This document shows, in pieces, positions 1 through 64,000 of a stretch of DNA of 64,000 nt; positions within the stretch are counted from its first letter, which is position 1, and each line of letters starts with the position of its first letter. The stretch lies in assembly GCF_008931805.1 (NCBI RefSeq), contig NZ_CP044399.1, positions 4,203,370 through 4,267,369 of the forward strand. Direction: 5' to 3'. The notes under the pieces are model-generated. The model made no database searches. It was not told the origin of the DNA and saw nothing but the letters and a program-made list of their open reading frames with translations. The position numbers were made by a program, and so were the translations under genes. The DNA comes from Moritella marina ATCC 15381. GTDB lineage: Bacteria; Pseudomonadota; Gammaproteobacteria; Enterobacterales; Moritellaceae.

Positions 1-42
1 TCCATCCGCATCGAATCTCAAGGCTATATCCATGAAATGTAA
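1..42 (+). CDS. C-terminal end of an upstream pilin-like gene (probably mshC), cut by the window
   Basis: An open frame from base 1 ends at TAA 40-42 and reads SIRIESQGYIHEM. It overlaps the mshD start at 32 by 11 bases. Short overlaps of this kind are usual in pilin operons, and mshC normally precedes mshD, so this is probably the last 13 codons of mshC. The stretch is too short for the identity to be shown from sequence alone. Confidence 0.5.
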   Translation, partial: SIRIESQGYIHEM

Positions 43-562
43 ACAGCGCGGTTTTACCTTAATTGAGATTGTTGTTGGTATTGTGGTACTCGCGGTCGCG
101 CTGACGATAGTGACTGGCGTGTTTTTACCCCAAGCGAGTAAAATGACTTCGCCTATGTATCAGATTAAAGCGACTGCATTAGGTAAGAGCATCATGAACC
201 AAGTGCTGATCCGTTATTATGATGATGTGAATATCAGTTCTGGCAGTTTTAGTCCCTGTACTAATACAACTTGTACTGTGAGCTTTGGTGTTGAATCAGA
301 AGATCCAGATGAACCTGATACATTTAATGATGTGGATGACTATCAGGTATATTGCTCCACAGATCCACAAACAACACTTAATCGCTTTACTGATGAATAT
401 CCTGGTTACGGTATAAACATATGCGTAACCAATGCGGCGAATAAGTTTGTGCCTCTCACTCCTGAAAATACCAATAATAACGTAGCCAAGCGTATTGAAT
501 TAACGGTATTCATGCCAAATAATGAAACAATTACGCTGACGTCATTTAAGGGGAATTACTGA
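32..562 (+). CDS. mshD: MSHA pilus minor pilin MshD
   Basis: This 176-residue protein begins with a short basic leader and a type IV prepilin cleavage and methylation motif, GFTLIE at residues 7-12, followed by a hydrophobic helix to about residue 30. The prepilin peptidase would cut after Gly7. The remainder is a Cys-containing periplasmic pilin-like domain. Minor pilins of this type prime or tip the mannose-sensitive haemagglutinin pilus used for surface attachment. It overlaps the gene before it and shares its last base with mshO, so the three genes are probably translationally coupled. The order mshD-mshO-mshP in front of mreB is as in Vibrio and Shewanella and supports the name; the domain alone would say only 'minor pilin'. 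Confidence 0.8.
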   Translation: MKCKQRGFTLIEIVVGIVVLAVALTIVTGVFLPQASKMTSPMYQIKATALGKSIMNQVLIRYYDDVNISSGSFSPCTNTTCTVSFGVESEDPDEPDTFNDVDDYQVYCSTDPQTTLNRFTDEYPGYGINICVTNAANKFVPLTPENTNNNVAKRIELTVFMPNNETITLTSFKGNY

Positions 563-1359
563 TGATTAATTCCTTTAAACATAAACAGGCTGGTTTCACT
601 TTAGTTGAACTGGTGACAGTCATTATCTTATTGGGTGTTGTCGGTACTTTCAGTAGCCGTTTTATTGCTGATAATGTGGTGTTGTATCAATCATCGGTTA
701 ACCAAAATGAACGTCTTAACGATGCCCGTTTTGTGTTGAACAGAATGGCGAAGGAGTTAGACTCTGCGATAGCGTTTAGTGTAAGGGTAGATGGCAGTTG
801 CATGAGTTTTGTGCCTTTTAATGCGGCTGGGCAGTATTTAAATAGTGTAGCAAGAGAAATTGATCCTATTCAATTAATTATGGATCCCGTTTCGCGTAAG
901 TTAGGTGGTGATGCGACAGGTACTTTTGTCGATCAGCGTATTAGTGTATTAACCACCAGTGCAGCTGACTTCTATGATATCCCGGAAGTGGCTGATGATA
1001 GTATTGCAACGATTCAGAGCTATATTGCATCTGGTTCGCAAGCCACGTTGACGCTGGACTATCCCTTAGACCGAGATTCAGCGGCATCTCGTTATTTCAT
1101 TGCAGAGAGCAAAGTGCGCTATTGTTTATCGGCAGGGCAGCTACGTCGTAGCCAAGTTTTATTAACTGAATCATTTCCATTACTAATTTCGACATCTGGT
1201 GTATTAATGGCTGATAACTTAAGTACTGAGAGTAGTATGTCGTTAACCAACGCTAGTCAGTTTAGTAATGCGATTTTAGAATTAGACTTTCGTTTTTTAC
1301 TACGCGACGGTAATGAAATAAAATTTGAACATCAGGTGGTAATGTCTAATGTGCCGTAA
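562..1359 (+). CDS. mshO: MSHA pilus biogenesis protein MshO
   Basis: This 265-residue protein carries the prepilin motif GFTLVE at residues 11-16 and one hydrophobic N-terminal helix, then a large domain resembling the PilW/GspJ class of minor pilins. MshO is thought to belong to the minor pilin complex that starts or tips the MSHA fibre. Its start overlaps the mshD stop by one base and its end overlaps mshP by 11 bases. The assignment rests on the prepilin motif, the size and the gene order. Confidence 0.78.
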   Translation: MINSFKHKQAGFTLVELVTVIILLGVVGTFSSRFIADNVVLYQSSVNQNERLNDARFVLNRMAKELDSAIAFSVRVDGSCMSFVPFNAAGQYLNSVAREIDPIQLIMDPVSRKLGGDATGTFVDQRISVLTTSAADFYDIPEVADDSIATIQSYIASGSQATLTLDYPLDRDSAASRYFIAESKVRYCLSAGQLRRSQVLLTESFPLLISTSGVLMADNLSTESSMSLTNASQFSNAILELDFRFLLRDGNEIKFEHQVVMSNVP

Positions 1360-1774
1360 TCGTCATTCGAGTCCTTATAAGCAGCAGGGGAGCATGCTGG
1401 TGATCGCTATTTTTATTATAGTGGTGATCTCGTTATTAGTGGCGTCATTGAGCCGGATTTTAAGCTCGACTGCAGATAGCGTTGCTAATGAAGTGTATAG
1501 CGCGAAAGCTTATTATGCTGCGGATAGCGCTATGGAATATGGAATTTATCGAGCCTTACAAAACCCGCCATTATGTCCATTAGGCCCATTGGGTCCATTG
1601 AGTACACCTTTTATTTTAACAGGTGAAATCGGACTTGAGAACTGCACTGCAAAGGTCACTTGTCAGTTAATACCGGGCACTACGCAATATTACTTGGAAT
1701 CAACCGGCACATGCGATGGCGGAAAAATAGTTGCTGAGCATAAAGTTGAAGCCGAAGTACAATATGATTTTTAA
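1349..1774 (+). CDS. mshP: MSHA pilus biogenesis protein MshP (PilX-like)
   Basis: This 141-residue protein has an N-terminal hydrophobic segment at about residues 15-35, preceded by QQGSMLV. That replaces the GFTL(I/V)E pattern with a Glu-less form typical of PilX/MshP proteins. It is followed by an Ala/Tyr-rich helix (AKAYYAADSAMEYG), also typical of the PilX family. A short Pro-Leu-Gly run (PLCPLGPLGPLS, about residues 75-86) comes from 9-base repeats in the DNA. It is the last msh gene here. The large mshQ gene that commonly follows is absent, and the next gene is mreB. Confidence 0.75.
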   Translation: MCRNRHSSPYKQQGSMLVIAIFIIVVISLLVASLSRILSSTADSVANEVYSAKAYYAADSAMEYGIYRALQNPPLCPLGPLGPLSTPFILTGEIGLENCTAKVTCQLIPGTTQYYLESTGTCDGGKIVAEHKVEAEVQYDF

Positions 1775-3054
<1,280 letters not shown>

Positions 3055-3076
3055 GCCTTGATTAAATAATCCTATA

Positions 3077-3098
3077 GGATGGCGGACGCGCCATCCTT
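3077..3098 (+). terminator. Hairpin between mreB and mreC, possible partial terminator or processing site
   Basis: GGATGGCG at 3077-3084 pairs perfectly with CGCCATCC at 3089-3096 around a GACG loop and is followed by only three T residues. A strong short stem with a weak T tract within an operon suggests attenuation or RNA processing that leaves mreB more abundant than mreCD. That role is inferred. Confidence 0.6.
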
Positions 3099-3113
3099 TG
3101 AGAATACCATCTA

Positions 3114-3989
3114 ATGAAACCTATTTTTGCTACCTCAACATCGTTACAACTGCGCCTATTCCTTGCGGTTATCGCCTCTTTCTCATTAATTGTTTTTGAT
3201 TCTAAATTTGATTCTTTTTCGAATGTGCGCGTGTATTTAAATACTGCAGTATCACCCTTGATCTATGCGGCAGATATTCCCGGCGAAATGTTAAAAGGTG
3301 TATCAAATACCGTTGTGAGCCGTCAAGAATTAAAAAAGCAAGTTGAAGAACAACAAGATAAGCTATTTATCCAGCAAGTGCAGTTACTGGAATTTAAACA
3401 CCTAAAAGAAGAAAATAAGCGCCTACGCGCATTACTCAATTCCCCCGTCCATACCGATAAACGTAAGCTCGTCGCGGAAATAATTACCGTTAATTCGGAC
3501 CCGTTTTCACTGCAAGTGGTGATTAACAAGGGCGCTAATGATGGTATTTATATTGGCCAACCGGTATTAAACGATCAAGGTGTCGTTGGGCAAATTGTAG
3601 ATGTGTCTATGACTTACAGCCGCGTACTGCTGATTTCAGATGTCACGCACGGTATACCAGTGCGTGTACAGCGTAATGACATTCGTGCTATTGCTAATGG
3701 CAGTGGCGAATTAAACGGACTCAACTTACCTTATGTTCCCCACAGTACAGATATTCAAATGGGTGATGTGTTGGTGACGTCAGGCCTTGGTGGTGTGTTC
3801 CCCGAGGGATACCCTGTTGCGACTGTGACAGAGTTTTCTTACCAGGTTGGACAACCTTATGCGCAAGTTGAAGCAAAACCTGCCGTAGCATTAGAGCGGA
3901 TACGTTATGTATTATTAGTGTGGGATGATACCAGCCCTAATGAGACGACTGAATCGCAACCAGAAACAGGCAAGGAGACAGCATCATGA
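3114..3989 (+). CDS. mreC: Rod shape-determining protein MreC
   Basis: MreC spans the inner membrane and links cytoplasmic MreB to PBP2/RodA in the periplasm. The 291-residue protein has one N-terminal membrane segment (about residues 13-28), a coiled-coil stretch rich in Glu, Gln and Lys (about 70-105), then the beta-domain with the recognisable VINKGANDGIYIGQPV segment. The C-terminus is a short polar, probably disordered tail. It overlaps mreD by four bases (ATGA), implying translational coupling. Confidence 0.95.
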   Translation: MKPIFATSTSLQLRLFLAVIASFSLIVFDSKFDSFSNVRVYLNTAVSPLIYAADIPGEMLKGVSNTVVSRQELKKQVEEQQDKLFIQQVQLLEFKHLKEENKRLRALLNSPVHTDKRKLVAEIITVNSDPFSLQVVINKGANDGIYIGQPVLNDQGVVGQIVDVSMTYSRVLLISDVTHGIPVRVQRNDIRAIANGSGELNGLNLPYVPHSTDIQMGDVLVTSGLGGVFPEGYPVATVTEFSYQVGQPYAQVEAKPAVALERIRYVLLVWDDTSPNETTESQPETGKETAS

Positions 3990-4468
3990 CGCCTGCTAAC
4001 GGTCGTTTTAAATTAATTATGACCATTGTTATCGCATTATTACTTACCGCATTACCGGTACCAGAACCGTTTGGTAGTTTCAGACCTGATTGGGTGTTAT
4101 TAGTACTAGGTTATTGGTGTATGGCACTGCCGTATCGAGTGAGCATTGGTTATGCTTGGGTGACGGGGTTAACCTTAGATTTATTGCTTGGCGCACCGCT
4201 CGGTATTCACTCTTTGGCCTTGTCTATTGTCATCTATATCATCGTGATGAATCATCGTTTGATCCGGAACATATCGTTATGGCAACAAGCCCTAATTGTC
4301 GGCTTTTTAGTGATGCTCAATAAGCTTATTATATTCTGGGCTGAAAAATTACTTTTCGATATCTCAATAACACCGATGTACTTATGGTCAATCCTAACCA
4401 CGATGTTAATATGGCCATGGATATTCTTGATTTTAAGGAAGATCCGTCGCCAATTTGCGATTAGATAG
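3986..4468 (+). CDS. mreD: Rod shape-determining membrane protein MreD
   Basis: This 160-residue, strongly hydrophobic protein has about five membrane segments and a length equal to the usual MreD (about 162). Its N-terminal region includes PEPFGSFRPDWVLLVLGYW, typical of the family. MreD is the third core member of the MreBCD scaffold. It starts inside the last codons of mreC. Confidence 0.93.
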   Translation: MTPANGRFKLIMTIVIALLLTALPVPEPFGSFRPDWVLLVLGYWCMALPYRVSIGYAWVTGLTLDLLLGAPLGIHSLALSIVIYIIVMNHRLIRNISLWQQALIVGFLVMLNKLIIFWAEKLLFDISITPMYLWSILTTMLIWPWIFLILRKIRRQFAIR

Positions 4469-4506
4469 TGGCCTGACGATAGCTTAATTAACGAGAAGAT
4501 AATAAG

Positions 4507-5124
4507 ATGAAACAGACTAATATGTATTTAGCGTCGCAATCACCACGTCGCCGTGAGTTATTAACCCAAATTGGCGTGGCATTCTCGGTATTATCTGTTG
4601 ATGTGGAAGAACAGCAACAAGTCGATGAATTAGCGCCTGACTATGTATCCCGTCTGGCGCGTGATAAAGCGCAAGCGGGTGTTGCTGCGCTAAATTACAC
4701 GAATATTGCAGAGATAAAGACTAATACTGCTGATAAACAAATGGTGTTAGGTGCGGATACGATAGTGGTCTATGCCGGACTGGTATTAGAGAAACCGATA
4801 GATGAAGCTGATTCAGTGCGTATGCTCAGCTTATTATCAGGTCAGGAACATCAAGTGATGACTGCTGTGGCACTTGCCGATGAATCTCGTTGTTGGGTTG
4901 AATTAGTGACGACAGCAGTACAGTTTAGAGAGATATCAACGATTGAAATGCACGATTACTGGCGTACGGGTGAACCCTGCGATAAAGCCGGTAGTTATGC
5001 TATCCAAGGTATTGCGGGTAAATTTGTCAGCCATATAAGCGGTAGTTATAGCGCGGTTGTCGGTTTACCATTAATGCAAACCGAGCAATTAATTCAAGCC
5101 TTTAGGGCAGAGCAGAATAAGTAA
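4507..5124 (+). CDS. maf: Maf-family nucleotide pyrophosphatase (YhdE type)
   Basis: Maf proteins hydrolyse nucleoside triphosphates, in the YhdE subfamily mainly dTTP and UTP, to monophosphates, as house-cleaning or as a brake on division. The 205-residue product opens LASQSPRRRELLTQIG, the conserved substrate-binding loop, and carries LGADTIV (the catalytic Asp region) near residue 77 and the conserved KAGSYAIQG segment near 163. Its place between mreD and rng matches E. coli yhdE. An AACGAGAAG sequence just upstream supports the ATG at 4507. Confidence 0.93.
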   Translation: MKQTNMYLASQSPRRRELLTQIGVAFSVLSVDVEEQQQVDELAPDYVSRLARDKAQAGVAALNYTNIAEIKTNTADKQMVLGADTIVVYAGLVLEKPIDEADSVRMLSLLSGQEHQVMTAVALADESRCWVELVTTAVQFREISTIEMHDYWRTGEPCDKAGSYAIQGIAGKFVSHISGSYSAVVGLPLMQTEQLIQAFRAEQNK

Positions 5125-5140
5125 CGAAGGGCTAAAGAAT

Positions 5141-6616
5141 ATGGGTATAACGACAGAGTTATTAGTGAATGTTACCCCGAGCGAAACACGTGTTGCCTTG
5201 ATTGAAAATGGCGTACTGCAAGAAATACATGTCGAGCGAGAAGCAAAACGTGGCATCGTGGGTAATATCTATAAAGGTAAAGTAAGTCGGGTCTTACCGG
5301 GCATGCAAGCTGCATTTATTGATATTGGTCTCGACAAGGCGGCGTTTCTTCACGCATCAGATATTGTACCGCATACCGAGTGTGTGGCGCCGGGTGAAAA
5401 GAAACATTTTAAAGTAGCCGATATCTCGCAGTTAGTACGTCAAGGTCAAGATATTATCGTCCAAGTGGTGAAAGATCCGATGGGCACGAAAGGTGCGCGT
5501 TTGACGACCGATATTACCTTACCGTCACGCTATTTGGTGTTTATGCCTGGTAGTTCGCATGTGGGTGTATCACAACGTATTGATTGTGAAGAAGAGCGTA
5601 GTCGTTTAAAACGTGTCACTGAAGCGCAAATTGATGAACTCGGTGGTTATATCATTCGTACCGCCGCTGATGGTGTTGGTGATAAAGAACTTGAACAAGA
5701 CATTGCTTACTTAAAACGTCTATGGACCAAAGTGTTACAGCGTAAAAGAACGAACCCAAGTGCGAGCATGTTGTATCAAGATCCGTCTTTGGCCTTTCGT
5801 ATTATTCGTGATTTTGCCGGTGCACCATTAGACAAGATCCGGGTCGATTCTCGTTTAGCTTATGCTGAACTATGTGAATTTACCGAATCGTATGTACCCG
5901 AGCTAGTCAGTGCGTTAGAACCGTATACTGGCGAACGCCCGATCTTTGAAATGTATGATGTTGAAAATGAATCGCAACGTGCACTCGAACGCAGGGTAAA
6001 GCTCAAATCGGGTGGTTATTTAATTATCGATCAGACTGAAGCGATGACGACGATTGATATTAATACTGGCGCTTTTGTGGGTCATCGTAATCTTGAAGAT
6101 ACGATCTTTAATACCAATGTCGAATCGACTCAGGCGATTGCCCGTCAGCTGAGATTACGTAATCTGGGTGGTATTATCATTATCGACTTCATTGATATGC
6201 AAAGTTCTGAGCATCGCCGCCGCGTGATGGAATGCTTGGAATCAGCATTAAGCCATGACCGTGCTAAAACCAATACCCATGATTTCTCGGCGCTAGGCTT
6301 GGTCGAAATGACCCGTAAGCGTACCCGTGAATCATTAGAGCATGTCTTGTGTTCTGATTGTCCGACGTGTGATGGCCGTGGTTCAGTGAAAACCGTTGAA
6401 ACAGTATGTTACGAGATATTTCGTGAAGTAACGCGCGTTAACCGGGCTTATGATGCCGATCAGTTTAACGTTTATGCCTCGGTTGCAGTGGCGGAATACA
6501 TTATCAAAGAAGAGTCACACAGTATTGCTGAGTTAGAATTGTTTATGGGTAAACAGGTGAAAATTAAACCTGAACCGCAGTACCTACAAGAACAATTTGA
6601 TGTGGTAATGATGTAG
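5141..6616 (+). CDS. rng: Ribonuclease G
   Basis: RNase G is a 5'-end-dependent endoribonuclease that matures the 5' end of 16S rRNA and turns over some mRNAs. At 491 residues it matches the E. coli enzyme (489). In order it has an N-terminal S1 domain (about residues 38-125), the RNase E/G catalytic core with the metal-binding pair in TTIDINTG (near 305) and IIIIDFIDM (near 348), and the zinc-link CSDCPTC near 405. It lacks the long C-terminal scaffold that would mark RNase E. yhdP begins two bases after it. Confidence 0.96.
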   Translation: MGITTELLVNVTPSETRVALIENGVLQEIHVEREAKRGIVGNIYKGKVSRVLPGMQAAFIDIGLDKAAFLHASDIVPHTECVAPGEKKHFKVADISQLVRQGQDIIVQVVKDPMGTKGARLTTDITLPSRYLVFMPGSSHVGVSQRIDCEEERSRLKRVTEAQIDELGGYIIRTAADGVGDKELEQDIAYLKRLWTKVLQRKRTNPSASMLYQDPSLAFRIIRDFAGAPLDKIRVDSRLAYAELCEFTESYVPELVSALEPYTGERPIFEMYDVENESQRALERRVKLKSGGYLIIDQTEAMTTIDINTGAFVGHRNLEDTIFNTNVESTQAIARQLRLRNLGGIIIIDFIDMQSSEHRRRVMECLESALSHDRAKTNTHDFSALGLVEMTRKRTRESLEHVLCSDCPTCDGRGSVKTVETVCYEIFREVTRVNRAYDADQFNVYASVAVAEYIIKEESHSIAELELFMGKQVKIKPEPQYLQEQFDVVMM

Positions 6617-6617
6617 C

Positions 6618-9600
6618 GTGACAGCGAAACGAAATTGGCTAAGAAGGTGTGGTAAAGCCTGCCTTTACACTTTTGCCTGCTTAGCTGTTTTTTCTGCCGT
6701 TTCGATTAGTTTGTTACGGGCGAGTTTACCTTACCTGAATCAATATCACGATCGTGTGATTGATTGGCTTGTTGCTGATCAATCGGTGAGTATTGAAGTT
6801 GAAAGTATTGATGCGGGTTGGTATAAATTCGGCCCGGTATTAATTGTTAATACCCTTGATGTAAAGTTTGAGGGCTCCTTGCCTTATAATTTTGATGTTG
6901 CTCGTATCAAGATCAGCATCGATTTTTGGAATAGCCTACTAGAACAAAAACTGCTGGTTGATAACCTTATCTTAGATGGCGTGCAGATAAAGTTACCTGT
7001 ATCTCCGTTTCAAAGCAGCCAAGAACAAGACACTAAACTGTCTTCCCCTGAATTAACCCGTCTGCTTGATGTGTTTTTCCGTCAACTTGAACATTTTGAA
7101 TTAACCAATAGTAACTTACGGGTATTAACCCCCGCGGGTGAAGAAAAGATTATTCATATCCCTGAATTTGCTTGGTTGAACCAAGGTAATCGTCACCGAG
7201 GGGAAGGTTGGGCATACATCAATGATGATATCACTGATAATAACTTACGCATTATGGTGGATGTCACCAGCGCTAAAAATGATTTAGCCAGTGTCAGTGG
7301 TCAAGTTTATGTTCAAGCCGAAAATGTGAGTTTGTCGAGTTGGTTTGAAAGAGTATTACTTGATCGAGAAGGGCTGAAAAAAGGCGCGCTCAGCTTTGAA
7401 AGTTGGATTGACATTGTCGACAATAAACCAACCACAGCCTTACTGCAGCTACAACGGTCCGAGTTTAGTTGGCAAAGTGGTGACTTACAGCAAGACCTCA
7501 ATATCTGGGGTGGCGAACTGGAATGGCAGTTAACGGATACCGGTTGGCAATTAGACAGTCGTGAATTGGCCTTGGTAACAAATGGTATTGTTTGGCCGCC
7601 ACTGGCGCTACAAGTTAGGCAGCAAGAAGATGATTTATTTGCGTTTGTTAATCAAGTGGAATTGTCTAAATTAGCCCCTATTGTAGCCTTGTCACGACAT
7701 GTTGATGACGCTTTGTTTCAGGATCTTAAAACCCTATATCCCCATGGCCTCGTCCGTGATGTGAAGGTTAAGATCCCATTGCAAGATTGGACGCAGCTGC
7801 GTTATCAGTTAAATGTAGATGATTTTAAGTTGCAAAGTTGGCAAGGTTTCCCGGCTATTGATAATGTCGATATTGCCGTAACGGGTAGCTTGGATGCAGG
7901 CCAAATTAGTGTTGATATGCAGGATACGTTATTAGATCTTTCGGCGTATCTTGAGCACAGTATTCAGGTTAATCAATTTTCGAGTGATTTAACTTGGCGT
8001 CGTTATGACTATAGCGAGACTGATACCGATACCGAGACAAGTAAAAATAACCATAAAACTGCGGGTAAAAAACTGACAGGTATCGAGATCACCGCGGACA
8101 AGGTGTTTGTTGATACCCCTGAATTAGTGCTTGATAGCCAATTCTTATTAGACATACCGGGCGATGCAAACCCATTTCTCAGCCTTGCTGGTGATTTGAA
8201 ATTACGCGATGCCAGTAAAGCCTATTATTATTATCCTACCGATTATATGGGTGAGTCATTAATCGATTACCTGAGAGACGCGTTAAAGCAGGGGCATTCG
8301 GATAATGGTCAATTATTGTGGTTTGGTGAATTTGCGAATTATCCTTATAGCCAAGGGGATGGTATCTTTGAGACGCGGTTAAATGTTGTTGATGCCGAGT
8401 TTAAGTTTGATCCACAGTGGCCAACGCTGACCGAATTACAGCTCGAATTACTCTTTCAAAATGATGATTTATTTATGTCATCGCGACAAGGTAATTTGGC
8501 ACAAGTGGCGATATCGGCAGTGGACTTGCAACTGCCGAATTTAGGTAACGTACAAGCGCTCGGTATTCAGGCGCAATTTGCGACGACGGGTAAAAAAGCC
8601 AAATCACTGATTGATTCAAGCCCACTGCCAGAAGTGAGTGAGGTGCTGAACAGTTTGCAGGTATCAGGAAACCTGAATGGTGAAGTTGATATTATTCTGC
8701 CGTTTACCGATGATGATCCCGTTGTTGTTAGTGGCGATATTGGGTTAGTGAATAATAGTATTTACCTGCCTGCACTGGATTTAACCTTGATGGATGTACA
8801 GGGAGGATTCAAGTTTGATGATACTGGCTTGTTATCAACCCCGTTAACGGCCAAGCTATATGATCAACCACTCAATGTCCGTTTTATCAGTGCGCAACAA
8901 GACAGTATTTATCACGTTAATGTCGATCTTGCTGGTGTATGGGCCAGTGATAAGATCATGACGCAATTTATGCCTGGATATGAACAGTACGTGTCGGGTG
9001 ATGTGAATTGGCAAGGCACATTAAACATGGCTTTCCCTGAGCAGGGCTTTAACTATGAATTTGATGTTCAAAGTGATTTAGAACGCCTTTCGATCGACTT
9101 GCCTATGCCTTTAGCAAAATCAACCTTCCTTGATTGGCCTACCGATGTTTCACTTGTTGGTAATGATAAACAAGCTCAGATCCAAGTGAATGTCAGCGAT
9201 GTGCTGTATTTTTCTGGGCAGGTCAATTATGCCGATGAGCAGTTAGCCTTGATCCAATCTTTAGTGCAAATCGGTAATGCAGATGAGCTGCTTATCAGTG
9301 ATACCGCGAATGCTGTCGTCGTTAATGTTGATAACCTAGATATTGCGGATTGGGTGTCATGGTATAACGCCTTACCCGAGAGTGACTTCAATGTAAGCAG
9401 TGCGGTTGAGCCTTTATCTTCAATTAAAGTGGCTGTGGCGAATACCGTTTATTATCAGCAGCCTTTGACTGACTTAAATCTGAGTGCGACTAAGGGTTAC
9501 CGTAATTGGGGGATCACGCTTAAAGCCGATGAATTTAATGGCAATGTTGTGATCCCTGAACTCGGTAATATCAATATCGATTTTGATTATTTATATTTAC

Positions 9601-10562
9601 CTGATTTAGTGTTTATCGGTGATGATACGCCTGCTAATAATGGTAAATCCTCGGTGCAAGCATCATCAACTGGATTAATTTGGCAGGACATTCCCGGTTT
9701 TAACTTTAATTGTGGCGCCTGTATTGTAGGGCAAATCAATTTAGGGAAAGCATCTGCAGAAGTCAGCAAAGACAACACTGGGCTTAAGCTTAAAGCGTTA
9801 GATGTGGATATGGAACATTCAGCCGTTGCGATGACTGGGCGTTGGTTTACCAATAAAAGTGGCCAGCAAGCAACACAATTTCAAGGTGAGTTGAAAACCA
9901 AAAGTGTTGAAGAATTTATGACAGATTTAGGGCTCATCAGCCCGTTAGCGAAAACGCCTGCAGACGTTAATTTTAAATTGGCTTGGCAGGACGACCCGCT
10001 TAACCTCGATATTGCCTCGTTAAATGGTAGTGCGAATATAGTAACCAAAGCTGGGCGGATCTCGAATGTCAGTGATAAAGGCACGCGGTTCTTAAGTGTG
10101 CTGAGTTTACAGTCGTTAGTGAAGCGTTTGAGTTTGGACTTTAGTGATGTATTTAATGATGGCTTACCTTATTCTTCAATGTCCGCATCGTTACAGATAG
10201 TCGATGGCGCCATTAATAATAAAGATTTTTTAGTTAACTCCAGTAGCGGTAAAATTACCGGTAATGGTTATATTGATTTAGTCACAGATACGATTAACTA
10301 TAATTTAAGCTTCTTCCCTGATGTGACGTCGAGTCTACCGGTATTGGCTGCATTTGCGGTAACGCCAACCACGGCTCTGGCTGTGTTTGCTTTATCTAAG
10401 ATCTTAGAGCCTGTGGTTGAAGTGATCACCGAGCTTAAATTTAATGTCAGTGGTGATTTTGATAACCCGACATTTACTGAAGTGAAACGGAATCAAAAAT
10501 CCATCGCAGTGCCTGATAAGCTAATCGATGAAGCTGAATCGCAAACGAAAAGGAATAAGTAA
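6618..10562 (+). CDS. yhdP: AsmA-like envelope protein YhdP
   Basis: This very large protein (1314 residues) has one N-terminal membrane helix (about residues 11-31) and a long beta-rich periplasmic body, ending in the DUF3971/AsmA-2 type C-terminal region. YhdP, TamB and YdbH are thought to act as bridge-like proteins carrying phospholipid from the inner to the outer membrane. The start is a GTG placed one base after the rng stop, so translation probably couples to rng. The order rng-yhdP-nit-tldD is conserved in related bacteria. No internal break is visible across the frame. Confidence 0.92.
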   Translation: MTAKRNWLRRCGKACLYTFACLAVFSAVSISLLRASLPYLNQYHDRVIDWLVADQSVSIEVESIDAGWYKFGPVLIVNTLDVKFEGSLPYNFDVARIKISIDFWNSLLEQKLLVDNLILDGVQIKLPVSPFQSSQEQDTKLSSPELTRLLDVFFRQLEHFELTNSNLRVLTPAGEEKIIHIPEFAWLNQGNRHRGEGWAYINDDITDNNLRIMVDVTSAKNDLASVSGQVYVQAENVSLSSWFERVLLDREGLKKGALSFESWIDIVDNKPTTALLQLQRSEFSWQSGDLQQDLNIWGGELEWQLTDTGWQLDSRELALVTNGIVWPPLALQVRQQEDDLFAFVNQVELSKLAPIVALSRHVDDALFQDLKTLYPHGLVRDVKVKIPLQDWTQLRYQLNVDDFKLQSWQGFPAIDNVDIAVTGSLDAGQISVDMQDTLLDLSAYLEHSIQVNQFSSDLTWRRYDYSETDTDTETSKNNHKTAGKKLTGIEITADKVFVDTPELVLDSQFLLDIPGDANPFLSLAGDLKLRDASKAYYYYPTDYMGESLIDYLRDALKQGHSDNGQLLWFGEFANYPYSQGDGIFETRLNVVDAEFKFDPQWPTLTELQLELLFQNDDLFMSSRQGNLAQVAISAVDLQLPNLGNVQALGIQAQFATTGKKAKSLIDSSPLPEVSEVLNSLQVSGNLNGEVDIILPFTDDDPVVVSGDIGLVNNSIYLPALDLTLMDVQGGFKFDDTGLLSTPLTAKLYDQPLNVRFISAQQDSIYHVNVDLAGVWASDKIMTQFMPGYEQYVSGDVNWQGTLNMAFPEQGFNYEFDVQSDLERLSIDLPMPLAKSTFLDWPTDVSLVGNDKQAQIQVNVSDVLYFSGQVNYADEQLALIQSLVQIGNADELLISDTANAVVVNVDNLDIADWVSWYNALPESDFNVSSAVEPLSSIKVAVANTVYYQQPLTDLNLSATKGYRNWGITLKADEFNGNVVIPELGNINIDFDYLYLPDLVFIGDDTPANNGKSSVQASSTGLIWQDIPGFNFNCGACIVGQINLGKASAEVSKDNTGLKLKALDVDMEHSAVAMTGRWFTNKSGQQATQFQGELKTKSVEEFMTDLGLISPLAKTPADVNFKLAWQDDPLNLDIASLNGSANIVTKAGRISNVSDKGTRFLSVLSLQSLVKRLSLDFSDVFNDGLPYSSMSASLQIVDGAINNKDFLVNSSSGKITGNGYIDLVTDTINYNLSFFPDVTSSLPVLAAFAVTPTTALAVFALSKILEPVVEVITELKFNVSGDFDNPTFTEVKRNQKSIAVPDKLIDEAESQTKRNK

Positions 10563-11518
10563 TGCAATTAGTGGCAATACAAATGACCTCGGGCGCCGAT
10601 ATTGATGCTAATTTAGCTTACGTGGCCTCGCAACTCGCGCGGGTGAACACTGCCATTGAACCGACATTAATTTTATTACCGGAAAATTTCGCCTTATTTT
10701 CCAATCGTGACGATTATGTCGCACATGCGGAGCCATTAGGGCAAGGGCGAGTACAACAACAGCTTGCCGATTGGGCTATAAAATACCAATGCTGGCTGGT
10801 TGCTGGGTCTTTCCCTATTCTTAGTGATATTGAGGAGCGTATTTACACGACCAGTTTAGCATTTGACCCGACTGGGGAATTGGTGCAACATTACCATAAG
10901 ATCCATTTATTTGATGCGCATGTTCCAGCGGTCTCTATCGTGAGCAACGCTGAGCAAGGTAAGGCTGAATGTCTGAAAGAGTTGAAGAAAGAGTTAAAGC
11001 CACAAACTTATAAAGAATCAGATAGTTTTATTGCCGGTGAGCAAATCGCGACTTTTACTATTCCTGCTAATACTGTTGGTGATAGCTGTGTTGATAATAG
11101 TGCTGTTGGTGAGCGCGGCTCCGGAGATATCACGGTTGGTATGGCAATTTGCTATGACCTGCGTTTTCCGGAATTATTCCGGGCATTGAGTGCTGCTAAT
11201 GCCGATGTATTATTACTGCCTGCCGCCTTTACTCATGCCACGGGGCAAGCGCATTGGTTACCCTTATTACAAGCCAGAGCCATAGAGAATCAATGCTATG
11301 TGTTAGCGGCAAACCAAGTGGGTGATCATGGCGGCAATCGTCATACTTGGGGTCATTCGGTTATCTTAGACCCTTGGGGCGAGAGCTTGGCGCAGCAAAC
11401 CTCGTCGTGCGGTATCTGCTGCGCGCGATTAGACAAACATAAGTTAGTACAAGTACGTGCTGACATACCTATTTTACAACATGCACGCTTTACGGCGAGC
11501 TTGAAAAATAAAGAGTAA
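10562..11518 (+). CDS. Nitrilase-superfamily deaminated-glutathione amidase-like protein
   Basis: This CN-hydrolase has an intact Glu-Lys-Cys triad: Glu41 in LLPENF, Lys113 in YHKIHLFD and Cys197 in [10 protein letters not shown]. Close Nit1-type relatives hydrolyse deaminated glutathione. At 318 residues it is about 40 longer than usual. The excess lies in two low-complexity insertions between Lys113 and Cys197: residues about 121-149, including the repeated KELKKELK, and about 170-188. The first includes a 12-base tandem duplication in the DNA. Its ATG overlaps the yhdP stop (TAATG). The exact substrate is not shown by sequence. Confidence 0.88.
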
Positions 11519-11526
11519 TAATCACA

Positions 11527-12975
11527 ATGAGATTTGAACAAGTCGAAAATTCAATTTTACTGCCTGCCGAGTTAAACCTCGATAAGCTGCAGAGCACGCT
11601 GTCATTATTGATGGGCAATCAGCTTGATTATGGTGATCTTTATTTCCAAGCTTGTAAGCATGAGTCTTGGGGTTTAGAAGACGGCATTGTTAAAGAAGGT
11701 TCATTTAACATCGAGAAAGGTGTTGGTGTACGCGCAGTATCGGGTGAGAAAACCGGTTTTGCGTATTCTGACGAGATCAGTTTAAAGGCATTAACCCAGT
11801 CTGCGAAAGCGGCTCGCGGTATTGCTGCCAGTGGTGGCGAAGGTAAAGTAAAAGCCTGGAGCAGACCACAAGGTAGTGAGATTTATCAGCCATTAGATCC
11901 CTTAGCGAGCATGGAAAGACAACGTAAAATAGACTTGCTACATGAAGTTGATGTTTATGCGCGCGCATTAGATGCCAACGTGACTCAAGTAAGTGTGAGC
12001 TTATCTGCTGTATACGAAGAAGTATTAGTCGCAGCAACCGATGGCACATTGGCGACCGATGTACGTCCATTAGTTCGCATGAATTGTTCAGTGCTTATCG
12101 AAAAAAATGGTAAACGTGAACGCGGCGGCGCTGGTGGCGGTGGTCGTTATGGATTTGATTACTTTTTAGAGGATGTGGACGGTACGCAACGTGCTTTTAG
12201 CTATGCTAAAGATGCAGTGCGTCAGGCGTTAGTTAATATTGATGCTATTGATGCTCCAGCAGGCGCGATGGAAGTGGTACTGGGTGCTGGTTGGCCTGGA
12301 GTCTTGTTACATGAAGCGGTAGGCCATGGTTTAGAAGGTGACTTTAACCGTAAAGGCACGTCTTCTTATGCAGGCAAAATTGGCCAGCAAGTGGCATCGC
12401 CATTGTGTACGATTGTTGATAATGGCACGCTAGAGAATCGCCGTGGTTCATTGAATATTGATGATGAAGGTACGGTAACACAAAATACCATGTTGATTGA
12501 GAAGGGTATTTTGAAAGGTTACATGCAAGATAAGCTTAACGCCCGTTTAATGGGTGTTGAATCTACGGGTAACGGTCGTCGTGAATCATTTGCGCATTTA
12601 CCGATGCCACGTATGACCAATACTTACATGTTAGCTGGCGAGCATTCACCAGAAGAAATTATTAGCACGGTTAAGAAAGGGATTTACGCGCCTAACTTTG
12701 GTGGCGGTCAGGTAGATATTACTTCAGGTAAGTTTGTATTTTCTGCATCGGAGGCGTATTTAATTGAGAATGGTAAAATTACCACGCCAATTAAAGGTGC
12801 TACCTTGATCGGTAATGGCCATGATGCGATGCAAGATATCTCTATGGTCGGTAATGATCTGGAACTTGATAAAGGTGTCGGTATCTGTGGTAAAGAAGGT
12901 CAGAGCGTACCCGTTGGTGTTGGTCAGCCAACATTAAAATTAAACAGCATGACAGTGGGCGGCACTGGTAGCTAA
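11527..12975 (+). CDS. tldD: Metalloprotease TldD
   Basis: TldD and TldE (PmbA) form a heterodimeric zinc protease that trims unfolded peptides, matures microcin B17 in E. coli and helps degrade CcdA. The 482-residue protein carries the zinc-binding [11 protein letters not shown] motif from His262. It therefore supplies the catalytic half, while PmbA, encoded 0.8 kb downstream at 13772, lacks this motif. It is the last gene of the mre-rng-yhdP-nit run and ends before a strong bidirectional hairpin at 13006-13047. Confidence 0.96.
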
Positions 12976-13005
12976 TTTGCTATTTGTAGTGTGTTGTAGA
13001 TAAAA

Positions 13006-13047
13006 ATAAAGCCCTAACAAGTATATAATCACTTGTTAGGGCTTTAT
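13006..13047. terminator. Bidirectional terminator between convergent tldD and darP
   Basis: A perfect 17-bp stem (13006-13022 with 13031-13047) encloses an 8-base loop. On the minus strand the stem runs into a T-rich tract, suited to ending darP. On the plus strand it ends tldD, though the T tract there is weaker. Confidence 0.85.
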
Positions 13048-13094
13048 GGTTTGTATTGCTTGCATATCACTGTGGCCAAAATGGCCAATTAATA

Positions 13095-13661
13095 TTACAG
13101 ACCAGCAATTTCACGCAGGTGTTTAAAGATTTCTTTGCTTGGTTTCGCTGCTTTAAGCGGCTTTTCAGCTTTCAGTTCTTTATTTACTTGGCGAATAAGT
13201 TGACGTAGCTTCTGACGATCAGCACCTGGGTATGTTTCCATCAACGTTGAGATCGCAGCGTCACCACCGGCAATGAGCTCATCACGAACTATTTCTAATT
13301 TCGCTAATTCAACCGTTGCTTGGTTATACTTATTGGTGATCTTATCGTATGCCGCTTGGATTGGCTCAAGACCGTCGCTACGCATGATTTTGCACATGTA
13401 CGATAGGTGTCTGCTGTAAGCATCAGTACGTACAACAATTTTTCTTGCTGTGACGATTGCTGCAAGCATCTCTTCTGAAAAACCCATCTTGGCAATTTCG
13501 GCTTTACTGAGTAAAGCGATAGCGCCAGCGAGTTTTTGTGTCTTGGCAATTTCAATTTTATTTTCTGCACGACTTTGATATAACTCGTCGTCTTCAGCGC
13601 GTCGGTAAGACTTTTCACTGGTAATATTTCGTTCTCTTACGCTCATAATATTCTTTTTCAA
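13095..13661 (-). CDS. darP: Ribosome-associated protein DarP (YjgA)
   Basis: DarP binds late 50S ribosomal precursors and helps fold the peptidyl-transferase centre. The 188-residue, highly charged helical protein matches the DUF615 family in length and in the C-terminal KAAKPSKEIFKHLREIAGL segment. It is divergent from pmbA, which starts 110 bases away, as in many gammaproteobacteria, so their promoters share that gap. Confidence 0.92.
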   Translation of the reverse strand: MKKNIMSVRERNITSEKSYRRAEDDELYQSRAENKIEIAKTQKLAGAIALLSKAEIAKMGFSEEMLAAIVTARKIVVRTDAYSRHLSYMCKIMRSDGLEPIQAAYDKITNKYNQATVELAKLEIVRDELIAGGDAAISTLMETYPGADRQKLRQLIRQVNKELKAEKPLKAAKPSKEIFKHLREIAGL

Positions 13662-13771
13662 AACGATTGATATGTTAATTGTATCAGTTTATTGCTAATT
13701 GCGCAGTTGCTGCAGGAATTTTTATCACATCATGGTATGCTAAATCCAGTATAACTAATTGAAACGAGCCC

Positions 13772-15112
13772 ATGAACTTAAAACAGCAAATTACATTAGA
13801 ACAAAATAAATTGGAATTAGCCGTTACTCAAGCACTCGACATCGCCAAAAAAGCGGGTGCGAGTGCGGCTGAAGTAGCTATTTCACGACAAACTGGTTTG
13901 TCTGTGAGTACGCGCATGGGTGAAGTTGAGAATGTTGAATTCAACCATGATGGCGCGTTAGGTATTTGTGTATACCGCGGTCAACGCAAGGGTAATGCAT
14001 CAACATCTGATCTAAGTGAAGCGGCAATCCAGAGTACTGTTGCGGCGGCGTTAGATATCGCCTTGCACACAGCTGAAGATGAATTCGCTGGTTTGGCTGA
14101 TCGTGAGTTGATGGCATTTGAACCCGAAGACTTAGACTTATGTCACCCGATTGAGATTAAGCCTGAGTATGCGATTGAGCAAGCTTGCCTGACTGAACGT
14201 TTAGCCTTAGCGCAAGACTCACGTATTGTGAATAGTGAAGGTGCGTTTACCAGTCACAGCAGTATTAAAGTCTACGGCAACAGCCATGGCTTGATAAATG
14301 GCTACGCGAGTACGCGCCATAGCATGAGCTCAGTTTTGATTGCTGAAGAAGATGGCGCAATGGAACGTGATTACGGCTACTCAATGGCCCGTGACGCAAG
14401 TAAATTGTGGACACCTGAACAGATTGCTACTGAAGCAGTTAATCGCACTGTAGACCGTCTAGGCGCTCGTAAGATTGATACCTGTAATGTCCCTGTGATT
14501 TTCCACCATGATGTTGCCAGCAGTTTAATGGGTCAACTTGTGATGGGTATCAGCGGCGGTAGCTTATACCGTAAATCATCATTCTTACTTGATAAACTCG
14601 GTGAGCAAATTTTTCCTGAATGGTTAAACATTCAAGAGCGTCCACATATTAAAGGTGGTTTAGCGTCATCTATGTATGATGCCGAAGGCGTGCGTACCAA
14701 AGATTTAAATGTGGTTGACCAAGGTATCTTAAACAGCTACTTATTAACGAGCTATAGCGGCCGTAAATTAGGCATGCAAACAACCGGTCATGCTGGTGGT
14801 ATCCATAACTGGAACGTCACCGGTAAGGGTGAAACACTAGGTCAACTTTGTCGCCAAATGGGCACCGGTTTATTAGTGACGGAGTTGATGGGGCAGGGCG
14901 TGAATATCGTTACTGGTGATTATAGCCGTGGCGCGTCAGGTTTCTGGGTTGAAAACGGTGAACTGCAATATCCTGTGCACGAGATCACGATCGCGGGTAA
15001 CTTAACGGACATGTTCAAAAACATTGTCGCAGTGGGTAAAGACGTCGATGTGCGTAGCAGTATCCTAATGGGGTCAACACTACTAGAATCAATGCAGATC
15101 GCGGGTAACTAG
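13772..15112 (+). CDS. pmbA: TldE/PmbA subunit of the TldD-TldE protease
   Basis: This 446-residue PmbA/TldA-family protein is the partner of TldD. It has the family fold but lacks the HExxxH zinc site. The C-terminal GASGFWVENGELQYPVHEITIAGNL segment is strongly conserved in PmbA. Both halves of the protease lie within 3.6 kb here, separated by the opposite-strand darP. A classical terminator follows at 15152-15184. Confidence 0.95.
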   Translation: MNLKQQITLEQNKLELAVTQALDIAKKAGASAAEVAISRQTGLSVSTRMGEVENVEFNHDGALGICVYRGQRKGNASTSDLSEAAIQSTVAAALDIALHTAEDEFAGLADRELMAFEPEDLDLCHPIEIKPEYAIEQACLTERLALAQDSRIVNSEGAFTSHSSIKVYGNSHGLINGYASTRHSMSSVLIAEEDGAMERDYGYSMARDASKLWTPEQIATEAVNRTVDRLGARKIDTCNVPVIFHHDVASSLMGQLVMGISGGSLYRKSSFLLDKLGEQIFPEWLNIQERPHIKGGLASSMYDAEGVRTKDLNVVDQGILNSYLLTSYSGRKLGMQTTGHAGGIHNWNVTGKGETLGQLCRQMGTGLLVTELMGQGVNIVTGDYSRGASGFWVENGELQYPVHEITIAGNLTDMFKNIVAVGKDVDVRSSILMGSTLLESMQIAGN

Positions 15113-15151
15113 TCTGCTGCTTAGCGATGTACTGAGCTGCGAATAGAATCT

Positions 15152-15190
15152 AAAAAGCCTGTGTTATTAAAACACAGGCTTTTTATTTAC
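15152..15190 (+). terminator. Rho-independent terminator after pmbA
   Basis: AAAAAGCCTGTGTT at 15152-15165 pairs perfectly with 15171-15184 around a 5-base loop. The 3' arm ends in five T residues followed by ATTT. Because the 5' arm begins with five A residues, it can also serve mgtE, which converges from the other strand. Confidence 0.9.
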
Positions 15191-15243
15191 AACGAATAAA
15201 TACCAGCACTTATCAGCATATACGCTTATTCGTTTTAAATTGA

Positions 15244-16605
15244 TTATGAACCGTAAACCAAGGTCGCCATGCCTAAGAAGGCAAATAGACCGACAACATC
15301 AGTGACCGTTGTGAGTGCCATACCGCCTGCTAATGCCGGGTCGATATTGTATTTTTTCATCACCAGTGGGATCACTACACCAGCGAGCCCCCCCATCGCC
15401 ATATTAATAAACATCGCGCCACCAATGATCAGCCCCAGTGACATGTCGCCTTTCCATAATGAAACGATAATCGCGATAGAGATAGCCCAGATAGCCCCAT
15501 TCAGCGCCCCAACCATGGCTTCTTTACCAATCAACCAACGACTATTTTCATCGCTAATATGGCCAACTGCCATACCACGAATCACCAGTGCAAGGGTTTG
15601 ATTACCGGCAATGCCACCCATACTTGGTACTATGGTCATTAAAATAGCCAGTGTTGCTAGCTGCTCTAACGTTGCTTCAAACATATTAGATACGGATGCA
15701 GCGGTGAGTGCCGCAACTAAATTAACCCCAAGCCAGAGCGTACGACGTTTGGTACTTTGGATGACAGGGGCAAAAGTATCCTCGTCATCATCCATACCGG
15801 CCATACCCATCATGTCATGCTCGGCATTTTCACGAATAATATCAACCACATCATCAATGGTAATACGACCGAGTAATTTTCCTGAATCATCGAGTACCGG
15901 CGCTGATATCCAATCATGACGCTCAAACAATTTGGCTACTTCAGACGTATCCATCGTAGCTGGTAAGGTTTCTGCTTCGCGATCCATAATGGTGCTAATA
16001 ACACTGTTAGGATCAGTCGTGAGCAGCATTGCTAACGGTACATCGCCAATTAATCGGTCATCTTTATCTACAACGTATAGCGTATCTGTGGCTTCAGGTA
16101 ATTCTCCACGCAAACGAATATAACGTAAGATCACATCAACAGTGACATCTGGACGTAAAGTAATGGTGTCCGTATCCATGATACTGCCCGCAGTATCTTC
16201 TGGATAGGCCATCGCCGCTTCTAGACGATGGCGATCTTGGGTATCCATTTGCGTGATAACTTCTTGATAGATGCTGTCGGGTAGACTACGGAGAATATTC
16301 GCGAGGTCATCGGTATCTAACCCTTCCGTTGCGGCGACCAGTGATTCAGTATCCATCAGTTTTAGAATACTGGTTTTGGCATCTTCATTTAGCTCATCAA
16401 GGATCTCACCTTGCATTTCAGAGTCTGTTAATCGCCACAAAACCTTACGACCAGCTGGTGGTGATGATTCGAGTAATAATGCAATATCACAAGGGGGCGT
16501 TTGGTTGAGCATTCGTTTTACGTGAACAAACATACCGCTGTCGAGCGCTTCATTCATTTCACTTAAACGCAGGTGTGTGCTGTCATGCTCCATTTGTTCT
16601 AGCAT
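15244..16605 (-). CDS. mgtE: Magnesium transporter MgtE
   Basis: MgtE is a homodimeric, Mg2+-gated channel for magnesium uptake. The 453-residue protein has the usual order: N-terminal helical domain (about residues 20-130), two CBS domains that sense Mg2+ (about 135-255), then five membrane helices (about 285-453), including the pore region around GGIAGNQTLALVIRG. It lies downstream of rapZ, but a 146-base gap makes a separate promoter possible. A second Met at residue 4 is an alternative start. Confidence 0.95.
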   Translation of the reverse strand: MLEQMEHDSTHLRLSEMNEALDSGMFVHVKRMLNQTPPCDIALLLESSPPAGRKVLWRLTDSEMQGEILDELNEDAKTSILKLMDTESLVAATEGLDTDDLANILRSLPDSIYQEVITQMDTQDRHRLEAAMAYPEDTAGSIMDTDTITLRPDVTVDVILRYIRLRGELPEATDTLYVVDKDDRLIGDVPLAMLLTTDPNSVISTIMDREAETLPATMDTSEVAKLFERHDWISAPVLDDSGKLLGRITIDDVVDIIRENAEHDMMGMAGMDDDEDTFAPVIQSTKRRTLWLGVNLVAALTAASVSNMFEATLEQLATLAILMTIVPSMGGIAGNQTLALVIRGMAVGHISDENSRWLIGKEAMVGALNGAIWAISIAIIVSLWKGDMSLGLIIGGAMFINMAMGGLAGVVIPLVMKKYNIDPALAGGMALTTVTDVVGLFAFLGMATLVYGS

Positions 16606-16751
16606 ATGTCGTCCCCATTCTTATTATTCTTGTGCAAGACCTTGCCCACTGATGCGGACAATTCTAGCTTAATCAGTATTTATAATCAGTATTTACATAA
16701 ATTATCATAATGCATTATATGGTATTGATAATACGTTGGTTAAGTAAGTGC

Positions 16752-17615
16752 TTAGCTGATCTTATGTTTGTTTTTCTCTAATGTCTGATGTCGAGTTTGT
16801 ACGATACGGTCTTGCAGTTTAAAGCATTTAGCTAATTGCTCTGCAATAAAGACAGAACGGTGTTGACCGCCAGTACAACCTATTGCAACAGTGACATAGC
16901 TGCGGTTATTTTTTTCTAACAGGGGGAGCCAAGTCGTCAATAAATTTTCGATTTGCAGTGCAAAGCTCATCACTTCGGGTTGTTGGCTAAGGTAATTAAT
17001 GACTGGTTCATCCAAGCCTGTGTAAGGCTTTAATTCTGGGATCCAGTGTGGGTTAGGTAAAAATCGTACATCGAATACGTAGTCTGCGTCCATTGGCAGG
17101 CCATGTTTGAAACCAAATGATTGGAAGACCAAGACCAACTGATTATTTTTCTTACCCAAAATACGTTCTTTGATTTGCTCGCTAAGCTCATGAATATTAA
17201 GCTCGGTGGTATCGATTTTTAAATCAGCATGCAAGGCGATAGGGCGTAAGCGCTTTTCTTCTATTTCAATTGCTTGAGATAGTGATAGCTCATCTTTGGT
17301 TAATGGATGCAGTCGTCTGGTTTCGCTGTAGCGTTTAATAAGCACTGCTTTATTGGTATCCAAGAATAAACTGGTTAGATCGGTGCTGGCTTTTAGGGCC
17401 GCTATAATGTCATTTAATTCTTGTTTATCAGTTGGCAGATTACGGACATCGATACTAACCGCTACTTTTTCAGTTTTTTCATTTAAGGTTTGCAGTAGCT
17501 GTGGGAGCAAGGTAACAGGTAGGTTGTCTACACAATAGTAGCCTAAGTCTTCAAGTACCCGTAATGCAATTGACTTACCGGATCCTGATTGGCCGCTGAC
17601 GATTATTAATTTCAT
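16752..17615 (-). CDS. rapZ: RNase adapter and nucleotide-binding protein RapZ
   Basis: RapZ presents the small RNA GlmZ to RNase E and so controls GlmS, the entry enzyme to amino-sugar and hence cell wall synthesis. The 287-residue protein has a Walker A motif GQSGSGKS at residues 8-15 and the conserved C-terminal [17 protein letters not shown] region. It normally sits between ptsN and npr. Here neither is present: hpf precedes it across a 223-base gap and mgtE follows. Confidence 0.96.
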
Positions 17616-17761
17616 GTTCTGTCCCCATATCTGCGCAGCGAATATATCATTACTATAGTTAAAATTAGGTTGCTAATTTTAAACCTGCAATAATATAAAA
17701 GAATGCTCATTATCCCGTAATTGATGTGGATATGATATGTTTTAATTATGTCAGCACTATT

Positions 17762-17817
17762 AATACTTCAAGTATTACTTAAAGTAATACCTAAAGGAAA
17801 AGTGGTTTTCCTTTAGG
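17762..17817. repeat. Run of overlapping palindromes between hpf and rapZ
   Basis: Three inverted repeats follow each other: AATACT/AGTATT at 17762-17776, GTATTACTT/AAGTAATAC at 17772-17790 around a single A, and a perfect 12-bp stem at 17790-17801 with 17806-17817 around GTGG. The first two share bases 17772-17776 and cannot form together. No T tract follows the strong stem on the minus (transcribed) strand, so it looks more like an RNA processing or stability element than a simple terminator. It lies where ptsN is usually found. Confidence 0.65.
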
Positions 17818-17838
17818 TTATTTGTTGTGGGGCTAAAA

Positions 17839-18126
17839 TTAATGGCGAATTAATTTTTCTTTATGTTTAATGACTTGTCTATCGAGTTTGTCCATTAAGC
17901 CATCAATGGCTGCATACATGTCGTTATGTTCATGTACGGCAAAGATTTCACCCCCGCTTAACTGTATTTTGGCTTCTGCAACTTGGAGTAGTTTTTCGAC
18001 ATTTAAAATAACATGAATATTGTTGATGTGATCGAAATGTCGTTCTAATTTGGAAAACTTACTATCAACGTAATCTTTCAGTGAATCTGTAATGTCTACA
18101 TGTCTACCTGTTAAATTAATTTGCAT
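17839..18126 (-). CDS. hpf: Hibernation-promoting factor (short type)
   Basis: HPF binds the 30S decoding region in stationary phase and promotes 100S ribosome dimers. The 95-residue protein has the YfiA/HPF pattern, starting MQINLTGRHVDITDSLKDYV, and ends with a basic tail. It lacks the long C-terminal dimerisation domain of long HPF. It follows rpoN by 31 bases, the usual arrangement. Confidence 0.95.
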   Translation of the reverse strand: MQINLTGRHVDITDSLKDYVDSKFSKLERHFDHINNIHVILNVEKLLQVAEAKIQLSGGEIFAVHEHNDMYAAIDGLMDKLDRQVIKHKEKLIRH

Positions 18127-18157
18127 ATACGTCTCCCTTATGAAGGTTGGGTGAGCC

Positions 18158-19678
18158 CTATAACAGACTCTTGCGCTGATTAGATGGTGGTATGCTCAGT
18201 GCTTCTCGATACTTTGCAATCGTACGTCGAGCGACCTTGATACCTTGATCAGCAAGTAAATCAGCAATCTTACTGTCACTTAATGGTTTGCTGACATTTT
18301 CTGCCGCGACCAATTTCTTAATTAATGCGCGAATAGCGGTTGATGAACATTCGCCACCGTTATCTGTGCTGACATGACTTGAAAAGAAAAATTTCAATTC
18401 AAAGATCCCACGCGGAGTATGCATAAATTTCTGCGTTGTCACTCGTGATATCGTTGATTCATGCATTTCGACTTCTTCGGCAATATCGTTGAGTACCATT
18501 GGCTTCATAGCTTCATCGCCATACTCAAAGAAATCCATCTGCCGTTGTACGATACTTTTTGTTACTTTTAGTAAAGTGTCATTACGACTGTCTAAACTTT
18601 TAATGAACCACTTGGCTTCTTGTACATGGGTACGAACAAATTGCCCATCGCTACTGTTGCGGTTGCCAGTCGTAAGATTAGCATATTCATTGTTCACCTT
18701 TAATCTTGGCACAATGTCAGGATTTAACTCTACCACCCATTGATTATTTTTTTTCTTTACGAGCACGTCGGGTATAACGTACAGTCCTTCTGTTTGATCA
18801 ATGACATTACCTGGTCTTGGTTCCAAGCTCTGAATTAATTGCATGATCTCTTTTAGCTGTGGTTCTTTTAATTTTGTTTTACGGCTTAATTGACGGTAGT
18901 CGCGATTACCTAATAAATCCATATGAGATTGAATAATTTGCTGACATTCGCTTAACCAAGGGGTATTTTTAGGTAAATGCTGGAGTTGGATCAATAAACA
19001 CTCTTGTAGTGAACGTGCTGCTACACCGATGGGGTCAAAGTGTTGAATACGTTTTAGTACGGCTTCGACTTCATCTAATTCAATCTTAGCATCGTTGTTG
19101 GCATCGACTTCTTGGTGGTCGATATCCACGCTGTTGAGGATCTCCTCGCAAGTTTGAGTCAGATAACCGTGGTCATCAATACCATCAATGATGGCGACCG
19201 CAATCGCGCGATCAATGTCAGAAAAAGGGGTGAGTTCCATTTGCCACATTAAATGTTCGTATAAACCTTCGCTGGTTTCACCTTGGTAAACTTGATCTAG
19301 GCCATCAATCCCGGCACTGCCACTACTGTGATTTTGTATTTGTGGGGTGTAAACGTCATCCCAATTACTGTCATTAGGGAGTTCATCGGGCATAGATTCG
19401 CTGGCAAGCGCATCACCGACTTCAATTTGACTGCTATCGGTCAGCGCGGCATCATGATTGGCGTCATTGCTCTGATCATCATGCGCGTTATGATTATCGA
19501 CGTCGTTAGCGGCCGACTCGTGGGGCTCTTCTTGTTCTAATAGTGGATTGCTATCTAGCGCTTCTTGGATCTCTTGCTGTAACTCCAAGGTCGATAATTG
19601 TAATAATCGAATCGCTTGTTGTAACTGTGGCGTCATTGCCAGAGATTGACTCATCCTAAGTTGTAATGATGGCTTCAT
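18158..19678 (-). CDS. rpoN: RNA polymerase sigma-54 factor RpoN
   Basis: Sigma-54 directs polymerase to -24/-12 promoters and needs AAA+ activators. The 506-residue protein starts with the Gln/Leu-rich activator-interacting region (residues 1-48), followed by an acidic Asp/Asn-rich linker (about 50-110), the core-binding domain, a helix-turn-helix region (about 395-415) and the RpoN box ARRTIAKYR near residue 483. It lies between lptB and hpf as in most gammaproteobacteria. Sigma-54 probably controls flagella and nitrogen genes elsewhere in this genome, but nothing here shows that. Confidence 0.97.
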
Positions 19679-19749
19679 CTAACGACTACTCTCTCTTCCT
19701 TAATGCGGCTAAGTATCCATATCAAACTATATTTGGAACTGATATCAAA

Positions 19750-20475
19750 CTATAGTCGGAATTGATCTCCAAGATAAACTTCTTTTACTTTTTCGTTGGA
19801 TAAAATTTCTTCAGAGGTGCCTGAAGCGATCAAATGTCCATGACTAACAATATATGAATGTTCACATACATCAAGCGTTTCACGTACGTTATGATCGGTA
19901 ATTAACACACCTAAACCACGATCACGCAAATGCTGAATGATTTTCTTAATATCGCCCACTGAAATTGGGTCTACACCGGCAAATGGTTCATCTAATAAAA
20001 TAAATTTAGGATCTGCGGCGAGTGCGCGGGCTATCTCTACACGACGACGTTCACCACCCGATAAGCTCATGCCTAAACTGTCGCGGATATGGGTTATATG
20101 GAATTCTTCTAATAATTCTTCTAACTTCTCTTCGCGTTCAAAACGGCTTAATTCTGTGCGTAATTCTAAAATCGCCATGATATTCTTTGTTACCGATAAG
20201 CGTCGAAAAATAGAAGCTTCTTGCGGTAAGTAACCAATACCTTGCTGTGCGCGAATATGCATCGGCTCATGGGTTAACTCTTGGTCATCGATGAAGATTT
20301 GTCCATGATCTCGTTTCACCAAGCCTACCACCATATAAAAGGTGGTGGTTTTACCGGCGCCGTTAGGCCCAAGCAAGCCAACAATTTGACCTGATTCAAC
20401 TTCCAGACTCACATCTGAAACAACTTTTCGTTTGTTGTAACTTTTTGCTAAGTGTGATGCTTTTAAACGCGCCAT
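19750..20475 (-). CDS. lptB: LPS export ATP-binding protein LptB
   Basis: LptB is the cytoplasmic ATPase of the LptB2FG transporter that extracts LPS from the inner membrane and pushes it along the LptC-LptA bridge. The 241-residue protein has Walker [10 protein letters not shown] (residues 35-43), the signature [15 protein letters not shown] and Walker B FILLDEP. It follows lptA by 15 bases in the kdsD-kdsC-lptC-lptA-lptB run. Confidence 0.97.
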
Positions 20476-20490
20476 ATGAATTTACTTACT

Positions 20491-20991
20491 CTACTTAGTT
20501 TTGGTGTCTTCAGGAGTGAAAATAGTGATCACGCGATCGGATTCATTTTTGCCACTCTCGGCTATCATTTCTTGTTTATCAATTTGGTAGATGATCTTAT
20601 CACCTTTAACTTCACTATCTGCTTGGCGTAAACGGGCATTCTTTGACAAGGTTAGGCGTTTTCTGCCAAGTTCGTAGCGGATCTCGTTAGACTCGGCGTT
20701 AATTTTTTTACCGTCATCAAGTTCTTGGTAAAAAGTGGCTACGTTCCCTGTCGCGATCATTACTTCTGTGCCTTTGCCGCCAGAACTTAATACCGTTAGT
20801 TTATCCGCATGTATTAATATAGTGCCTTGCGTTACGACCACATTATCATAAAAGATAACGCGGTTCTCTTTAATAAACACTTCTTGACGCTTGGCATTTA
20901 CGACAACATTTTCTTGGAAGTCAGACTCTAATGCGAGCGCTGAATTACTCATGAATAATGTTAACAGTAAAACTTTATATTTTTTCATCAT
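20491..20991 (-). CDS. lptA: LPS transport periplasmic protein LptA
   Basis: LptA polymerises into the periplasmic bridge carrying LPS between LptC and LptD. The 166-residue protein has a cleavable signal peptide (about residues 1-20, ending in ALA) and an OstA-type beta-jellyroll domain. It overlaps the end of lptC by 17 bases, so the two are translationally coupled. Confidence 0.94.
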   Translation of the reverse strand: MMKKYKVLLLTLFMSNSALALESDFQENVVVNAKRQEVFIKENRVIFYDNVVVTQGTILIHADKLTVLSSGGKGTEVMIATGNVATFYQELDDGKKINAESNEIRYELGRKRLTLSKNARLRQADSEVKGDKIIYQIDKQEMIAESGKNESDRVITIFTPEDTKTK

Positions 20992-21535
20992 TAGTATAAA
21001 TCGCTTTAACTTGCTTAAGGATTGTCATGTATTCTTGTTTTAAATCACCTTCCAGGCCAATGCCTGTCTGATTAAACAAGTTGCCTGTAATGGTAATTAA
21101 TTGATCACTACGCACCAAATTTTTGGCGAGCTCTAATTGTAAATAACTGGTCGTGATGACATCAATATAATCATTTTTTGCCATGTTTGTGATGATAACA
21201 TCATTGCGTAATGTCGCGACATCTTCACTACTGAAGTTGCCTTCTTTGGCTTGGATCTTCCACGTCGCTTGTGCATTCTCATCATAAAGGATAATAACGG
21301 GGTTAGTGAACATTGTCATGCCTAACTCACCATAATGCTCCATGCTATCGGCAAAAATGCGACGCATGATTTTTCCATCAAGGTTGAATTCTACGCTACG
21401 TAGCACTTGCGCGGTAAAATCAGGCTGATATTCGGTCGATGTTGGTGCGGTTATTTCTTCATTAGGCGAAAAAAATCGCCATACCCCAAGGGCACACAAA
21501 AAGAGGATTACTATTCCTACATTTTGTCGATTCAT
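20975..21535 (-). CDS. lptC: LPS export inner-membrane protein LptC
   Basis: LptC is a bitopic protein that receives LPS from LptB2FG and passes it to LptA. The 186-residue product has one N-terminal membrane segment (about residues 5-21) and a periplasmic OstA-like domain. It overlaps kdsC by four bases upstream and lptA by 17 bases downstream. Confidence 0.93.
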   Translation of the reverse strand: MNRQNVGIVILFLCALGVWRFFSPNEEITAPTSTEYQPDFTAQVLRSVEFNLDGKIMRRIFADSMEHYGELGMTMFTNPVIILYDENAQATWKIQAKEGNFSSEDVATLRNDVIITNMAKNDYIDVITTSYLQLELAKNLVRSDQLITITGNLFNQTGIGLEGDLKQEYMTILKQVKAIYTNDEKI

Positions 21536-22080
21536 ACCGAAGTACCTTGTGCTTGATCTAAAATCCCTTTCGCTAATAATATCAGGTCTGCGAGTTCTCT
21601 TACTGCGCCAAAACCACCGCGAATAGAGGTGCTAAAATCAGCGCCCTTTTTGACTAACGGATGGGCATCTGCCACTGCGACACTGAGTCCACATAGATTC
21701 ATTACCGGTAAATCGATAACATCATCACCAATATAGGCAACATGCTCAGGTGATATGTTTAATTTTTCAAGTAGCATATTAAAGGCAATGACTTTGTTAT
21801 CTTGGCCTTGATAGACGTGTTTAACCCCTAAACCTTGCATGCGATTAGCGACGATAGTTGATTGACGGCCGGTGATCACCGCAACGTCAATACCTGCATT
21901 CAGTAGCGATTTAACACCAAAACCATCGCGGGTATGGAATGCTTTCAGCTCTTCGCCATCGTTTCCCATATACACTCGACCGTCAGAAAAAACACCATCT
22001 ATATCGCAAATAAGTAGTTTTAATGTTTTTGCTTTCGTTAAAATATCTTGTGAGATTGGACCGTATAAAGTGTTGATCAT
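21532..22080 (-). CDS. kdsC: 3-deoxy-D-manno-octulosonate 8-phosphate phosphatase KdsC
   Basis: KdsC removes phosphate from Kdo-8-phosphate to give Kdo, the inner sugar of LPS. The 182-residue HAD phosphatase has the nucleophile motif LLICDIDGVFSDG and the C-terminal YIGDDVIDLPVM motif. An open frame runs 25 codons further upstream, into the end of kdsD, but the ATG at 22080 starts one base after the kdsD stop and gives the normal length, so it is preferred. Confidence 0.95.
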   Translation of the reverse strand: MINTLYGPISQDILTKAKTLKLLICDIDGVFSDGRVYMGNDGEELKAFHTRDGFGVKSLLNAGIDVAVITGRQSTIVANRMQGLGVKHVYQGQDNKVIAFNMLLEKLNISPEHVAYIGDDVIDLPVMNLCGLSVAVADAHPLVKKGADFSTSIRGGFGAVRELADLILLAKGILDQAQGTSV

Positions 22081-22081
22081 T

Positions 22082-23053
22082 TTATAGTACACCTGCGCGT
22101 AGTAAGTCATGCATATTGAAGGCGCCGACCGGTTCTTGTTGTTCATTAACGACAATTAAGCCATTAACTTTCTTACTTTCCATGACGGCGAGGGCTTCTG
22201 CAGCCAATATATGTTCATTAATAGTAACACATCTTTCAGTCATTACTGCACTGATAGGGGTTTGGTGAATATCTATACGCGCATCTAAAATACGACGTAA
22301 ATCCCCGTCAGTGAAAATACCAACCAGCTTATCGGCGTTTGTGACAGCTGTCATCCCGAGACCTTTTCGAGAAACTTCTAATAAAGCGTCGGAGATAGTT
22401 TCGTTTTGTTGCACGCTTGGTATGCCATCACCTTTATGCATAATATCGGAAATACGCAGTAATAATTTTCGGCCTAAGCTACCGCCGGGATGAGACAAAG
22501 CAAAGTCATTGGCAGTAAAGCCTTTGGCTTCAAGTAAAGAGACGGCAATGGCATCACCCATTACGAGGGTTGCCGTGGTGCTAGAGGTTGGTGCTAACCC
22601 TAATGGGCAAGCTTCTTTATCGACCTTAACACATAAACTAACGCTTGCTTCGCGAGCCATGGTTGAATTGGTATTACCGGTTATCGCAATGATCGGTATG
22701 CTTAAACGGGTTAATACTGGATATAGCGCTAATATTTCATCAGACTCACCAGAGTTCGAGAGGGCAATAACCACATCTTCGCGTTCGATCATACCCAGGT
22801 CGCCATGGCTGGCTTCACCGGGGTGGACAAAGAATGCAGGCGTTCCTGTACTGGCGAGTGTCGCCGCAATCTTATTCGCAATATGTCCAGATTTCCCCAT
22901 GCCAGTGACAATCACTTTACCTTTACAAGCGATTAGCAATTCACAAGCGGCTGTAAAGGTCGTATCAATATATTGACCTAGTTGCGTGATCGCTGCGGCT
23001 TCGATTTCAATGACATTAAGCGCGCTTTGACAATAGTTAAACTGGCTTGACAT
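22082..23053 (-). CDS. kdsD: D-arabinose 5-phosphate isomerase KdsD
   Basis: KdsD converts ribulose 5-phosphate to arabinose 5-phosphate, the first step towards Kdo. The 323-residue protein has an N-terminal SIS (sugar isomerase) domain with GMGKSGHIANKIAATLASTG and two C-terminal CBS domains (about residues 205-320), as in E. coli KdsD. It lies between caxA and kdsC. Confidence 0.96.
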   Translation of the reverse strand: MSSQFNYCQSALNVIEIEAAAITQLGQYIDTTFTAACELLIACKGKVIVTGMGKSGHIANKIAATLASTGTPAFFVHPGEASHGDLGMIEREDVVIALSNSGESDEILALYPVLTRLSIPIIAITGNTNSTMAREASVSLCVKVDKEACPLGLAPTSSTTATLVMGDAIAVSLLEAKGFTANDFALSHPGGSLGRKLLLRISDIMHKGDGIPSVQQNETISDALLEVSRKGLGMTAVTNADKLVGIFTDGDLRRILDARIDIHQTPISAVMTERCVTINEHILAAEALAVMESKKVNGLIVVNEQQEPVGAFNMHDLLRAGVL

Positions 23054-23107
23054 GGTTATCCCCTAATAAAATATGATTTAATACTTAACTTAGAATATCA
23101 ATAATGA

Positions 23108-24076
23108 CTAGATACTACTAAATATAATAATTTGATACGCGACAAAACCTGCGAGTAGTATACAACCTTCAATACGGTTAATACGACTTGGACGGCCTCT
23201 AAAGCTTATGGCCATTAATAACATCACAATGGTTGCACCGAGCATGTAGTAGAAGTCACGACTAATAATAGCGGGGTCAATCATGCCTGGTGCTAAAATA
23301 CCGGGTAATGATAATACGGCTAAAATGTTGAAGATGTTAGAGCCAATGATATTACCCATCGCGAGATCATCTTCCCCTTTTAAGACACCGGTTATTGATG
23401 CTGCAAGTTCTGGCAGGCTAGTGCCTATCGCAATAATAGTTAGACCGATAACTAAATCACTCATACCGTAGTACTGGGCGATCACCACCGCTGAATCAAC
23501 CAAGTAACTCGAGCTCACAGGGAGGGCTATCATACCGAAAATTAACCAGGCAACCGCTTTCCAAGTTGGCAGGCCTTCTGGTACGTCATCATTGTGTTCC
23601 TCGGCAATCGGGTCGTTGCTTGGGCGCTTTAAGGCTAAAATGGTTAAGGTTAAAATAGTAATGAAGAATAATAATAATAAAATGACGCCTTCATACATTT
23701 CTAGCTTTAAATCCCAAAGTACAACACCGGCAAGTATCGTGGTAATTAATACCATCGGGATCTCTCGACGTATAGTTGCAGAACCGACGAGTAATGGTTT
23801 TAATAATGCGGTGAGGCCCAATACCAAAGTAATGTTGGTTATGTTTGAACCTATCGCGTTACCGATTGCCGTATTGGGGGCGCCATTAAGCGAAGCTGAT
23901 ATAGCTACCATCATTTCTGGTGCTGACGAACCCATTGCGACAATAGTAAGACCAATAATAAGTGGTGAGATACCAAGGTTACGGGCTAATCCGGCTGCAC
24001 CATAGACGAATTTATCGGCACTGATGATTAGCCCAATCAATCCCAGAATTAAAATAATAATATTTGTAGTTAGCAT
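23108..24076 (-). CDS. Calcium/sodium antiporter of the YrbG/CaxA family
   Basis: This 322-residue protein has about ten membrane helices in two similar halves, each with an acidic alpha-repeat motif: GSSAPEMMVAISA in the first half and GTSLPELAASITG in the second. These are the cation-binding signatures of the Ca2+:cation antiporter superfamily. It heads the kds-lpt run on the minus strand, as yrbG does in E. coli. Transport specificity is inferred from the family. Confidence 0.92.
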   Translation of the reverse strand: MLTTNIIILILGLIGLIISADKFVYGAAGLARNLGISPLIIGLTIVAMGSSAPEMMVAISASLNGAPNTAIGNAIGSNITNITLVLGLTALLKPLLVGSATIRREIPMVLITTILAGVVLWDLKLEMYEGVILLLLFFITILTLTILALKRPSNDPIAEEHNDDVPEGLPTWKAVAWLIFGMIALPVSSSYLVDSAVVIAQYYGMSDLVIGLTIIAIGTSLPELAASITGVLKGEDDLAMGNIIGSNIFNILAVLSLPGILAPGMIDPAIISRDFYYMLGATIVMLLMAISFRGRPSRINRIEGCILLAGFVAYQIIIFSSI

Positions 24077-24403
24077 CGACTAATTAAAAAGTTGATAAAA
24101 AAGAGCACTATTTTCGATCTTTTTTCACGGAAAGAAAAGCTAAATTGTGAAATCTTGTCGACTATAGAATGATCACAGCCTAAAAATCGCGACTTAGTGA
24201 TACTTTTGGATTGTGTATTATAGCGATTGCTTTTAGAATACTGGGCTATTTTAATACTTTAGTTTTAAGCGCGATTCTCTCATTTAGAACGCCATTCACT
24301 TAAAACTAAACATGCTGCACTATCGTTTAAGGTCAGCTCACGATCGTGGTATGTAGAGTTTTTAACTTGGCTTAGAATGGCGGCATCATAGGATTTAAGT
24401 ATT
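24077..24403. other. Intergenic region between divergent caxA and ibaG, without the mla genes
   Basis: This AT-rich stretch of 327 bases lies between divergent genes and must hold promoters for both the caxA-kds-lpt run (-) and ibaG-murA (+). I find no gene and no pseudogene remnant. In many relatives mlaFEDCB lies between yrbG and ibaG; nothing of it is visible here. Confidence 0.55.
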
Positions 24404-25935
<1,532 letters not shown>

Positions 25936-25996
25936 TATTCGTCGACGACTTGCAGGTTAATCCTTGTCGTATGAATAACGTGTAAGTGGTTATGAT

Positions 25997-26016
25997 AAAA
26001 AAAAGGCGCATTGATA
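25997..26016. terminator. Left half of the split murA/degS bidirectional terminator, with target duplication GATA
   Basis: A run of eight A residues (25997-26004) and the arm GGCGCAT (26005-26011) are followed by TGATA; GATA at 26013-26016 is the left copy of the target duplication. The matching arm and seven T residues lie at 27447-27460. Without the insertion the arms would form a 7-bp stem with a TGAT loop flanked by A8 and T7. Confidence 0.88.
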
Positions 26017-26041
26017 TGAAGTGACCCCATTAAGTTGGACA
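26017..26041. repeat. Left terminal inverted repeat of the IS element
   Basis: This 25-base end begins TGAAGTGACCCC and ends AGTTGGACA. It matches the reverse complement of 27419-27443 at 20 of 25 positions; the mismatches are one near the tip and a block of four in the middle. Confidence 0.9.
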
Positions 26042-26047
26042 TTTTAG

Positions 26048-26833
26048 TTAAGCGGCTTGTAAGGCCTGGTTTCGATATTCTATCGGAGTCAGGCCTTTTA
26101 ATTTGACCTTAATCCGTTTCGTGTTGTAATACTCGATGTATTCATCAAGCTTTTCTATCAATTCATCGGCATCTTTGAATTTCTGCCTATGATACATTTC
26201 TGTTTTTAATAAGCCAAAAAAGTTTTCTGCCACCGCGTTATCTAAGCAGTTCCCTTTTCTCGACATGCTTTGCGTCAGTCCATGCGCAGCTAGTTGTTTT
26301 TGATATCCCCTATGGCGATATTGCCATCCCTGATCGCTATGTACTATTGGCTTTGAATGCTCATCTAAATTATTGATAGCATCTCTTAACATATCAGTAA
26401 CCAGTGGCAAACGGGCATCTTTAGCTATCTTATAAGCGACAACCTCTTTGGTAAATAGATCTATAACTGGTGATAAATAAACTCTCTGGTCCCTAACCTT
26501 AAATTCAGTGACATCGGTTGCCCACTTTTCATTTGGCTTAGTAGCATTAAAGTTTCGTTCAAGTACATTAGGTGCCGTTTTTCCAGCTCCGCCCTTATAA
26601 GAACTGTATTTTTTAGGTCTTACTGTCGATTTTAGATTTAATTGAGCCATCAGTCTTTGCACCGTTTTATGGTTTAGCATAAAGCCTTGCCTTTTCAGTG
26701 TTAAATGAATTCTGCGATAGCCGTAGCGACCTTTATGTTCATGATAAATTTCTTTGATAAGCGCTAACTCACGCTCATAAACATTCGGTTTTTCACTTAC
26801 TTTTACTTGATAATAGAACACACTTTTAGCCAA
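26048..26833 (-). CDS. IS3-family transposase OrfB (DDE integrase), made as an OrfAB fusion
   Basis: This is the catalytic half of the transposase: an HTH_21-type N-terminal region (about residues 20-75) followed by an rve integrase core with Asp107 (WATDVTEF), Asp167 (VHSDQGW) and Glu203 (NAVAENFF), spaced D-35-E. The only start in this stretch is a TTG at 26833. The frame is open further upstream to the end of orfA and lies in the -1 frame to it. The upstream codons read TVLALKNKHALKHLLQAIQ, like the usual OrfB entry. The real product is therefore probably a frameshifted OrfAB fusion. Confidence 0.92.
   Translation of the reverse strand: MAKSVFYYQVKVSEKPNVYERELALIKEIYHEHKGRYGYRRIHLTLKRQGFMLNHKTVQRLMAQLNLKSTVRPKKYSSYKGGAGKTAPNVLERNFNATKPNEKWATDVTEFKVRDQRVYLSPVIDLFTKEVVAYKIAKDARLPLVTDMLRDAINNLDEHSKPIVHSDQGWQYRHRGYQKQLAAHGLTQSMSRKGNCLDNAVAENFFGLLKTEMYHRQKFKDADELIEKLDEYIEYYNTKRIKVKLKGLTPIEYRNQALQAA
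26061..26099 (+). terminator. Plus-strand hairpin inside the left end of the IS
   Basis: AAGGCCTG at 26061-26068 pairs with CAGGCCTT at 26090-26097, with an inner CGATA/TATCG stem, and is followed by TT-AATTT on the plus strand. It lies in the last codons of orfB, in antisense orientation. It could end murA transcripts that now run into the IS. The T tract is short, so this is tentative. Confidence 0.45.
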
Positions 26834-26889
26834 CTGAATGGCTTGAAGAAGGTGCTTTAGAGCATGTTTATTTTTGAGAGCTAAAACCG

Positions 26890-27393
26890 TTACCGTTTTT
26901 TCTTTGTTTGTCGGCGCTTTGCCTGCTCTAGCTCTTCCAACTTTTTTAACACAGCATTCTCTGCTCGTAGATAAGCAAGCTCTTCTTTCAGCTCTTCTGT
27001 TGTCATTTCACTATCTGGTTTTGTGGTCGTATTAGATTGTTTCATTTTAAGCCTACTTATTGAGGAGCGTTCAAGCCCTCTTAAGCCAAACTCGTTATAT
27101 TTTTTTAACCATACAGAGAGCGTACCGGGAGAAGACTGATTTAATATGGCACTAGTGTGATTGAGAGACCATTCATTTGTCCACATTAATTTTAATGCTT
27201 GTAGCTTTGTTTTTGCATTGCTGGCATGCAAATTTGGCAGGAATGCATCTGTGCCATGAATTGCAAAGACTTGAGTCCAATATCGAATTAACTGAGAGGG
27301 TATTGATAGTTCATTCGCTAATATTCTAGATGACTTACCATCTAGACACTGTTGTGCAGTGATAAGTTTAAACTCACGGCTATATTTTGACAT
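26890..27393 (-). CDS. IS3-family transposase OrfA (helix-turn-helix protein)
   Basis: This 167-residue DNA-binding protein has two helix-turn-helix regions (about residues 5-50 and 65-115; for example KLITAQQCLDGKSSRILANELSIPSQLIRYW) and a C-terminal coiled coil (about 130-155) for dimerisation, ending in a basic tail. It recognises the IS ends. Its last codons, AAG AAA AAA CGG, hold a run of six A residues (minus strand, 26896-26901), a probable site for the -1 frameshift into orfB. Its ATG directly follows a T8 tract. Confidence 0.9.
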   Translation of the reverse strand: MSKYSREFKLITAQQCLDGKSSRILANELSIPSQLIRYWTQVFAIHGTDAFLPNLHASNAKTKLQALKLMWTNEWSLNHTSAILNQSSPGTLSVWLKKYNEFGLRGLERSSISRLKMKQSNTTTKPDSEMTTEELKEELAYLRAENAVLKKLEELEQAKRRQTKKKR

Positions 27394-27437
27394 AAAAAAA
27401 AGACCCCTAATAATTGGTTGTCCAACTATTGGGGGTC
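27394..27437 (-). terminator. Terminator carried by the IS just before the orfA start codon
   Basis: On the minus strand, 27437-27422 pairs with 27417-27402 (16 bp with one mismatch and one G-U) around a 4-base loop. Eight T residues (27401-27394) follow, and the orfA ATG comes directly after. The 5' arm lies within the right inverted repeat. Transcripts entering from degS should stop here, shielding the transposase gene from read-through. Confidence 0.75.
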
Positions 27438-27443
27438 AGTTCA
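27419..27443. repeat. Right terminal inverted repeat of the IS element
   Basis: This 25-base end, read inward on the minus strand, begins TGAACTGACCCCC and ends AGTTGGACA. Most of it also forms the 5' arm of the internal terminator hairpin at 27402-27437. Confidence 0.9.
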
Positions 27444-27460
27444 GATATGCGCCTTTTTTT
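27444..27460. terminator. Right half of the split murA/degS terminator, with target duplication GATA
   Basis: GATA (27444-27447), the second target-site copy, runs into the arm ATGCGCC (27447-27453) and seven T residues (27454-27460). It is the partner of 26005-26011, now 1.4 kb away. Confidence 0.88.
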
Positions 27461-27482
27461 ATATCGAATATTTATTATTGGT

Positions 27483-28574
27483 TTATTGCTGAGGTTGTAG
27501 AGCCTGCAATTCACCTAGGGTTACCGATATATCGAACTGCTTACCCTCACGTATAACGGTTAAGTTAATTTTTGCACCAGGACGCTGCTCGGCAACCGAA
27601 TCCATTAACCAAATTACATTATCAACCTCGGCACCATTAAATTTGATGACCACATCACCAGAGATAAGACCGGCTTTTTCAGCTGGAGAATCTGGCGCAG
27701 TATTCTGCACGACTATGCCCTGATTGTCTTTTAATCCGAGTAATTTAGCCATCACTGTATTGATCGACGTCCCTTCTATACCTAAGTAGCCACGTATGAC
27801 GCGACCATTTGCAATCAAGGCATCCATGATTTTAACGGCTAGTGGATAGGGGATTGCAAAGCTAATACCCATTGTTTCAACATTCTTTGCAACCTGAAAG
27901 GAAGCTGTATTGATACCGACTAGTTCACCTAAGCTATTCACCAGAGCACCGCCGGAGTTACCTTCATTAATTGCTGCATCAGTTTGTAAGAAGTTTTGAT
28001 GGCCAGTGGTACTCATACCGATACGGCCCCGAGCACTGATAATGCCTTGCGTAATGGTTTGGCCTAAATTGTATGGGTTACCAATGGCAAGTACGACGTC
28101 ACCAATGTTGGTTTGCTCGTGTTTACTTTGTGGAATGCTCGGTAGATTCTTAGCATCTATGTTGAGTACTGCGAGGTCGGTATAGCGGTCAAAACCAATT
28201 AACTCAGCAGTGAAGAATCGACCATCTTGTAGTGCGACAATAATTTGGTCTGCATCAGCAATAACGTGATAATTTGTGAGTAAATAGCCTTTTTTATTCA
28301 TGATCACACCAGAGCCGAGACTTTGCGGGCGTAATGTCGCTTTACTGTTAATCGTTGATTTTTGGTAGGTGCGAGTATAGATATTCACAACAGAAGGTGC
28401 AGCACGCTTTACCGCAGCAGAAAAGCTCATTTGTTCATTAAGGCCTAATGAAAATGGCTGGCTGAGTGCTAAACCTTGCTTACTCTGTAATTGTGGTAAC
28501 GCTAACAAGAGTACGGCGGCGACCGCAATACCGAGGAAGATACTTTTCGAAACATATGACCACAAATTTTGCAC
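27483..28574 (-). CDS. degS: Outer-membrane stress sensor protease DegS
   Basis: DegS is an inner-membrane-anchored serine protease. It senses unfolded outer-membrane protein tails through its PDZ domain and cuts RseA to release sigma-E. The 363-residue protein has an N-terminal membrane anchor (about residues 11-27), the triad His103, Asp133 and Ser207 (GNSGGA), and a single PDZ domain (about 270-355). It is the distal gene of the degQ-degS pair. Its own terminator downstream has been interrupted by the IS. Confidence 0.96.
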   Translation of the reverse strand: MQNLWSYVSKSIFLGIAVAAVLLLALPQLQSKQGLALSQPFSLGLNEQMSFSAAVKRAAPSVVNIYTRTYQKSTINSKATLRPQSLGSGVIMNKKGYLLTNYHVIADADQIIVALQDGRFFTAELIGFDRYTDLAVLNIDAKNLPSIPQSKHEQTNIGDVVLAIGNPYNLGQTITQGIISARGRIGMSTTGHQNFLQTDAAINEGNSGGALVNSLGELVGINTASFQVAKNVETMGISFAIPYPLAVKIMDALIANGRVIRGYLGIEGTSINTVMAKLLGLKDNQGIVVQNTAPDSPAEKAGLISGDVVIKFNGAEVDNVIWLMDSVAEQRPGAKINLTVIREGKQFDISVTLGELQALQPQQ

Positions 28575-28672
28575 TGAAATATCCCTACGTTACGCATTAA
28601 AAAATAGCAACGTAGAGGATAGCATCTCTTTCTAGGATAATGTAAGAAATAACATGCAAAGTGATGTAAGGC

Positions 28673-30034
28673 TTAGCGTAATACCAAGAACAAGTGTTGT
28701 TCACCACGTTGAATATTAAGTGCCAGAGTGGTTTTATCTTCGGTCAGTAATTTACGTAATTGGGCGAGGTTTTTAACTTTGTCTTTATTCACGCCAATTA
28801 TAATGTCGTCTTGTTGCAATCCTGACGCCGCAGCGATTGAGCGCTCATGTACGTTAGAAACCATGACACCTTTATTGTTTCCAGCGTTCACTAATGTTGC
28901 GCCTTCAAGACTTGGGTGTAAGCTGCTGGCATTGGCAAGTTGATTATCCGCAGGTTTGAGTATGGCGTTAACCGTTATTGGCTTGCCTTCCCTGACGATG
29001 CCGAGACTGACTTTTTTATTTGGCCCCAAAGTACCAATGCGTGCTCTTAGTTCACTGAAGCTACGTATTTTATTATTATTGACGCTGACAATGATATCAC
29101 CTGCGACTAATCCCGCTTCTGCGGCGGCTGAATCTGGAGTGACCTGATTAATGAAAGCCCCGTATTGCACATCAATATCAAATGCTTTGGCAAGGTCAGC
29201 GGTTAATTCTTGTCCTGCGACACCTAATAAGCCTCGGCGAACTTCACCATGTTCAATAATTTGCTGTACTAGGTTATTTGCCATATTGGCAGGAATGGCA
29301 AAACCAATCCCCACGTTGCCGCCATTAGGGCCTAATATAGCTGTATTAATACCGATTAACTCCCCACGTAAGTCAACTAACGCGCCGCCAGAGTTGCCAC
29401 TATTAATCGCGGCATCGGTTTGAATGAAGTTTTCGAGGTTTTCTAATTGTAATCCTGTGCGGCCTAAGGCGCTGACAATACCCGAGGTGACGGTTTGGCC
29501 TAAACCAAATGGGTTACCAATTGCGATCGTGAAATCACCAACGCGTAATTTATCCGAATCAGCGAATTTAATCGCCACTAAATTTTTTGCTTTAACTTGT
29601 AATAAGGCGATATCACTGCCTTTATCAGCCCCGATAAGCTTAGCTTCATACTCGTGACCATCTTTGAGCATGACTTGGATCTTATCGGCATCTGCAATGA
29701 CGTGATTATTGGTCAGGATGTAGCCTTTTTCTGCGTCAATGATGACGCCAGAACCGAGCCCTTGAAATGGTTGCGCTTGCTGTTGAGAACCTGGACCATT
29801 AGGGCCAAAGAAATAGCGGAATGCTTCAGGGATCTGTTGTTGAGATACTTTTGTCCCTGAGACTGAGATGTTGACGACAGCGGGTGTTACTTGCTCCAAG
29901 ATAGGCGCAAGACTTGGCAGTGGCTGACCTGCAACAGCAAAGGGGTGTGCAGCTGTTGCAGATAGACTTGTTAATCCCATTGCGGCACTTAGTGTCAAAG
30001 CAATAAGGGTTTTACAATGTAACTTCGATACCAT
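28673..30034 (-). CDS. degQ: Periplasmic serine endoprotease DegQ/DegP family
   Basis: This is a periplasmic HtrA-type protease and chaperone. The 453-residue precursor has a signal peptide (about residues 1-29, cut after ATAA), the triad His111, Asp141 and Ser215 (GNSGGALVD) and two PDZ domains (about 255-345 and 365-450). The regulatory LA loop is short. The short loop and linkage to degS favour DegQ over DegP. It lies 98 bases upstream of degS. Confidence 0.92.
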   Translation of the reverse strand: MVSKLHCKTLIALTLSAAMGLTSLSATAAHPFAVAGQPLPSLAPILEQVTPAVVNISVSGTKVSQQQIPEAFRYFFGPNGPGSQQQAQPFQGLGSGVIIDAEKGYILTNNHVIADADKIQVMLKDGHEYEAKLIGADKGSDIALLQVKAKNLVAIKFADSDKLRVGDFTIAIGNPFGLGQTVTSGIVSALGRTGLQLENLENFIQTDAAINSGNSGGALVDLRGELIGINTAILGPNGGNVGIGFAIPANMANNLVQQIIEHGEVRRGLLGVAGQELTADLAKAFDIDVQYGAFINQVTPDSAAAEAGLVAGDIIVSVNNNKIRSFSELRARIGTLGPNKKVSLGIVREGKPITVNAILKPADNQLANASSLHPSLEGATLVNAGNNKGVMVSNVHERSIAAASGLQQDDIIIGVNKDKVKNLAQLRKLLTEDKTTLALNIQRGEQHLFLVLR

Positions 30035-30100
30035 AACAATTTAAGCCTTTTTAAATTATAAGCATAACAGTTAGGTATAGCTCAAAGATAAAAGTTCAAG

Positions 30101-30478
30101 TTATTTGTTTAATAAGCCTGAGCTGCTGCTTGAGTAATCTTTTGGTTGGCCTTCAACGGGCTCTGTTGGGTCAATGACTTCTTTAGCCTGAAAAGGAATA
30201 TCTTTGACGGCCACATTATCTAATAAATGCTTGGCATTGCTCGCTAAGTGCTGCTGCATTTCTACGTAGCTATCTGATAATTTCATTAATAATGCTTCAG
30301 TGCTGTTGAAGTGCTCGTTAACATCATGCTTGTATTGTTCGATCTCAGCTTCTTTCGCTAATAACTTACCCTTAAATTTTCCTGTTTGATCTTTTGTGTT
30401 GCTTACTTTCGCGATAGCAAAACCGATAACAATACCGATAACCAGACTAATTAGTATTTCAATGTAGGGCATATACAC
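30101..30478 (-). CDS. zapG: Cell-division-associated membrane protein ZapG (YhcB)
   Basis: This 125-residue DUF1043 protein has one N-terminal membrane segment (about residues 5-24) and a long cytoplasmic helix predicted to form a coiled coil. YhcB/ZapG links cell envelope synthesis and division in E. coli. It is divergent from zapE and upstream of degQ-degS, as in E. coli. Confidence 0.9.
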   Translation of the reverse strand: MYMPYIEILISLVIGIVIGFAIAKVSNTKDQTGKFKGKLLAKEAEIEQYKHDVNEHFNSTEALLMKLSDSYVEMQQHLASNAKHLLDNVAVKDIPFQAKEVIDPTEPVEGQPKDYSSSSSGLLNK

Positions 30479-30677
30479 CTCGTTAAATGGAAATTTGTAT
30501 TCTACTCAGTTAATTTTATTCTACTAAATCTAAGTATTGGACGCTTATTTTAATACTTTAATATAACCAGCTTAGTTTTAAAATAGTGTATTTCAAAAGA
30601 ATACAACATGGTAGCATTGATTATTATTAATGCGTTGTGAACAAAGCGTTAAAAACAGTAAAGGATTAGCAATAAAA

Positions 30678-31790
30678 ATGAGCCCAATAGAGAAATATCA
30701 ACAGGATTTAAAGCGTCCTGATTTTATGTTTGATGCAGCACAAGAGAATGCTGTAATGGCATTACAACGCCTGTTTGATGAATTGTTGGCCGTGCCAGAA
30801 TTACCCGCTAAGCGTAGCTTATTGAGTAAATTGAAAGCGTTTGCAGCAAAGCCGGCACCGATAGTGAGTAATCCTGTTAGGGGCATTTACTTTTGGGGTG
30901 GCGTGGGAAGAGGTAAGACCTATTTAGTTGATACTTTCTACGATTGCCTGCCATTTGAAAATAAAACCCGCATTCACTTTCACCGCTTTATGCATCGGGT
31001 GCATCAAGAGCTAAAAGGCTTAACGCAGCAAAAAGATCCACTCAAAATTATTGCTAAAAAATTAGCCGATGAAACGCGCGTTATTTGTTTTGATGAGTTT
31101 TTTGTATCAGATATTACCGATGCGATGATTTTAGGCACTTTGTTTGAAGAATTATTCGCGCATCAGGTTATTCTTGTCGCGACATCAAATATTATTCCCG
31201 ATGAGCTTTATCGTAATGGTTTGCAACGTGCACGTTTTTTACCTGCGATCCATTTAATAAATCAAAATTGCGATATTATTAATGTCGACAGTGGGGTGGA
31301 TTACCGCTTACGTACATTGGAGCAAGCGGAGATCTATCATTTCCCACTCGACAGTGCAGCGCAGCAGAATTTGGACCAATATTTCCAACAGTTGTCTTGT
31401 GAACCCCGCAACTACAATCAGCCAATCGACATTGAAAATCGTCAAATATCCACACTTGCAGAAGCCGATAGTGTGTTGATGATTGATTTTGATGAATTAT
31501 GTGGCGGCCCGCGTAGTCAAGTTGATTATATGGAAATATCGCGTATCTACCACACTGTGTTGTTGGCAAATGTAAAACAGATGGGACCGTTAACGGGTGA
31601 TATCGCACGCCGCTTTATTGCCATGGTGGATGAATTTTATGAACGTAACGTTACTTTAATCATGTCGGCTGAACTCGAAATGTCAGCGCTCTATACTACT
31701 GGCTTATTAGAGTTTGAATTTCGCCGCTGTTTATCACGCTTACAAGAAATGCAATCACACGAATATCTAGGCCGTGAACACCTACCTTAA
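30678..31790 (+). CDS. zapE: Cell division ATPase ZapE
   Basis: ZapE is an AFG1-like P-loop ATPase that acts on the Z-ring late in constriction. Starting at the ATG at 30678, the protein is 370 residues with Walker A GGVGRGKT (residues 74-81), Walker B CFDEFFV (about 132-138) and a conserved C-terminal FEFRRCLSRLQEMQS. An open frame reaches back to 30630, but AAAGGA about 15 bases before 30678 and the typical MSPIEKYQQDL start favour the shorter form. Divergent from zapG. Confidence 0.93.
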   Translation: MSPIEKYQQDLKRPDFMFDAAQENAVMALQRLFDELLAVPELPAKRSLLSKLKAFAAKPAPIVSNPVRGIYFWGGVGRGKTYLVDTFYDCLPFENKTRIHFHRFMHRVHQELKGLTQQKDPLKIIAKKLADETRVICFDEFFVSDITDAMILGTLFEELFAHQVILVATSNIIPDELYRNGLQRARFLPAIHLINQNCDIINVDSGVDYRLRTLEQAEIYHFPLDSAAQQNLDQYFQQLSCEPRNYNQPIDIENRQISTLAEADSVLMIDFDELCGGPRSQVDYMEISRIYHTVLLANVKQMGPLTGDIARRFIAMVDEFYERNVTLIMSAELEMSALYTTGLLEFEFRRCLSRLQEMQSHEYLGREHLP

Positions 31791-31855
31791 CGTGCAGTTA
31801 AAGACAAACATCGCGGTCTTTAGCACCAAGTAGGTAGTTTTTGTGCGCATTATTT

Positions 31856-32008
31856 AAATAAATACACTAATTAACGTATTTATTTATTGAGTTACTGTCA
31901 GTATATAGGCTATTGTTTCGGCGGACATGAACCGACAAGGTGACGTATATAGTGTTATTAGGTCATTAAGTTCAATGCAAAGGCTTACTTCTAAATACGC
32001 GAAGTAAG
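31856..32008. other. Hairpins in the gap between zapE and coaA
   Basis: The 252-base gap (31791-32042) holds no gene. It has an all-AT 10-bp inverted repeat (31856-31865 with 31876-31885) and an 8-bp stem (31984-31991 with 32001-32008) 35 bases before the coaA ATG. Neither has a T tract. Their roles are unknown. Confidence 0.5.
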
Positions 32009-32042
32009 TGATTATTAGGGCGTTAAATAGGCTTTTAGTTTA

Positions 32043-32975
32043 ATGAATTACTCACCATATCAAGTGTTCGACAGGGAATATTGGGCTGAATTACGTGAGT
32101 CAGTACCACTGACATTATCGGCACTCGAACTAAAGCAGTTACAAGGTATTAATGAGCGCGTTTCGATTGAAGAAGTGTGTGACATTTACCTGCCATTATC
32201 ACGTCTGCTTAATTTATATGTCACTAATCGTATTCAACGTCGTTTTGTGCGCGATCAGTTCTTAGGCCGTAAAGTGGGTAAAGTACCTTATATTATCAGT
32301 CTGGCTGGTAGTGTCGCGGTCGGTAAAAGTACCACCGCTAGAATTTTACAAGCGTTACTGCAATGCTGGAGCGAGCACCCCAAGGTCGCTTTAATTACGA
32401 CCGATGGTTTCCTTTACCCTAATGCACATCTAAAAGAACATGATCTGATGAAGCGCAAAGGCTTTCCTGAAAGTTATGATATAAATGCATTGGTTAAGTT
32501 TGTTGCTGACATTAAATCAGGCAACGCCCGTGTTACCGCGCCTGTCTATTCCCATTTCTCTTATGATATTGAACCGGATAAAGAAGTGGTTGTTGAACAA
32601 CCGGACATCGTTATCCTTGAAGGCTTAAATGTACTGCAGTCTGGACTTGAATATCCGAATGACCCCCATCGTGTCTTTGTATCCGATTTTGTTGATTTCT
32701 CTATTTATGTTGATGCCGATACTGCAAACTTAGAAAATTGGTATGTTCAGCGCTTCTTACAACTACGTGAAAGCGCCTTTACTGATTCGAGTTCGTACTT
32801 CCACCACTATGCTAAATTAGATGAACAGGAAGCAAAAAATGTAGCATTGAATATTTGGCGAACAATTAACGGTAAAAATTTAGTGGAAAACATTTTACCC
32901 ACTCGAGAACGTGCTAACCTTATTCTGACTAAAGACTTAAATCATCAAGTACATCAAGTTAAATTGCGGAAATAG
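32043..32975 (+). CDS. coaA: Pantothenate kinase, type I (CoaA)
   Basis: CoaA phosphorylates pantothenate, the first and controlled step of coenzyme A synthesis. The 310-residue protein has Walker [10 protein letters not shown] (residues 89-97) and the family's TTDGFLYPN and [10 protein letters not shown] segments. In E. coli coaA is far from zapE and rplM; here it lies between them with long gaps on both sides, so it is probably transcribed alone. No clear Shine-Dalgarno sequence precedes the ATG. Confidence 0.96.
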
Positions 32976-33071
32976 CCTTAATTACAGTCGACTTTTTGGT
33001 ACTATACGAATGTTTTTTGAGATTTATCTTATTTTTTGCAAAATATAGGTGAAATTTCGCTCATTTCTCTT

Positions 33072-33077
33072 TATAAT
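33072..33077 (+). promoter_or_regulatory. Putative -10 box of the rplM-rpsI promoter
   Basis: A perfect TATAAT is followed by a GC-rich segment (GCGTGCTGCCC), as expected at stringently controlled ribosomal promoters. No good -35 hexamer is seen at the right distance. Transcription would start near 33084. Confidence 0.5.
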
Positions 33078-33083
33078 GCGTGC

Positions 33084-33222
33084 TGCCCACGAACAAGGTG
33101 CTGTGGTGGTTCCTTGTCCTAATGACGCCATGTACTTATTCGAAGGGATAAGCAAGGTATATAGTTCATATATAGACAAGTATATATGATAGTTTAAACA
33201 AATTTTATTGGGTTCAATATAA
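33084..33222 (+). promoter_or_regulatory. Candidate autoregulatory leader of rplM (L13)
   Basis: About 140 bases separate the putative start from the rplM ATG. They include a stem, ACAAGG (33093-33098) with CCTTGT (33112-33117), and an AU-rich repeated stretch TATATAG/TATATATGATAG (about 33158-33192). L13 represses its own operon through the mRNA leader in E. coli, and the length and structure here would suit that. This is inferred; no specific match was tested. Confidence 0.4.
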
Positions 33223-33651
33223 ATGAAAACTTTTGTTGCTACACCAAGCACGATCACTCGTGACTGGTACGTTGTTGACGCTGAAGGTAAAACTTTAGGC
33301 CGTCTTGCGACTGAAATCGCTTCTCGCTTACGTGGTAAGCATAAGCCTGAGTACACTCCTCATGCTGACACTGGTGATTACATCATCGTTGTAAACTGTG
33401 AAAAAATTACTGTAACTGGTAATAAAGCGAAAGGTAAAATTTACCACTCGCACACAGGTTTCATTGGTGGAATTAAATCAATCAGCTTCGAAAAGCTAAT
33501 TGATAAAGCGCCAGAGCGTGTTATCGAATCTGCAGTTAAAGGTATGTTGCCAAAAGGTCCTCTAGGCCGTGCAATGTTCCGTAAGATGAAAGTATACGCA
33601 GGTCCTGAGCATAATCATGCTGCTCAACAACCACAAGTTCTAGACATCTAA
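33223..33651 (+). CDS. rplM: 50S ribosomal protein L13
   Basis: L13 is an early-assembling 50S protein near the 5' region of 23S rRNA. The 142-residue product has exactly the E. coli length, starts [20 protein letters not shown] and contains the family segment [20 protein letters not shown]. It forms the conserved operon with rpsI 18 bases downstream. Codon use is strongly optimised. Confidence 0.98.
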
Positions 33652-33669
33652 TTTACGGAATTTAAGCAA

Positions 33670-34062
33670 ATGGCAGAAAATCAATACTACGGCACTGGTC
33701 GTCGTAAAAGTTCAACAGCTCGTGTATTCATGAAAGCTGGTACTGGTCAACTAACAATCAACAAACGTTCTTTAGACGTTTATTTTGGTCGTGATACGGC
33801 TCGTATGGTTGTTCGTCAAGCACTAGAATTAGTTGAACTACAAGACAAATTCGACCTAAACATCACTGTTTCTGGTGGTGGTACTACTGGTCAAGCTGGC
33901 GCAATCCGTCACGGTATCACTCGCGCACTAATGGAATATGACGAAACTTTACGTCCTACTCTACGTGCAGCTGGTTTTGTTACTCGTGATGCTCGTCAAG
34001 TTGAACGTAAGAAAGTTGGTCTTAGAAAAGCACGTAAACGTCCACAGTTCTCAAAACGTTAA
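33670..34062 (+). CDS. rpsI: 30S ribosomal protein S9
   Basis: S9 is a 30S head protein whose C-terminal Lys-Arg tail reaches towards P-site tRNA. The 130-residue product has the [13 protein letters not shown] start and ends KRPQFSKR, both diagnostic. A strong terminator follows at 34095. Confidence 0.98.
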
Positions 34063-34094
34063 TTCGTTTTTTGTGGTGCGCTTTATTGCGACGA

Positions 34095-34122
34095 AAGCCT
34101 GGCATATGCCAGGCTTTTTTTT
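34095..34122 (+). terminator. Rho-independent terminator of rplM-rpsI
   Basis: A perfect 22-base palindrome (34095-34116, beginning AAGCCTGGCA) is followed by an eight-T tract and a second T run. It is the strongest terminator in the window. Confidence 0.93.
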
Positions 34123-34443
34123 GTCTTTTTTTTGGGTTTTATTTAATTGACACAGTTACGACTTTGTTAAATAAGATGTTGTTTTTTACAGGCGTGGTTG
34201 TTGTTAACACAGAAACAGAGTGTCTTGCTCTATTTACTGGGTCATAAGCGACAGATATTAACTTAATCACTGAAAATCCATGATTAATGTCTCATTGTCC
34301 TTGTAAAAATGTAACCAATTAATTAAAATTCAACGGCATTTATGTAACTTTTTTAGCTAATAAAAAGTTATCTTTTTTGAAATGGTATTCACTGCAAGAT
34401 AATAAAAATAATTTGCGCTGAGTCCGAATGGGAGAATAATTGG
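34123..34443. other. Untranslated region upstream of petA
   Basis: No gene is visible in these 321 bases. Beyond a T-rich tail of the rpsI terminator, there is a 9-bp inverted repeat, TAACTTTTT (34345-34353) with AAAAAGTTA (34362-34370), just upstream of a possible petA promoter. The inverted repeat could be a protein-binding site; no regulator can be named from it. Confidence 0.5.
34377..34405 (+). promoter_or_regulatory. Possible petABC promoter
   Basis: TTGAAA at 34377-34382 is 17 bases before TAATAA at 34400-34405; an overlapping GATAAT at 34398 is a better -10 but leaves a 15-base spacer. Start codon 34444 lies about 38 bases downstream, after GGGAG. Tentative. Confidence 0.4.
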
Positions 34444-35034
34444 ATGAGCAATGCGCCTGTTGATTCTGGTCGTCGTCGCTTTTTAACTGCTGCTACTTGT
34501 GTAGTGGGTGGTGTTGGAGCTGTCGGCGCAGCCGTACCTTTTATCAAATCTTGGAACCCGAGTGCTAAAGCTAAAGCAGCTGGCGCTCCGGTTGAAGTTG
34601 ATATTAGTAAAATTGAACCTGGTCAGTTAATTCGAGTTGAATGGCGAGGCAAACCTGTATGGGTTGTATCTCGTACAGAAAGCGTACTAAACGAACTTGA
34701 ACAGCATGATGGTTCGTTACGCGATCCAGCATCAGAACAAGAACAACAACCAAGTTACGCACAAAACAAATATCGCTCGATTAAATCGGACCTATTTGTT
34801 GCAGTTGGTATTTGTACTCACTTAGGGTGCTCTCCAACTTACCTGCCTGATAGCTTTGGCGAGCAAGTCGAAGGTGTTTCTTCTGGTTTCTTCTGCCCAT
34901 GTCATGGTTCTAAATTTGATATGGCTGGTCGTGTATTCCAAAGTGTACCTGCGCCGTTGAATCTTGTTGTACCGCCACATTATTATGTTGATGATACTAC
35001 TATTCTTATTGGTGTAGATAAGGGAGCTGCCTAA
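34444..35034 (+). CDS. petA: Ubiquinol-cytochrome c reductase Rieske iron-sulphur subunit
   Basis: This is the iron-sulphur subunit of the cytochrome bc1 complex, taking electrons from ubiquinol. The 196-residue protein has a twin-arginine type N-terminus (RRRFL, residues 10-14), a membrane helix and the two [2Fe-2S] boxes CTHLGC (Cys124, His126, Cys129) and CPCHGS (Cys151, Cys153, His154). It shares a base with the petB start, giving a coupled petABC operon. Confidence 0.97.
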   Translation: MSNAPVDSGRRRFLTAATCVVGGVGAVGAAVPFIKSWNPSAKAKAAGAPVEVDISKIEPGQLIRVEWRGKPVWVVSRTESVLNELEQHDGSLRDPASEQEQQPSYAQNKYRSIKSDLFVAVGICTHLGCSPTYLPDSFGEQVEGVSSGFFCPCHGSKFDMAGRVFQSVPAPLNLVVPPHYYVDDTTILIGVDKGAA

Positions 35035-36242
35035 TGTCATTAGTCAAATGGATTGATGAACGTATCCCGATGACGGATACGTGGAATAAACATGCTGGCC
35101 AATATCCAGCACCGAAGAACTTTAACTTCTGGTACTATTTTGGCATTTTAGCAACAATAATCTTTGTTAACCAAATCCTTACGGGTATCTGGTTAACAAT
35201 GAACTACAACCCATCGGGTGAAGGTGCATTTGCATCAATCGAATACATCATGCGTGATGTTGAATTTGGTTGGTTGCTACGTTATATGCACTCTACAGGT
35301 GCGTCAGCATTCTTTGTAGTTGTCTATCTGCACATGTTCCGTGGCTTGATGTATGGTTCATACCAGAAACCACGTGAATTATTGTGGATCTTTGGTTGCT
35401 TAATCTTCTTAGCGCTAATGGCTGAAGCTTTCATGGGTTACTTACTACCATGGGGTCAAATGTCATTCTGGGGTGCACAGGTTATTATCTCATTATTTGG
35501 TGCAATTCCAGTAATTGGTGATGACTTAACACTTTGGATCCGTGGTGATTACGTAATCTCTGGTGCAACACTAAACCGTTTCTTTGCACTGCATGTAATT
35601 GCTGTGCCATTAGTACTTGTTGTACTCGTGTTCTTACATATCGTGGCGCTGCATCACGTTGGTTCGAATAACCCAGACGGTATTGAAATCAAAGAAGATA
35701 AAGATGAAAATGGTTGGCCGAAAGATGGTATTCCATTCCACCCTTACTACACAGTACATGATACTGTCGCAGTAGTTGTGATGATGATCTTATGTAGTAT
35801 TGTGATCTTCTTCATGCCTGAAGGTGGCGGTTATTTCTTGGAAGCGCCAAACTTTGAAGCCGCTAATCCACTGAAAACACCAGATCACATTGCACCAGTT
35901 TGGTACTTTACACCATTCTACGCAATCCTACGTGCGGTACCTGATAAACTTGGTGGCGTGATCATGATGGGACTTGCGATTGTAATGTTATTCTTAGTGC
36001 CTTGGTTAGATCGCGGTAAAGTGAAATCAATTCGCTACCGTAGTGTTTGGCACAAACTAAACCTAACGCAATTTGTTATTTGTTTCATAATCTTAGGTGT
36101 ATTAGGTACATTAGCGCCAACACCTGGTCGTACGATCTTGTCGCAAATTACAACGCTAGGTTACTTTGGCTACTTCGGACTACTGTGGTTATACAGTAAG
36201 AACGAAACCACTAAACCATTACCAAAAAGGGTGACAATGTAA
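35034..36242 (+). CDS. petB: Cytochrome b subunit of the bc1 complex
   Basis: This 402-residue membrane protein has about eight helices and the two bis-haem His pairs. Examples are the RYMHSTGASAFFVVVYLHMFRG segment and the later FALHVIAVPLVLVVLVFLHIVALHH segment, with PVWYFTPFY (the PEWY-like quinol site, here PVWY) near residue 288. It holds haems bL and bH and both quinone sites. petC starts one base before its stop ends. Confidence 0.96.
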   Translation: MSLVKWIDERIPMTDTWNKHAGQYPAPKNFNFWYYFGILATIIFVNQILTGIWLTMNYNPSGEGAFASIEYIMRDVEFGWLLRYMHSTGASAFFVVVYLHMFRGLMYGSYQKPRELLWIFGCLIFLALMAEAFMGYLLPWGQMSFWGAQVIISLFGAIPVIGDDLTLWIRGDYVISGATLNRFFALHVIAVPLVLVVLVFLHIVALHHVGSNNPDGIEIKEDKDENGWPKDGIPFHPYYTVHDTVAVVVMMILCSIVIFFMPEGGGYFLEAPNFEAANPLKTPDHIAPVWYFTPFYAILRAVPDKLGGVIMMGLAIVMLFLVPWLDRGKVKSIRYRSVWHKLNLTQFVICFIILGVLGTLAPTPGRTILSQITTLGYFGYFGLLWLYSKNETTKPLPKRVTM

Positions 36243-37042
36243 TGAAAAAATTATTTATCGCGTTACTTACCCTGTTGCCTGTGGCTGCGTTTGCAGCTGG
36301 CGGTGGCGCTCACTTAGACGACGCTAACTATGATTTAAGAGACAAAGCATCACTGCAAAACGGTGCTAAAATCTTCATGAATTATTGTTCTACTTGTCAC
36401 TCGACACAATATCAGCGTTATTCACGTGTTGCTGACGATCTGGGTATCGATCGTTCAGCCATGTCTGAAAACTTGGTATTTACTGGTGTTAAAGTTGGTT
36501 CGTTAATGAAAACGGCGATGCCAGCTGAAAGTGGTGCTAAATGGTTCGGTGCTACGCCTCCAGACCTATCGTTAGAAGCACGTCTTCGTGGTCCAGATTG
36601 GGTTTATACTTATCTGCGTTCTTTCTATATTGACGAAACACGCCCATTTGGCGTGAATAATGTGGTATTCCCAAGTGTAGGTATGCCCCATGTACTTGAA
36701 GAATTGCAGGGTACAGCACGTCTTTTAGAAATAAAACATAACGAAGAAGAGCTAGATTTACCGGAAGGTGCTAGAATTGTTAAAGAAACCGCAGTTGTTG
36801 ATGCCAACGGTGTTGCAACAGGTGAAATTCTGACTAGCTACCTAAGCCCCGATGGAAACGGTGAGTTATCAGCAGAAGAGTTTGATGAAGCTATGTTAGA
36901 CTTAGTGAACTTCTTAGTTTACTCAGCAGAGCCAAATCAACTCGAACGTCAAGAAATGGGCTTCTGGGTTATTGGATTTTTACTTATTTTACTTGTATTT
37001 TGTTGGTTCTTGAACCGTGAATACTGGCGTGATATCCACTAA
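36242..37042 (+). CDS. petC: Cytochrome c1 subunit of the bc1 complex
   Basis: Cytochrome c1 passes electrons from the Rieske centre to soluble or membrane cytochrome c. The 266-residue precursor has a signal peptide (about residues 1-19), haem attachment CSTCH (Cys49, Cys52, His53), a likely axial Met in KTAMPAE and a C-terminal anchor (about 240-258). A loop at about 202-213 (SPDGNGELSAEE) resembles a calcium-binding EF-hand loop with Ser in place of the first Asp. Confidence 0.95.
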   Translation: MKKLFIALLTLLPVAAFAAGGGAHLDDANYDLRDKASLQNGAKIFMNYCSTCHSTQYQRYSRVADDLGIDRSAMSENLVFTGVKVGSLMKTAMPAESGAKWFGATPPDLSLEARLRGPDWVYTYLRSFYIDETRPFGVNNVVFPSVGMPHVLEELQGTARLLEIKHNEEELDLPEGARIVKETAVVDANGVATGEILTSYLSPDGNGELSAEEFDEAMLDLVNFLVYSAEPNQLERQEMGFWVIGFLLILLVFCWFLNREYWRDIH

Positions 37043-37155
37043 TCACTAAGATGTTGCCGCATTACTTGTAAAAGTTGCTGGTAAAAGAATTACGTACCGC
37101 CAATGCTAGTTTAGGCTATCATTGGCGTTTGTGTTTACAATTTATTGGAGGTGGC

Positions 37156-37791
37156 ATGGCATTAGCTGCAAATAAACGTTCAGTTATGGTGTTGTATTCG
37201 GAGCCGACTGATCTATATAGTCATCAAGTTCGAATCGTTCTAGCTGAAAAAGGCGTAAGTGTTGATATTCACCAGGTAGATCGTAACAATCTGCCTGAAG
37301 ATTTAATCGATTTAAACCCTTACCAAACAGTACCGACATTAATCGATCGTGAATTAACATTATATAACTCGCGTATCATTATGGAATATCTGGATGAGCG
37401 TTTCCCGCATCCACCATTGATGCCGGTTTACCCAGTTTCTCGTGGTAGTAGCCGTCTAATGATGCACCGTATCGAAAATGATTGGTATTCATTAGTAACT
37501 AAGATCATGAAAGGCTCTGTTGAAGAAGCTGCTGTAGCGCGTAAGCAACTGCAAGAAGCATTAATGAGTATCAGCCCAATTTTTGCTGAATACCCATACT
37601 TCATGAGTGAAGAGTTCAGCTTAGTAGACTGCTACATGGCACCGTTATTATGGCGTTTACCAGAACTAGGTATTGACCTCCCTGGCCAAGCTGCAAGTGA
37701 GTTAAAGAACTACATGCTACGAGTGTTCGATCGTGAATCATTCCAAGCATCTTTAACTGAACAAGAACGCGAAATGAGAATGTTAATGTAA
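37156..37791 (+). CDS. sspA: Stringent starvation protein A
   Basis: SspA is a glutathione-S-transferase-fold protein that binds RNA polymerase and alters sigma-70 promoter choice during starvation and acid stress. The ATG at 37156 is chosen because GGAGGTG lies just before it (37147-37153) and the product then starts MALAANKRSVMVLYSEPTD at 211 residues, the E. coli size. An open frame back to 37075 has no such support. The PHPPLMPVYP surface, conserved in SspA, is present. sspB follows after three bases. Confidence 0.95.
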   Translation: MALAANKRSVMVLYSEPTDLYSHQVRIVLAEKGVSVDIHQVDRNNLPEDLIDLNPYQTVPTLIDRELTLYNSRIIMEYLDERFPHPPLMPVYPVSRGSSRLMMHRIENDWYSLVTKIMKGSVEEAAVARKQLQEALMSISPIFAEYPYFMSEEFSLVDCYMAPLLWRLPELGIDLPGQAASELKNYMLRVFDRESFQASLTEQEREMRMLM

Positions 37792-37794
37792 TTT

Positions 37795-38286
37795 ATGGAT
37801 AAAATGACCCCAATTCGTCCCTATTTATTACGTAGTCACTATGAGTGGTTGCTTGATAATGACTTAACACCGCATATTGTTGTTGATGCGCATATTGCTG
37901 GTGTTTACGTGCCACAACAGTTTGTTCAAGATGGTCAGATCGTATTGAACATTGCACCAAGTGCTGTGGTTGCTTTTGAGTTAAACAATACTGCATTGAG
38001 TTTTAACGCTCGCTTCGGTGGCGTACCGTTTGATGTTTATGTGCCAATCGCGGCGATTACAGCTATTTACGCTCGTGAGAACGGCGCAGGTAGCATGTTT
38101 GAACCTGAACAAGCTTATATAGATCAAGCTGAGCAAGAGAGCGCTGAAGCGGCTGTTGAGCCTAGTGAAGAGAAAAGCACACCTGCGTTAGTTAGTGCGC
38201 CTGCGGCAAGCTCTGAAAGCAAGAGTGAAGCAACAGAACGTCCAAAACCGGCGAAAGGTAAACCCGCTTTACGGGTCATTAAGTAA
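37795..38286 (+). CDS. sspB: ClpXP adaptor SspB
   Basis: SspB delivers ssrA-tagged proteins to ClpXP. The 163-residue protein has the substrate-binding fold (about residues 1-115, beginning MTPIRPYLLRSHYEWLLDN), a Glu/Ala/Ser-rich flexible linker and the ClpX-binding tail KPALRVIK, nearly identical to the known XB motif. It pairs with sspA. Confidence 0.96.
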   Translation: MDKMTPIRPYLLRSHYEWLLDNDLTPHIVVDAHIAGVYVPQQFVQDGQIVLNIAPSAVVAFELNNTALSFNARFGGVPFDVYVPIAAITAIYARENGAGSMFEPEQAYIDQAEQESAEAAVEPSEEKSTPALVSAPAASSESKSEATERPKPAKGKPALRVIK

Positions 38287-38310
38287 CATAATACTTAATT
38301 AGCAAAGATA

Positions 38311-38360
38311 TGCAGTACTTGGATGTGTCGACGGACATAATTCAGTACTGCATTTTTTTA
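38311..38360 (+). terminator. Rho-independent terminator of sspA-sspB
   Basis: TGCAGTACT at 38311-38319 pairs with AGTACTGCA at 38344-38352, followed by seven T residues. The 24-base loop is long. Confidence 0.82.
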
Positions 38361-38443
38361 TTCTTTATATTTTATTTTTTGTAATTATTTTTAGTCTAAA
38401 TGTTATTTTATGATGACTGCTCATTTATGGATGCAGACAATAA

Positions 38444-39007
38444 TTAACGATATTCGAATACTTTAATGACTTTATCAACCCCAACCACATAACGTGCTGC
38501 TTCAGCGAGTCTATCGCCTTCGTCTTGAGTTACTTTGCCTATTAAAAACACTTCGGCATTTTCAGTAATGACTTTCACTTTCAATGGCTCAATACCTTTT
38601 AAATTGATAATACTAGTTTTTACTTTCGTGGTTAACCATGAGTCTTTACTTGCACGTTCAAATGTAATAGGTGGCCCTAAACGGATCTGATTATAGACTT
38701 GTTCTACTGACGCTGTTTTTGCGGCAATGTTGACGATTTTAGTGCGCTCATCGGCTGTTCTTACCTGACCCGATAATAAGACCTTTCTGCCATTTGTCAG
38801 TATATGCAGGTTATTGTTGAGTAATAACTGTTTATCACTGTCATTGAGCCCTGCGGTGATGTCGAGGGTAATCGTTTCATCATCTATTAATTGGCTAAAA
38901 CTACCGTCACTGCTACAACCTTGTAGTGTGGCAAGGCTAGACACTATGATACCAATCGCTAACCAAGATTTTAATGTATTCGTTAATCGCATCGTTATTT
39001 CTTGCAT
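38444..39007 (-). CDS. dolP: Outer-membrane lipoprotein DolP (YraP), two BON domains
   Basis: DolP binds anionic phospholipid at the division site and supports outer-membrane integrity and septal amidase control. The roughly 187-residue protein has a lipobox LQGC and two BON domains (about residues 55-120 and 130-187). The start at 39007 is preferred because GAGGAAT lies six bases before it, within the end of diaA. An ATG 15 bases later is an alternative. The open frame further upstream overlaps diaA and is not supported. Confidence 0.9.
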   Translation of the reverse strand: MQEITMRLTNTLKSWLAIGIIVSSLATLQGCSSDGSFSQLIDDETITLDITAGLNDSDKQLLLNNNLHILTNGRKVLLSGQVRTADERTKIVNIAAKTASVEQVYNQIRLGPPITFERASKDSWLTTKVKTSIINLKGIEPLKVKVITENAEVFLIGKVTQDEGDRLAEAARYVVGVDKVIKVFEYR

Positions 39008-39009
39008 AG

Positions 39010-39606
39010 CTATTCCTCGTGACCTTGCTGTGGGAATAATGTCTGATCGATAAGGTCGCACAGGCAATTAATGATCAGTGCGTGTACTTCTTGTATTCTT
39101 GGCTCTCGGCGTGATGGCACTCGTATCTCTGCATCGTGTGGGCCTAATAATCCAGATATCTCGCCACCGTCTTTACCCGTTAGTGCGACGATAGTCATAT
39201 TGCGTGTCAATGCAGCTTCAATGGCCGTAATGACATTCCGGCTGTGGCCACCTGCAGAGATAACCACCAAGATATCACCATCATTACCTAATGCTCTTAC
39301 TTGCTTTGAATAAACCATATCGAAACTGGTATCGGTACCGATGGCTGTCATCAAAGTACAGTCTGGTGTCAGTGCTAGTGCAGGGAGGCTTGGGCGTTCG
39401 GTTTCGTAGCGATTTAACAACGATGCCGAGAAATTTTGTGCCAAGCTCGCTGATGCGCCATTACCACAAATTAAGATCTTGTTACCGTTTAATAAACATT
39501 GTGCCATCATCATGGCTGAATTTTGAATGTATTCTGGTAACGCCTCTGCTGCGGCAATCTTGGTTTGAATACTTTCAGTAAAATTTTCTTTAATTAGCTC
39601 TAACAT
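39010..39606 (-). CDS. diaA: DnaA initiator-associating protein DiaA
   Basis: This 198-residue SIS-domain protein, a tetramer in E. coli, binds DnaA and aids timely replication initiation. [32 protein letters not shown] is the family's phosphosugar-like pocket. It resembles GmhA, but its place between yraN and dolP, as in E. coli, supports DiaA. It ends two bases before the dolP start. Confidence 0.93.
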
Positions 39607-39617
39607 GGGTATCTACT

Positions 39618-40025
39618 CTAAAAAGCATTGGTTATCCATTGAATATTATCACTGGAACCTTCAATGGCGATCACATCGAAACGGCAAGGGGTATAGTTTT
39701 CATTTATTCCGTGGCGCACCATATAATATTGCGCTGTATAACGCAATTTTCGTTGTTTCGCGAACGGAATTGCAGAAATTGCACCGCCGTAATGGGTGTA
39801 TTGACGGTATTTTACCTCGACAAATACCAAGGTCGGTAATGTTGTCGAGGATTTTATGTCACAGCTTGCACCGTGCTGGCAAATCAGATCTATTTCACCC
39901 TGGCGACAAGCAAAGTTACGCGCCAAGATAATTAACCCTTGGCGCTGTAAAAAGTCGGCAGCTATGCCTTCAAAATATTCCCCTCGCTTACGGGGCTGGT
40001 TTTGTTTCAGGATTCGTTTCCTCAA
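39618..40025 (-). CDS. YraN family nuclease-like protein (UPF0102)
   Basis: This 135-residue protein has the restriction-endonuclease-like core of UPF0102: RKRGEYFEGIAADFLQRQGL, then GEIDLIC and VFVEVKYR (the acidic and Lys active-site pattern). Its cellular role is unproven. The start appears to be TTG at 40025: an in-frame stop lies two codons upstream and no ATG or GTG precedes the conserved region. That start overlaps the end of lpoA by 38 bases. Confidence 0.88.
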   Translation of the reverse strand: MRKRILKQNQPRKRGEYFEGIAADFLQRQGLIILARNFACRQGEIDLICQHGASCDIKSSTTLPTLVFVEVKYRQYTHYGGAISAIPFAKQRKLRYTAQYYMVRHGINENYTPCRFDVIAIEGSSDNIQWITNAF

Positions 40026-41874
40026 GCTTTATCTTACCTGAACGGTATTTCGCCCAGCTAAACTCGCGCTCAATAATGCCATCATCATTGATATAGAGAA
40101 TACCCGTCTGACCGGCTAAGCGTAAATTAGGGAAATTACGTAGCTGAAGCAGATTGGGGATTAATTTAAATGAATCGTAGCCCATCGCAAAAAGATTTTG
40201 TTGGATTTTCGACATATTTGGCCACAGTGCCAAAGTTTGTTGTTTTAGTTCGCGATCTGGATTCAACAACCAAGGCATATCACTGAAGATGAGGCCATTA
40301 AGATCACGACTTTGACTTTTAGAAAGGTTGTTACCATGGGTACGTGAGCTTGCATATACAGCAACTTGTGGTGCGTATGGATTCTGCGTCGTGATAATGT
40401 AAGGAATTGCTAACATCGCTTCTGAAGGTGTCGCAATAATGTAAATGGCATCTATATCACGACGGCTACGAGTTGTTGACTTTATATCCGTACCAACGAG
40501 ATTTTTCATTAAGTTAATACGTTGGTTACTTGAAGTGACGGAAAATAACGAGGTAACGGTATTTTGCATATCACTACGGCTTTTATATTTGTAAGTCTCG
40601 CTGGTTCCTTGAGTGAGTAAGGCCCATTGCTGCGTAAATGCTGCGGATAAACGATTACCAGTACGGTTATTCGGTGCTAGGACAAGCGGTTGTTTGATGC
40701 CATCTCGTTGCATTTTCTTCGCAGCTGCAATGGCTTCATCATTAGAACTTAATGAGAAATAATAGATATTATCTGCTGCAGGTGCATTTGCTAATTTATT
40801 CAGAGATATTAAGGGTACGTCTTTAACAAGGGGTAGTACTTTACTTAAATTCGATTTTAATAACGGCCCAATAACAAAATCGGCACCGTCTTCTATCGCT
40901 TGTAAGTAAAGCGTATCGGCGCTCGTTGCTGCGGTATCGTAAAAGCGTAATGCGATATCATTATGCTCACTACCTGCGGCTGTATCTTGGTAGTAAGCAC
41001 TTAGCATACCATCACGGATAGCTTTACCTGCGACAGATTGCTTACCGGTTAAAGGGGCAAGTACCGCAATTTGGCTTGGCGTGTAAGGCGTTGTTGCCAT
41101 TGCTTTAACGAGTTCAATGGGAAATCCTGTTAAGGCTGGATGTTGAGGATAGTCATGCTTCCAGGTTTGTAAGCTCTCGATTAACCGTTTCGGGTCTGTG
41201 CGATATTGTTGTCCGATAGCCGCAAGTTGATACCAGCCCGCCAACGTTGGGTTTTCAGTTTTAAAGCGTAATATTAATAGCTCAAGTTCTGCGTTTGGTA
41301 TTACCGAGGCTGATTCCCATAAGTGATTATTATTACTGCTGTGTAATTCGCTATCGAGAAAGTCACTTAACGCAACGCGATATTCAACGGCTTTGGCATT
41401 ATTGTTGAGGAGTTCTGCAATCGTGGCGTTTAATAAATAGAAACGTTGCCAGTGAGCTTGCTCATTGGTGTCGAGTGTTGAACTAAAGTTCAGCACGCCA
41501 GCCGCCTGCTGATAACGCTTTTCTAACAAATAGGCTTCTGATTTGACTAGTGCAACTTCAAATAATTGCTTTGTTGATAGCGGGTTACGCTCTACAGACA
41601 TGAGTATGTCTAGTGCTGGCTGGGTGTGGCCTTCGGCAATCAATGCCCGAGCAGCTAATAACTGCCACGAGATTGCTTGTGGTTTATTCGCTAATGCGAT
41701 CTTATCAATGTAGTATTGTGCAGGCTGATCAATTTGTGTCAGTACGTCTGGTGCAACGATTGGTTGTGGTTTCGATGTTGCTTTTTCAGATGTTGTGGTA
41801 CTTGAACACGCGCTGAGCAGTAAACTCAAGCTTAAAAACATAATCAAGCGGGAATAGCTGTGCTTAGATTCCAT
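39988..41874 (-). CDS. lpoA: Penicillin-binding protein activator LpoA
   Basis: LpoA is an outer-membrane lipoprotein that reaches through the periplasm to activate PBP1A. The 628-residue protein has a lipoprotein signal (lipobox LSAC near residue 23), an N-terminal TPR-like helical domain (about 40-260) and a C-terminal periplasmic-binding-protein fold (about 270-620). The ATG at 41874 is chosen because AGGATA lies nine bases before it; a TTG 18 bases upstream is open but covers that ribosome site. It is divergent from rsmI and heads lpoA-yraN-diaA-dolP. Confidence 0.94.
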   Translation of the reverse strand: MESKHSYSRLIMFLSLSLLLSACSSTTTSEKATSKPQPIVAPDVLTQIDQPAQYYIDKIALANKPQAISWQLLAARALIAEGHTQPALDILMSVERNPLSTKQLFEVALVKSEAYLLEKRYQQAAGVLNFSSTLDTNEQAHWQRFYLLNATIAELLNNNAKAVEYRVALSDFLDSELHSSNNNHLWESASVIPNAELELLILRFKTENPTLAGWYQLAAIGQQYRTDPKRLIESLQTWKHDYPQHPALTGFPIELVKAMATTPYTPSQIAVLAPLTGKQSVAGKAIRDGMLSAYYQDTAAGSEHNDIALRFYDTAATSADTLYLQAIEDGADFVIGPLLKSNLSKVLPLVKDVPLISLNKLANAPAADNIYYFSLSSNDEAIAAAKKMQRDGIKQPLVLAPNNRTGNRLSAAFTQQWALLTQGTSETYKYKSRSDMQNTVTSLFSVTSSNQRINLMKNLVGTDIKSTTRSRRDIDAIYIIATPSEAMLAIPYIITTQNPYAPQVAVYASSRTHGNNLSKSQSRDLNGLIFSDMPWLLNPDRELKQQTLALWPNMSKIQQNLFAMGYDSFKLIPNLLQLRNFPNLRLAGQTGILYINDDGIIEREFSWAKYRSGKIKLEETNPETKPAP

Positions 41875-41958
41875 TGGTGTATTATCCTGCAAAAGAGATT
41901 TATAATACCCCTATACTAAAGCATCATCGCTTAACAAAAAACTACCCATGAGAATGAA

Positions 41959-42798
41959 ATGTCTGAACAAGCAACTTTATTTATCGTTCCAACCCCGATT
42001 GGCAATCTTTCTGATATCACTGAGCGTGGTTTAGAGATATTAAGAAGTGTTGATTTGATTGCCGCAGAGGATACCCGTCATACTGGTAAACTGTTAAGCC
42101 ATTATCAAATTAAGACTAAAACATTTGCATTGCATGATCATAATGAGCAGCAAAAAGCGGAATACCTAGTATCAAAATTACAATCAGGCATGAGCATTGC
42201 GCTTGTTTCTGATGCTGGAACACCTTTAATTAGTGATCCTGGTTATCACTTGGTTAATACCTGCCGTGCTAATGGCGTTAATGTCGTACCACTACCGGGT
42301 GCCTGTGCCGCTGTTACTGCGATGAGTGGCTCTGGTTTACCGTCTGACCGTTTCTCGTTTGAAGGTTTTTTACCCTCGAAAGAAAAAGCTCGCAATGACA
42401 AGATCACAGAGTTGAAAGAAGAAACTCGTACTATGATCTTCTATGAATCTCCGCGTCGTCTGCAATATACTTTAGATGCATTAACGGTGATTATGGGGCC
42501 AGAACGTGAAGTGTGCGTTGCTCGCGAAATAACCAAAGCGTTTGAAAGTATTACCACTATGCCTGTCGGTGAACTGGCAGCATGGGTTGCAGAAGACAGT
42601 AACCGCAGCCGTGGTGAAATTGTGTTGTTGGTTTCTGGTTATAAGCCTACCGGACTAGAGATTCCAGCTAAGGTGTTGAATACACTTACATTATTAAATG
42701 AAGAATTGCCATTGAAAAAAGCCGCCGCTTTGACCGCGGAAATTCACGGCTGCAAAAAGAATGCTTTGTATAAATGGGGTTTAGAAAACTTCAATTAA
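41959..42798 (+). CDS. rsmI: 16S rRNA 2'-O-methyltransferase RsmI
   Basis: RsmI methylates the ribose of C1402 in 16S rRNA; RsmH, encoded at 43373, methylates the same base. The 279-residue protein starts [15 protein letters not shown] and includes [11 protein letters not shown] and [12 protein letters not shown], the tetrapyrrole-methylase-like SAM site. The RNase P RNA gene follows. Confidence 0.96.
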
Positions 42799-42801
42799 TC
42801 A

Positions 42802-42831
42802 CTGGATTTTCTGTCTTAGATTTTGTATTAT
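42802..42831 (+). promoter_or_regulatory. Putative rnpB promoter
   Basis: TATTAT at 42826-42831 is followed by a GC-rich discriminator (CCTCCGCC) and the RNA start at about 42842. The -35 is poor (CTGGAT at 42802, 18-base spacer). Confidence 0.45.
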
Positions 42832-42841
42832 CCTCCGCCTT

Positions 42842-43214
42842 GGAGTTGGTCAGACAATCGCTGCTTTATGACTCGGTATTTATATCGAGGTTATAGAGGG
42901 GAGGAAAGTCCGGGCTCCAGAGGGCAGGGTGCCAGGTAACGCCTGGGAGGCGCAAGCCTACGACAAGTGCAGCAGAGAGAAGACCGCCGATGGCTTTTTC
43001 GGAAGCACAGGTAAGGCTGAAAGGGTGCGGTAAGAGCGCACCGTGCGGCTAGTAATAGTTCGTAGCAGGGTAAACTCCACCCGGAGCAAGACCAAATAGG
43101 CTTTCTATAGGCGTGGCCCACGCTGAAAGCGGGTAGGTTGCTTGAGTCTGTGAGTGATTGCAGACCTAGAGGAATGATTGTCCACGACAAAACCCGGCTT
43201 ATCGACCAACTCCA
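42842..43214 (+). ncRNA. rnpB: RNase P RNA, bacterial class A
   Basis: This is the catalytic RNA that trims tRNA 5' leaders. Diagnostic segments are in order: GAGGAAAGTCCGGGCTCC near 42900, GACAAGTGCAGCAGAGAGAAGACC near 42962 (shown here in part as AGAGAGAAGACCGCCGAT), the GGTAAACTCCACCCGGAGCA region near 43068, and AGAGGAATGATTGTCC near 43167. The ends GGAGTTGGTC and GACCAACTCC pair as helix P1. Length is about 373 nt, the usual size. It lies between rsmI and rsmH. Confidence 0.97.
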
Positions 43215-43261
43215 AGAACCTTTCTACTCATTAGCGTGTAGTTAGGTTCTTGTTTTTCTTT
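43214..43261 (+). terminator. Terminator of rnpB
   Basis: AAGAACCT at 43214-43221 pairs with AGGTTCTT at 43244-43251, with an inner CTAC/GTAG stem, followed by GTTTTTCTTT. It starts at the last base of the RNase P RNA, so its exact 3' end needs processing. Confidence 0.85.
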
Positions 43262-43372
43262 CTTCGTATTACCTTCATTATATTTACGCTCCCCAAACTA
43301 GACCTTTTACGCTACAATAACCTTTTTTAGCACCTGCTATTATTTAAAGTATTTTTAAGAGCTTTCATCGCC

Positions 43373-44317
43373 ATGACACAAGAATTTGCACACGTATCCG
43401 TTTTACTTAACGAAACAGTCGCTGGACTCGATATAAAACCGGATGGTATTTACATTGATGGTACTTTTGGTCGCGGTGGTCACTCTCGCTTTATTTTATC
43501 GCAACTCGGTGAAAATGGTCGCTTGATCGCAATCGATCGTGACCCTGAAGCGATTGCGGTTGGTGAAGCGCTAAAATTAGAAGACCCACGTTTTGACATT
43601 GTTCACGGCCCGTTTTCTGGTATTGCTGAATACATGGAAAACAAAGAACTGACTGAACAAATTGATGGTGTATTACTTGACCTTGGTGTGTCTTCACCGC
43701 AGTTAGATGATGCATCGCGTGGTTTTAGTTTCTTACGTGATGGCCCGTTAGATATGCGTATGGATCCAACATCAGGTATCAGCGCAGCTAAATGGTTAGC
43801 GACAGCAGACTATGATGATATTGTTTGGGTATTGAAAGTATTCGGCGAAGAAAAGTTTGCCCGTAAGATTGCGCGTGCGATTGTATTTGATCGAGACGGT
43901 ACGCCATTTGAAACAACATCACAGTTAGCGGGTTTAATTTGTCGTGTTGTACCTAAATCAAAAAAAGAAACTAAACATCCAGCAACGCGTTCGTTCCAAG
44001 CGATTCGTATCTATATCAACAGCGAATTAGAAGAAATTGAGCGTGCATTAGCAGGCGCATTGAAATGTTTGAAACCGGGTAGTGGCCGTTTATCGGTGAT
44101 CAGTTTCCATTCATTAGAAGATCGCCTTGTTAAACAATTCATTCGTAAACAAGCCCGTGGTAAAGAAGTGCCATACGGTTTACCTATCATGCAAGAAGAG
44201 ATTGATAAAAGCCGGACGATGAAAGCGGTGGGTAAAATGTTAAAACCTTCAGAAGCTGAATTAGAGTTAAACCCGCGTGCACGTAGTTCTGTACTACGCG
44301 TGGCAGAGAAGTTGTAA
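43373..44317 (+). CDS. rsmH: 16S rRNA m4C1402 methyltransferase RsmH (MraW)
   Basis: RsmH methylates N4 of C1402 in 16S rRNA and is normally the second gene of the dcw cluster. The 314-residue protein has the SAM motif [13 protein letters not shown] (about residues 28-40) and [12 protein letters not shown]. mraZ, the regulator gene that commonly precedes rsmH, is absent; rnpB lies upstream instead. Confidence 0.96.
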
Positions 44318-44318
44318 T

Positions 44319-44633
44319 ATGTTCGGCATTAAGTGGGATTTAGGTAAGGTCATCATGACTGACATCGGCCAACATAAGGGCGTTGTTGGTTTGTTGTTTG
44401 CCATCTTAATTTCCGCTTTTGCCGTGATCATGTTAACGCATGAAACACGATTACAAACCAATAATAAAGAGCAGTTACTGAGTCAGCGAGACTTTGCTGA
44501 CATTGAATGGCGTAATTTATTACTCGAACAAAGTACGCTGGAAGAGCACAGTAAAATTGAATACACTGCAAAACATAAACTTGGTATGTATCGACCAAGT
44601 ACAGCTGAAGAGCAATTGGTGACACAGCAGTGA
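44319..44633 (+). CDS. ftsL: Cell division protein FtsL
   Basis: FtsL is a small bitopic divisome protein forming the FtsQLB complex that activates FtsWI. The 104-residue product from the ATG at 44319, one base after the rsmH stop, has a membrane helix (about residues 25-41) and a periplasmic leucine-rich coiled coil. The frame open back to 44277 would overlap rsmH and is not favoured. It overlaps ftsI by four bases. Confidence 0.9.
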   Translation: MFGIKWDLGKVIMTDIGQHKGVVGLLFAILISAFAVIMLTHETRLQTNNKEQLLSQRDFADIEWRNLLLEQSTLEEHSKIEYTAKHKLGMYRPSTAEEQLVTQQ

Positions 44634-46357
44634 AAAATCGTAGTAATACTCCCAATGAAGAGCAAGAAAACTTTATCTTATGGCGCTACCGTTTAATCGT
44701 AGCGACTGTGGTATTGATTTTTATCTGCCTGCTTGCTCGAACCGCTTATATCCAAGTTATTAATCCAGAACACCTGCGTAAACAAGCCGATATGCGCTCG
44801 CTTCGTGTTGCTTCACAGCAAGTTCAACGCGGTATTATTACCGACCGTCATGGTGTGGAATTAGCTGTTAGTGTACCTGTCATGGCAATCCATGTTGATC
44901 CGCGCACGATTAAAAACAAACATAGTTTTGATAAAAAACGTGCATGGCAAGCATTCGCAGAAATTCTCGATCTTAACTTGGCGGAACTGCAAGCAAAAAT
45001 TATGGCTTCCAACGGTCGTTTTATGTATATCAAACGCCAAATCAGCCCTTCAGTCGCCAAGTATATTGATGAATTAAAGTTGGTTGGTGTGAGCCTTGCT
45101 CCAGAATCTCGCCGTTTTTATCCTACGGGTGAAGTTAGTGCGCAGCTAGTTGGCATGACCAATATTGATGATAAAGGTATTGAAGGGGTGGAAAGGGCTT
45201 ATAACGACTTCCTTACAGGTACTCAAGGCAAACGCATTGTGCGTAAAGATCGTCTCGGTAATGTCATTGAAGATATTTCTGTTATTCAACAGAGTGAGCA
45301 AGCGAATAATATCCAGCTGAGTATTGATCAGCGCATTCAATCTTTAGCTTACCAGCGCCTGAAAAAAGCGGTCAAATACAACGGTGCTGTGTCAGGTTCG
45401 TTGGTGATGATTGACGTGAAAACTGGGGAAGTACTCGCGATGGTTAATAGCCCGTCGTTTAACCCGAATAATCGCAGTAAATATGACAGTTACAAATTAA
45501 AGAATCGTGCAATTACAGATAGTTATGAGCCTGGTTCGACAATTAAACCTTTAGTTATTGCCAGTGGTTTGGATAACGGTGTTATCGCCGCCGATTCGAT
45601 AATTGACACAAATCCAGGACGAATGCGTTTAGGTGGCCGTTTAGTGCAAGACACTCGCAACCGCGGGGACATTACGTTGGCTGATATTTTACGTTACTCA
45701 TCGAACATGGGCGTGAGTAAAATTGCGTTGAAACTCGGCCATCAACGCTTACTTGATACCTATTATCAGTTTGGTTTTGGTAATGTCAGCAGTTTGATCT
45801 TAAATGGTGAAAGTCGTGGTTATATGCCTCGCCGTACCCGCTGGTCTGAATTTGAAAATGCGACATTATCATTTGGCTACGGCATGCAGGCCACGACACT
45901 GCAACTTGCTCATGCTTATGCCACGATTGGTTCTGGTGGATTATATCGCCCACTGACGATTAGAAAATTAGATACCATGCCACTCTCGGAGCGAGTTCTT
46001 TCTGAGCAAGACGCAGAAGATTTGTTATCCATGATGGAAAGGGTGGTTGAAAAAGGCGGCACGGGTGATAAAGCTCGCATTGATGGCTATCGTGTTGCAG
46101 GTAAAACCGGTACCTCTCGTAAAGCCATTGCAGGCGGTTATGGTGATGATTATGTCGCCTTATTTGCAGGTGTTGCACCTGTATCTAATCCGCGATTTGC
46201 ATTAGTTGTGGTGATTGATTCACCCAGCGGTGATCGTTATTACGGTGGTGTGATTGCTGCTCCGGTATTTGCTGAAGTAATGGAAAGAACACTGCAAATG
46301 TTAAATGTAACCCCAGATGAAAAACAATCATTAACGATAACAGCAAAAAGCTCTTAA
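44630..46357 (+). CDS. ftsI: Septal peptidoglycan transpeptidase FtsI (PBP3)
   Basis: FtsI cross-links septal peptidoglycan with FtsW. The 575-residue protein has a cytoplasmic tail, one membrane helix (about residues 20-40), a pedestal domain and the transpeptidase domain with Ser303 in STIKP, SSN near 363 and KTGTS near 490. It is a beta-lactam target. Its start overlaps ftsL. Confidence 0.97.
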   Translation: MKNRSNTPNEEQENFILWRYRLIVATVVLIFICLLARTAYIQVINPEHLRKQADMRSLRVASQQVQRGIITDRHGVELAVSVPVMAIHVDPRTIKNKHSFDKKRAWQAFAEILDLNLAELQAKIMASNGRFMYIKRQISPSVAKYIDELKLVGVSLAPESRRFYPTGEVSAQLVGMTNIDDKGIEGVERAYNDFLTGTQGKRIVRKDRLGNVIEDISVIQQSEQANNIQLSIDQRIQSLAYQRLKKAVKYNGAVSGSLVMIDVKTGEVLAMVNSPSFNPNNRSKYDSYKLKNRAITDSYEPGSTIKPLVIASGLDNGVIAADSIIDTNPGRMRLGGRLVQDTRNRGDITLADILRYSSNMGVSKIALKLGHQRLLDTYYQFGFGNVSSLILNGESRGYMPRRTRWSEFENATLSFGYGMQATTLQLAHAYATIGSGGLYRPLTIRKLDTMPLSERVLSEQDAEDLLSMMERVVEKGGTGDKARIDGYRVAGKTGTSRKAIAGGYGDDYVALFAGVAPVSNPRFALVVVIDSPSGDRYYGGVIAAPVFAEVMERTLQMLNVTPDEKQSLTITAKSS

Positions 46358-46392
46358 AAATTACAGGGCCTCAGGCGCTAGAGGTTATTTGC

Positions 46393-46462
46393 TGTAAAGG
46401 ATCGTTTGGTGCAAAGGATTGTGTAATGCCAAGGGTTTTAAATACTAAGGGTTTTGAAATGA
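46393..46462 (+). repeat. Two successive degenerate tandem duplications before murE
   Basis: A 17-base unit is present twice (46393-46409 and 46410-46426; 12 of 17 match), each with AAAGGA. It is followed by a 16-base unit twice (46431-46446 and 46447-46462), each starting AAGGGTTTT. Each copy carries a purine-rich ribosome-binding-like core, so murE has several possible ribosome sites. Confidence 0.55.
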
Positions 46463-47937
46463 ATTCGTCATGTCGAGTATTATCTCTACACGCGTGGAAT
46501 ATTGATATTGAATTAGCGGTTAATACCTTAATCATCGATAGCCGAAAAGTGCAAACCGGAGATTGCTTTGTCGCAATTAATGGCCATGCGCTTGATGGTA
46601 GACGCTTTATCACTAATGCATTAAAAAGTGGCGCAACTGCGGTACTTAAAGAGGCCGACTCTCAGGCTGAGCACGGCCATATCGACTATATCGATAGCAC
46701 GCCTATAATCTCATTCTTTGGTCTTAATCAGGCCTTGTCCGCATTAGCCGATAATTTTTATCAATCACCTTCCCAGCAATTAAAATTGATCGGTGTTACT
46801 GGTACCAATGGGAAAAGCACCATTACCCAGATTATTGCTAATTGGGTTACTTTATTAGCCGGTAAAGCGGGCGTAATGGGGACTATTGGTAATGGCTTAT
46901 TTGCACAACTAACGCAAGCCGAGAATACCACCGGCAGTGGTTTGGATGTACAAGCTGAAATTGCCAGACAGGTACAGCAAGGTGCAGAGTTGTGCGCGAT
47001 GGAAGTTTCTTCTCATGGCCTGATCCAAGGCCGTGTGAGTGCGCTGGATTTTGATGTGGCATTATTTACCAATCTTACCCGTGATCATCTTGATTATCAT
47101 GGTGATATGGAGACATATGCCGACGCAAAAAAAATCTTATTTCAAGGTGCGGTAAAACACAGGGTTCTCAATGTTGACGATGCTTACGGTAAAATGTGGG
47201 CACAGCAATGGCCTGATGCGATCCAATTTTCGGTACAACAAAACTTATCCACTCACACTGGCGCTTATCTATATTGCGATGACTTAAGCTTTGATACTGG
47301 TGGTTTTAGTTGTGAATTAAAAACCAGCTGGGGCGAAGGCAAACTGCAATGCGGTTTAATTGGTGAATTTAATGCTTCAAATGTAGTGGCTGCTTGCGCG
47401 AGTTTATTAGCGCTAGGTTATGATTTTGATGCGCTGTTACAGGTTGCTCCAAAACTGACCGCAGTCTGTGGTCGTATGGAGTTATTTAAACAAGCAGGAC
47501 AAGCGGCTTGTGTTGTTGATTATGCGCATACACCTGATGCATTAGAAAAAGCGCTACAAGCATTACGGGTACATTGCGAGGGCAAACTTTGGTGTATTTA
47601 TGGCTGTGGCGGTGATCGAGATACAGGTAAGCGGCCATTAATGGCACAAGTGGCTGAACAATTTTCAGATTTTGCTGTCATTACTGATGATAATCCTCGC
47701 ACCGAGCCTGCCTCTACGATCGTAACTGATATGCTTGCTGGACTTGCTAAACCTGATGCTGTGCAAGTTATTCATGATCGTCGTCAAGCTATTCACTGGG
47801 CGATGAGTCAAAGTGCTGCTGATGATATTATCTTAGTTGCAGGTAAAGGACATGAAGATTACCAAATTATCGGTGTGCATAAACACCATTATAGTGATCG
47901 TGAAACGATCATCGAAATGCTGGATAACCAACAATGA
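46459..47937 (+). CDS. murE: UDP-MurNAc-L-Ala-D-Glu:meso-diaminopimelate ligase MurE
   Basis: MurE adds meso-diaminopimelate to the peptidoglycan stem peptide in the cytoplasm. With the ATG at 46459 the protein is 492 residues, matching E. coli in the distance to the conserved IDSR segment, and AAGGG lies 7-8 bases upstream. The ATG at 46426 is in frame, also has AAAGGA before it, and cannot be excluded. ATP motif GTNGKSTITQ near residue 114 and the DNPR motif near 410, typical of the diaminopimelate-adding enzyme, are present. It overlaps murF by four bases. Confidence 0.95.
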   Translation: MNSSCRVLSLHAWNIDIELAVNTLIIDSRKVQTGDCFVAINGHALDGRRFITNALKSGATAVLKEADSQAEHGHIDYIDSTPIISFFGLNQALSALADNFYQSPSQQLKLIGVTGTNGKSTITQIIANWVTLLAGKAGVMGTIGNGLFAQLTQAENTTGSGLDVQAEIARQVQQGAELCAMEVSSHGLIQGRVSALDFDVALFTNLTRDHLDYHGDMETYADAKKILFQGAVKHRVLNVDDAYGKMWAQQWPDAIQFSVQQNLSTHTGAYLYCDDLSFDTGGFSCELKTSWGEGKLQCGLIGEFNASNVVAACASLLALGYDFDALLQVAPKLTAVCGRMELFKQAGQAACVVDYAHTPDALEKALQALRVHCEGKLWCIYGCGGDRDTGKRPLMAQVAEQFSDFAVITDDNPRTEPASTIVTDMLAGLAKPDAVQVIHDRRQAIHWAMSQSAADDIILVAGKGHEDYQIIGVHKHHYSDRETIIEMLDNQQ

Positions 47938-49325
47938 TTAATTTAGCGTTAAGTGCCATTGCGGCGCAGCTTAATAGTAAATTACAGGGTGATGATTGTG
48001 TCATCTCCGCTGTGTCTACAGATACGCGCACTATTAAGGTTGGCGATTTATTTGTCGCCTTAAGTGGTGATAACTTCGATGCCAATAGCTTTGTAGCTAA
48101 GGCCGTTGAGCAAGGTGCTATTGCCGCTATTGTAACGAAAAGGCAAGCCATCGATATTCCACAAATTGTGGTTAAAGATAGCCGGATAGCCTTGGGGTTA
48201 TTAGGCAAAATGGTACGTGAACAAGTGAATCCTAAAGTTGCCGCATTAACGGGCAGTAATGGTAAAACGACAACCAAAGAAATGCTCGCGGCTATTTTAA
48301 AACTCGACGCGCCGACATTAGCGACCGCCGGTAATTTTAATAATGATGTTGGTGTACCGCTGACTTTGTTACGTTTACAACCTGAAGATCAATATGCCGT
48401 GATGGAGCTTGGTGCTAATCACAAAAAAGAAATTGCCTATACCACGGGATTGGTATTGCCTGAAGTGGTGTTAATCAATAATGTTGATGCTGCACATTTA
48501 GAAGGTTTTGGCGATTTACAAGGCGTTGCGTCTGCAAAAGGTGAGATCTTAGCGGGTGTGAAACATGCAGGTATAGCGGTATTGAACCGCGATGATAAAT
48601 TTTATCAATACTGGTTACGTAAAGTTGATGAACAGCGTCACATTAGCTTTTCAGTGGTTGACGATAGTGCTGATTATTTTGCTGCTGATATTACATTTGA
48701 TGATGTCGGGAATCCAACCTTTAAACTATGTACACCAAAGGGCGTATGTATGATCAGCTTGGCTGTTGCAGGGCGCCATAATGTTGCTAATGCATTGGCT
48801 GCAGCGGCAATGGCCAGTTTTTTTGGTATTGGACTTGATACGATCAAGCTTGGTCTTAGCACAATGGAAAATGTGCAGGGACGACTGAAGATATCATCAC
48901 TCACGCCACGAGTTCGGGTTATTGATGATACTTATAACGCGAATATCGCTTCGGTGAAGGCGGCGGTTGATGTATTAACGCATTTTTCTTCGATCAATAT
49001 CTTAGTGATGGGCGATATGGGCGAGCTTGGTTCAAGTACCGCTGATATGCATCAGCAAGTGGGTCATTATGCGCAGCAACAGCAAGTTGACCATGTCTAT
49101 ACTTGCGGCGCGATGAGTCGTGAAGCAGCGTTAACTGCCGGTGATAGTGGGCGTGCTTTTTTAACGCAACCTGCATTAGTTGATGCGCTGATTGAATTAA
49201 TTACGACTGCACCAAAAACGCAGCTGTTTACCTTATTATTTAAAGGTTCTCGTAGTGCTAAAATGGAGCAAGCCATTAGCTTGTTAACCACTCGGCTCGC
49301 AGAGAAGCCTACTATGTTAATTTAA
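47934..49325 (+). CDS. murF: UDP-MurNAc-tripeptide:D-alanyl-D-alanine ligase MurF
   Basis: MurF adds D-Ala-D-Ala to complete the UDP-MurNAc pentapeptide. The 463-residue protein has the ATP motif GSNGKTTTKEM near residue 106 and the family's GNFNNDVGVPLTLL. Its last codons, TTA ATT TAA, are the first nine bases of an 18-bp tandem repeat that fills the gap to mraY. In most relatives murF and mraY overlap or nearly touch. Confidence 0.96.
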   Translation: MINLALSAIAAQLNSKLQGDDCVISAVSTDTRTIKVGDLFVALSGDNFDANSFVAKAVEQGAIAAIVTKRQAIDIPQIVVKDSRIALGLLGKMVREQVNPKVAALTGSNGKTTTKEMLAAILKLDAPTLATAGNFNNDVGVPLTLLRLQPEDQYAVMELGANHKKEIAYTTGLVLPEVVLINNVDAAHLEGFGDLQGVASAKGEILAGVKHAGIAVLNRDDKFYQYWLRKVDEQRHISFSVVDDSADYFAADITFDDVGNPTFKLCTPKGVCMISLAVAGRHNVANALAAAAMASFFGIGLDTIKLGLSTMENVQGRLKISSLTPRVRVIDDTYNANIASVKAAVDVLTHFSSINILVMGDMGELGSSTADMHQQVGHYAQQQQVDHVYTCGAMSREAALTAGDSGRAFLTQPALVDALIELITTAPKTQLFTLLFKGSRSAKMEQAISLLTTRLAEKPTMLI

Positions 49326-49514
49326 AATACGGTGTTAATTTAAAATACGGTGTTAATTTAAAATACGGTGTTAATTTAAAATACGGTGTTAATTTAAAAT
49401 ACGGTGTTAATTTAAAATACGGTGTTAATTTAAAATACGGTGTTAATTTAAAATACGGTGTTAATTCAAAATACTGTGTTAACCGAAAATACAACGTTAG
49501 TTGAAAATACAATA
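49317..49514 (+). repeat. Eleven-copy 18-bp tandem repeat at the murF/mraY junction
   Basis: The unit is TTAATTTAAAATACGGTG. Units 1-8 (49317-49460) are identical; units 9 (49461-49478), 10 (49479-49496) and 11 (49497-49514) are increasingly degenerate towards mraY. The first unit includes the murF stop. The array is 198 bases and the murF-mraY gap is 200, so the gap is almost wholly repeat. Two forward frames hit TAA in every perfect unit; the third, in frame with mraY, closes at TGA 49502-49504. There are no spacers, so it is not a CRISPR. Confidence 0.97.
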
Positions 49515-49525
49515 AAGGAAAGAAA

Positions 49526-50608
49526 ATGTTAGTTTGGTTGTTCGAATCTTTAAGTGAGCATTTCTCGCTATTTAGAGTTTTCTCGTATCTCACATTTCGT
49601 GCAATTATCACGATAATCACGTCGTTATTACTGACATTATGGATGGGCCCTAAGCTTATTCGTTATTTGCAAGACATGCAGATTGGTCAGATTGTACGTG
49701 ATGATGGTCCTGAGTCTCACTTCAGCAAACGCGGTACGCCGACGATGGGTGGTGTGATGATCTTGATTGCCATTTTAGTCTCAACGCTATTATGGGCAAG
49801 ATTAGATAATGCCTATGTCTGGGTCATGATGTTCGTATTTGTTGCCTTTGGCGCGATTGGTTTTGTTGATGATTATCGTAAAGTGATCCGCAAAGATACT
49901 GATGGTTTGATTGCGCGTTGGAAATACTTCTGGCAATCCGCGGTTGCGATTGGCATTGCGGTTTACTTGTATGTGACGGCTGGATCAGCCGCTGAAACAA
50001 CATTAGTTGTTCCGTTCTTTAAAGAATACATGCCAGAGTTGGGTCTGTTATTTATTGTATTAACCTACTTCGTTATCGTCGGTAGCAGTAATGCAGTTAA
50101 CCTCACCGACGGCTTAGACGGTTTAGCGATTTTACCTACCGTATTAGTCGCTGGCGCATTTATGCTGGTCGCTTACTTAACCAGTAATGTGAAGTTTGCT
50201 GAATACCTATTTATCCCTTACATCCCCCAAGCGAGTGAATTAGTCATTGTTTGTGCGGCGATGGTGGGTGCTGGTCTGGGTTTCTTATGGTTCAATACTT
50301 ATCCTGCGCAAGTATTTATGGGCGATGTTGGTTCATTAGCCTTAGGTGCTGGTTTAGGTACGATGGCGGTATTGGTACGCCAAGAGTTCATGTTGGTGAT
50401 CATGGGCGGTGTGTTCGTAATGGAAACGGTATCAGTTATTTTACAAGTCGGTTCATATAAGTTACGTGGTCAACGTATCTTTAGAATGGCACCAATTCAT
50501 CATCACTATGAATTGAAGGGGTGGCCTGAACCACGTGTTATTGTGCGTTTTTGGATCATCACTATTATATTAGTACTCATTGGCTTAGCTACGCTGAAGG
50601 TACGCTAA
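49526..50608 (+). CDS. mraY: Phospho-MurNAc-pentapeptide transferase MraY
   Basis: MraY transfers phospho-MurNAc-pentapeptide to undecaprenyl phosphate, making lipid I at the inner membrane. The 360-residue protein equals the E. coli length and has ten membrane helices, FVDDYRKV and the active-site segment [11 protein letters not shown] good AAAGGAAAG ribosome site precedes the ATG, just outside the repeat array. murD overlaps its stop (TAATG). Confidence 0.97.
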
Positions 50609-51948
50609 TGACACAATTATCTGAGCAAAATATGGCATCTTCTATTGTTATTGTTGGGCTAGGCCAAACCGGTCTGTCGTGTGTGCGTTATTTTCTAAAA
50701 CAAGGCATTGTGCCTGTTGTGGTTGATAGTCGTGATGCTCCTCCGGGGCAAGATGAATTGCCTGCTCAGGTAATCTTATATAAAGGTGGCTTGCATCCCG
50801 AGGTATTGTTACAAGCTAAGCAATTAGTTGTAAGCCCTGGTATTGCGATTAGCACACCTGAGATAGCGGCTGCGCAGAAAAATGGCGTGGAAGTGATTGG
50901 CGATATTGAATTGTTTGTGAGAGCCGCGAAAGCACCGATTATTGCGATCACTGGTTCTAATGGTAAATCGACGGTGACGACACTGGTTGGTGATATGGCG
51001 AATGCTGCAGGTGTAAAAACCGCCATTGGTGGCAATATTGGTATTCCGGCATTAGATCTATTGGATGTTGCCGAACCTTATCAGTTATATGTTTTAGAGC
51101 TGTCCAGTTTTCAATTAGAAACCACACATAGTCTACAAGCCGTGGCGGCAACAGTATTGAATGTCAGTGATGATCATCTCGACCGCTACCCTGACTTTGA
51201 AGCTTATCGTCAGGCTAAATTATCGATTTACCAAAATGCGCAAACCATAGTGACAAATCGTGATGATGCATTAACGGCTTGCGCTCAACAACATAATGCT
51301 GATGATGTAAGCAAACATAGCTTTGGTGAAGATGCTGCCGATTATGGTTTGATCCAACAAGCTGATTCAACTTGGCTGGCGTATCAAGGTGAAGGTATTA
51401 TCAGCGCTGATGAGTTACAGATCACGGGTATACACAATTTAATGAACGCTTTGTCTGCGATTGCGCTGCTTGATGCTGCCGGCGTGGATAGAGTAAAAAC
51501 CTTACCGGGATTAAAGGCATTTATCGGTTTGGCACATCGCTGCGAATTTATTCGTGAACTCAATGGTGTTACTTGGATCAATGATACCAAGGCGACCAAT
51601 GTTGGCGCTACACTTGCGGCGCTCGATGGCTTGAAAAGCAGTGTTGAAGGACGTTTATATCTGATCGCTGGTGGTGATGGTAAGGGCGCTGATTTTGGTC
51701 CTTTAGTCCCCGCATTACGTGATGATATAGCGCTAACTTATTGCTTTGGTAAAGACGGCGCACGTTTTGCAGCCCTCGCGGATAACACTAAATTGGTTGG
51801 CGATTTAGACAACGCCATTGCAGAAGTCAGTCAGTTAGTGCAACCAGGTGATTGGGTATTGTTATCACCAGCCTGTGCGAGTATTGATATGTATGTGAAT
51901 TTTATGGCGCGAGGCGATCATTTTAGAGCACTAGTGAAGGCATTGTAA
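50608..51948 (+). CDS. murD: UDP-MurNAc-L-alanine:D-glutamate ligase MurD
   Basis: MurD adds D-glutamate to UDP-MurNAc-L-Ala. From the ATG at 50608, sharing one base with the mraY stop, the protein is 446 residues (E. coli 438). It has the Rossmann-like GLGQTGLSCVRYF at the N-terminus and the ATP motif GSNGKSTVTTL near residue 116. The frame is open back to 50551 inside mraY, which is not credible as coding. Confidence 0.96.
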   Translation: MTQLSEQNMASSIVIVGLGQTGLSCVRYFLKQGIVPVVVDSRDAPPGQDELPAQVILYKGGLHPEVLLQAKQLVVSPGIAISTPEIAAAQKNGVEVIGDIELFVRAAKAPIIAITGSNGKSTVTTLVGDMANAAGVKTAIGGNIGIPALDLLDVAEPYQLYVLELSSFQLETTHSLQAVAATVLNVSDDHLDRYPDFEAYRQAKLSIYQNAQTIVTNRDDALTACAQQHNADDVSKHSFGEDAADYGLIQQADSTWLAYQGEGIISADELQITGIHNLMNALSAIALLDAAGVDRVKTLPGLKAFIGLAHRCEFIRELNGVTWINDTKATNVGATLAALDGLKSSVEGRLYLIAGGDGKGADFGPLVPALRDDIALTYCFGKDGARFAALADNTKLVGDLDNAIAEVSQLVQPGDWVLLSPACASIDMYVNFMARGDHFRALVKAL

Positions 51949-53159
51949 TGGAATTTTTGACACGGACGAAAGCCTACTTATTAGGTGCTGAAGAGCAAAA
52001 GGCTGCTGCATATGACCGCCAACTCTTATTATTAGCTATGGTGTTAATGATCGTGGGTCTAGTGATGGTTGCGTCGGCGTCGTTGCCTGAAGGGATTGCC
52101 TTGGGCGACGATCCGTTTATGTTTGTAAAGAAACACTTAATATTTTTAACCGTGTCTCTGTGTGCGGCAATCTGTGTACTGAACGTGCCGATCGCCTTTT
52201 TTGAACGTAATAGTGTGCGTTTCTTGTTTGTTGCTATCGCATTATTAATACTGGTATTAGTGATTGGTCGCACGGTGAACGGTAGTACGCGTTGGCTATC
52301 ATTTGGGCCGTTAAATATGCAGCCTGCTGAGTTCGCTAAATTTGCCTTGTTTACCTATTTTTCGGGTTATTTAGTACGCCAAAAAAGTTTATTACAAGAG
52401 AGTTATAAAGGCTTTGTTAATGGTCTACTAGTGATCGCGGTTATCTCTGCATTGCTCCTTATTCAACCTGACTTTGGTTCAGTGATGGTTATTTTAACCA
52501 CCAGTGTAGCGCTGTTATTTATCGGTGGCGCAAAGTTAGTCCACTTCATGGCATTATGTGTTGTTGCTATTTTACTGGGTGTATTAGCAGTGATATTATC
52601 GCCGTATCGAATGCGCCGAGTTACTTCTTTTCTTGACCCTTGGAATGACCCATTTGGTAGTGGTTACCAGCTGACGCAGTCGTTAATGGCATTTGGCCGT
52701 GGTAGTTTTAGCGGTGAAGGTTTGGGTAACTCGATTCAGAAGTTGGAATATTTACCTGAAGCACATACCGATTTTGTATTTGCTATCCTCGCTGAAGAGT
52801 TAGGGTTCTTAGGGGTATTCATTGTCTTGATGCTACAAATGCTATTAGTATTTAAAGCGTTGCAAATCGGCCGCCGTAGCTTGGAGGCAGAGCAATCGTT
52901 TGCTGGATTTTTGGCGATTAGTATTGGTGTCTGGTTTTGCTTTCAAACCTTGGTTAATGTCGGTGCCGCATCGGGGTTATTACCAACCAAAGGTTTAACG
53001 TTGCCTTTAGTGAGTTATGGTGGTTCTAGCTTATTAGTCATGAGCTGTGCGGTGGCGGTATTATTGCGGATTGATTATGAATATCGCGCACAAAAAGTGC
53101 CGATATCAAATTCAGCAATGACAAGCGCAGCAGCAACCAGTGCAGTAGCAAGTGAATGA
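51948..53159 (+). CDS. ftsW: Septal peptidoglycan polymerase FtsW
   Basis: FtsW is the SEDS-family glycosyltransferase that polymerises lipid II at the septum together with FtsI. The 403-residue protein has about ten membrane helices and the conserved GLTLPLVSYGGSSLL segment. The C-terminal tail (TSAAATSAVASE) is encoded by two degenerate 15-base units just before the stop. Its start shares one base with murD. Confidence 0.96.
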   Translation: MEFLTRTKAYLLGAEEQKAAAYDRQLLLLAMVLMIVGLVMVASASLPEGIALGDDPFMFVKKHLIFLTVSLCAAICVLNVPIAFFERNSVRFLFVAIALLILVLVIGRTVNGSTRWLSFGPLNMQPAEFAKFALFTYFSGYLVRQKSLLQESYKGFVNGLLVIAVISALLLIQPDFGSVMVILTTSVALLFIGGAKLVHFMALCVVAILLGVLAVILSPYRMRRVTSFLDPWNDPFGSGYQLTQSLMAFGRGSFSGEGLGNSIQKLEYLPEAHTDFVFAILAEELGFLGVFIVLMLQMLLVFKALQIGRRSLEAEQSFAGFLAISIGVWFCFQTLVNVGAASGLLPTKGLTLPLVSYGGSSLLVMSCAVAVLLRIDYEYRAQKVPISNSAMTSAAATSAVASE

Positions 53160-53270
53160 CAACCGCGACGACAATGATGGCGCTGTAGCTAAATCATCAT
53201 GAAGGCATTTATTTCTACTTTTATCTCGATAAGAGTAGCTTAAATCTCATTACAAATTAAAGAACATATT

Positions 53271-54338
53271 ATGACAAAACGTTTATTAGTGATGGCCGGT
53301 GGTACTGGCGGTCACGTATTTCCTGGTATTGCAGTTGCGAAACATTTAGAGCAACAAGGCTGGGCTATTCATTGGATCGGCACTGCTGATCGTATGGAAG
53401 CTGATTTAGTGCCACAGCATGGTTTTGATATTTCGTTTATTGATATCTCTGGTGTACGTGGTAACGGGCTTAAGCGTTTATGCGCCGCACCGTTTCGAAT
53501 TTTAAAGTCAGTATTGCAGGCACGTAAAGTGATGCAAGATTTTAAACCTGATGTGGTATTAGGTATGGGCGGCTTTGCTAGTGGACCGGGTGGCGTTGCT
53601 GCTTGGTTACAAGGTATTCCAGTTGTTTTGCATGAGCAGAATGCCGCCGCGGGTTTAACCAATCGCTTATTAGCTAAAATAGCCAAACGGGTATTAATGG
53701 CATTTCCTGGCGCGTTTGCGCAAGGTCAGTTAGTTGGTAATCCAGTGCGTGAAGATGTGCTTGCGTTACATCAGCAAGTGCGAATAAAACAAGATAAACT
53801 GACAGTATTAGTGGTTGGCGGTAGCTTGGGAGCAAAAGTATTAAATGATACTTTACCTGCTGCGTTGGCATTATTGCCGCAAGATAAGATTTGTGTTCAT
53901 CACCAAGTGGGTAAAAACAATACGGCTAAAGTGAATGATGCTTATAACACTGCAGGTGTTACTGCTGAAATTTTAGTCGCTGATTTTATTGATGATATGG
54001 CGCAAGCTTATGCACAAGCTGATGTAGTAGTCTGTCGCGCTGGCGCGTTAACGGTGTCCGAGGTTGCTGTTGCTGGACTACCTGCTATTTTCATACCATT
54101 ACCGCATGCGGTTGATGATCACCAGACTAAAAATGCCCAATCATTGGTGGCCGCGGGTGGTGCTGTATTGATACCACAACCGCAATTTAATGCTGCCGAT
54201 TTGGCCAAATTATTAAAGCAGTGGATTGATGACGAATCGCAACTTGTGACGATGTCAAAAGCGGCAAAAACCGCTGCTATTCTAGATGCCACTGAGCAGG
54301 TCGCAATTGCCTGTTCAGCGTTAAATGAAGAGAGATAA
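53271..54338 (+). CDS. murG: Lipid II synthase MurG
   Basis: MurG adds GlcNAc to lipid I on the inner face of the cytoplasmic membrane. The 355-residue GT-B enzyme has the N-terminal [10 protein letters not shown] loop, [13 protein letters not shown] and the C-terminal [15 protein letters not shown] motif. The 111-base gap after ftsW is longer than usual in this cluster. murC follows by three bases. Confidence 0.97.
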
Positions 54339-54341
54339 ATA

Positions 54342-55799
54342 ATGCCTGAACAAAAGATCGCACAACTCAGAACGATGGTGCCGGAGATGCGCCGTGTGAA
54401 AACTATCCACTTTGTTGGTATCGGTGGTGCAGGTATGGGCGGTATCGCCGAAGTGTTAGCCAATGAAGGTTACCAAATTACCGGCTCTGATCTCGCGCCA
54501 AACCCAGTGACAGAAAGGTTGGTTAAATTAGGTGCTAAGATCAACTTCGAACACACTGCGGAAAATGTGTTGAATGCTAGCGTTGTAGTGGTATCGACTG
54601 CGATTGATTTAAGTAATCCAGAAATCATTGCTGCGCATGAAAACCGTATTCCAGTGATTAAACGTGCCGAAATGCTCGCGGAATTGATGCGTTTTCGTCA
54701 TGGTATTGCTATTTCAGGTACGCACGGTAAAACATCGACGACGGCATTAGTGACGGGTATTTATCATGAAGCAGGTTTAGATCCTACCTATGTGAATGGT
54801 GGCTTAGTAAAGAGCACTGGCACCAATGCCGGTTTAGGGACTAGCCGTTATTTGATTGCGGAAGCGGATGAAAGTGATGCGTCCTTTTTATTACTACAAC
54901 CTATGGTTGCCGTGGTAACAAATATCGAAGCTGACCATATGGATACTTATGGTGGTGATTTTGCAAAATTAGAAAAAACCTTCATCGATTTTCTGCATAA
55001 TTTGCCATTTTATGGTCTTGCGGTTATGTGTGCCGACGATGCCGTTATTCAAAAATTGATCCCAGATGTGGGTCGTCAGGTGGTTACTTACGGTTTTGCT
55101 GAACATGCCGATGTACGCATTGTTGATTATGTGCAGCAAGGTCATCAAAGTCACTTCACTATTTGTCGTAATGACCGTGAAGATTTGCGTGTTAGCTTAA
55201 ATTCACCTGGCCAACACAATGCTTTAAATGCAGCCGCCGCTGTTGCTGTCGCAACTGAAGATGGTATTGCTGATAGCGCGATTGTTGCGGCTTTAGCGAG
55301 TTTTGCTGGTACTGGCCGTCGTTTCGATCACCTCGGTGAGTTTGATTCAGGTGCTGGTAATGTGATGTTGGTAGATGATTATGGTCATCACCCAACCGAG
55401 GTTGATGTTACTATTACTGCTGCACGTGCGGGCTGGCCTGAAAAACGCTTAGTATCGGTATTCCAACCACACCGTTATACCCGTACACGTGATTTGTACG
55501 AAGATTTTGCCAACGTCTTATCAAAGGTTGATGTGTTGTTATTATTAGAAGTCTACCCTGCTGGCGAAGAACCTATTCCAGGAGCGGATAGTCGTTCATT
55601 ATGTCGTAGTATTCGACAACGCGGTAATCTAGAACCTATTTTTGTAGCAAGCCCTGATGAGCTACCTGCGATTCTTGCAGAACATTTGCAAGAAGGTGAT
55701 TTAGTATTGACGCAAGGTGCTGGTAATGTCGGTACATTGGCTAAAGACCTCGCTGCAATGGCAATGGATGTGGATACGATGAAAAAATGGAAGAAGTAA
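54342..55799 (+). CDS. murC: UDP-MurNAc:L-alanine ligase MurC
   Basis: MurC adds the first residue, L-Ala, of the stem peptide. The 485-residue protein has the N-terminal nucleotide loop [17 protein letters not shown], the ATP motif GTHGKTSTT near residue 127 and [13 protein letters not shown] in the C-terminal domain. ddlB starts two bases after its stop. Confidence 0.97.
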
Positions 55800-55801
55800 T
55801 C

Positions 55802-56725
55802 ATGAGCGCAACAAACACAAAGAAAGTAGCAGTATTATTTGGCGGACATTCAGCTGAACGTGAAGTTTCACTCAAATCTGGCGCCGCTGTGACAGCGGGC
55901 TTATTACGTGCCGGTGTTGATGCGCACGCATTAGATACTGCGGAATATGATGTACACCAACTCAGACGTGATGGCTTCACCCATGCGTTTATTGCTTTGC
56001 ATGGCCGCGGTGGTGAAGATGGCGTGATGCAAGGGGCGTTAGAGCTGCTTGCTATTCCATATACTGGGAGCCGTGTGTTAGGTGCTGCTTTAGCGATGGA
56101 TAAGATCCGCACTAAACAAATCTGGCAGGCGCAAGGGCTTCCTACTGCGCTTTATCGCATCGTCACACCTGCGGACTTTAGTGCTGACATCGCGAACAAC
56201 ATTATTGCTGAACTTGGCTCTCCGGCCATCATTAAACCGGCCAAAGAAGGCTCTAGTATCGGTATGGCAAAAGTGCATAACGTGGCAGAATTAGAAGCCG
56301 CGGTCACCGCTGCATTTGTATATGATAATGAAATTTTAATCGAGCAATGGATTGAAGGGCCTGAGTTTACCGTTGCCATTCTTGGTGACGAAGTATTGCC
56401 TGTCATTCAACTTAAAACACCGAATACGTTTTATGATTACCAAGCTAAGTATCAGTCTAATACCACTGAGTATTTATGCCCGGCACCAATTACAGATGCT
56501 CAGCGTCAACAATTGCAGGATTATGCACTCCAAGCATTTCAGGCGGTAGCAGCAGAAGGCTGGGGACGTGTTGATGCAATGCTCGATGCGCAAGGCCAGT
56601 TCCAATTGTTAGAAGTGAATACGGTACCTGGCATGACCGAAAAAAGCTTAGTACCAATGGCGGCAAATGCAGCAGGTTATGACTTTGAAAGTTTAGTGTC
56701 TAAGGTATTAGCACTTGCGCATTAA
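55802..56725 (+). CDS. ddlB: D-alanine:D-alanine ligase Ddl
   Basis: Ddl makes the D-Ala-D-Ala used by MurF. The 307-residue ATP-grasp enzyme has VLFGGHSAEREVSL at the N-terminus, KPAKEGSSIGMAKV in the ATP site and EVNTVPGMTEKSLVP near the C-terminus. The ATG at 55802 is preferred to 55787, which overlaps murC. Its stop lies in the first unit of a 12-bp tandem repeat. The gene order identifies it as the DdlB copy. Confidence 0.96.
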   Translation: MSATNTKKVAVLFGGHSAEREVSLKSGAAVTAGLLRAGVDAHALDTAEYDVHQLRRDGFTHAFIALHGRGGEDGVMQGALELLAIPYTGSRVLGAALAMDKIRTKQIWQAQGLPTALYRIVTPADFSADIANNIIAELGSPAIIKPAKEGSSIGMAKVHNVAELEAAVTAAFVYDNEILIEQWIEGPEFTVAILGDEVLPVIQLKTPNTFYDYQAKYQSNTTEYLCPAPITDAQRQQLQDYALQAFQAVAAEGWGRVDAMLDAQGQFQLLEVNTVPGMTEKSLVPMAANAAGYDFESLVSKVLALAH

Positions 56726-56768
56726 TCGACGTATTAATCGACGTATTAATCGACGTATTAAGCGACGT
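56721..56768 (+). repeat. Four-copy 12-bp tandem repeat at the ddlB/ftsQ junction
   Basis: Unit ATTAATCGACGT is perfect at 56721-56732, 56733-56744 and 56745-56756, and has one change at 56757-56768. The first copy contains the ddlB stop TAA (56723-56725). It fills nearly all of the 51-base gap to ftsQ. Confidence 0.95.
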
Positions 56769-56776
56769 ATTTAAAT

Positions 56777-57595
56777 ATGACGACAGCCACGGTAACACCG
56801 GAAACAGAAGTGCAAGATGATCATGTCTACGCACTGACGGAACTTGAGATTCAAGCGGATGAATCCTGCGCTGAAGAATTCGGTCCGTCACGTTTGCAAC
56901 GTGGTTTGGGTTTGTTTTTCTTCTTTATGGTGATAGTGTTTTTTAGCTGGATGTTTAGCAGTATGGAATCTTACCTGACTGATGCCAGTAAAATGCCGAT
57001 GTCAGCACTGATTATTCAAGGTGAGCGTGAATATGTCAGTGATGATGATATTCGCGCTGTACTGTTACAAAAACCGACGATCGACAATTATTTTTCGGTT
57101 AATGTCGATGATATCCAAGCAAAAATAGAATCATTACCTTGGGTTTATCATGCGTCAGTCCGTAAAAGTTGGCCTGACTTATTGCGCGTATATATTCAAG
57201 AACAGCCCGTTGTTGCGATATGGAATGACAGCCAATTATTAAATGAAGATGGGATTGTATTCGATGCTGATGTTAATATGGCACCTGAATCTCTAGTGAA
57301 ACTTTATAGTCCCGATGATAGAATTAAACAAGCACTTGTTAAATATAACGAATTCAATCAATTACTGCAGCTTAATGACTATCAAATAATGACTATAACA
57401 GTGAATCTACGTAATGCCATCACGGTTGTATTAAGAAATGGTATTATGCTGCGCTTAGGACGAGAAGATGCGCTCTCTCGTATCCAACGTTATATCGATT
57501 ATGTCGCAGTATTAGATAAAGAAAAAATAGCCTATATAGATTTACGTTACGATACAGGTTTCTCAGTTGGCTGGAAAAATGACAATAAAGAGTAG
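56777..57595 (+). CDS. ftsQ: Cell division protein FtsQ
   Basis: FtsQ is the bitopic hub of the FtsQLB complex. The 272-residue protein has a cytoplasmic N-terminus, a membrane helix (about residues 45-62), a POTRA domain (about 75-145) and the beta domain. No Shine-Dalgarno-like sequence precedes the ATG at 56777, because the repeat array occupies that place. An in-frame GTG at 56810, with GGAAA upstream, is an alternative start. Confidence 0.92.
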   Translation: MTTATVTPETEVQDDHVYALTELEIQADESCAEEFGPSRLQRGLGLFFFFMVIVFFSWMFSSMESYLTDASKMPMSALIIQGEREYVSDDDIRAVLLQKPTIDNYFSVNVDDIQAKIESLPWVYHASVRKSWPDLLRVYIQEQPVVAIWNDSQLLNEDGIVFDADVNMAPESLVKLYSPDDRIKQALVKYNEFNQLLQLNDYQIMTITVNLRNAITVVLRNGIMLRLGREDALSRIQRYIDYVAVLDKEKIAYIDLRYDTGFSVGWKNDNKE

Positions 57596-57600
57596 TGATA

Positions 57601-58848
57601 ATGACTAAGTCGATGGAACGGAAATTAATTGTAGGTTTAGATGTCGGCACATCAAAAATAGCTGTTGTAGTGGGGGAGTTATTACCTGACGGTGAACTGA
57701 ATATTATTGGTTTAGGTCAAAGTGTATCACGCGGCATGGATAAAGGCGGCGTTAACGACCTCGAGTCTGTTGTCAAAGCCGTGCAACGTGCATTACAAGA
57801 TGCAGAATTGATGGCGGATATGAAAATATCATCGGTTTACCTGAGTATTTCCGGTAAACACATTAGCAGCCAAGATGAAATTGGCATGGTGGCAATTTCA
57901 GAAGATGAAGTGACACAAGATGATGTTGATAATGTGATCTACACTGCAAGGTCGGTGCGAATTCGTGATGAGCATCGAATTTTACATGTGATCCCGCAGG
58001 AATATGCTATTGATTATCAAGAACGCATTAAAAACCCTGTTGGTTTATCAGGCGTTCGCATGAAAGCCAAGGTACATTTGATCACATGTCACAATGACAT
58101 GGCTAAAAATATTGTAAAATGCGCGGAACGCTGTGGTTTACAGGTCGATAAATTAATTTTTTCTGCCTTAGCTTCAAGCTATGCTGTCGTCACCGATGAT
58201 GAAAAAGAGCTGGGCGTATGCGTTGTTGATATCGGTGGTGGAACGATAGATATCGCCGTATTTTATGATGGTTCGTTGCGTCATACATCGGTATTTTCTT
58301 ATGCTGGTAACGCAGTTACTAGCGACATTGCTTATGCATTTGGTACACCGCCTGCTGATGCTGAAAATATTAAAGTTAAGTTCGGTTGTGCACATGCAAG
58401 TTTACTACAGCGTGATGATACTATCGAAGTGGCGAGTGTTGGTGGTCGACCATCGCGCACTTTACAACGACAAACACTTGCAGAAGTGATAGAACCTCGA
58501 TATTCTGAGTTATTCGGAATGGTTGAAGCTGAATTAAAAACTGTTTTAGAGTCATTAAAACTGGAAAAATTAGCTGCAGGGATCGTCCTTACTGGTGGCG
58601 CTGCACAAATTGAAGGTTTGGTTGAATGTGCCGAAGGCGTATTTAACTCTCAAGTTAGAATCGGTAGCCCGTTAAATATTAATGGATTAACGGAGTATGT
58701 AAATACACCAGTGTACTCAACAGCGGTTGGCTTGCTTCAGTTTGGGAAAGAACATCAGTTCGAACCAACAACTGAAGTAGTCATAGAAAAGAATAATTGT
58801 AATCAGCTACTTAAAAAAGTAATGAGCTGGTTCAAAGGCGGGTTTTAA
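57601..58848 (+). CDS. ftsA: Cell division actin homologue FtsA
   Basis: FtsA tethers FtsZ to the membrane and recruits later divisome proteins. The 415-residue protein has GLDVGTSKIAVVVGE near the N-terminus, [14 protein letters not shown] near residue 207 and the C-terminal amphipathic helix LLKKVMSWFKGGF. ATG 57601 gives the family start MTKSMERKLIVGLD; a GTG six bases earlier is possible. ftsZ follows by 30 bases with TTTGGAGAAA as ribosome site. Confidence 0.97.
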   Translation: MTKSMERKLIVGLDVGTSKIAVVVGELLPDGELNIIGLGQSVSRGMDKGGVNDLESVVKAVQRALQDAELMADMKISSVYLSISGKHISSQDEIGMVAISEDEVTQDDVDNVIYTARSVRIRDEHRILHVIPQEYAIDYQERIKNPVGLSGVRMKAKVHLITCHNDMAKNIVKCAERCGLQVDKLIFSALASSYAVVTDDEKELGVCVVDIGGGTIDIAVFYDGSLRHTSVFSYAGNAVTSDIAYAFGTPPADAENIKVKFGCAHASLLQRDDTIEVASVGGRPSRTLQRQTLAEVIEPRYSELFGMVEAELKTVLESLKLEKLAAGIVLTGGAAQIEGLVECAEGVFNSQVRIGSPLNINGLTEYVNTPVYSTAVGLLQFGKEHQFEPTTEVVIEKNNCNQLLKKVMSWFKGGF

Positions 58849-58878
58849 ACCCCAATAAGATTTTTTGGAGAAATTACC

Positions 58879-60072
58879 ATGTTTGAATTACTAGATGATA
58901 GTAACGATGAAGCTGTCATTAAAGTCATTGGTGTAGGTGGTGGTGGCGGTAACGCTGTTGACCATATGGTCAGTGAAACAATTGAAGGTGTTGAATTCAT
59001 TGTGATTAATACGGATGCACAGGCATTACGTAATTCAGCCGCTGGATCTGTTATTCAAATCGGTAACACAATAACAAAAGGCTTAGGTGCCGGTGCAAAT
59101 CCTCAGGTAGGTCGTGAAGCTGCAATGGAAGATCGCGATGCAATCCGCGAGCACCTACAAGGTTCTGATATGATCTTTATTGCTGCCGGTATGGGCGGTG
59201 GTACAGGTACTGGTGCTGCGCCAGTTGTCGCTGAAATTGCAAGAGAATTAGGCATTTTAACGGTAGCGGTAGTGACTAAACCTTTCTCTTTTGAAGGTAA
59301 ACGTCGTCTGTCTTACGCGCAAGCGGGTATTGATGCATTAAGTGAGCAAGTTGATTCTTTAATCACTATCCCGAACGACAAATTACTGAAAGTATTGGGT
59401 CGTGGCGTAAGCTTATTAGATGCCTTTAAAGCAGCAAATAATGTTTTACTGGGCGCAGTGCAAGGTATTGCAGAACTAATTACCCGTCCAGGTCTAATCA
59501 ACGTGGATTTCGCCGATGTTCGCACAGTGATGAGTGAAATGGGTACTGCCATGATGGGTACTGGTGTGGCATCTGGTGAAGATCGTGCTGAAGAAGCAGC
59601 GGAAGCGGCTATCTCAAGTCCATTACTGGATGATGTAGATTTAGCTGGCGCACGCGGTATTCTGGTTAATATCACTGCTGGTCTAGATATTAACATTGAA
59701 GAATTCGAAACCGTAGGTAATTCAGTGAAAGCCTTTGCATCTGATAATGCAACGGTTGTTGTGGGTGCGGTAATCGACCCTGAAATGACAGATGAATTAC
59801 GTGTAACGGTTGTTGTGACGGGTATCGGCGCTGAAAACAAGCCTGATATTACGTTAGTACAAACACCAGTTAAAAAAGTAGAAGAAGCGAAAGTTGAACC
59901 TGCGAAAATTGAAGAAACAGCTAAAGCGACAGTGATTGCAGCCGATACTAAAGTTGATGTGCAGAATGTTGCGCAGCAAGTTGCAGTCGGTGAAAGCAAT
60001 ACAACTACGGCAACGAAGAGTGAACCGGACTATCTTGATATCCCGGCATTCTTACGTCGCCAAGCAGACTAA
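58879..60072 (+). CDS. ftsZ: Cell division tubulin homologue FtsZ
   Basis: FtsZ assembles the Z-ring on GTP. The 397-residue protein has the GTP signature GGGTGTG (residues 106-112), a Lys/Glu/Ala-rich flexible linker (about 320-375) and the conserved C-terminal peptide DYLDIPAFLRRQAD that binds FtsA and ZipA. Codons are strongly optimised. Confidence 0.98.
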   Translation: MFELLDDSNDEAVIKVIGVGGGGGNAVDHMVSETIEGVEFIVINTDAQALRNSAAGSVIQIGNTITKGLGAGANPQVGREAAMEDRDAIREHLQGSDMIFIAAGMGGGTGTGAAPVVAEIARELGILTVAVVTKPFSFEGKRRLSYAQAGIDALSEQVDSLITIPNDKLLKVLGRGVSLLDAFKAANNVLLGAVQGIAELITRPGLINVDFADVRTVMSEMGTAMMGTGVASGEDRAEEAAEAAISSPLLDDVDLAGARGILVNITAGLDINIEEFETVGNSVKAFASDNATVVVGAVIDPEMTDELRVTVVVTGIGAENKPDITLVQTPVKKVEEAKVEPAKIEETAKATVIAADTKVDVQNVAQQVAVGESNTTTATKSEPDYLDIPAFLRRQAD

Positions 60073-60101
60073 TACTTTACGGTATAGTTGCTAGAATATG
60101 A

Positions 60102-60138
60102 TTCAGTCTTTGGGCTTGTTTTTAGCCTAAAGATTGAA
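60102..60138 (+). terminator. Hairpin after ftsZ, possible partial terminator
   Basis: 60102-60115 pairs with 60125-60138 as a 14-bp stem with two G-U pairs around a T-rich loop. No proper T tract follows (TTGTATAAG), so partial termination or RNA protection is more likely than a full stop. Confidence 0.6.
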
Positions 60139-60167
60139 TTGTATAAGCTGTGTTTGGGTTGGTGATT

Positions 60168-60196
60168 TTGCATTTTAAGTGTGGCTGTGGTAAATT
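60168..60196 (+). promoter_or_regulatory. Putative sigma-70 promoter of lpxC
   Basis: TTGCAT (60168-60173) and TAAATT (60191-60196) are 17 bases apart, with TGTGG before the -10. It lies in the ftsZ-lpxC gap, 46 bases before the lpxC ATG. Confidence 0.55.
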
Positions 60197-60241
60197 GCTC
60201 GGCCTCGCGTTGGAGTGTGGGATTTATATAGGGTGACATTA

Positions 60242-61165
60242 ATGATTAAGCAAAGAACATTAAAACAAGCTGTACGTGGAACCGGCATCGGTCTACATTC
60301 TGGCAACAAGGTTACCCTAAACCTTCGTCCAGCAGCAGCGAATACTGGTATTATCTATCGCCGTATCGATCTCGACCCTGTGGTTGATTTCAAGGCCGCT
60401 GCAGACATGGTAAAAGATACTATGTTGTGCACTTGTCTGATAAGCGAAGATGGTCACCGTATTTCTACAGTTGAACATATTAATGCGGCATTAGCGGGCC
60501 TTGGTATTGATAATATCATTATCGAAGTTGATGCAGCTGAAATTCCAATTATGGATGGCAGTGCTAGTCCTTTTATTTTCTTGCTGCAAAGTGCGGGCAT
60601 TGAAGAACTGAACTGTGCGAAGAAATTTATTAAAATCAAGCAACCAATCCGTGTTGAAGATGGCGATAAATGGGCTGAATTCTTACCGTCAAACCATGGT
60701 TTCATCATGGATTTACGTATTGAGTTTGACCATCCGGTATTTGAAGGCCAAAATCAGCATATTCGAGCCGATTTTTCTGGCGATTGGTTCCATCAAGAAA
60801 TCAGTCGTGCGCGTACGTTTGGTTTTATGAAAGATATTGAGTATTTACAATCACAAAACCTCGCACTCGGGGGTAGCTTAGACAATGCGATTGTGGTTGA
60901 TGAATTCCGTATTTTAAATGATGACGGTTTACGTTATGACGATGAGTTCGTTAAACATAAAGTACTTGATGCTGTGGGTGATCTGTACTTATCAGGCCAT
61001 TCAATCTTAGGTGAGTTTCGAGCATTCAAAACTGGCCACGGCATGAATAACTTATTACTAAGAGCACTACTTGCTAATCAAGAAGCGTGGGAATTTACCA
61101 CCGTTGACGAAGCACAAGATGCGCCAATTCGTTGGTTAGAGCCAAATTTAACGCTAGCGTTATAA
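60242..61165 (+). CDS. lpxC: UDP-3-O-acyl-GlcNAc deacetylase LpxC
   Basis: LpxC is the zinc deacetylase that commits to lipid A synthesis. The 307-residue product starts [13 protein letters not shown] at ATG 60242 as in E. coli (305 residues); the upstream GTG at 60215 is unsupported. Zinc and catalytic residues lie in [12 protein letters not shown] (near residue 78) and [20 protein letters not shown] (near 238), with the catalytic His in KTGHGMNN. Its last codons GCG TTA TAA begin a degenerate tandem duplication. Confidence 0.96.
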
Positions 61166-61198
61166 CCTAAAAAACGGGCGTTATAATCTAAACAAATA
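61157..61198 (+). repeat. Two-copy 21-bp degenerate duplication across the lpxC stop
   Basis: 61157-61177 and 61178-61198 match at 16 of 21 positions, both starting GCGTTATAA. The first copy carries the lpxC stop codon (61163-61165). Confidence 0.6.
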
Positions 61199-61312
61199 GG
61201 TTTAGTATCTCGGAACTGCTATGACAAAGCAGGGCTAAGATAAATACAGATAGAATTGTGGCATCAAATTGTTTATATTTAGTGCCACACATTCATCAGT
61301 TAAAATAAGATT

Positions 61313-62227
61313 ATGAGCGTTACAATTACCTATTCGAATAGTAAACACAGCTATTCAAAATTATTTAATCTTTACTTCTTCATATTTGGCTTAATTGCTG
61401 TCATCGCAGTCTCGATTGCGTCTTCTTGGTTTCTTTATTCAAACTATTCTTCTCAAGCCATTCAGCTTAAAATTGCCAAAACGCAGCAAAAATATCAACA
61501 ACAAGCCGATCAAGTCCTTGCGCTACGTCAAGAAACAGATTTGAAAATAGCCGTGTTTGCGAGTAAAGTTGGCATGATGCAAGCGGAAGTTAACCGTTTA
61601 AGCTTATTAGGTGATGAACTGGCGAAAGATGCCAGTTTGACCCGTGGTGAATTTGATTTTATGCTTAAGCCTGCTATTGGTGGCCCTGTGGATACCGATA
61701 CAAGCTATGCTGTTGATTTACAAACTTTGCTTGAAGAGATGGATTTACTGTCATTAGAAGTAAATAATCGCTCACAACAGCTTTCACTACTTGAAACTAT
61801 GCTATTGAATCACAATATAACAGATGAGGCTGTTTTATCTGGTCGACCTGTTATTGAACGAGGTTCTTGGTTATCGTCCCATTATGGTGTGCGTAAAGAC
61901 CCTTTTACAGGGCGAGAAACCATGCATAAGGGCGTTGATTTTGCAGGTGATAATGGCATGAAGATTATTGCTACGGGCGCTGGTGTTGTCACTTGGTCCG
62001 GAAGACGTTCAGGTTATGGGTTATTAATCGAAATTAATCACGGAAATGGTCTGTCGTCACGTTATGCCCATTCCAAAGAGTTGATCGCTAAAGAAGGTGA
62101 TGTGGTAGGTAAAGGGCAAACTATTGCTATTATGGGAAGTTCAGGGCGCTCTACTGGACCTCATGTGCACTACGAAGTGCTAAAATCGGGACGACAAGTC
62201 GATCCTAAACGCTATGTTTATCGCTAA
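61313..62227 (+). CDS. M23-family (LytM-type) peptidoglycan peptidase or amidase activator
   Basis: This 304-residue protein has an N-terminal membrane segment (about residues 22-43), a coiled coil (about 45-110) and a C-terminal LytM domain with the zinc ligands His205 and Asp209 (HKGVD) and the His284-x-His286 motif, all present. It should therefore be catalytically competent, unlike EnvC/NlpD-type activators. It is a periplasmic, membrane-anchored wall hydrolase by inference. It occupies the position of secM in enterics, between lpxC and secA. The exact name is uncertain. Confidence 0.88.
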   Translation: MSVTITYSNSKHSYSKLFNLYFFIFGLIAVIAVSIASSWFLYSNYSSQAIQLKIAKTQQKYQQQADQVLALRQETDLKIAVFASKVGMMQAEVNRLSLLGDELAKDASLTRGEFDFMLKPAIGGPVDTDTSYAVDLQTLLEEMDLLSLEVNNRSQQLSLLETMLLNHNITDEAVLSGRPVIERGSWLSSHYGVRKDPFTGRETMHKGVDFAGDNGMKIIATGAGVVTWSGRRSGYGLLIEINHGNGLSSRYAHSKELIAKEGDVVGKGQTIAIMGSSGRSTGPHVHYEVLKSGRQVDPKRYVYR

Positions 62228-62273
62228 AATGCTTTAAATTTCAAATAGATTCACAATAACTTTTGGTCATAAA

Positions 62274-64000
62274 ATGTTAACTAATATAATTACAAAAATA
62301 GTCGGTAGCCGCAATGACCGCATTTTAAAAAAATTGCACAAAGTTGTAAAACAAGTTAATCAATTAGAAGCAGATTTTGAAGTATTATCAGATGAAGAAC
62401 TAAAAGCGAAAACGGTTGATTTTCAACAACGTTTCGCTGCTGGTGAATCACTTGATAGCATGTTAGCGGAAGCATTTGCGGTTGTACGTGAAGGTTCTAA
62501 GCGTGTCTTTGGCATGCGTCACTTCGATGTACAGTTATTAGGTGGCATGGTTTTAAATAATAACCAGATCGCTGAAATGCGTACGGGTGAAGGTAAAACA
62601 TTAACAGCTACGCTACCGGCTTATTTAAATGCCATAACAGGTAAAGGCGTACATATTATTACGGTGAATGATTACCTTGCTGCACGTGATGCGGAATGGA
62701 ATCGTGAACTATTTGAATTTTTAGGACTAACAGTTGGCTTGAACGTGTCTGGCATGGATAACATGGCTAAACGCGAAGCATATGCTGCAGATGTGACTTA
62801 CGGCACCAATAATGAATTTGGTTTTGATTATCTGCGTGACAACATGGCGTTTGAACCACAACAGCGTGTTATGCGCCCGTTATACTATGCGGTAATCGAT
62901 GAAGTGGATTCAATCCTAATCGATGAAGCACGTACTCCGCTTATTATCTCTGGCCCAGCTGACGATAGTTCTGAATTGTATACCAAGATTAATACTATTA
63001 TTCCTTTGTTAGAGCAGCAAGAGCAGGAAGATACTGAAGAATATACCGGTGAAGGTCACTACACGGTTGACGAAAAGAACAAGCAAGTATTGTTGACTGA
63101 AAATGGTCAAATCAAAGTTGAAGAAATGCTGAAAGAACGTGGCTTATTAAGCGAAGAAGATTCTTTATTCTCAGCGGCTAATATTTCATTACTACATCAC
63201 ATTAATGCAGCATTGCGTGCGCATACTTTGTTTGAAAAAGATGTTGATTATATTGTCAGTGATGATGGCGAGATCGTTATTGTTGATGAGCACACTGGCC
63301 GTACTATGCCTGGTCGTCGCTGGTCTGAAGGTTTACATCAAGCGGTAGAAGCCCGCGAAGGTGTTAACATTCAAAACGAAAACCAAACATTAGCATCAAT
63401 TACTTTCCAGAATTATTTCCGTATGTATGACAAATTGTCAGGCATGACGGGTACTGCTGATACTGAAGCTTTCGAGTTCCAATCGATCTATAGCCTAGAA
63501 ACGGTGGTATTACCGACTAACAAGCCAATGGCGCGTAAAGACTTTGGTGATCTGGTTTACCTGACTGCGGATGAAAAGCATGTCGCGATCATTGAAGACA
63601 TTAAAGATTGCGTGAAGAGACAACAACCTGTCTTGGTTGGTACTGTCTCGATCGAGAGTTCTGAGTTACTGTCGAATCTACTGAAAAAAGACAAAATAAA
63701 ACATAACGTATTGAATGCTAAATTCCATGAACGTGAAGCTGAAATTGTCGCTGATGCGGGTCGTTCTGGTGCGGTAACTATCGCAACTAATATGGCCGGT
63801 CGTGGTACGGATATCGTGTTAGGTGGTAATTGGCAGACTGAAGTTGATAAATTGAAGAAACCAACAGAAGCGCAAATTGCACATATCAAATCAGAATGGC
63901 AAGTGCGTCATGATGCAGTATTAACAGCAGGTGGTTTACACATCATTGGTACTGAACGTCACGAATCTCGTCGTATTGATAACCAATTACGTGGTCGTTC
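62274..64000 (+). CDS. secA: Preprotein translocase ATPase SecA (5' part, cut by the window edge)
   Basis: SecA drives unfolded preproteins through SecYEG with ATP. The frame opens at ATG 62274 ([21 protein letters not shown]) and is still open at base 64000, giving about 575 of the roughly 900 residues expected. It shows Walker A MRTGEGKT near residue 104, the [12 protein letters not shown] Walker B segment near 209 and the second-domain NMAGRGTDI near 505. It follows the M23 gene by 46 bases. Confidence 0.97.

Follow-up and report, generated by a model that had tools for sequence, protein, structure and literature searches.

The insertion sequence between murA and degS of Moritella marina ATCC 15381 sits within the loop of a predicted bidirectional terminator that the two genes share. 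Very probably it represents a branch of the IS150 group that chooses its targets by structure and carries its own inward-facing terminators, which would replace the one that it splits. With more reservation, we favour the broader reading that this branch is widespread, recognises terminator loops and swaps in paired terminators, some of which become permanent.

A transposon within a shared terminator

The element was located in a window of 64,000 nucleotides, the whole stretch of DNA analysed here; it is 1,427 bp long, has the ends TGAA...TTCA and is flanked by a GATA target duplication (Table 1). Joining the flanks minus one GATA copy yields A8-GGCGCAT-TGAT-ATGCGCC-T7, exactly the empty site given in the preliminary description. 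The rebuilt hairpin folds with a minimum free energy of -18.3 kcal/mol (z = -6.1), which none of 200 shuffled sequences equalled, and the duplicated GATA is made up of GAT from the loop and the base with which the right arm begins. murA and the degS-like gene converge on it. In all ten same-genus genomes compared (10/10), the murA-degS gap is uninterrupted and contains the hairpin, as GGCGCATTGATATGCGCC in most and as GGCGCATTCAAATGCGCC or GGGCGCATTATATGCGCCC in the others; an empty site devoid of the hairpin was not found among them. The GC-rich stem, the A and T runs, the convergent genes and the retention in every congener are those of a bidirectional intrinsic terminator, as first described.

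Table 1. Features of the murA-degS region (window coordinates).
Feature	Position	Strand	Basis
murA, UDP-N-acetylglucosamine enolpyruvyl transferase	24673..25935	+	420 aa ORF, Pfam EPSP_synthase E=3e-124
A8 tract (25997-26004) and left arm GGCGCAT (26005-26011) of split terminator	25997..26011	.	sequence; empty site in 10/10 congeners
GATA target duplication, left copy	26013..26016	.	sequence
IS3-family, probably IS150-group, insertion sequence, 1,427 bp; IRR at 26017, IRL at 27443	26017..27443	-	sequence, Pfam, NCBIfam
orfB, DDE integrase core	26048..26901	-	Pfam rve/HTH_21, NCBIfam transpos_IS3
Predicted inward terminator near IRR, AAGGCCTGGTTTCGATATTCTATCGGAGTCAGGCCTT + TTAATTTGAC, facing murA	26061..26107	+	pattern scan, folding, covariation
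orfA, 167 aa, HTH_28	26890..27393	-	ORF, Pfam
Predicted inward terminator at IRL, GACCCCCAATAGTTGGACAACCAATTATTAGGGGTC + T8, facing degS	27394..27437	-	folding z=-4.6, conservation, covariation
GATA target duplication, right copy	27444..27447	.	sequence
Right arm ATGCGCC and T7 tract of split terminator	27447..27460	.	sequence
degS-like periplasmic serine protease	27483..28574	-	trypsin and one PDZ domain

Classification and additional copies in Moritella

OrfB scores 319 bits against the IS3-family model NF033516 (cut-off 160) and matches Pfam rve, rve_2 and HTH_21. The TGAA...TTCA ends are likewise those of the IS3 family, as are the target duplications, of 3 bp at 52/87 and 4 bp at 19/87 of the sites surveyed below. 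The orfA and orfB frames overlap at an A6 run (26896-26901, minus strand) in the frame required for a -1 frameshift, through which orfB is presumably reached. The closest named elements, IS150, ISKpn8 and ISPsy9, share about 56% identity in OrfB, and IS150 falls inside our OrfB tree, which does not contain the other IS3 subgroups (IS2, IS51, IS407, IS3). Of the named relatives that carry the element, Moritella sp. PE36 is the nearest (94% OrfB identity).

The M. marina genome holds three full copies. Copies 1 and 2 differ at only two bases, and transposition was therefore recent. Copy 2, between pckA and greB, splits the hairpin AAAAAATGCCAGT…ACTGGCATTTTTT, which is intact at the empty site of 10/10 congeners; copy 3 splits AAAAAAAAGGCCGTCAC…GTGATGGCCTTTTTT, and both its site and that of the nrfA remnant discussed below show an intact hairpin in nearly all congeners. 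Across the genus, seven of the eight full copies interrupt clear terminators; the remaining copy (L049) splits a degraded hairpin with two mismatches. Because all three copies in the M. marina genome and seven of eight in the genus interrupt a clear terminator hairpin, chance can be excluded.

On the left side of copy 3 (L003), an IS6-like transposase gene and element end abut the split terminator, and further genomes of the genus share this IS6-like end sequence. The IS6-like element was considered as the source of the terminator at copy 3 and does not explain it. At another locus (L045, G001:C27:2028-2073), a near-perfect palindrome, TGAAATGACCCCCAGTAATTGG...GGGGGTCATTTCA, has element ends on both sides and is possibly a minimal non-autonomous unit.

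Hairpins among 87 insertion sites

Whole-genome searches and one contig scan provided 87 distinct insertion sites with both ends located, representing 38 element types from Vibrionales, other Gamma-, Beta- and Alphaproteobacteria, Firmicutes and Bacteroidota. Under a fixed rule requiring a stem of at least six Watson-Crick pairs, at least three of them G-C, around the junction, a hairpin was present at 72/87 sites (83%), and a terminator-like hairpin, with an additional A or T run, at 64/87 (74%). When left and right flanks were re-paired across sites, a mean of 25.8 terminators (30%) and a maximum of 35 were obtained, while 1.6% of random and 2.6% of non-ORF control positions scored as terminators. 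The enrichment was seen both in the closest clade, with OrfB identities of 62% and above (50/61 sites), and outside it (14/26 compared with 4.5 expected from shuffling), and the OrfB tree shows no single clean origin of loop targeting. Of 56 cases that could be scored, 48 had the target duplication within the loop, and the median offset was 0. As the 64 terminator targets comprise 59 different arm sequences and show no orientation bias, target choice appears to follow structure more than sequence. The survey rules out a one-off insertion at murA/degS and, together with the Moritella copies, shows terminator loops, earlier suggested as a plausible low-cost target, to be a real target of this element.

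The terminator rule was missed at 23/87 sites, 15/87 having no qualifying hairpin; some of these non-fitting sites lack a target duplication or appear degraded. Hairpin targets lacking a T-run were found at L119, L136 and L146, and two copies in Pseudomonas sp. KUIN-1 (L110, L113) lie in REP-like palindromes without T-tracts. Given such targets, the palindrome or hairpin, rather than termination itself, appears more likely to be the recognised feature.

Predicted inward-facing terminators at both ends

Near IRR, the plus strand carries AAGGCCTG…CAGGCCTT followed by a short and broken T-tract (TTAATTT), antisense to the end of orfB. At IRL, the minus strand carries GACCCC…GGGGTC followed by T8, directly upstream of the orfA start codon. 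These hairpins are predicted to fold with -22.7 and -21.6 kcal/mol, compared with -18.3 kcal/mol for the split hairpin, and both are present in nearly all of the 38 element types. The pattern scan missed the IRL hairpin, probably owing to a C/A mismatch in the stem of the murA-degS copy, and folding recovered it. Among 35 distinct elements, the IRR helix has a covariation score of 0.360 compared with 0.159 after shuffling, with two-sided changes in 8/14 pairs (49 such changes compared with 15.5 expected from shuffling), although this hairpin overlaps the conserved orfB end and coding constraint could account for some of this conservation. The IRL helix scores 0.232 compared with 0.127 after shuffling, the weaker signal being due to its outer arm forming the fixed inverted repeat. 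With predicted terminators at both ends and compensatory changes retained in each, the element most likely substitutes for the terminator that it splits, probably on both sides.

Alternative readings

The preliminary description had gone further and held that the insertion abolishes termination of murA and degS. Under that reading, the element destroys the shared terminator and transcripts of each gene read into the element and into the antisense of the other. The terminator arms are indeed 1.4 kb apart and local pairing between them is impossible. However, each end of the element holds a predicted inward terminator no less stable than the one that was split, compensatory changes across the group have preserved the end hairpins, and loss of termination would be costly at 64 independent sites. 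Because of the predicted terminators at both ends, we reject loss of termination as the default; this part of the description found no support, and we regard it as very unlikely.

The element might insert anywhere, with only insertions in harmless places such as terminator loops surviving. Terminators are intergenic and the copies observed have already passed through selection, and survivorship of harmless insertions may contribute to the site pattern. As the whole explanation it is the least probable of those considered, since terminator hairpins occur at few non-ORF positions (2.6%) and yet at 74% of sites, the duplication is centred on the loop, and E. coli IS150, under like selection, resides in coding genes and in the stems of sok hairpins. 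A transposase reading a primary motif (A-tract, GCC ... GGC, T-tract), to which the hairpin is incidental, would account for the many arms that start with GCC after an A-tract, an arrangement whose frequency is reflected in the 30% of shuffled flank pairs that still score. Even so, the observed proportion far exceeds the shuffled maximum, complementarity in the 59 distinct arms extends past GCC, and L119, L136 and L146 are palindromic targets that lack a T-tract, so that we consider this reading unlikely; a sequence component may contribute to recognition. Structure-based target choice remains the reading that we prefer.

Model and implications

Based on these observations, we propose a hypothetical sequence of events in which (i) the element targets the loop of a palindrome rich in G and C, in nearly every case an intrinsic terminator, and duplicates 3-4 bp of that loop, as the comparison of sites shows; (ii) polymerase entering IRR from murA or IRL from degS would stop soon after entry, as sequence, folding and covariation suggest; (iii) owing to its two own terminators, the insertion would be nearly neutral to the host; (iv) outside transcription would be kept from the transposase genes, the IRL hairpin standing directly before orfA, and in read-through transcripts the GGGG of this hairpin would bury the likely orfA ribosome-binding site; (v) later decay can leave one end of the element alone, as comparison shows at nrfA and an abgT-like gene, where it would serve as a permanent terminator.

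Such a system shows a way for a transposable element to spare its host, by targeting the end of a transcription unit and bringing a substitute, and constitutes a mobile source of new terminators. It offers a clear case for studying hairpin or palindrome recognition by a DDE transposase, and possibly a natural tool for safe-harbour insertion. It also cautions that an insertion sequence between convergent genes need not abolish termination.

Relation to other hairpin-directed elements

E. coli IS150 shares with the Moritella element the orfA/orfB layout, TG...CA ends and an OrfB 56% identical; it measures 1,443 bp and generates 3-bp duplications. In contrast, its sampled copies occupy either the stems of sok hairpins at hok loci or the coding genes traC and rbsD, where no hairpin is present, and a strong terminator hairpin is not evident at its left end by inspection. 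The copies at hokA, hokB and plasmid mok (L196-L206) lie within one arm of the sok hairpin, that is, in the stem and not the loop. IS150 itself was thus considered as a loop-targeting element and set aside, its 11 E. coli loci (about six distinct sites) not being loop-specific; target behaviour therefore varies within the IS150 group.

According to PMC1525189, IS1397 and ISKpn1 (IS3 family) and ISPsy8 are directed to REP or palindromic units, and it is the transposase that determines the target. IS1397 and ISKpn1 differ from the Moritella-type element in that they use one repeated REP sequence per species, whereas the latter enters many unrelated terminators, its 64 terminator targets having 59 different arm sequences, and carries replacement terminators. 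IS1272/TnSha1 of staphylococci (IS1182 family) targets terminator hairpins without a primary-sequence consensus, several of them confirmed by RNA-seq, and makes a blunt cut in the stem, whereby part of the hairpin is deleted and a target duplication is absent (PMC4923244). The Moritella-type element resembles IS1272 in using terminator hairpins as targets and differs from it in family, in its 3-4 bp duplications and in leaving the arms intact. None of the systems compared targets the loops of diverse terminators, duplicates its target and also carries two inward terminators. The open-access literature searched contained no report of terminator targeting by the IS150 group; key reviews of insertion sequences lay outside its scope and an earlier description is possible.

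Fate of decayed copies

At nrfA, the nearest congener (L244) has the intact hairpin AAAAAATGCCGACATGATGTCGGCATTTTT. In M. marina, the left half of this hairpin and most of the element are gone, and a 103-bp IRR piece (L006/L062, G000:C2:1183740-1183842) keeps the predicted inward terminator, placed to serve nrfA. Beside a tRNA gene, an abgT-like gene in five Moritella-group species (L253-L257) is accompanied by a lone IRL-like hairpin with a T-run, which shows changes on both arms across the five species and is apparently the terminator of this gene. In both remnants only the terminator of the element is kept, suggesting lasting replacement. Among solo IRL pieces in the genus, 10/12 end at the T-run of the hairpin, four of the twelve representing one orthologous locus. 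Such ends fit terminator retention, and similarity-based detection may exaggerate their sharpness. At one further locus (L008/L064, G000:C2:485903-485931), AAAAATGCC and GGGCATTTTTT flank an IRR fragment of 28 bp, an arrangement that looks as though a single base change in the element end had recreated a terminator together with the former left arm.
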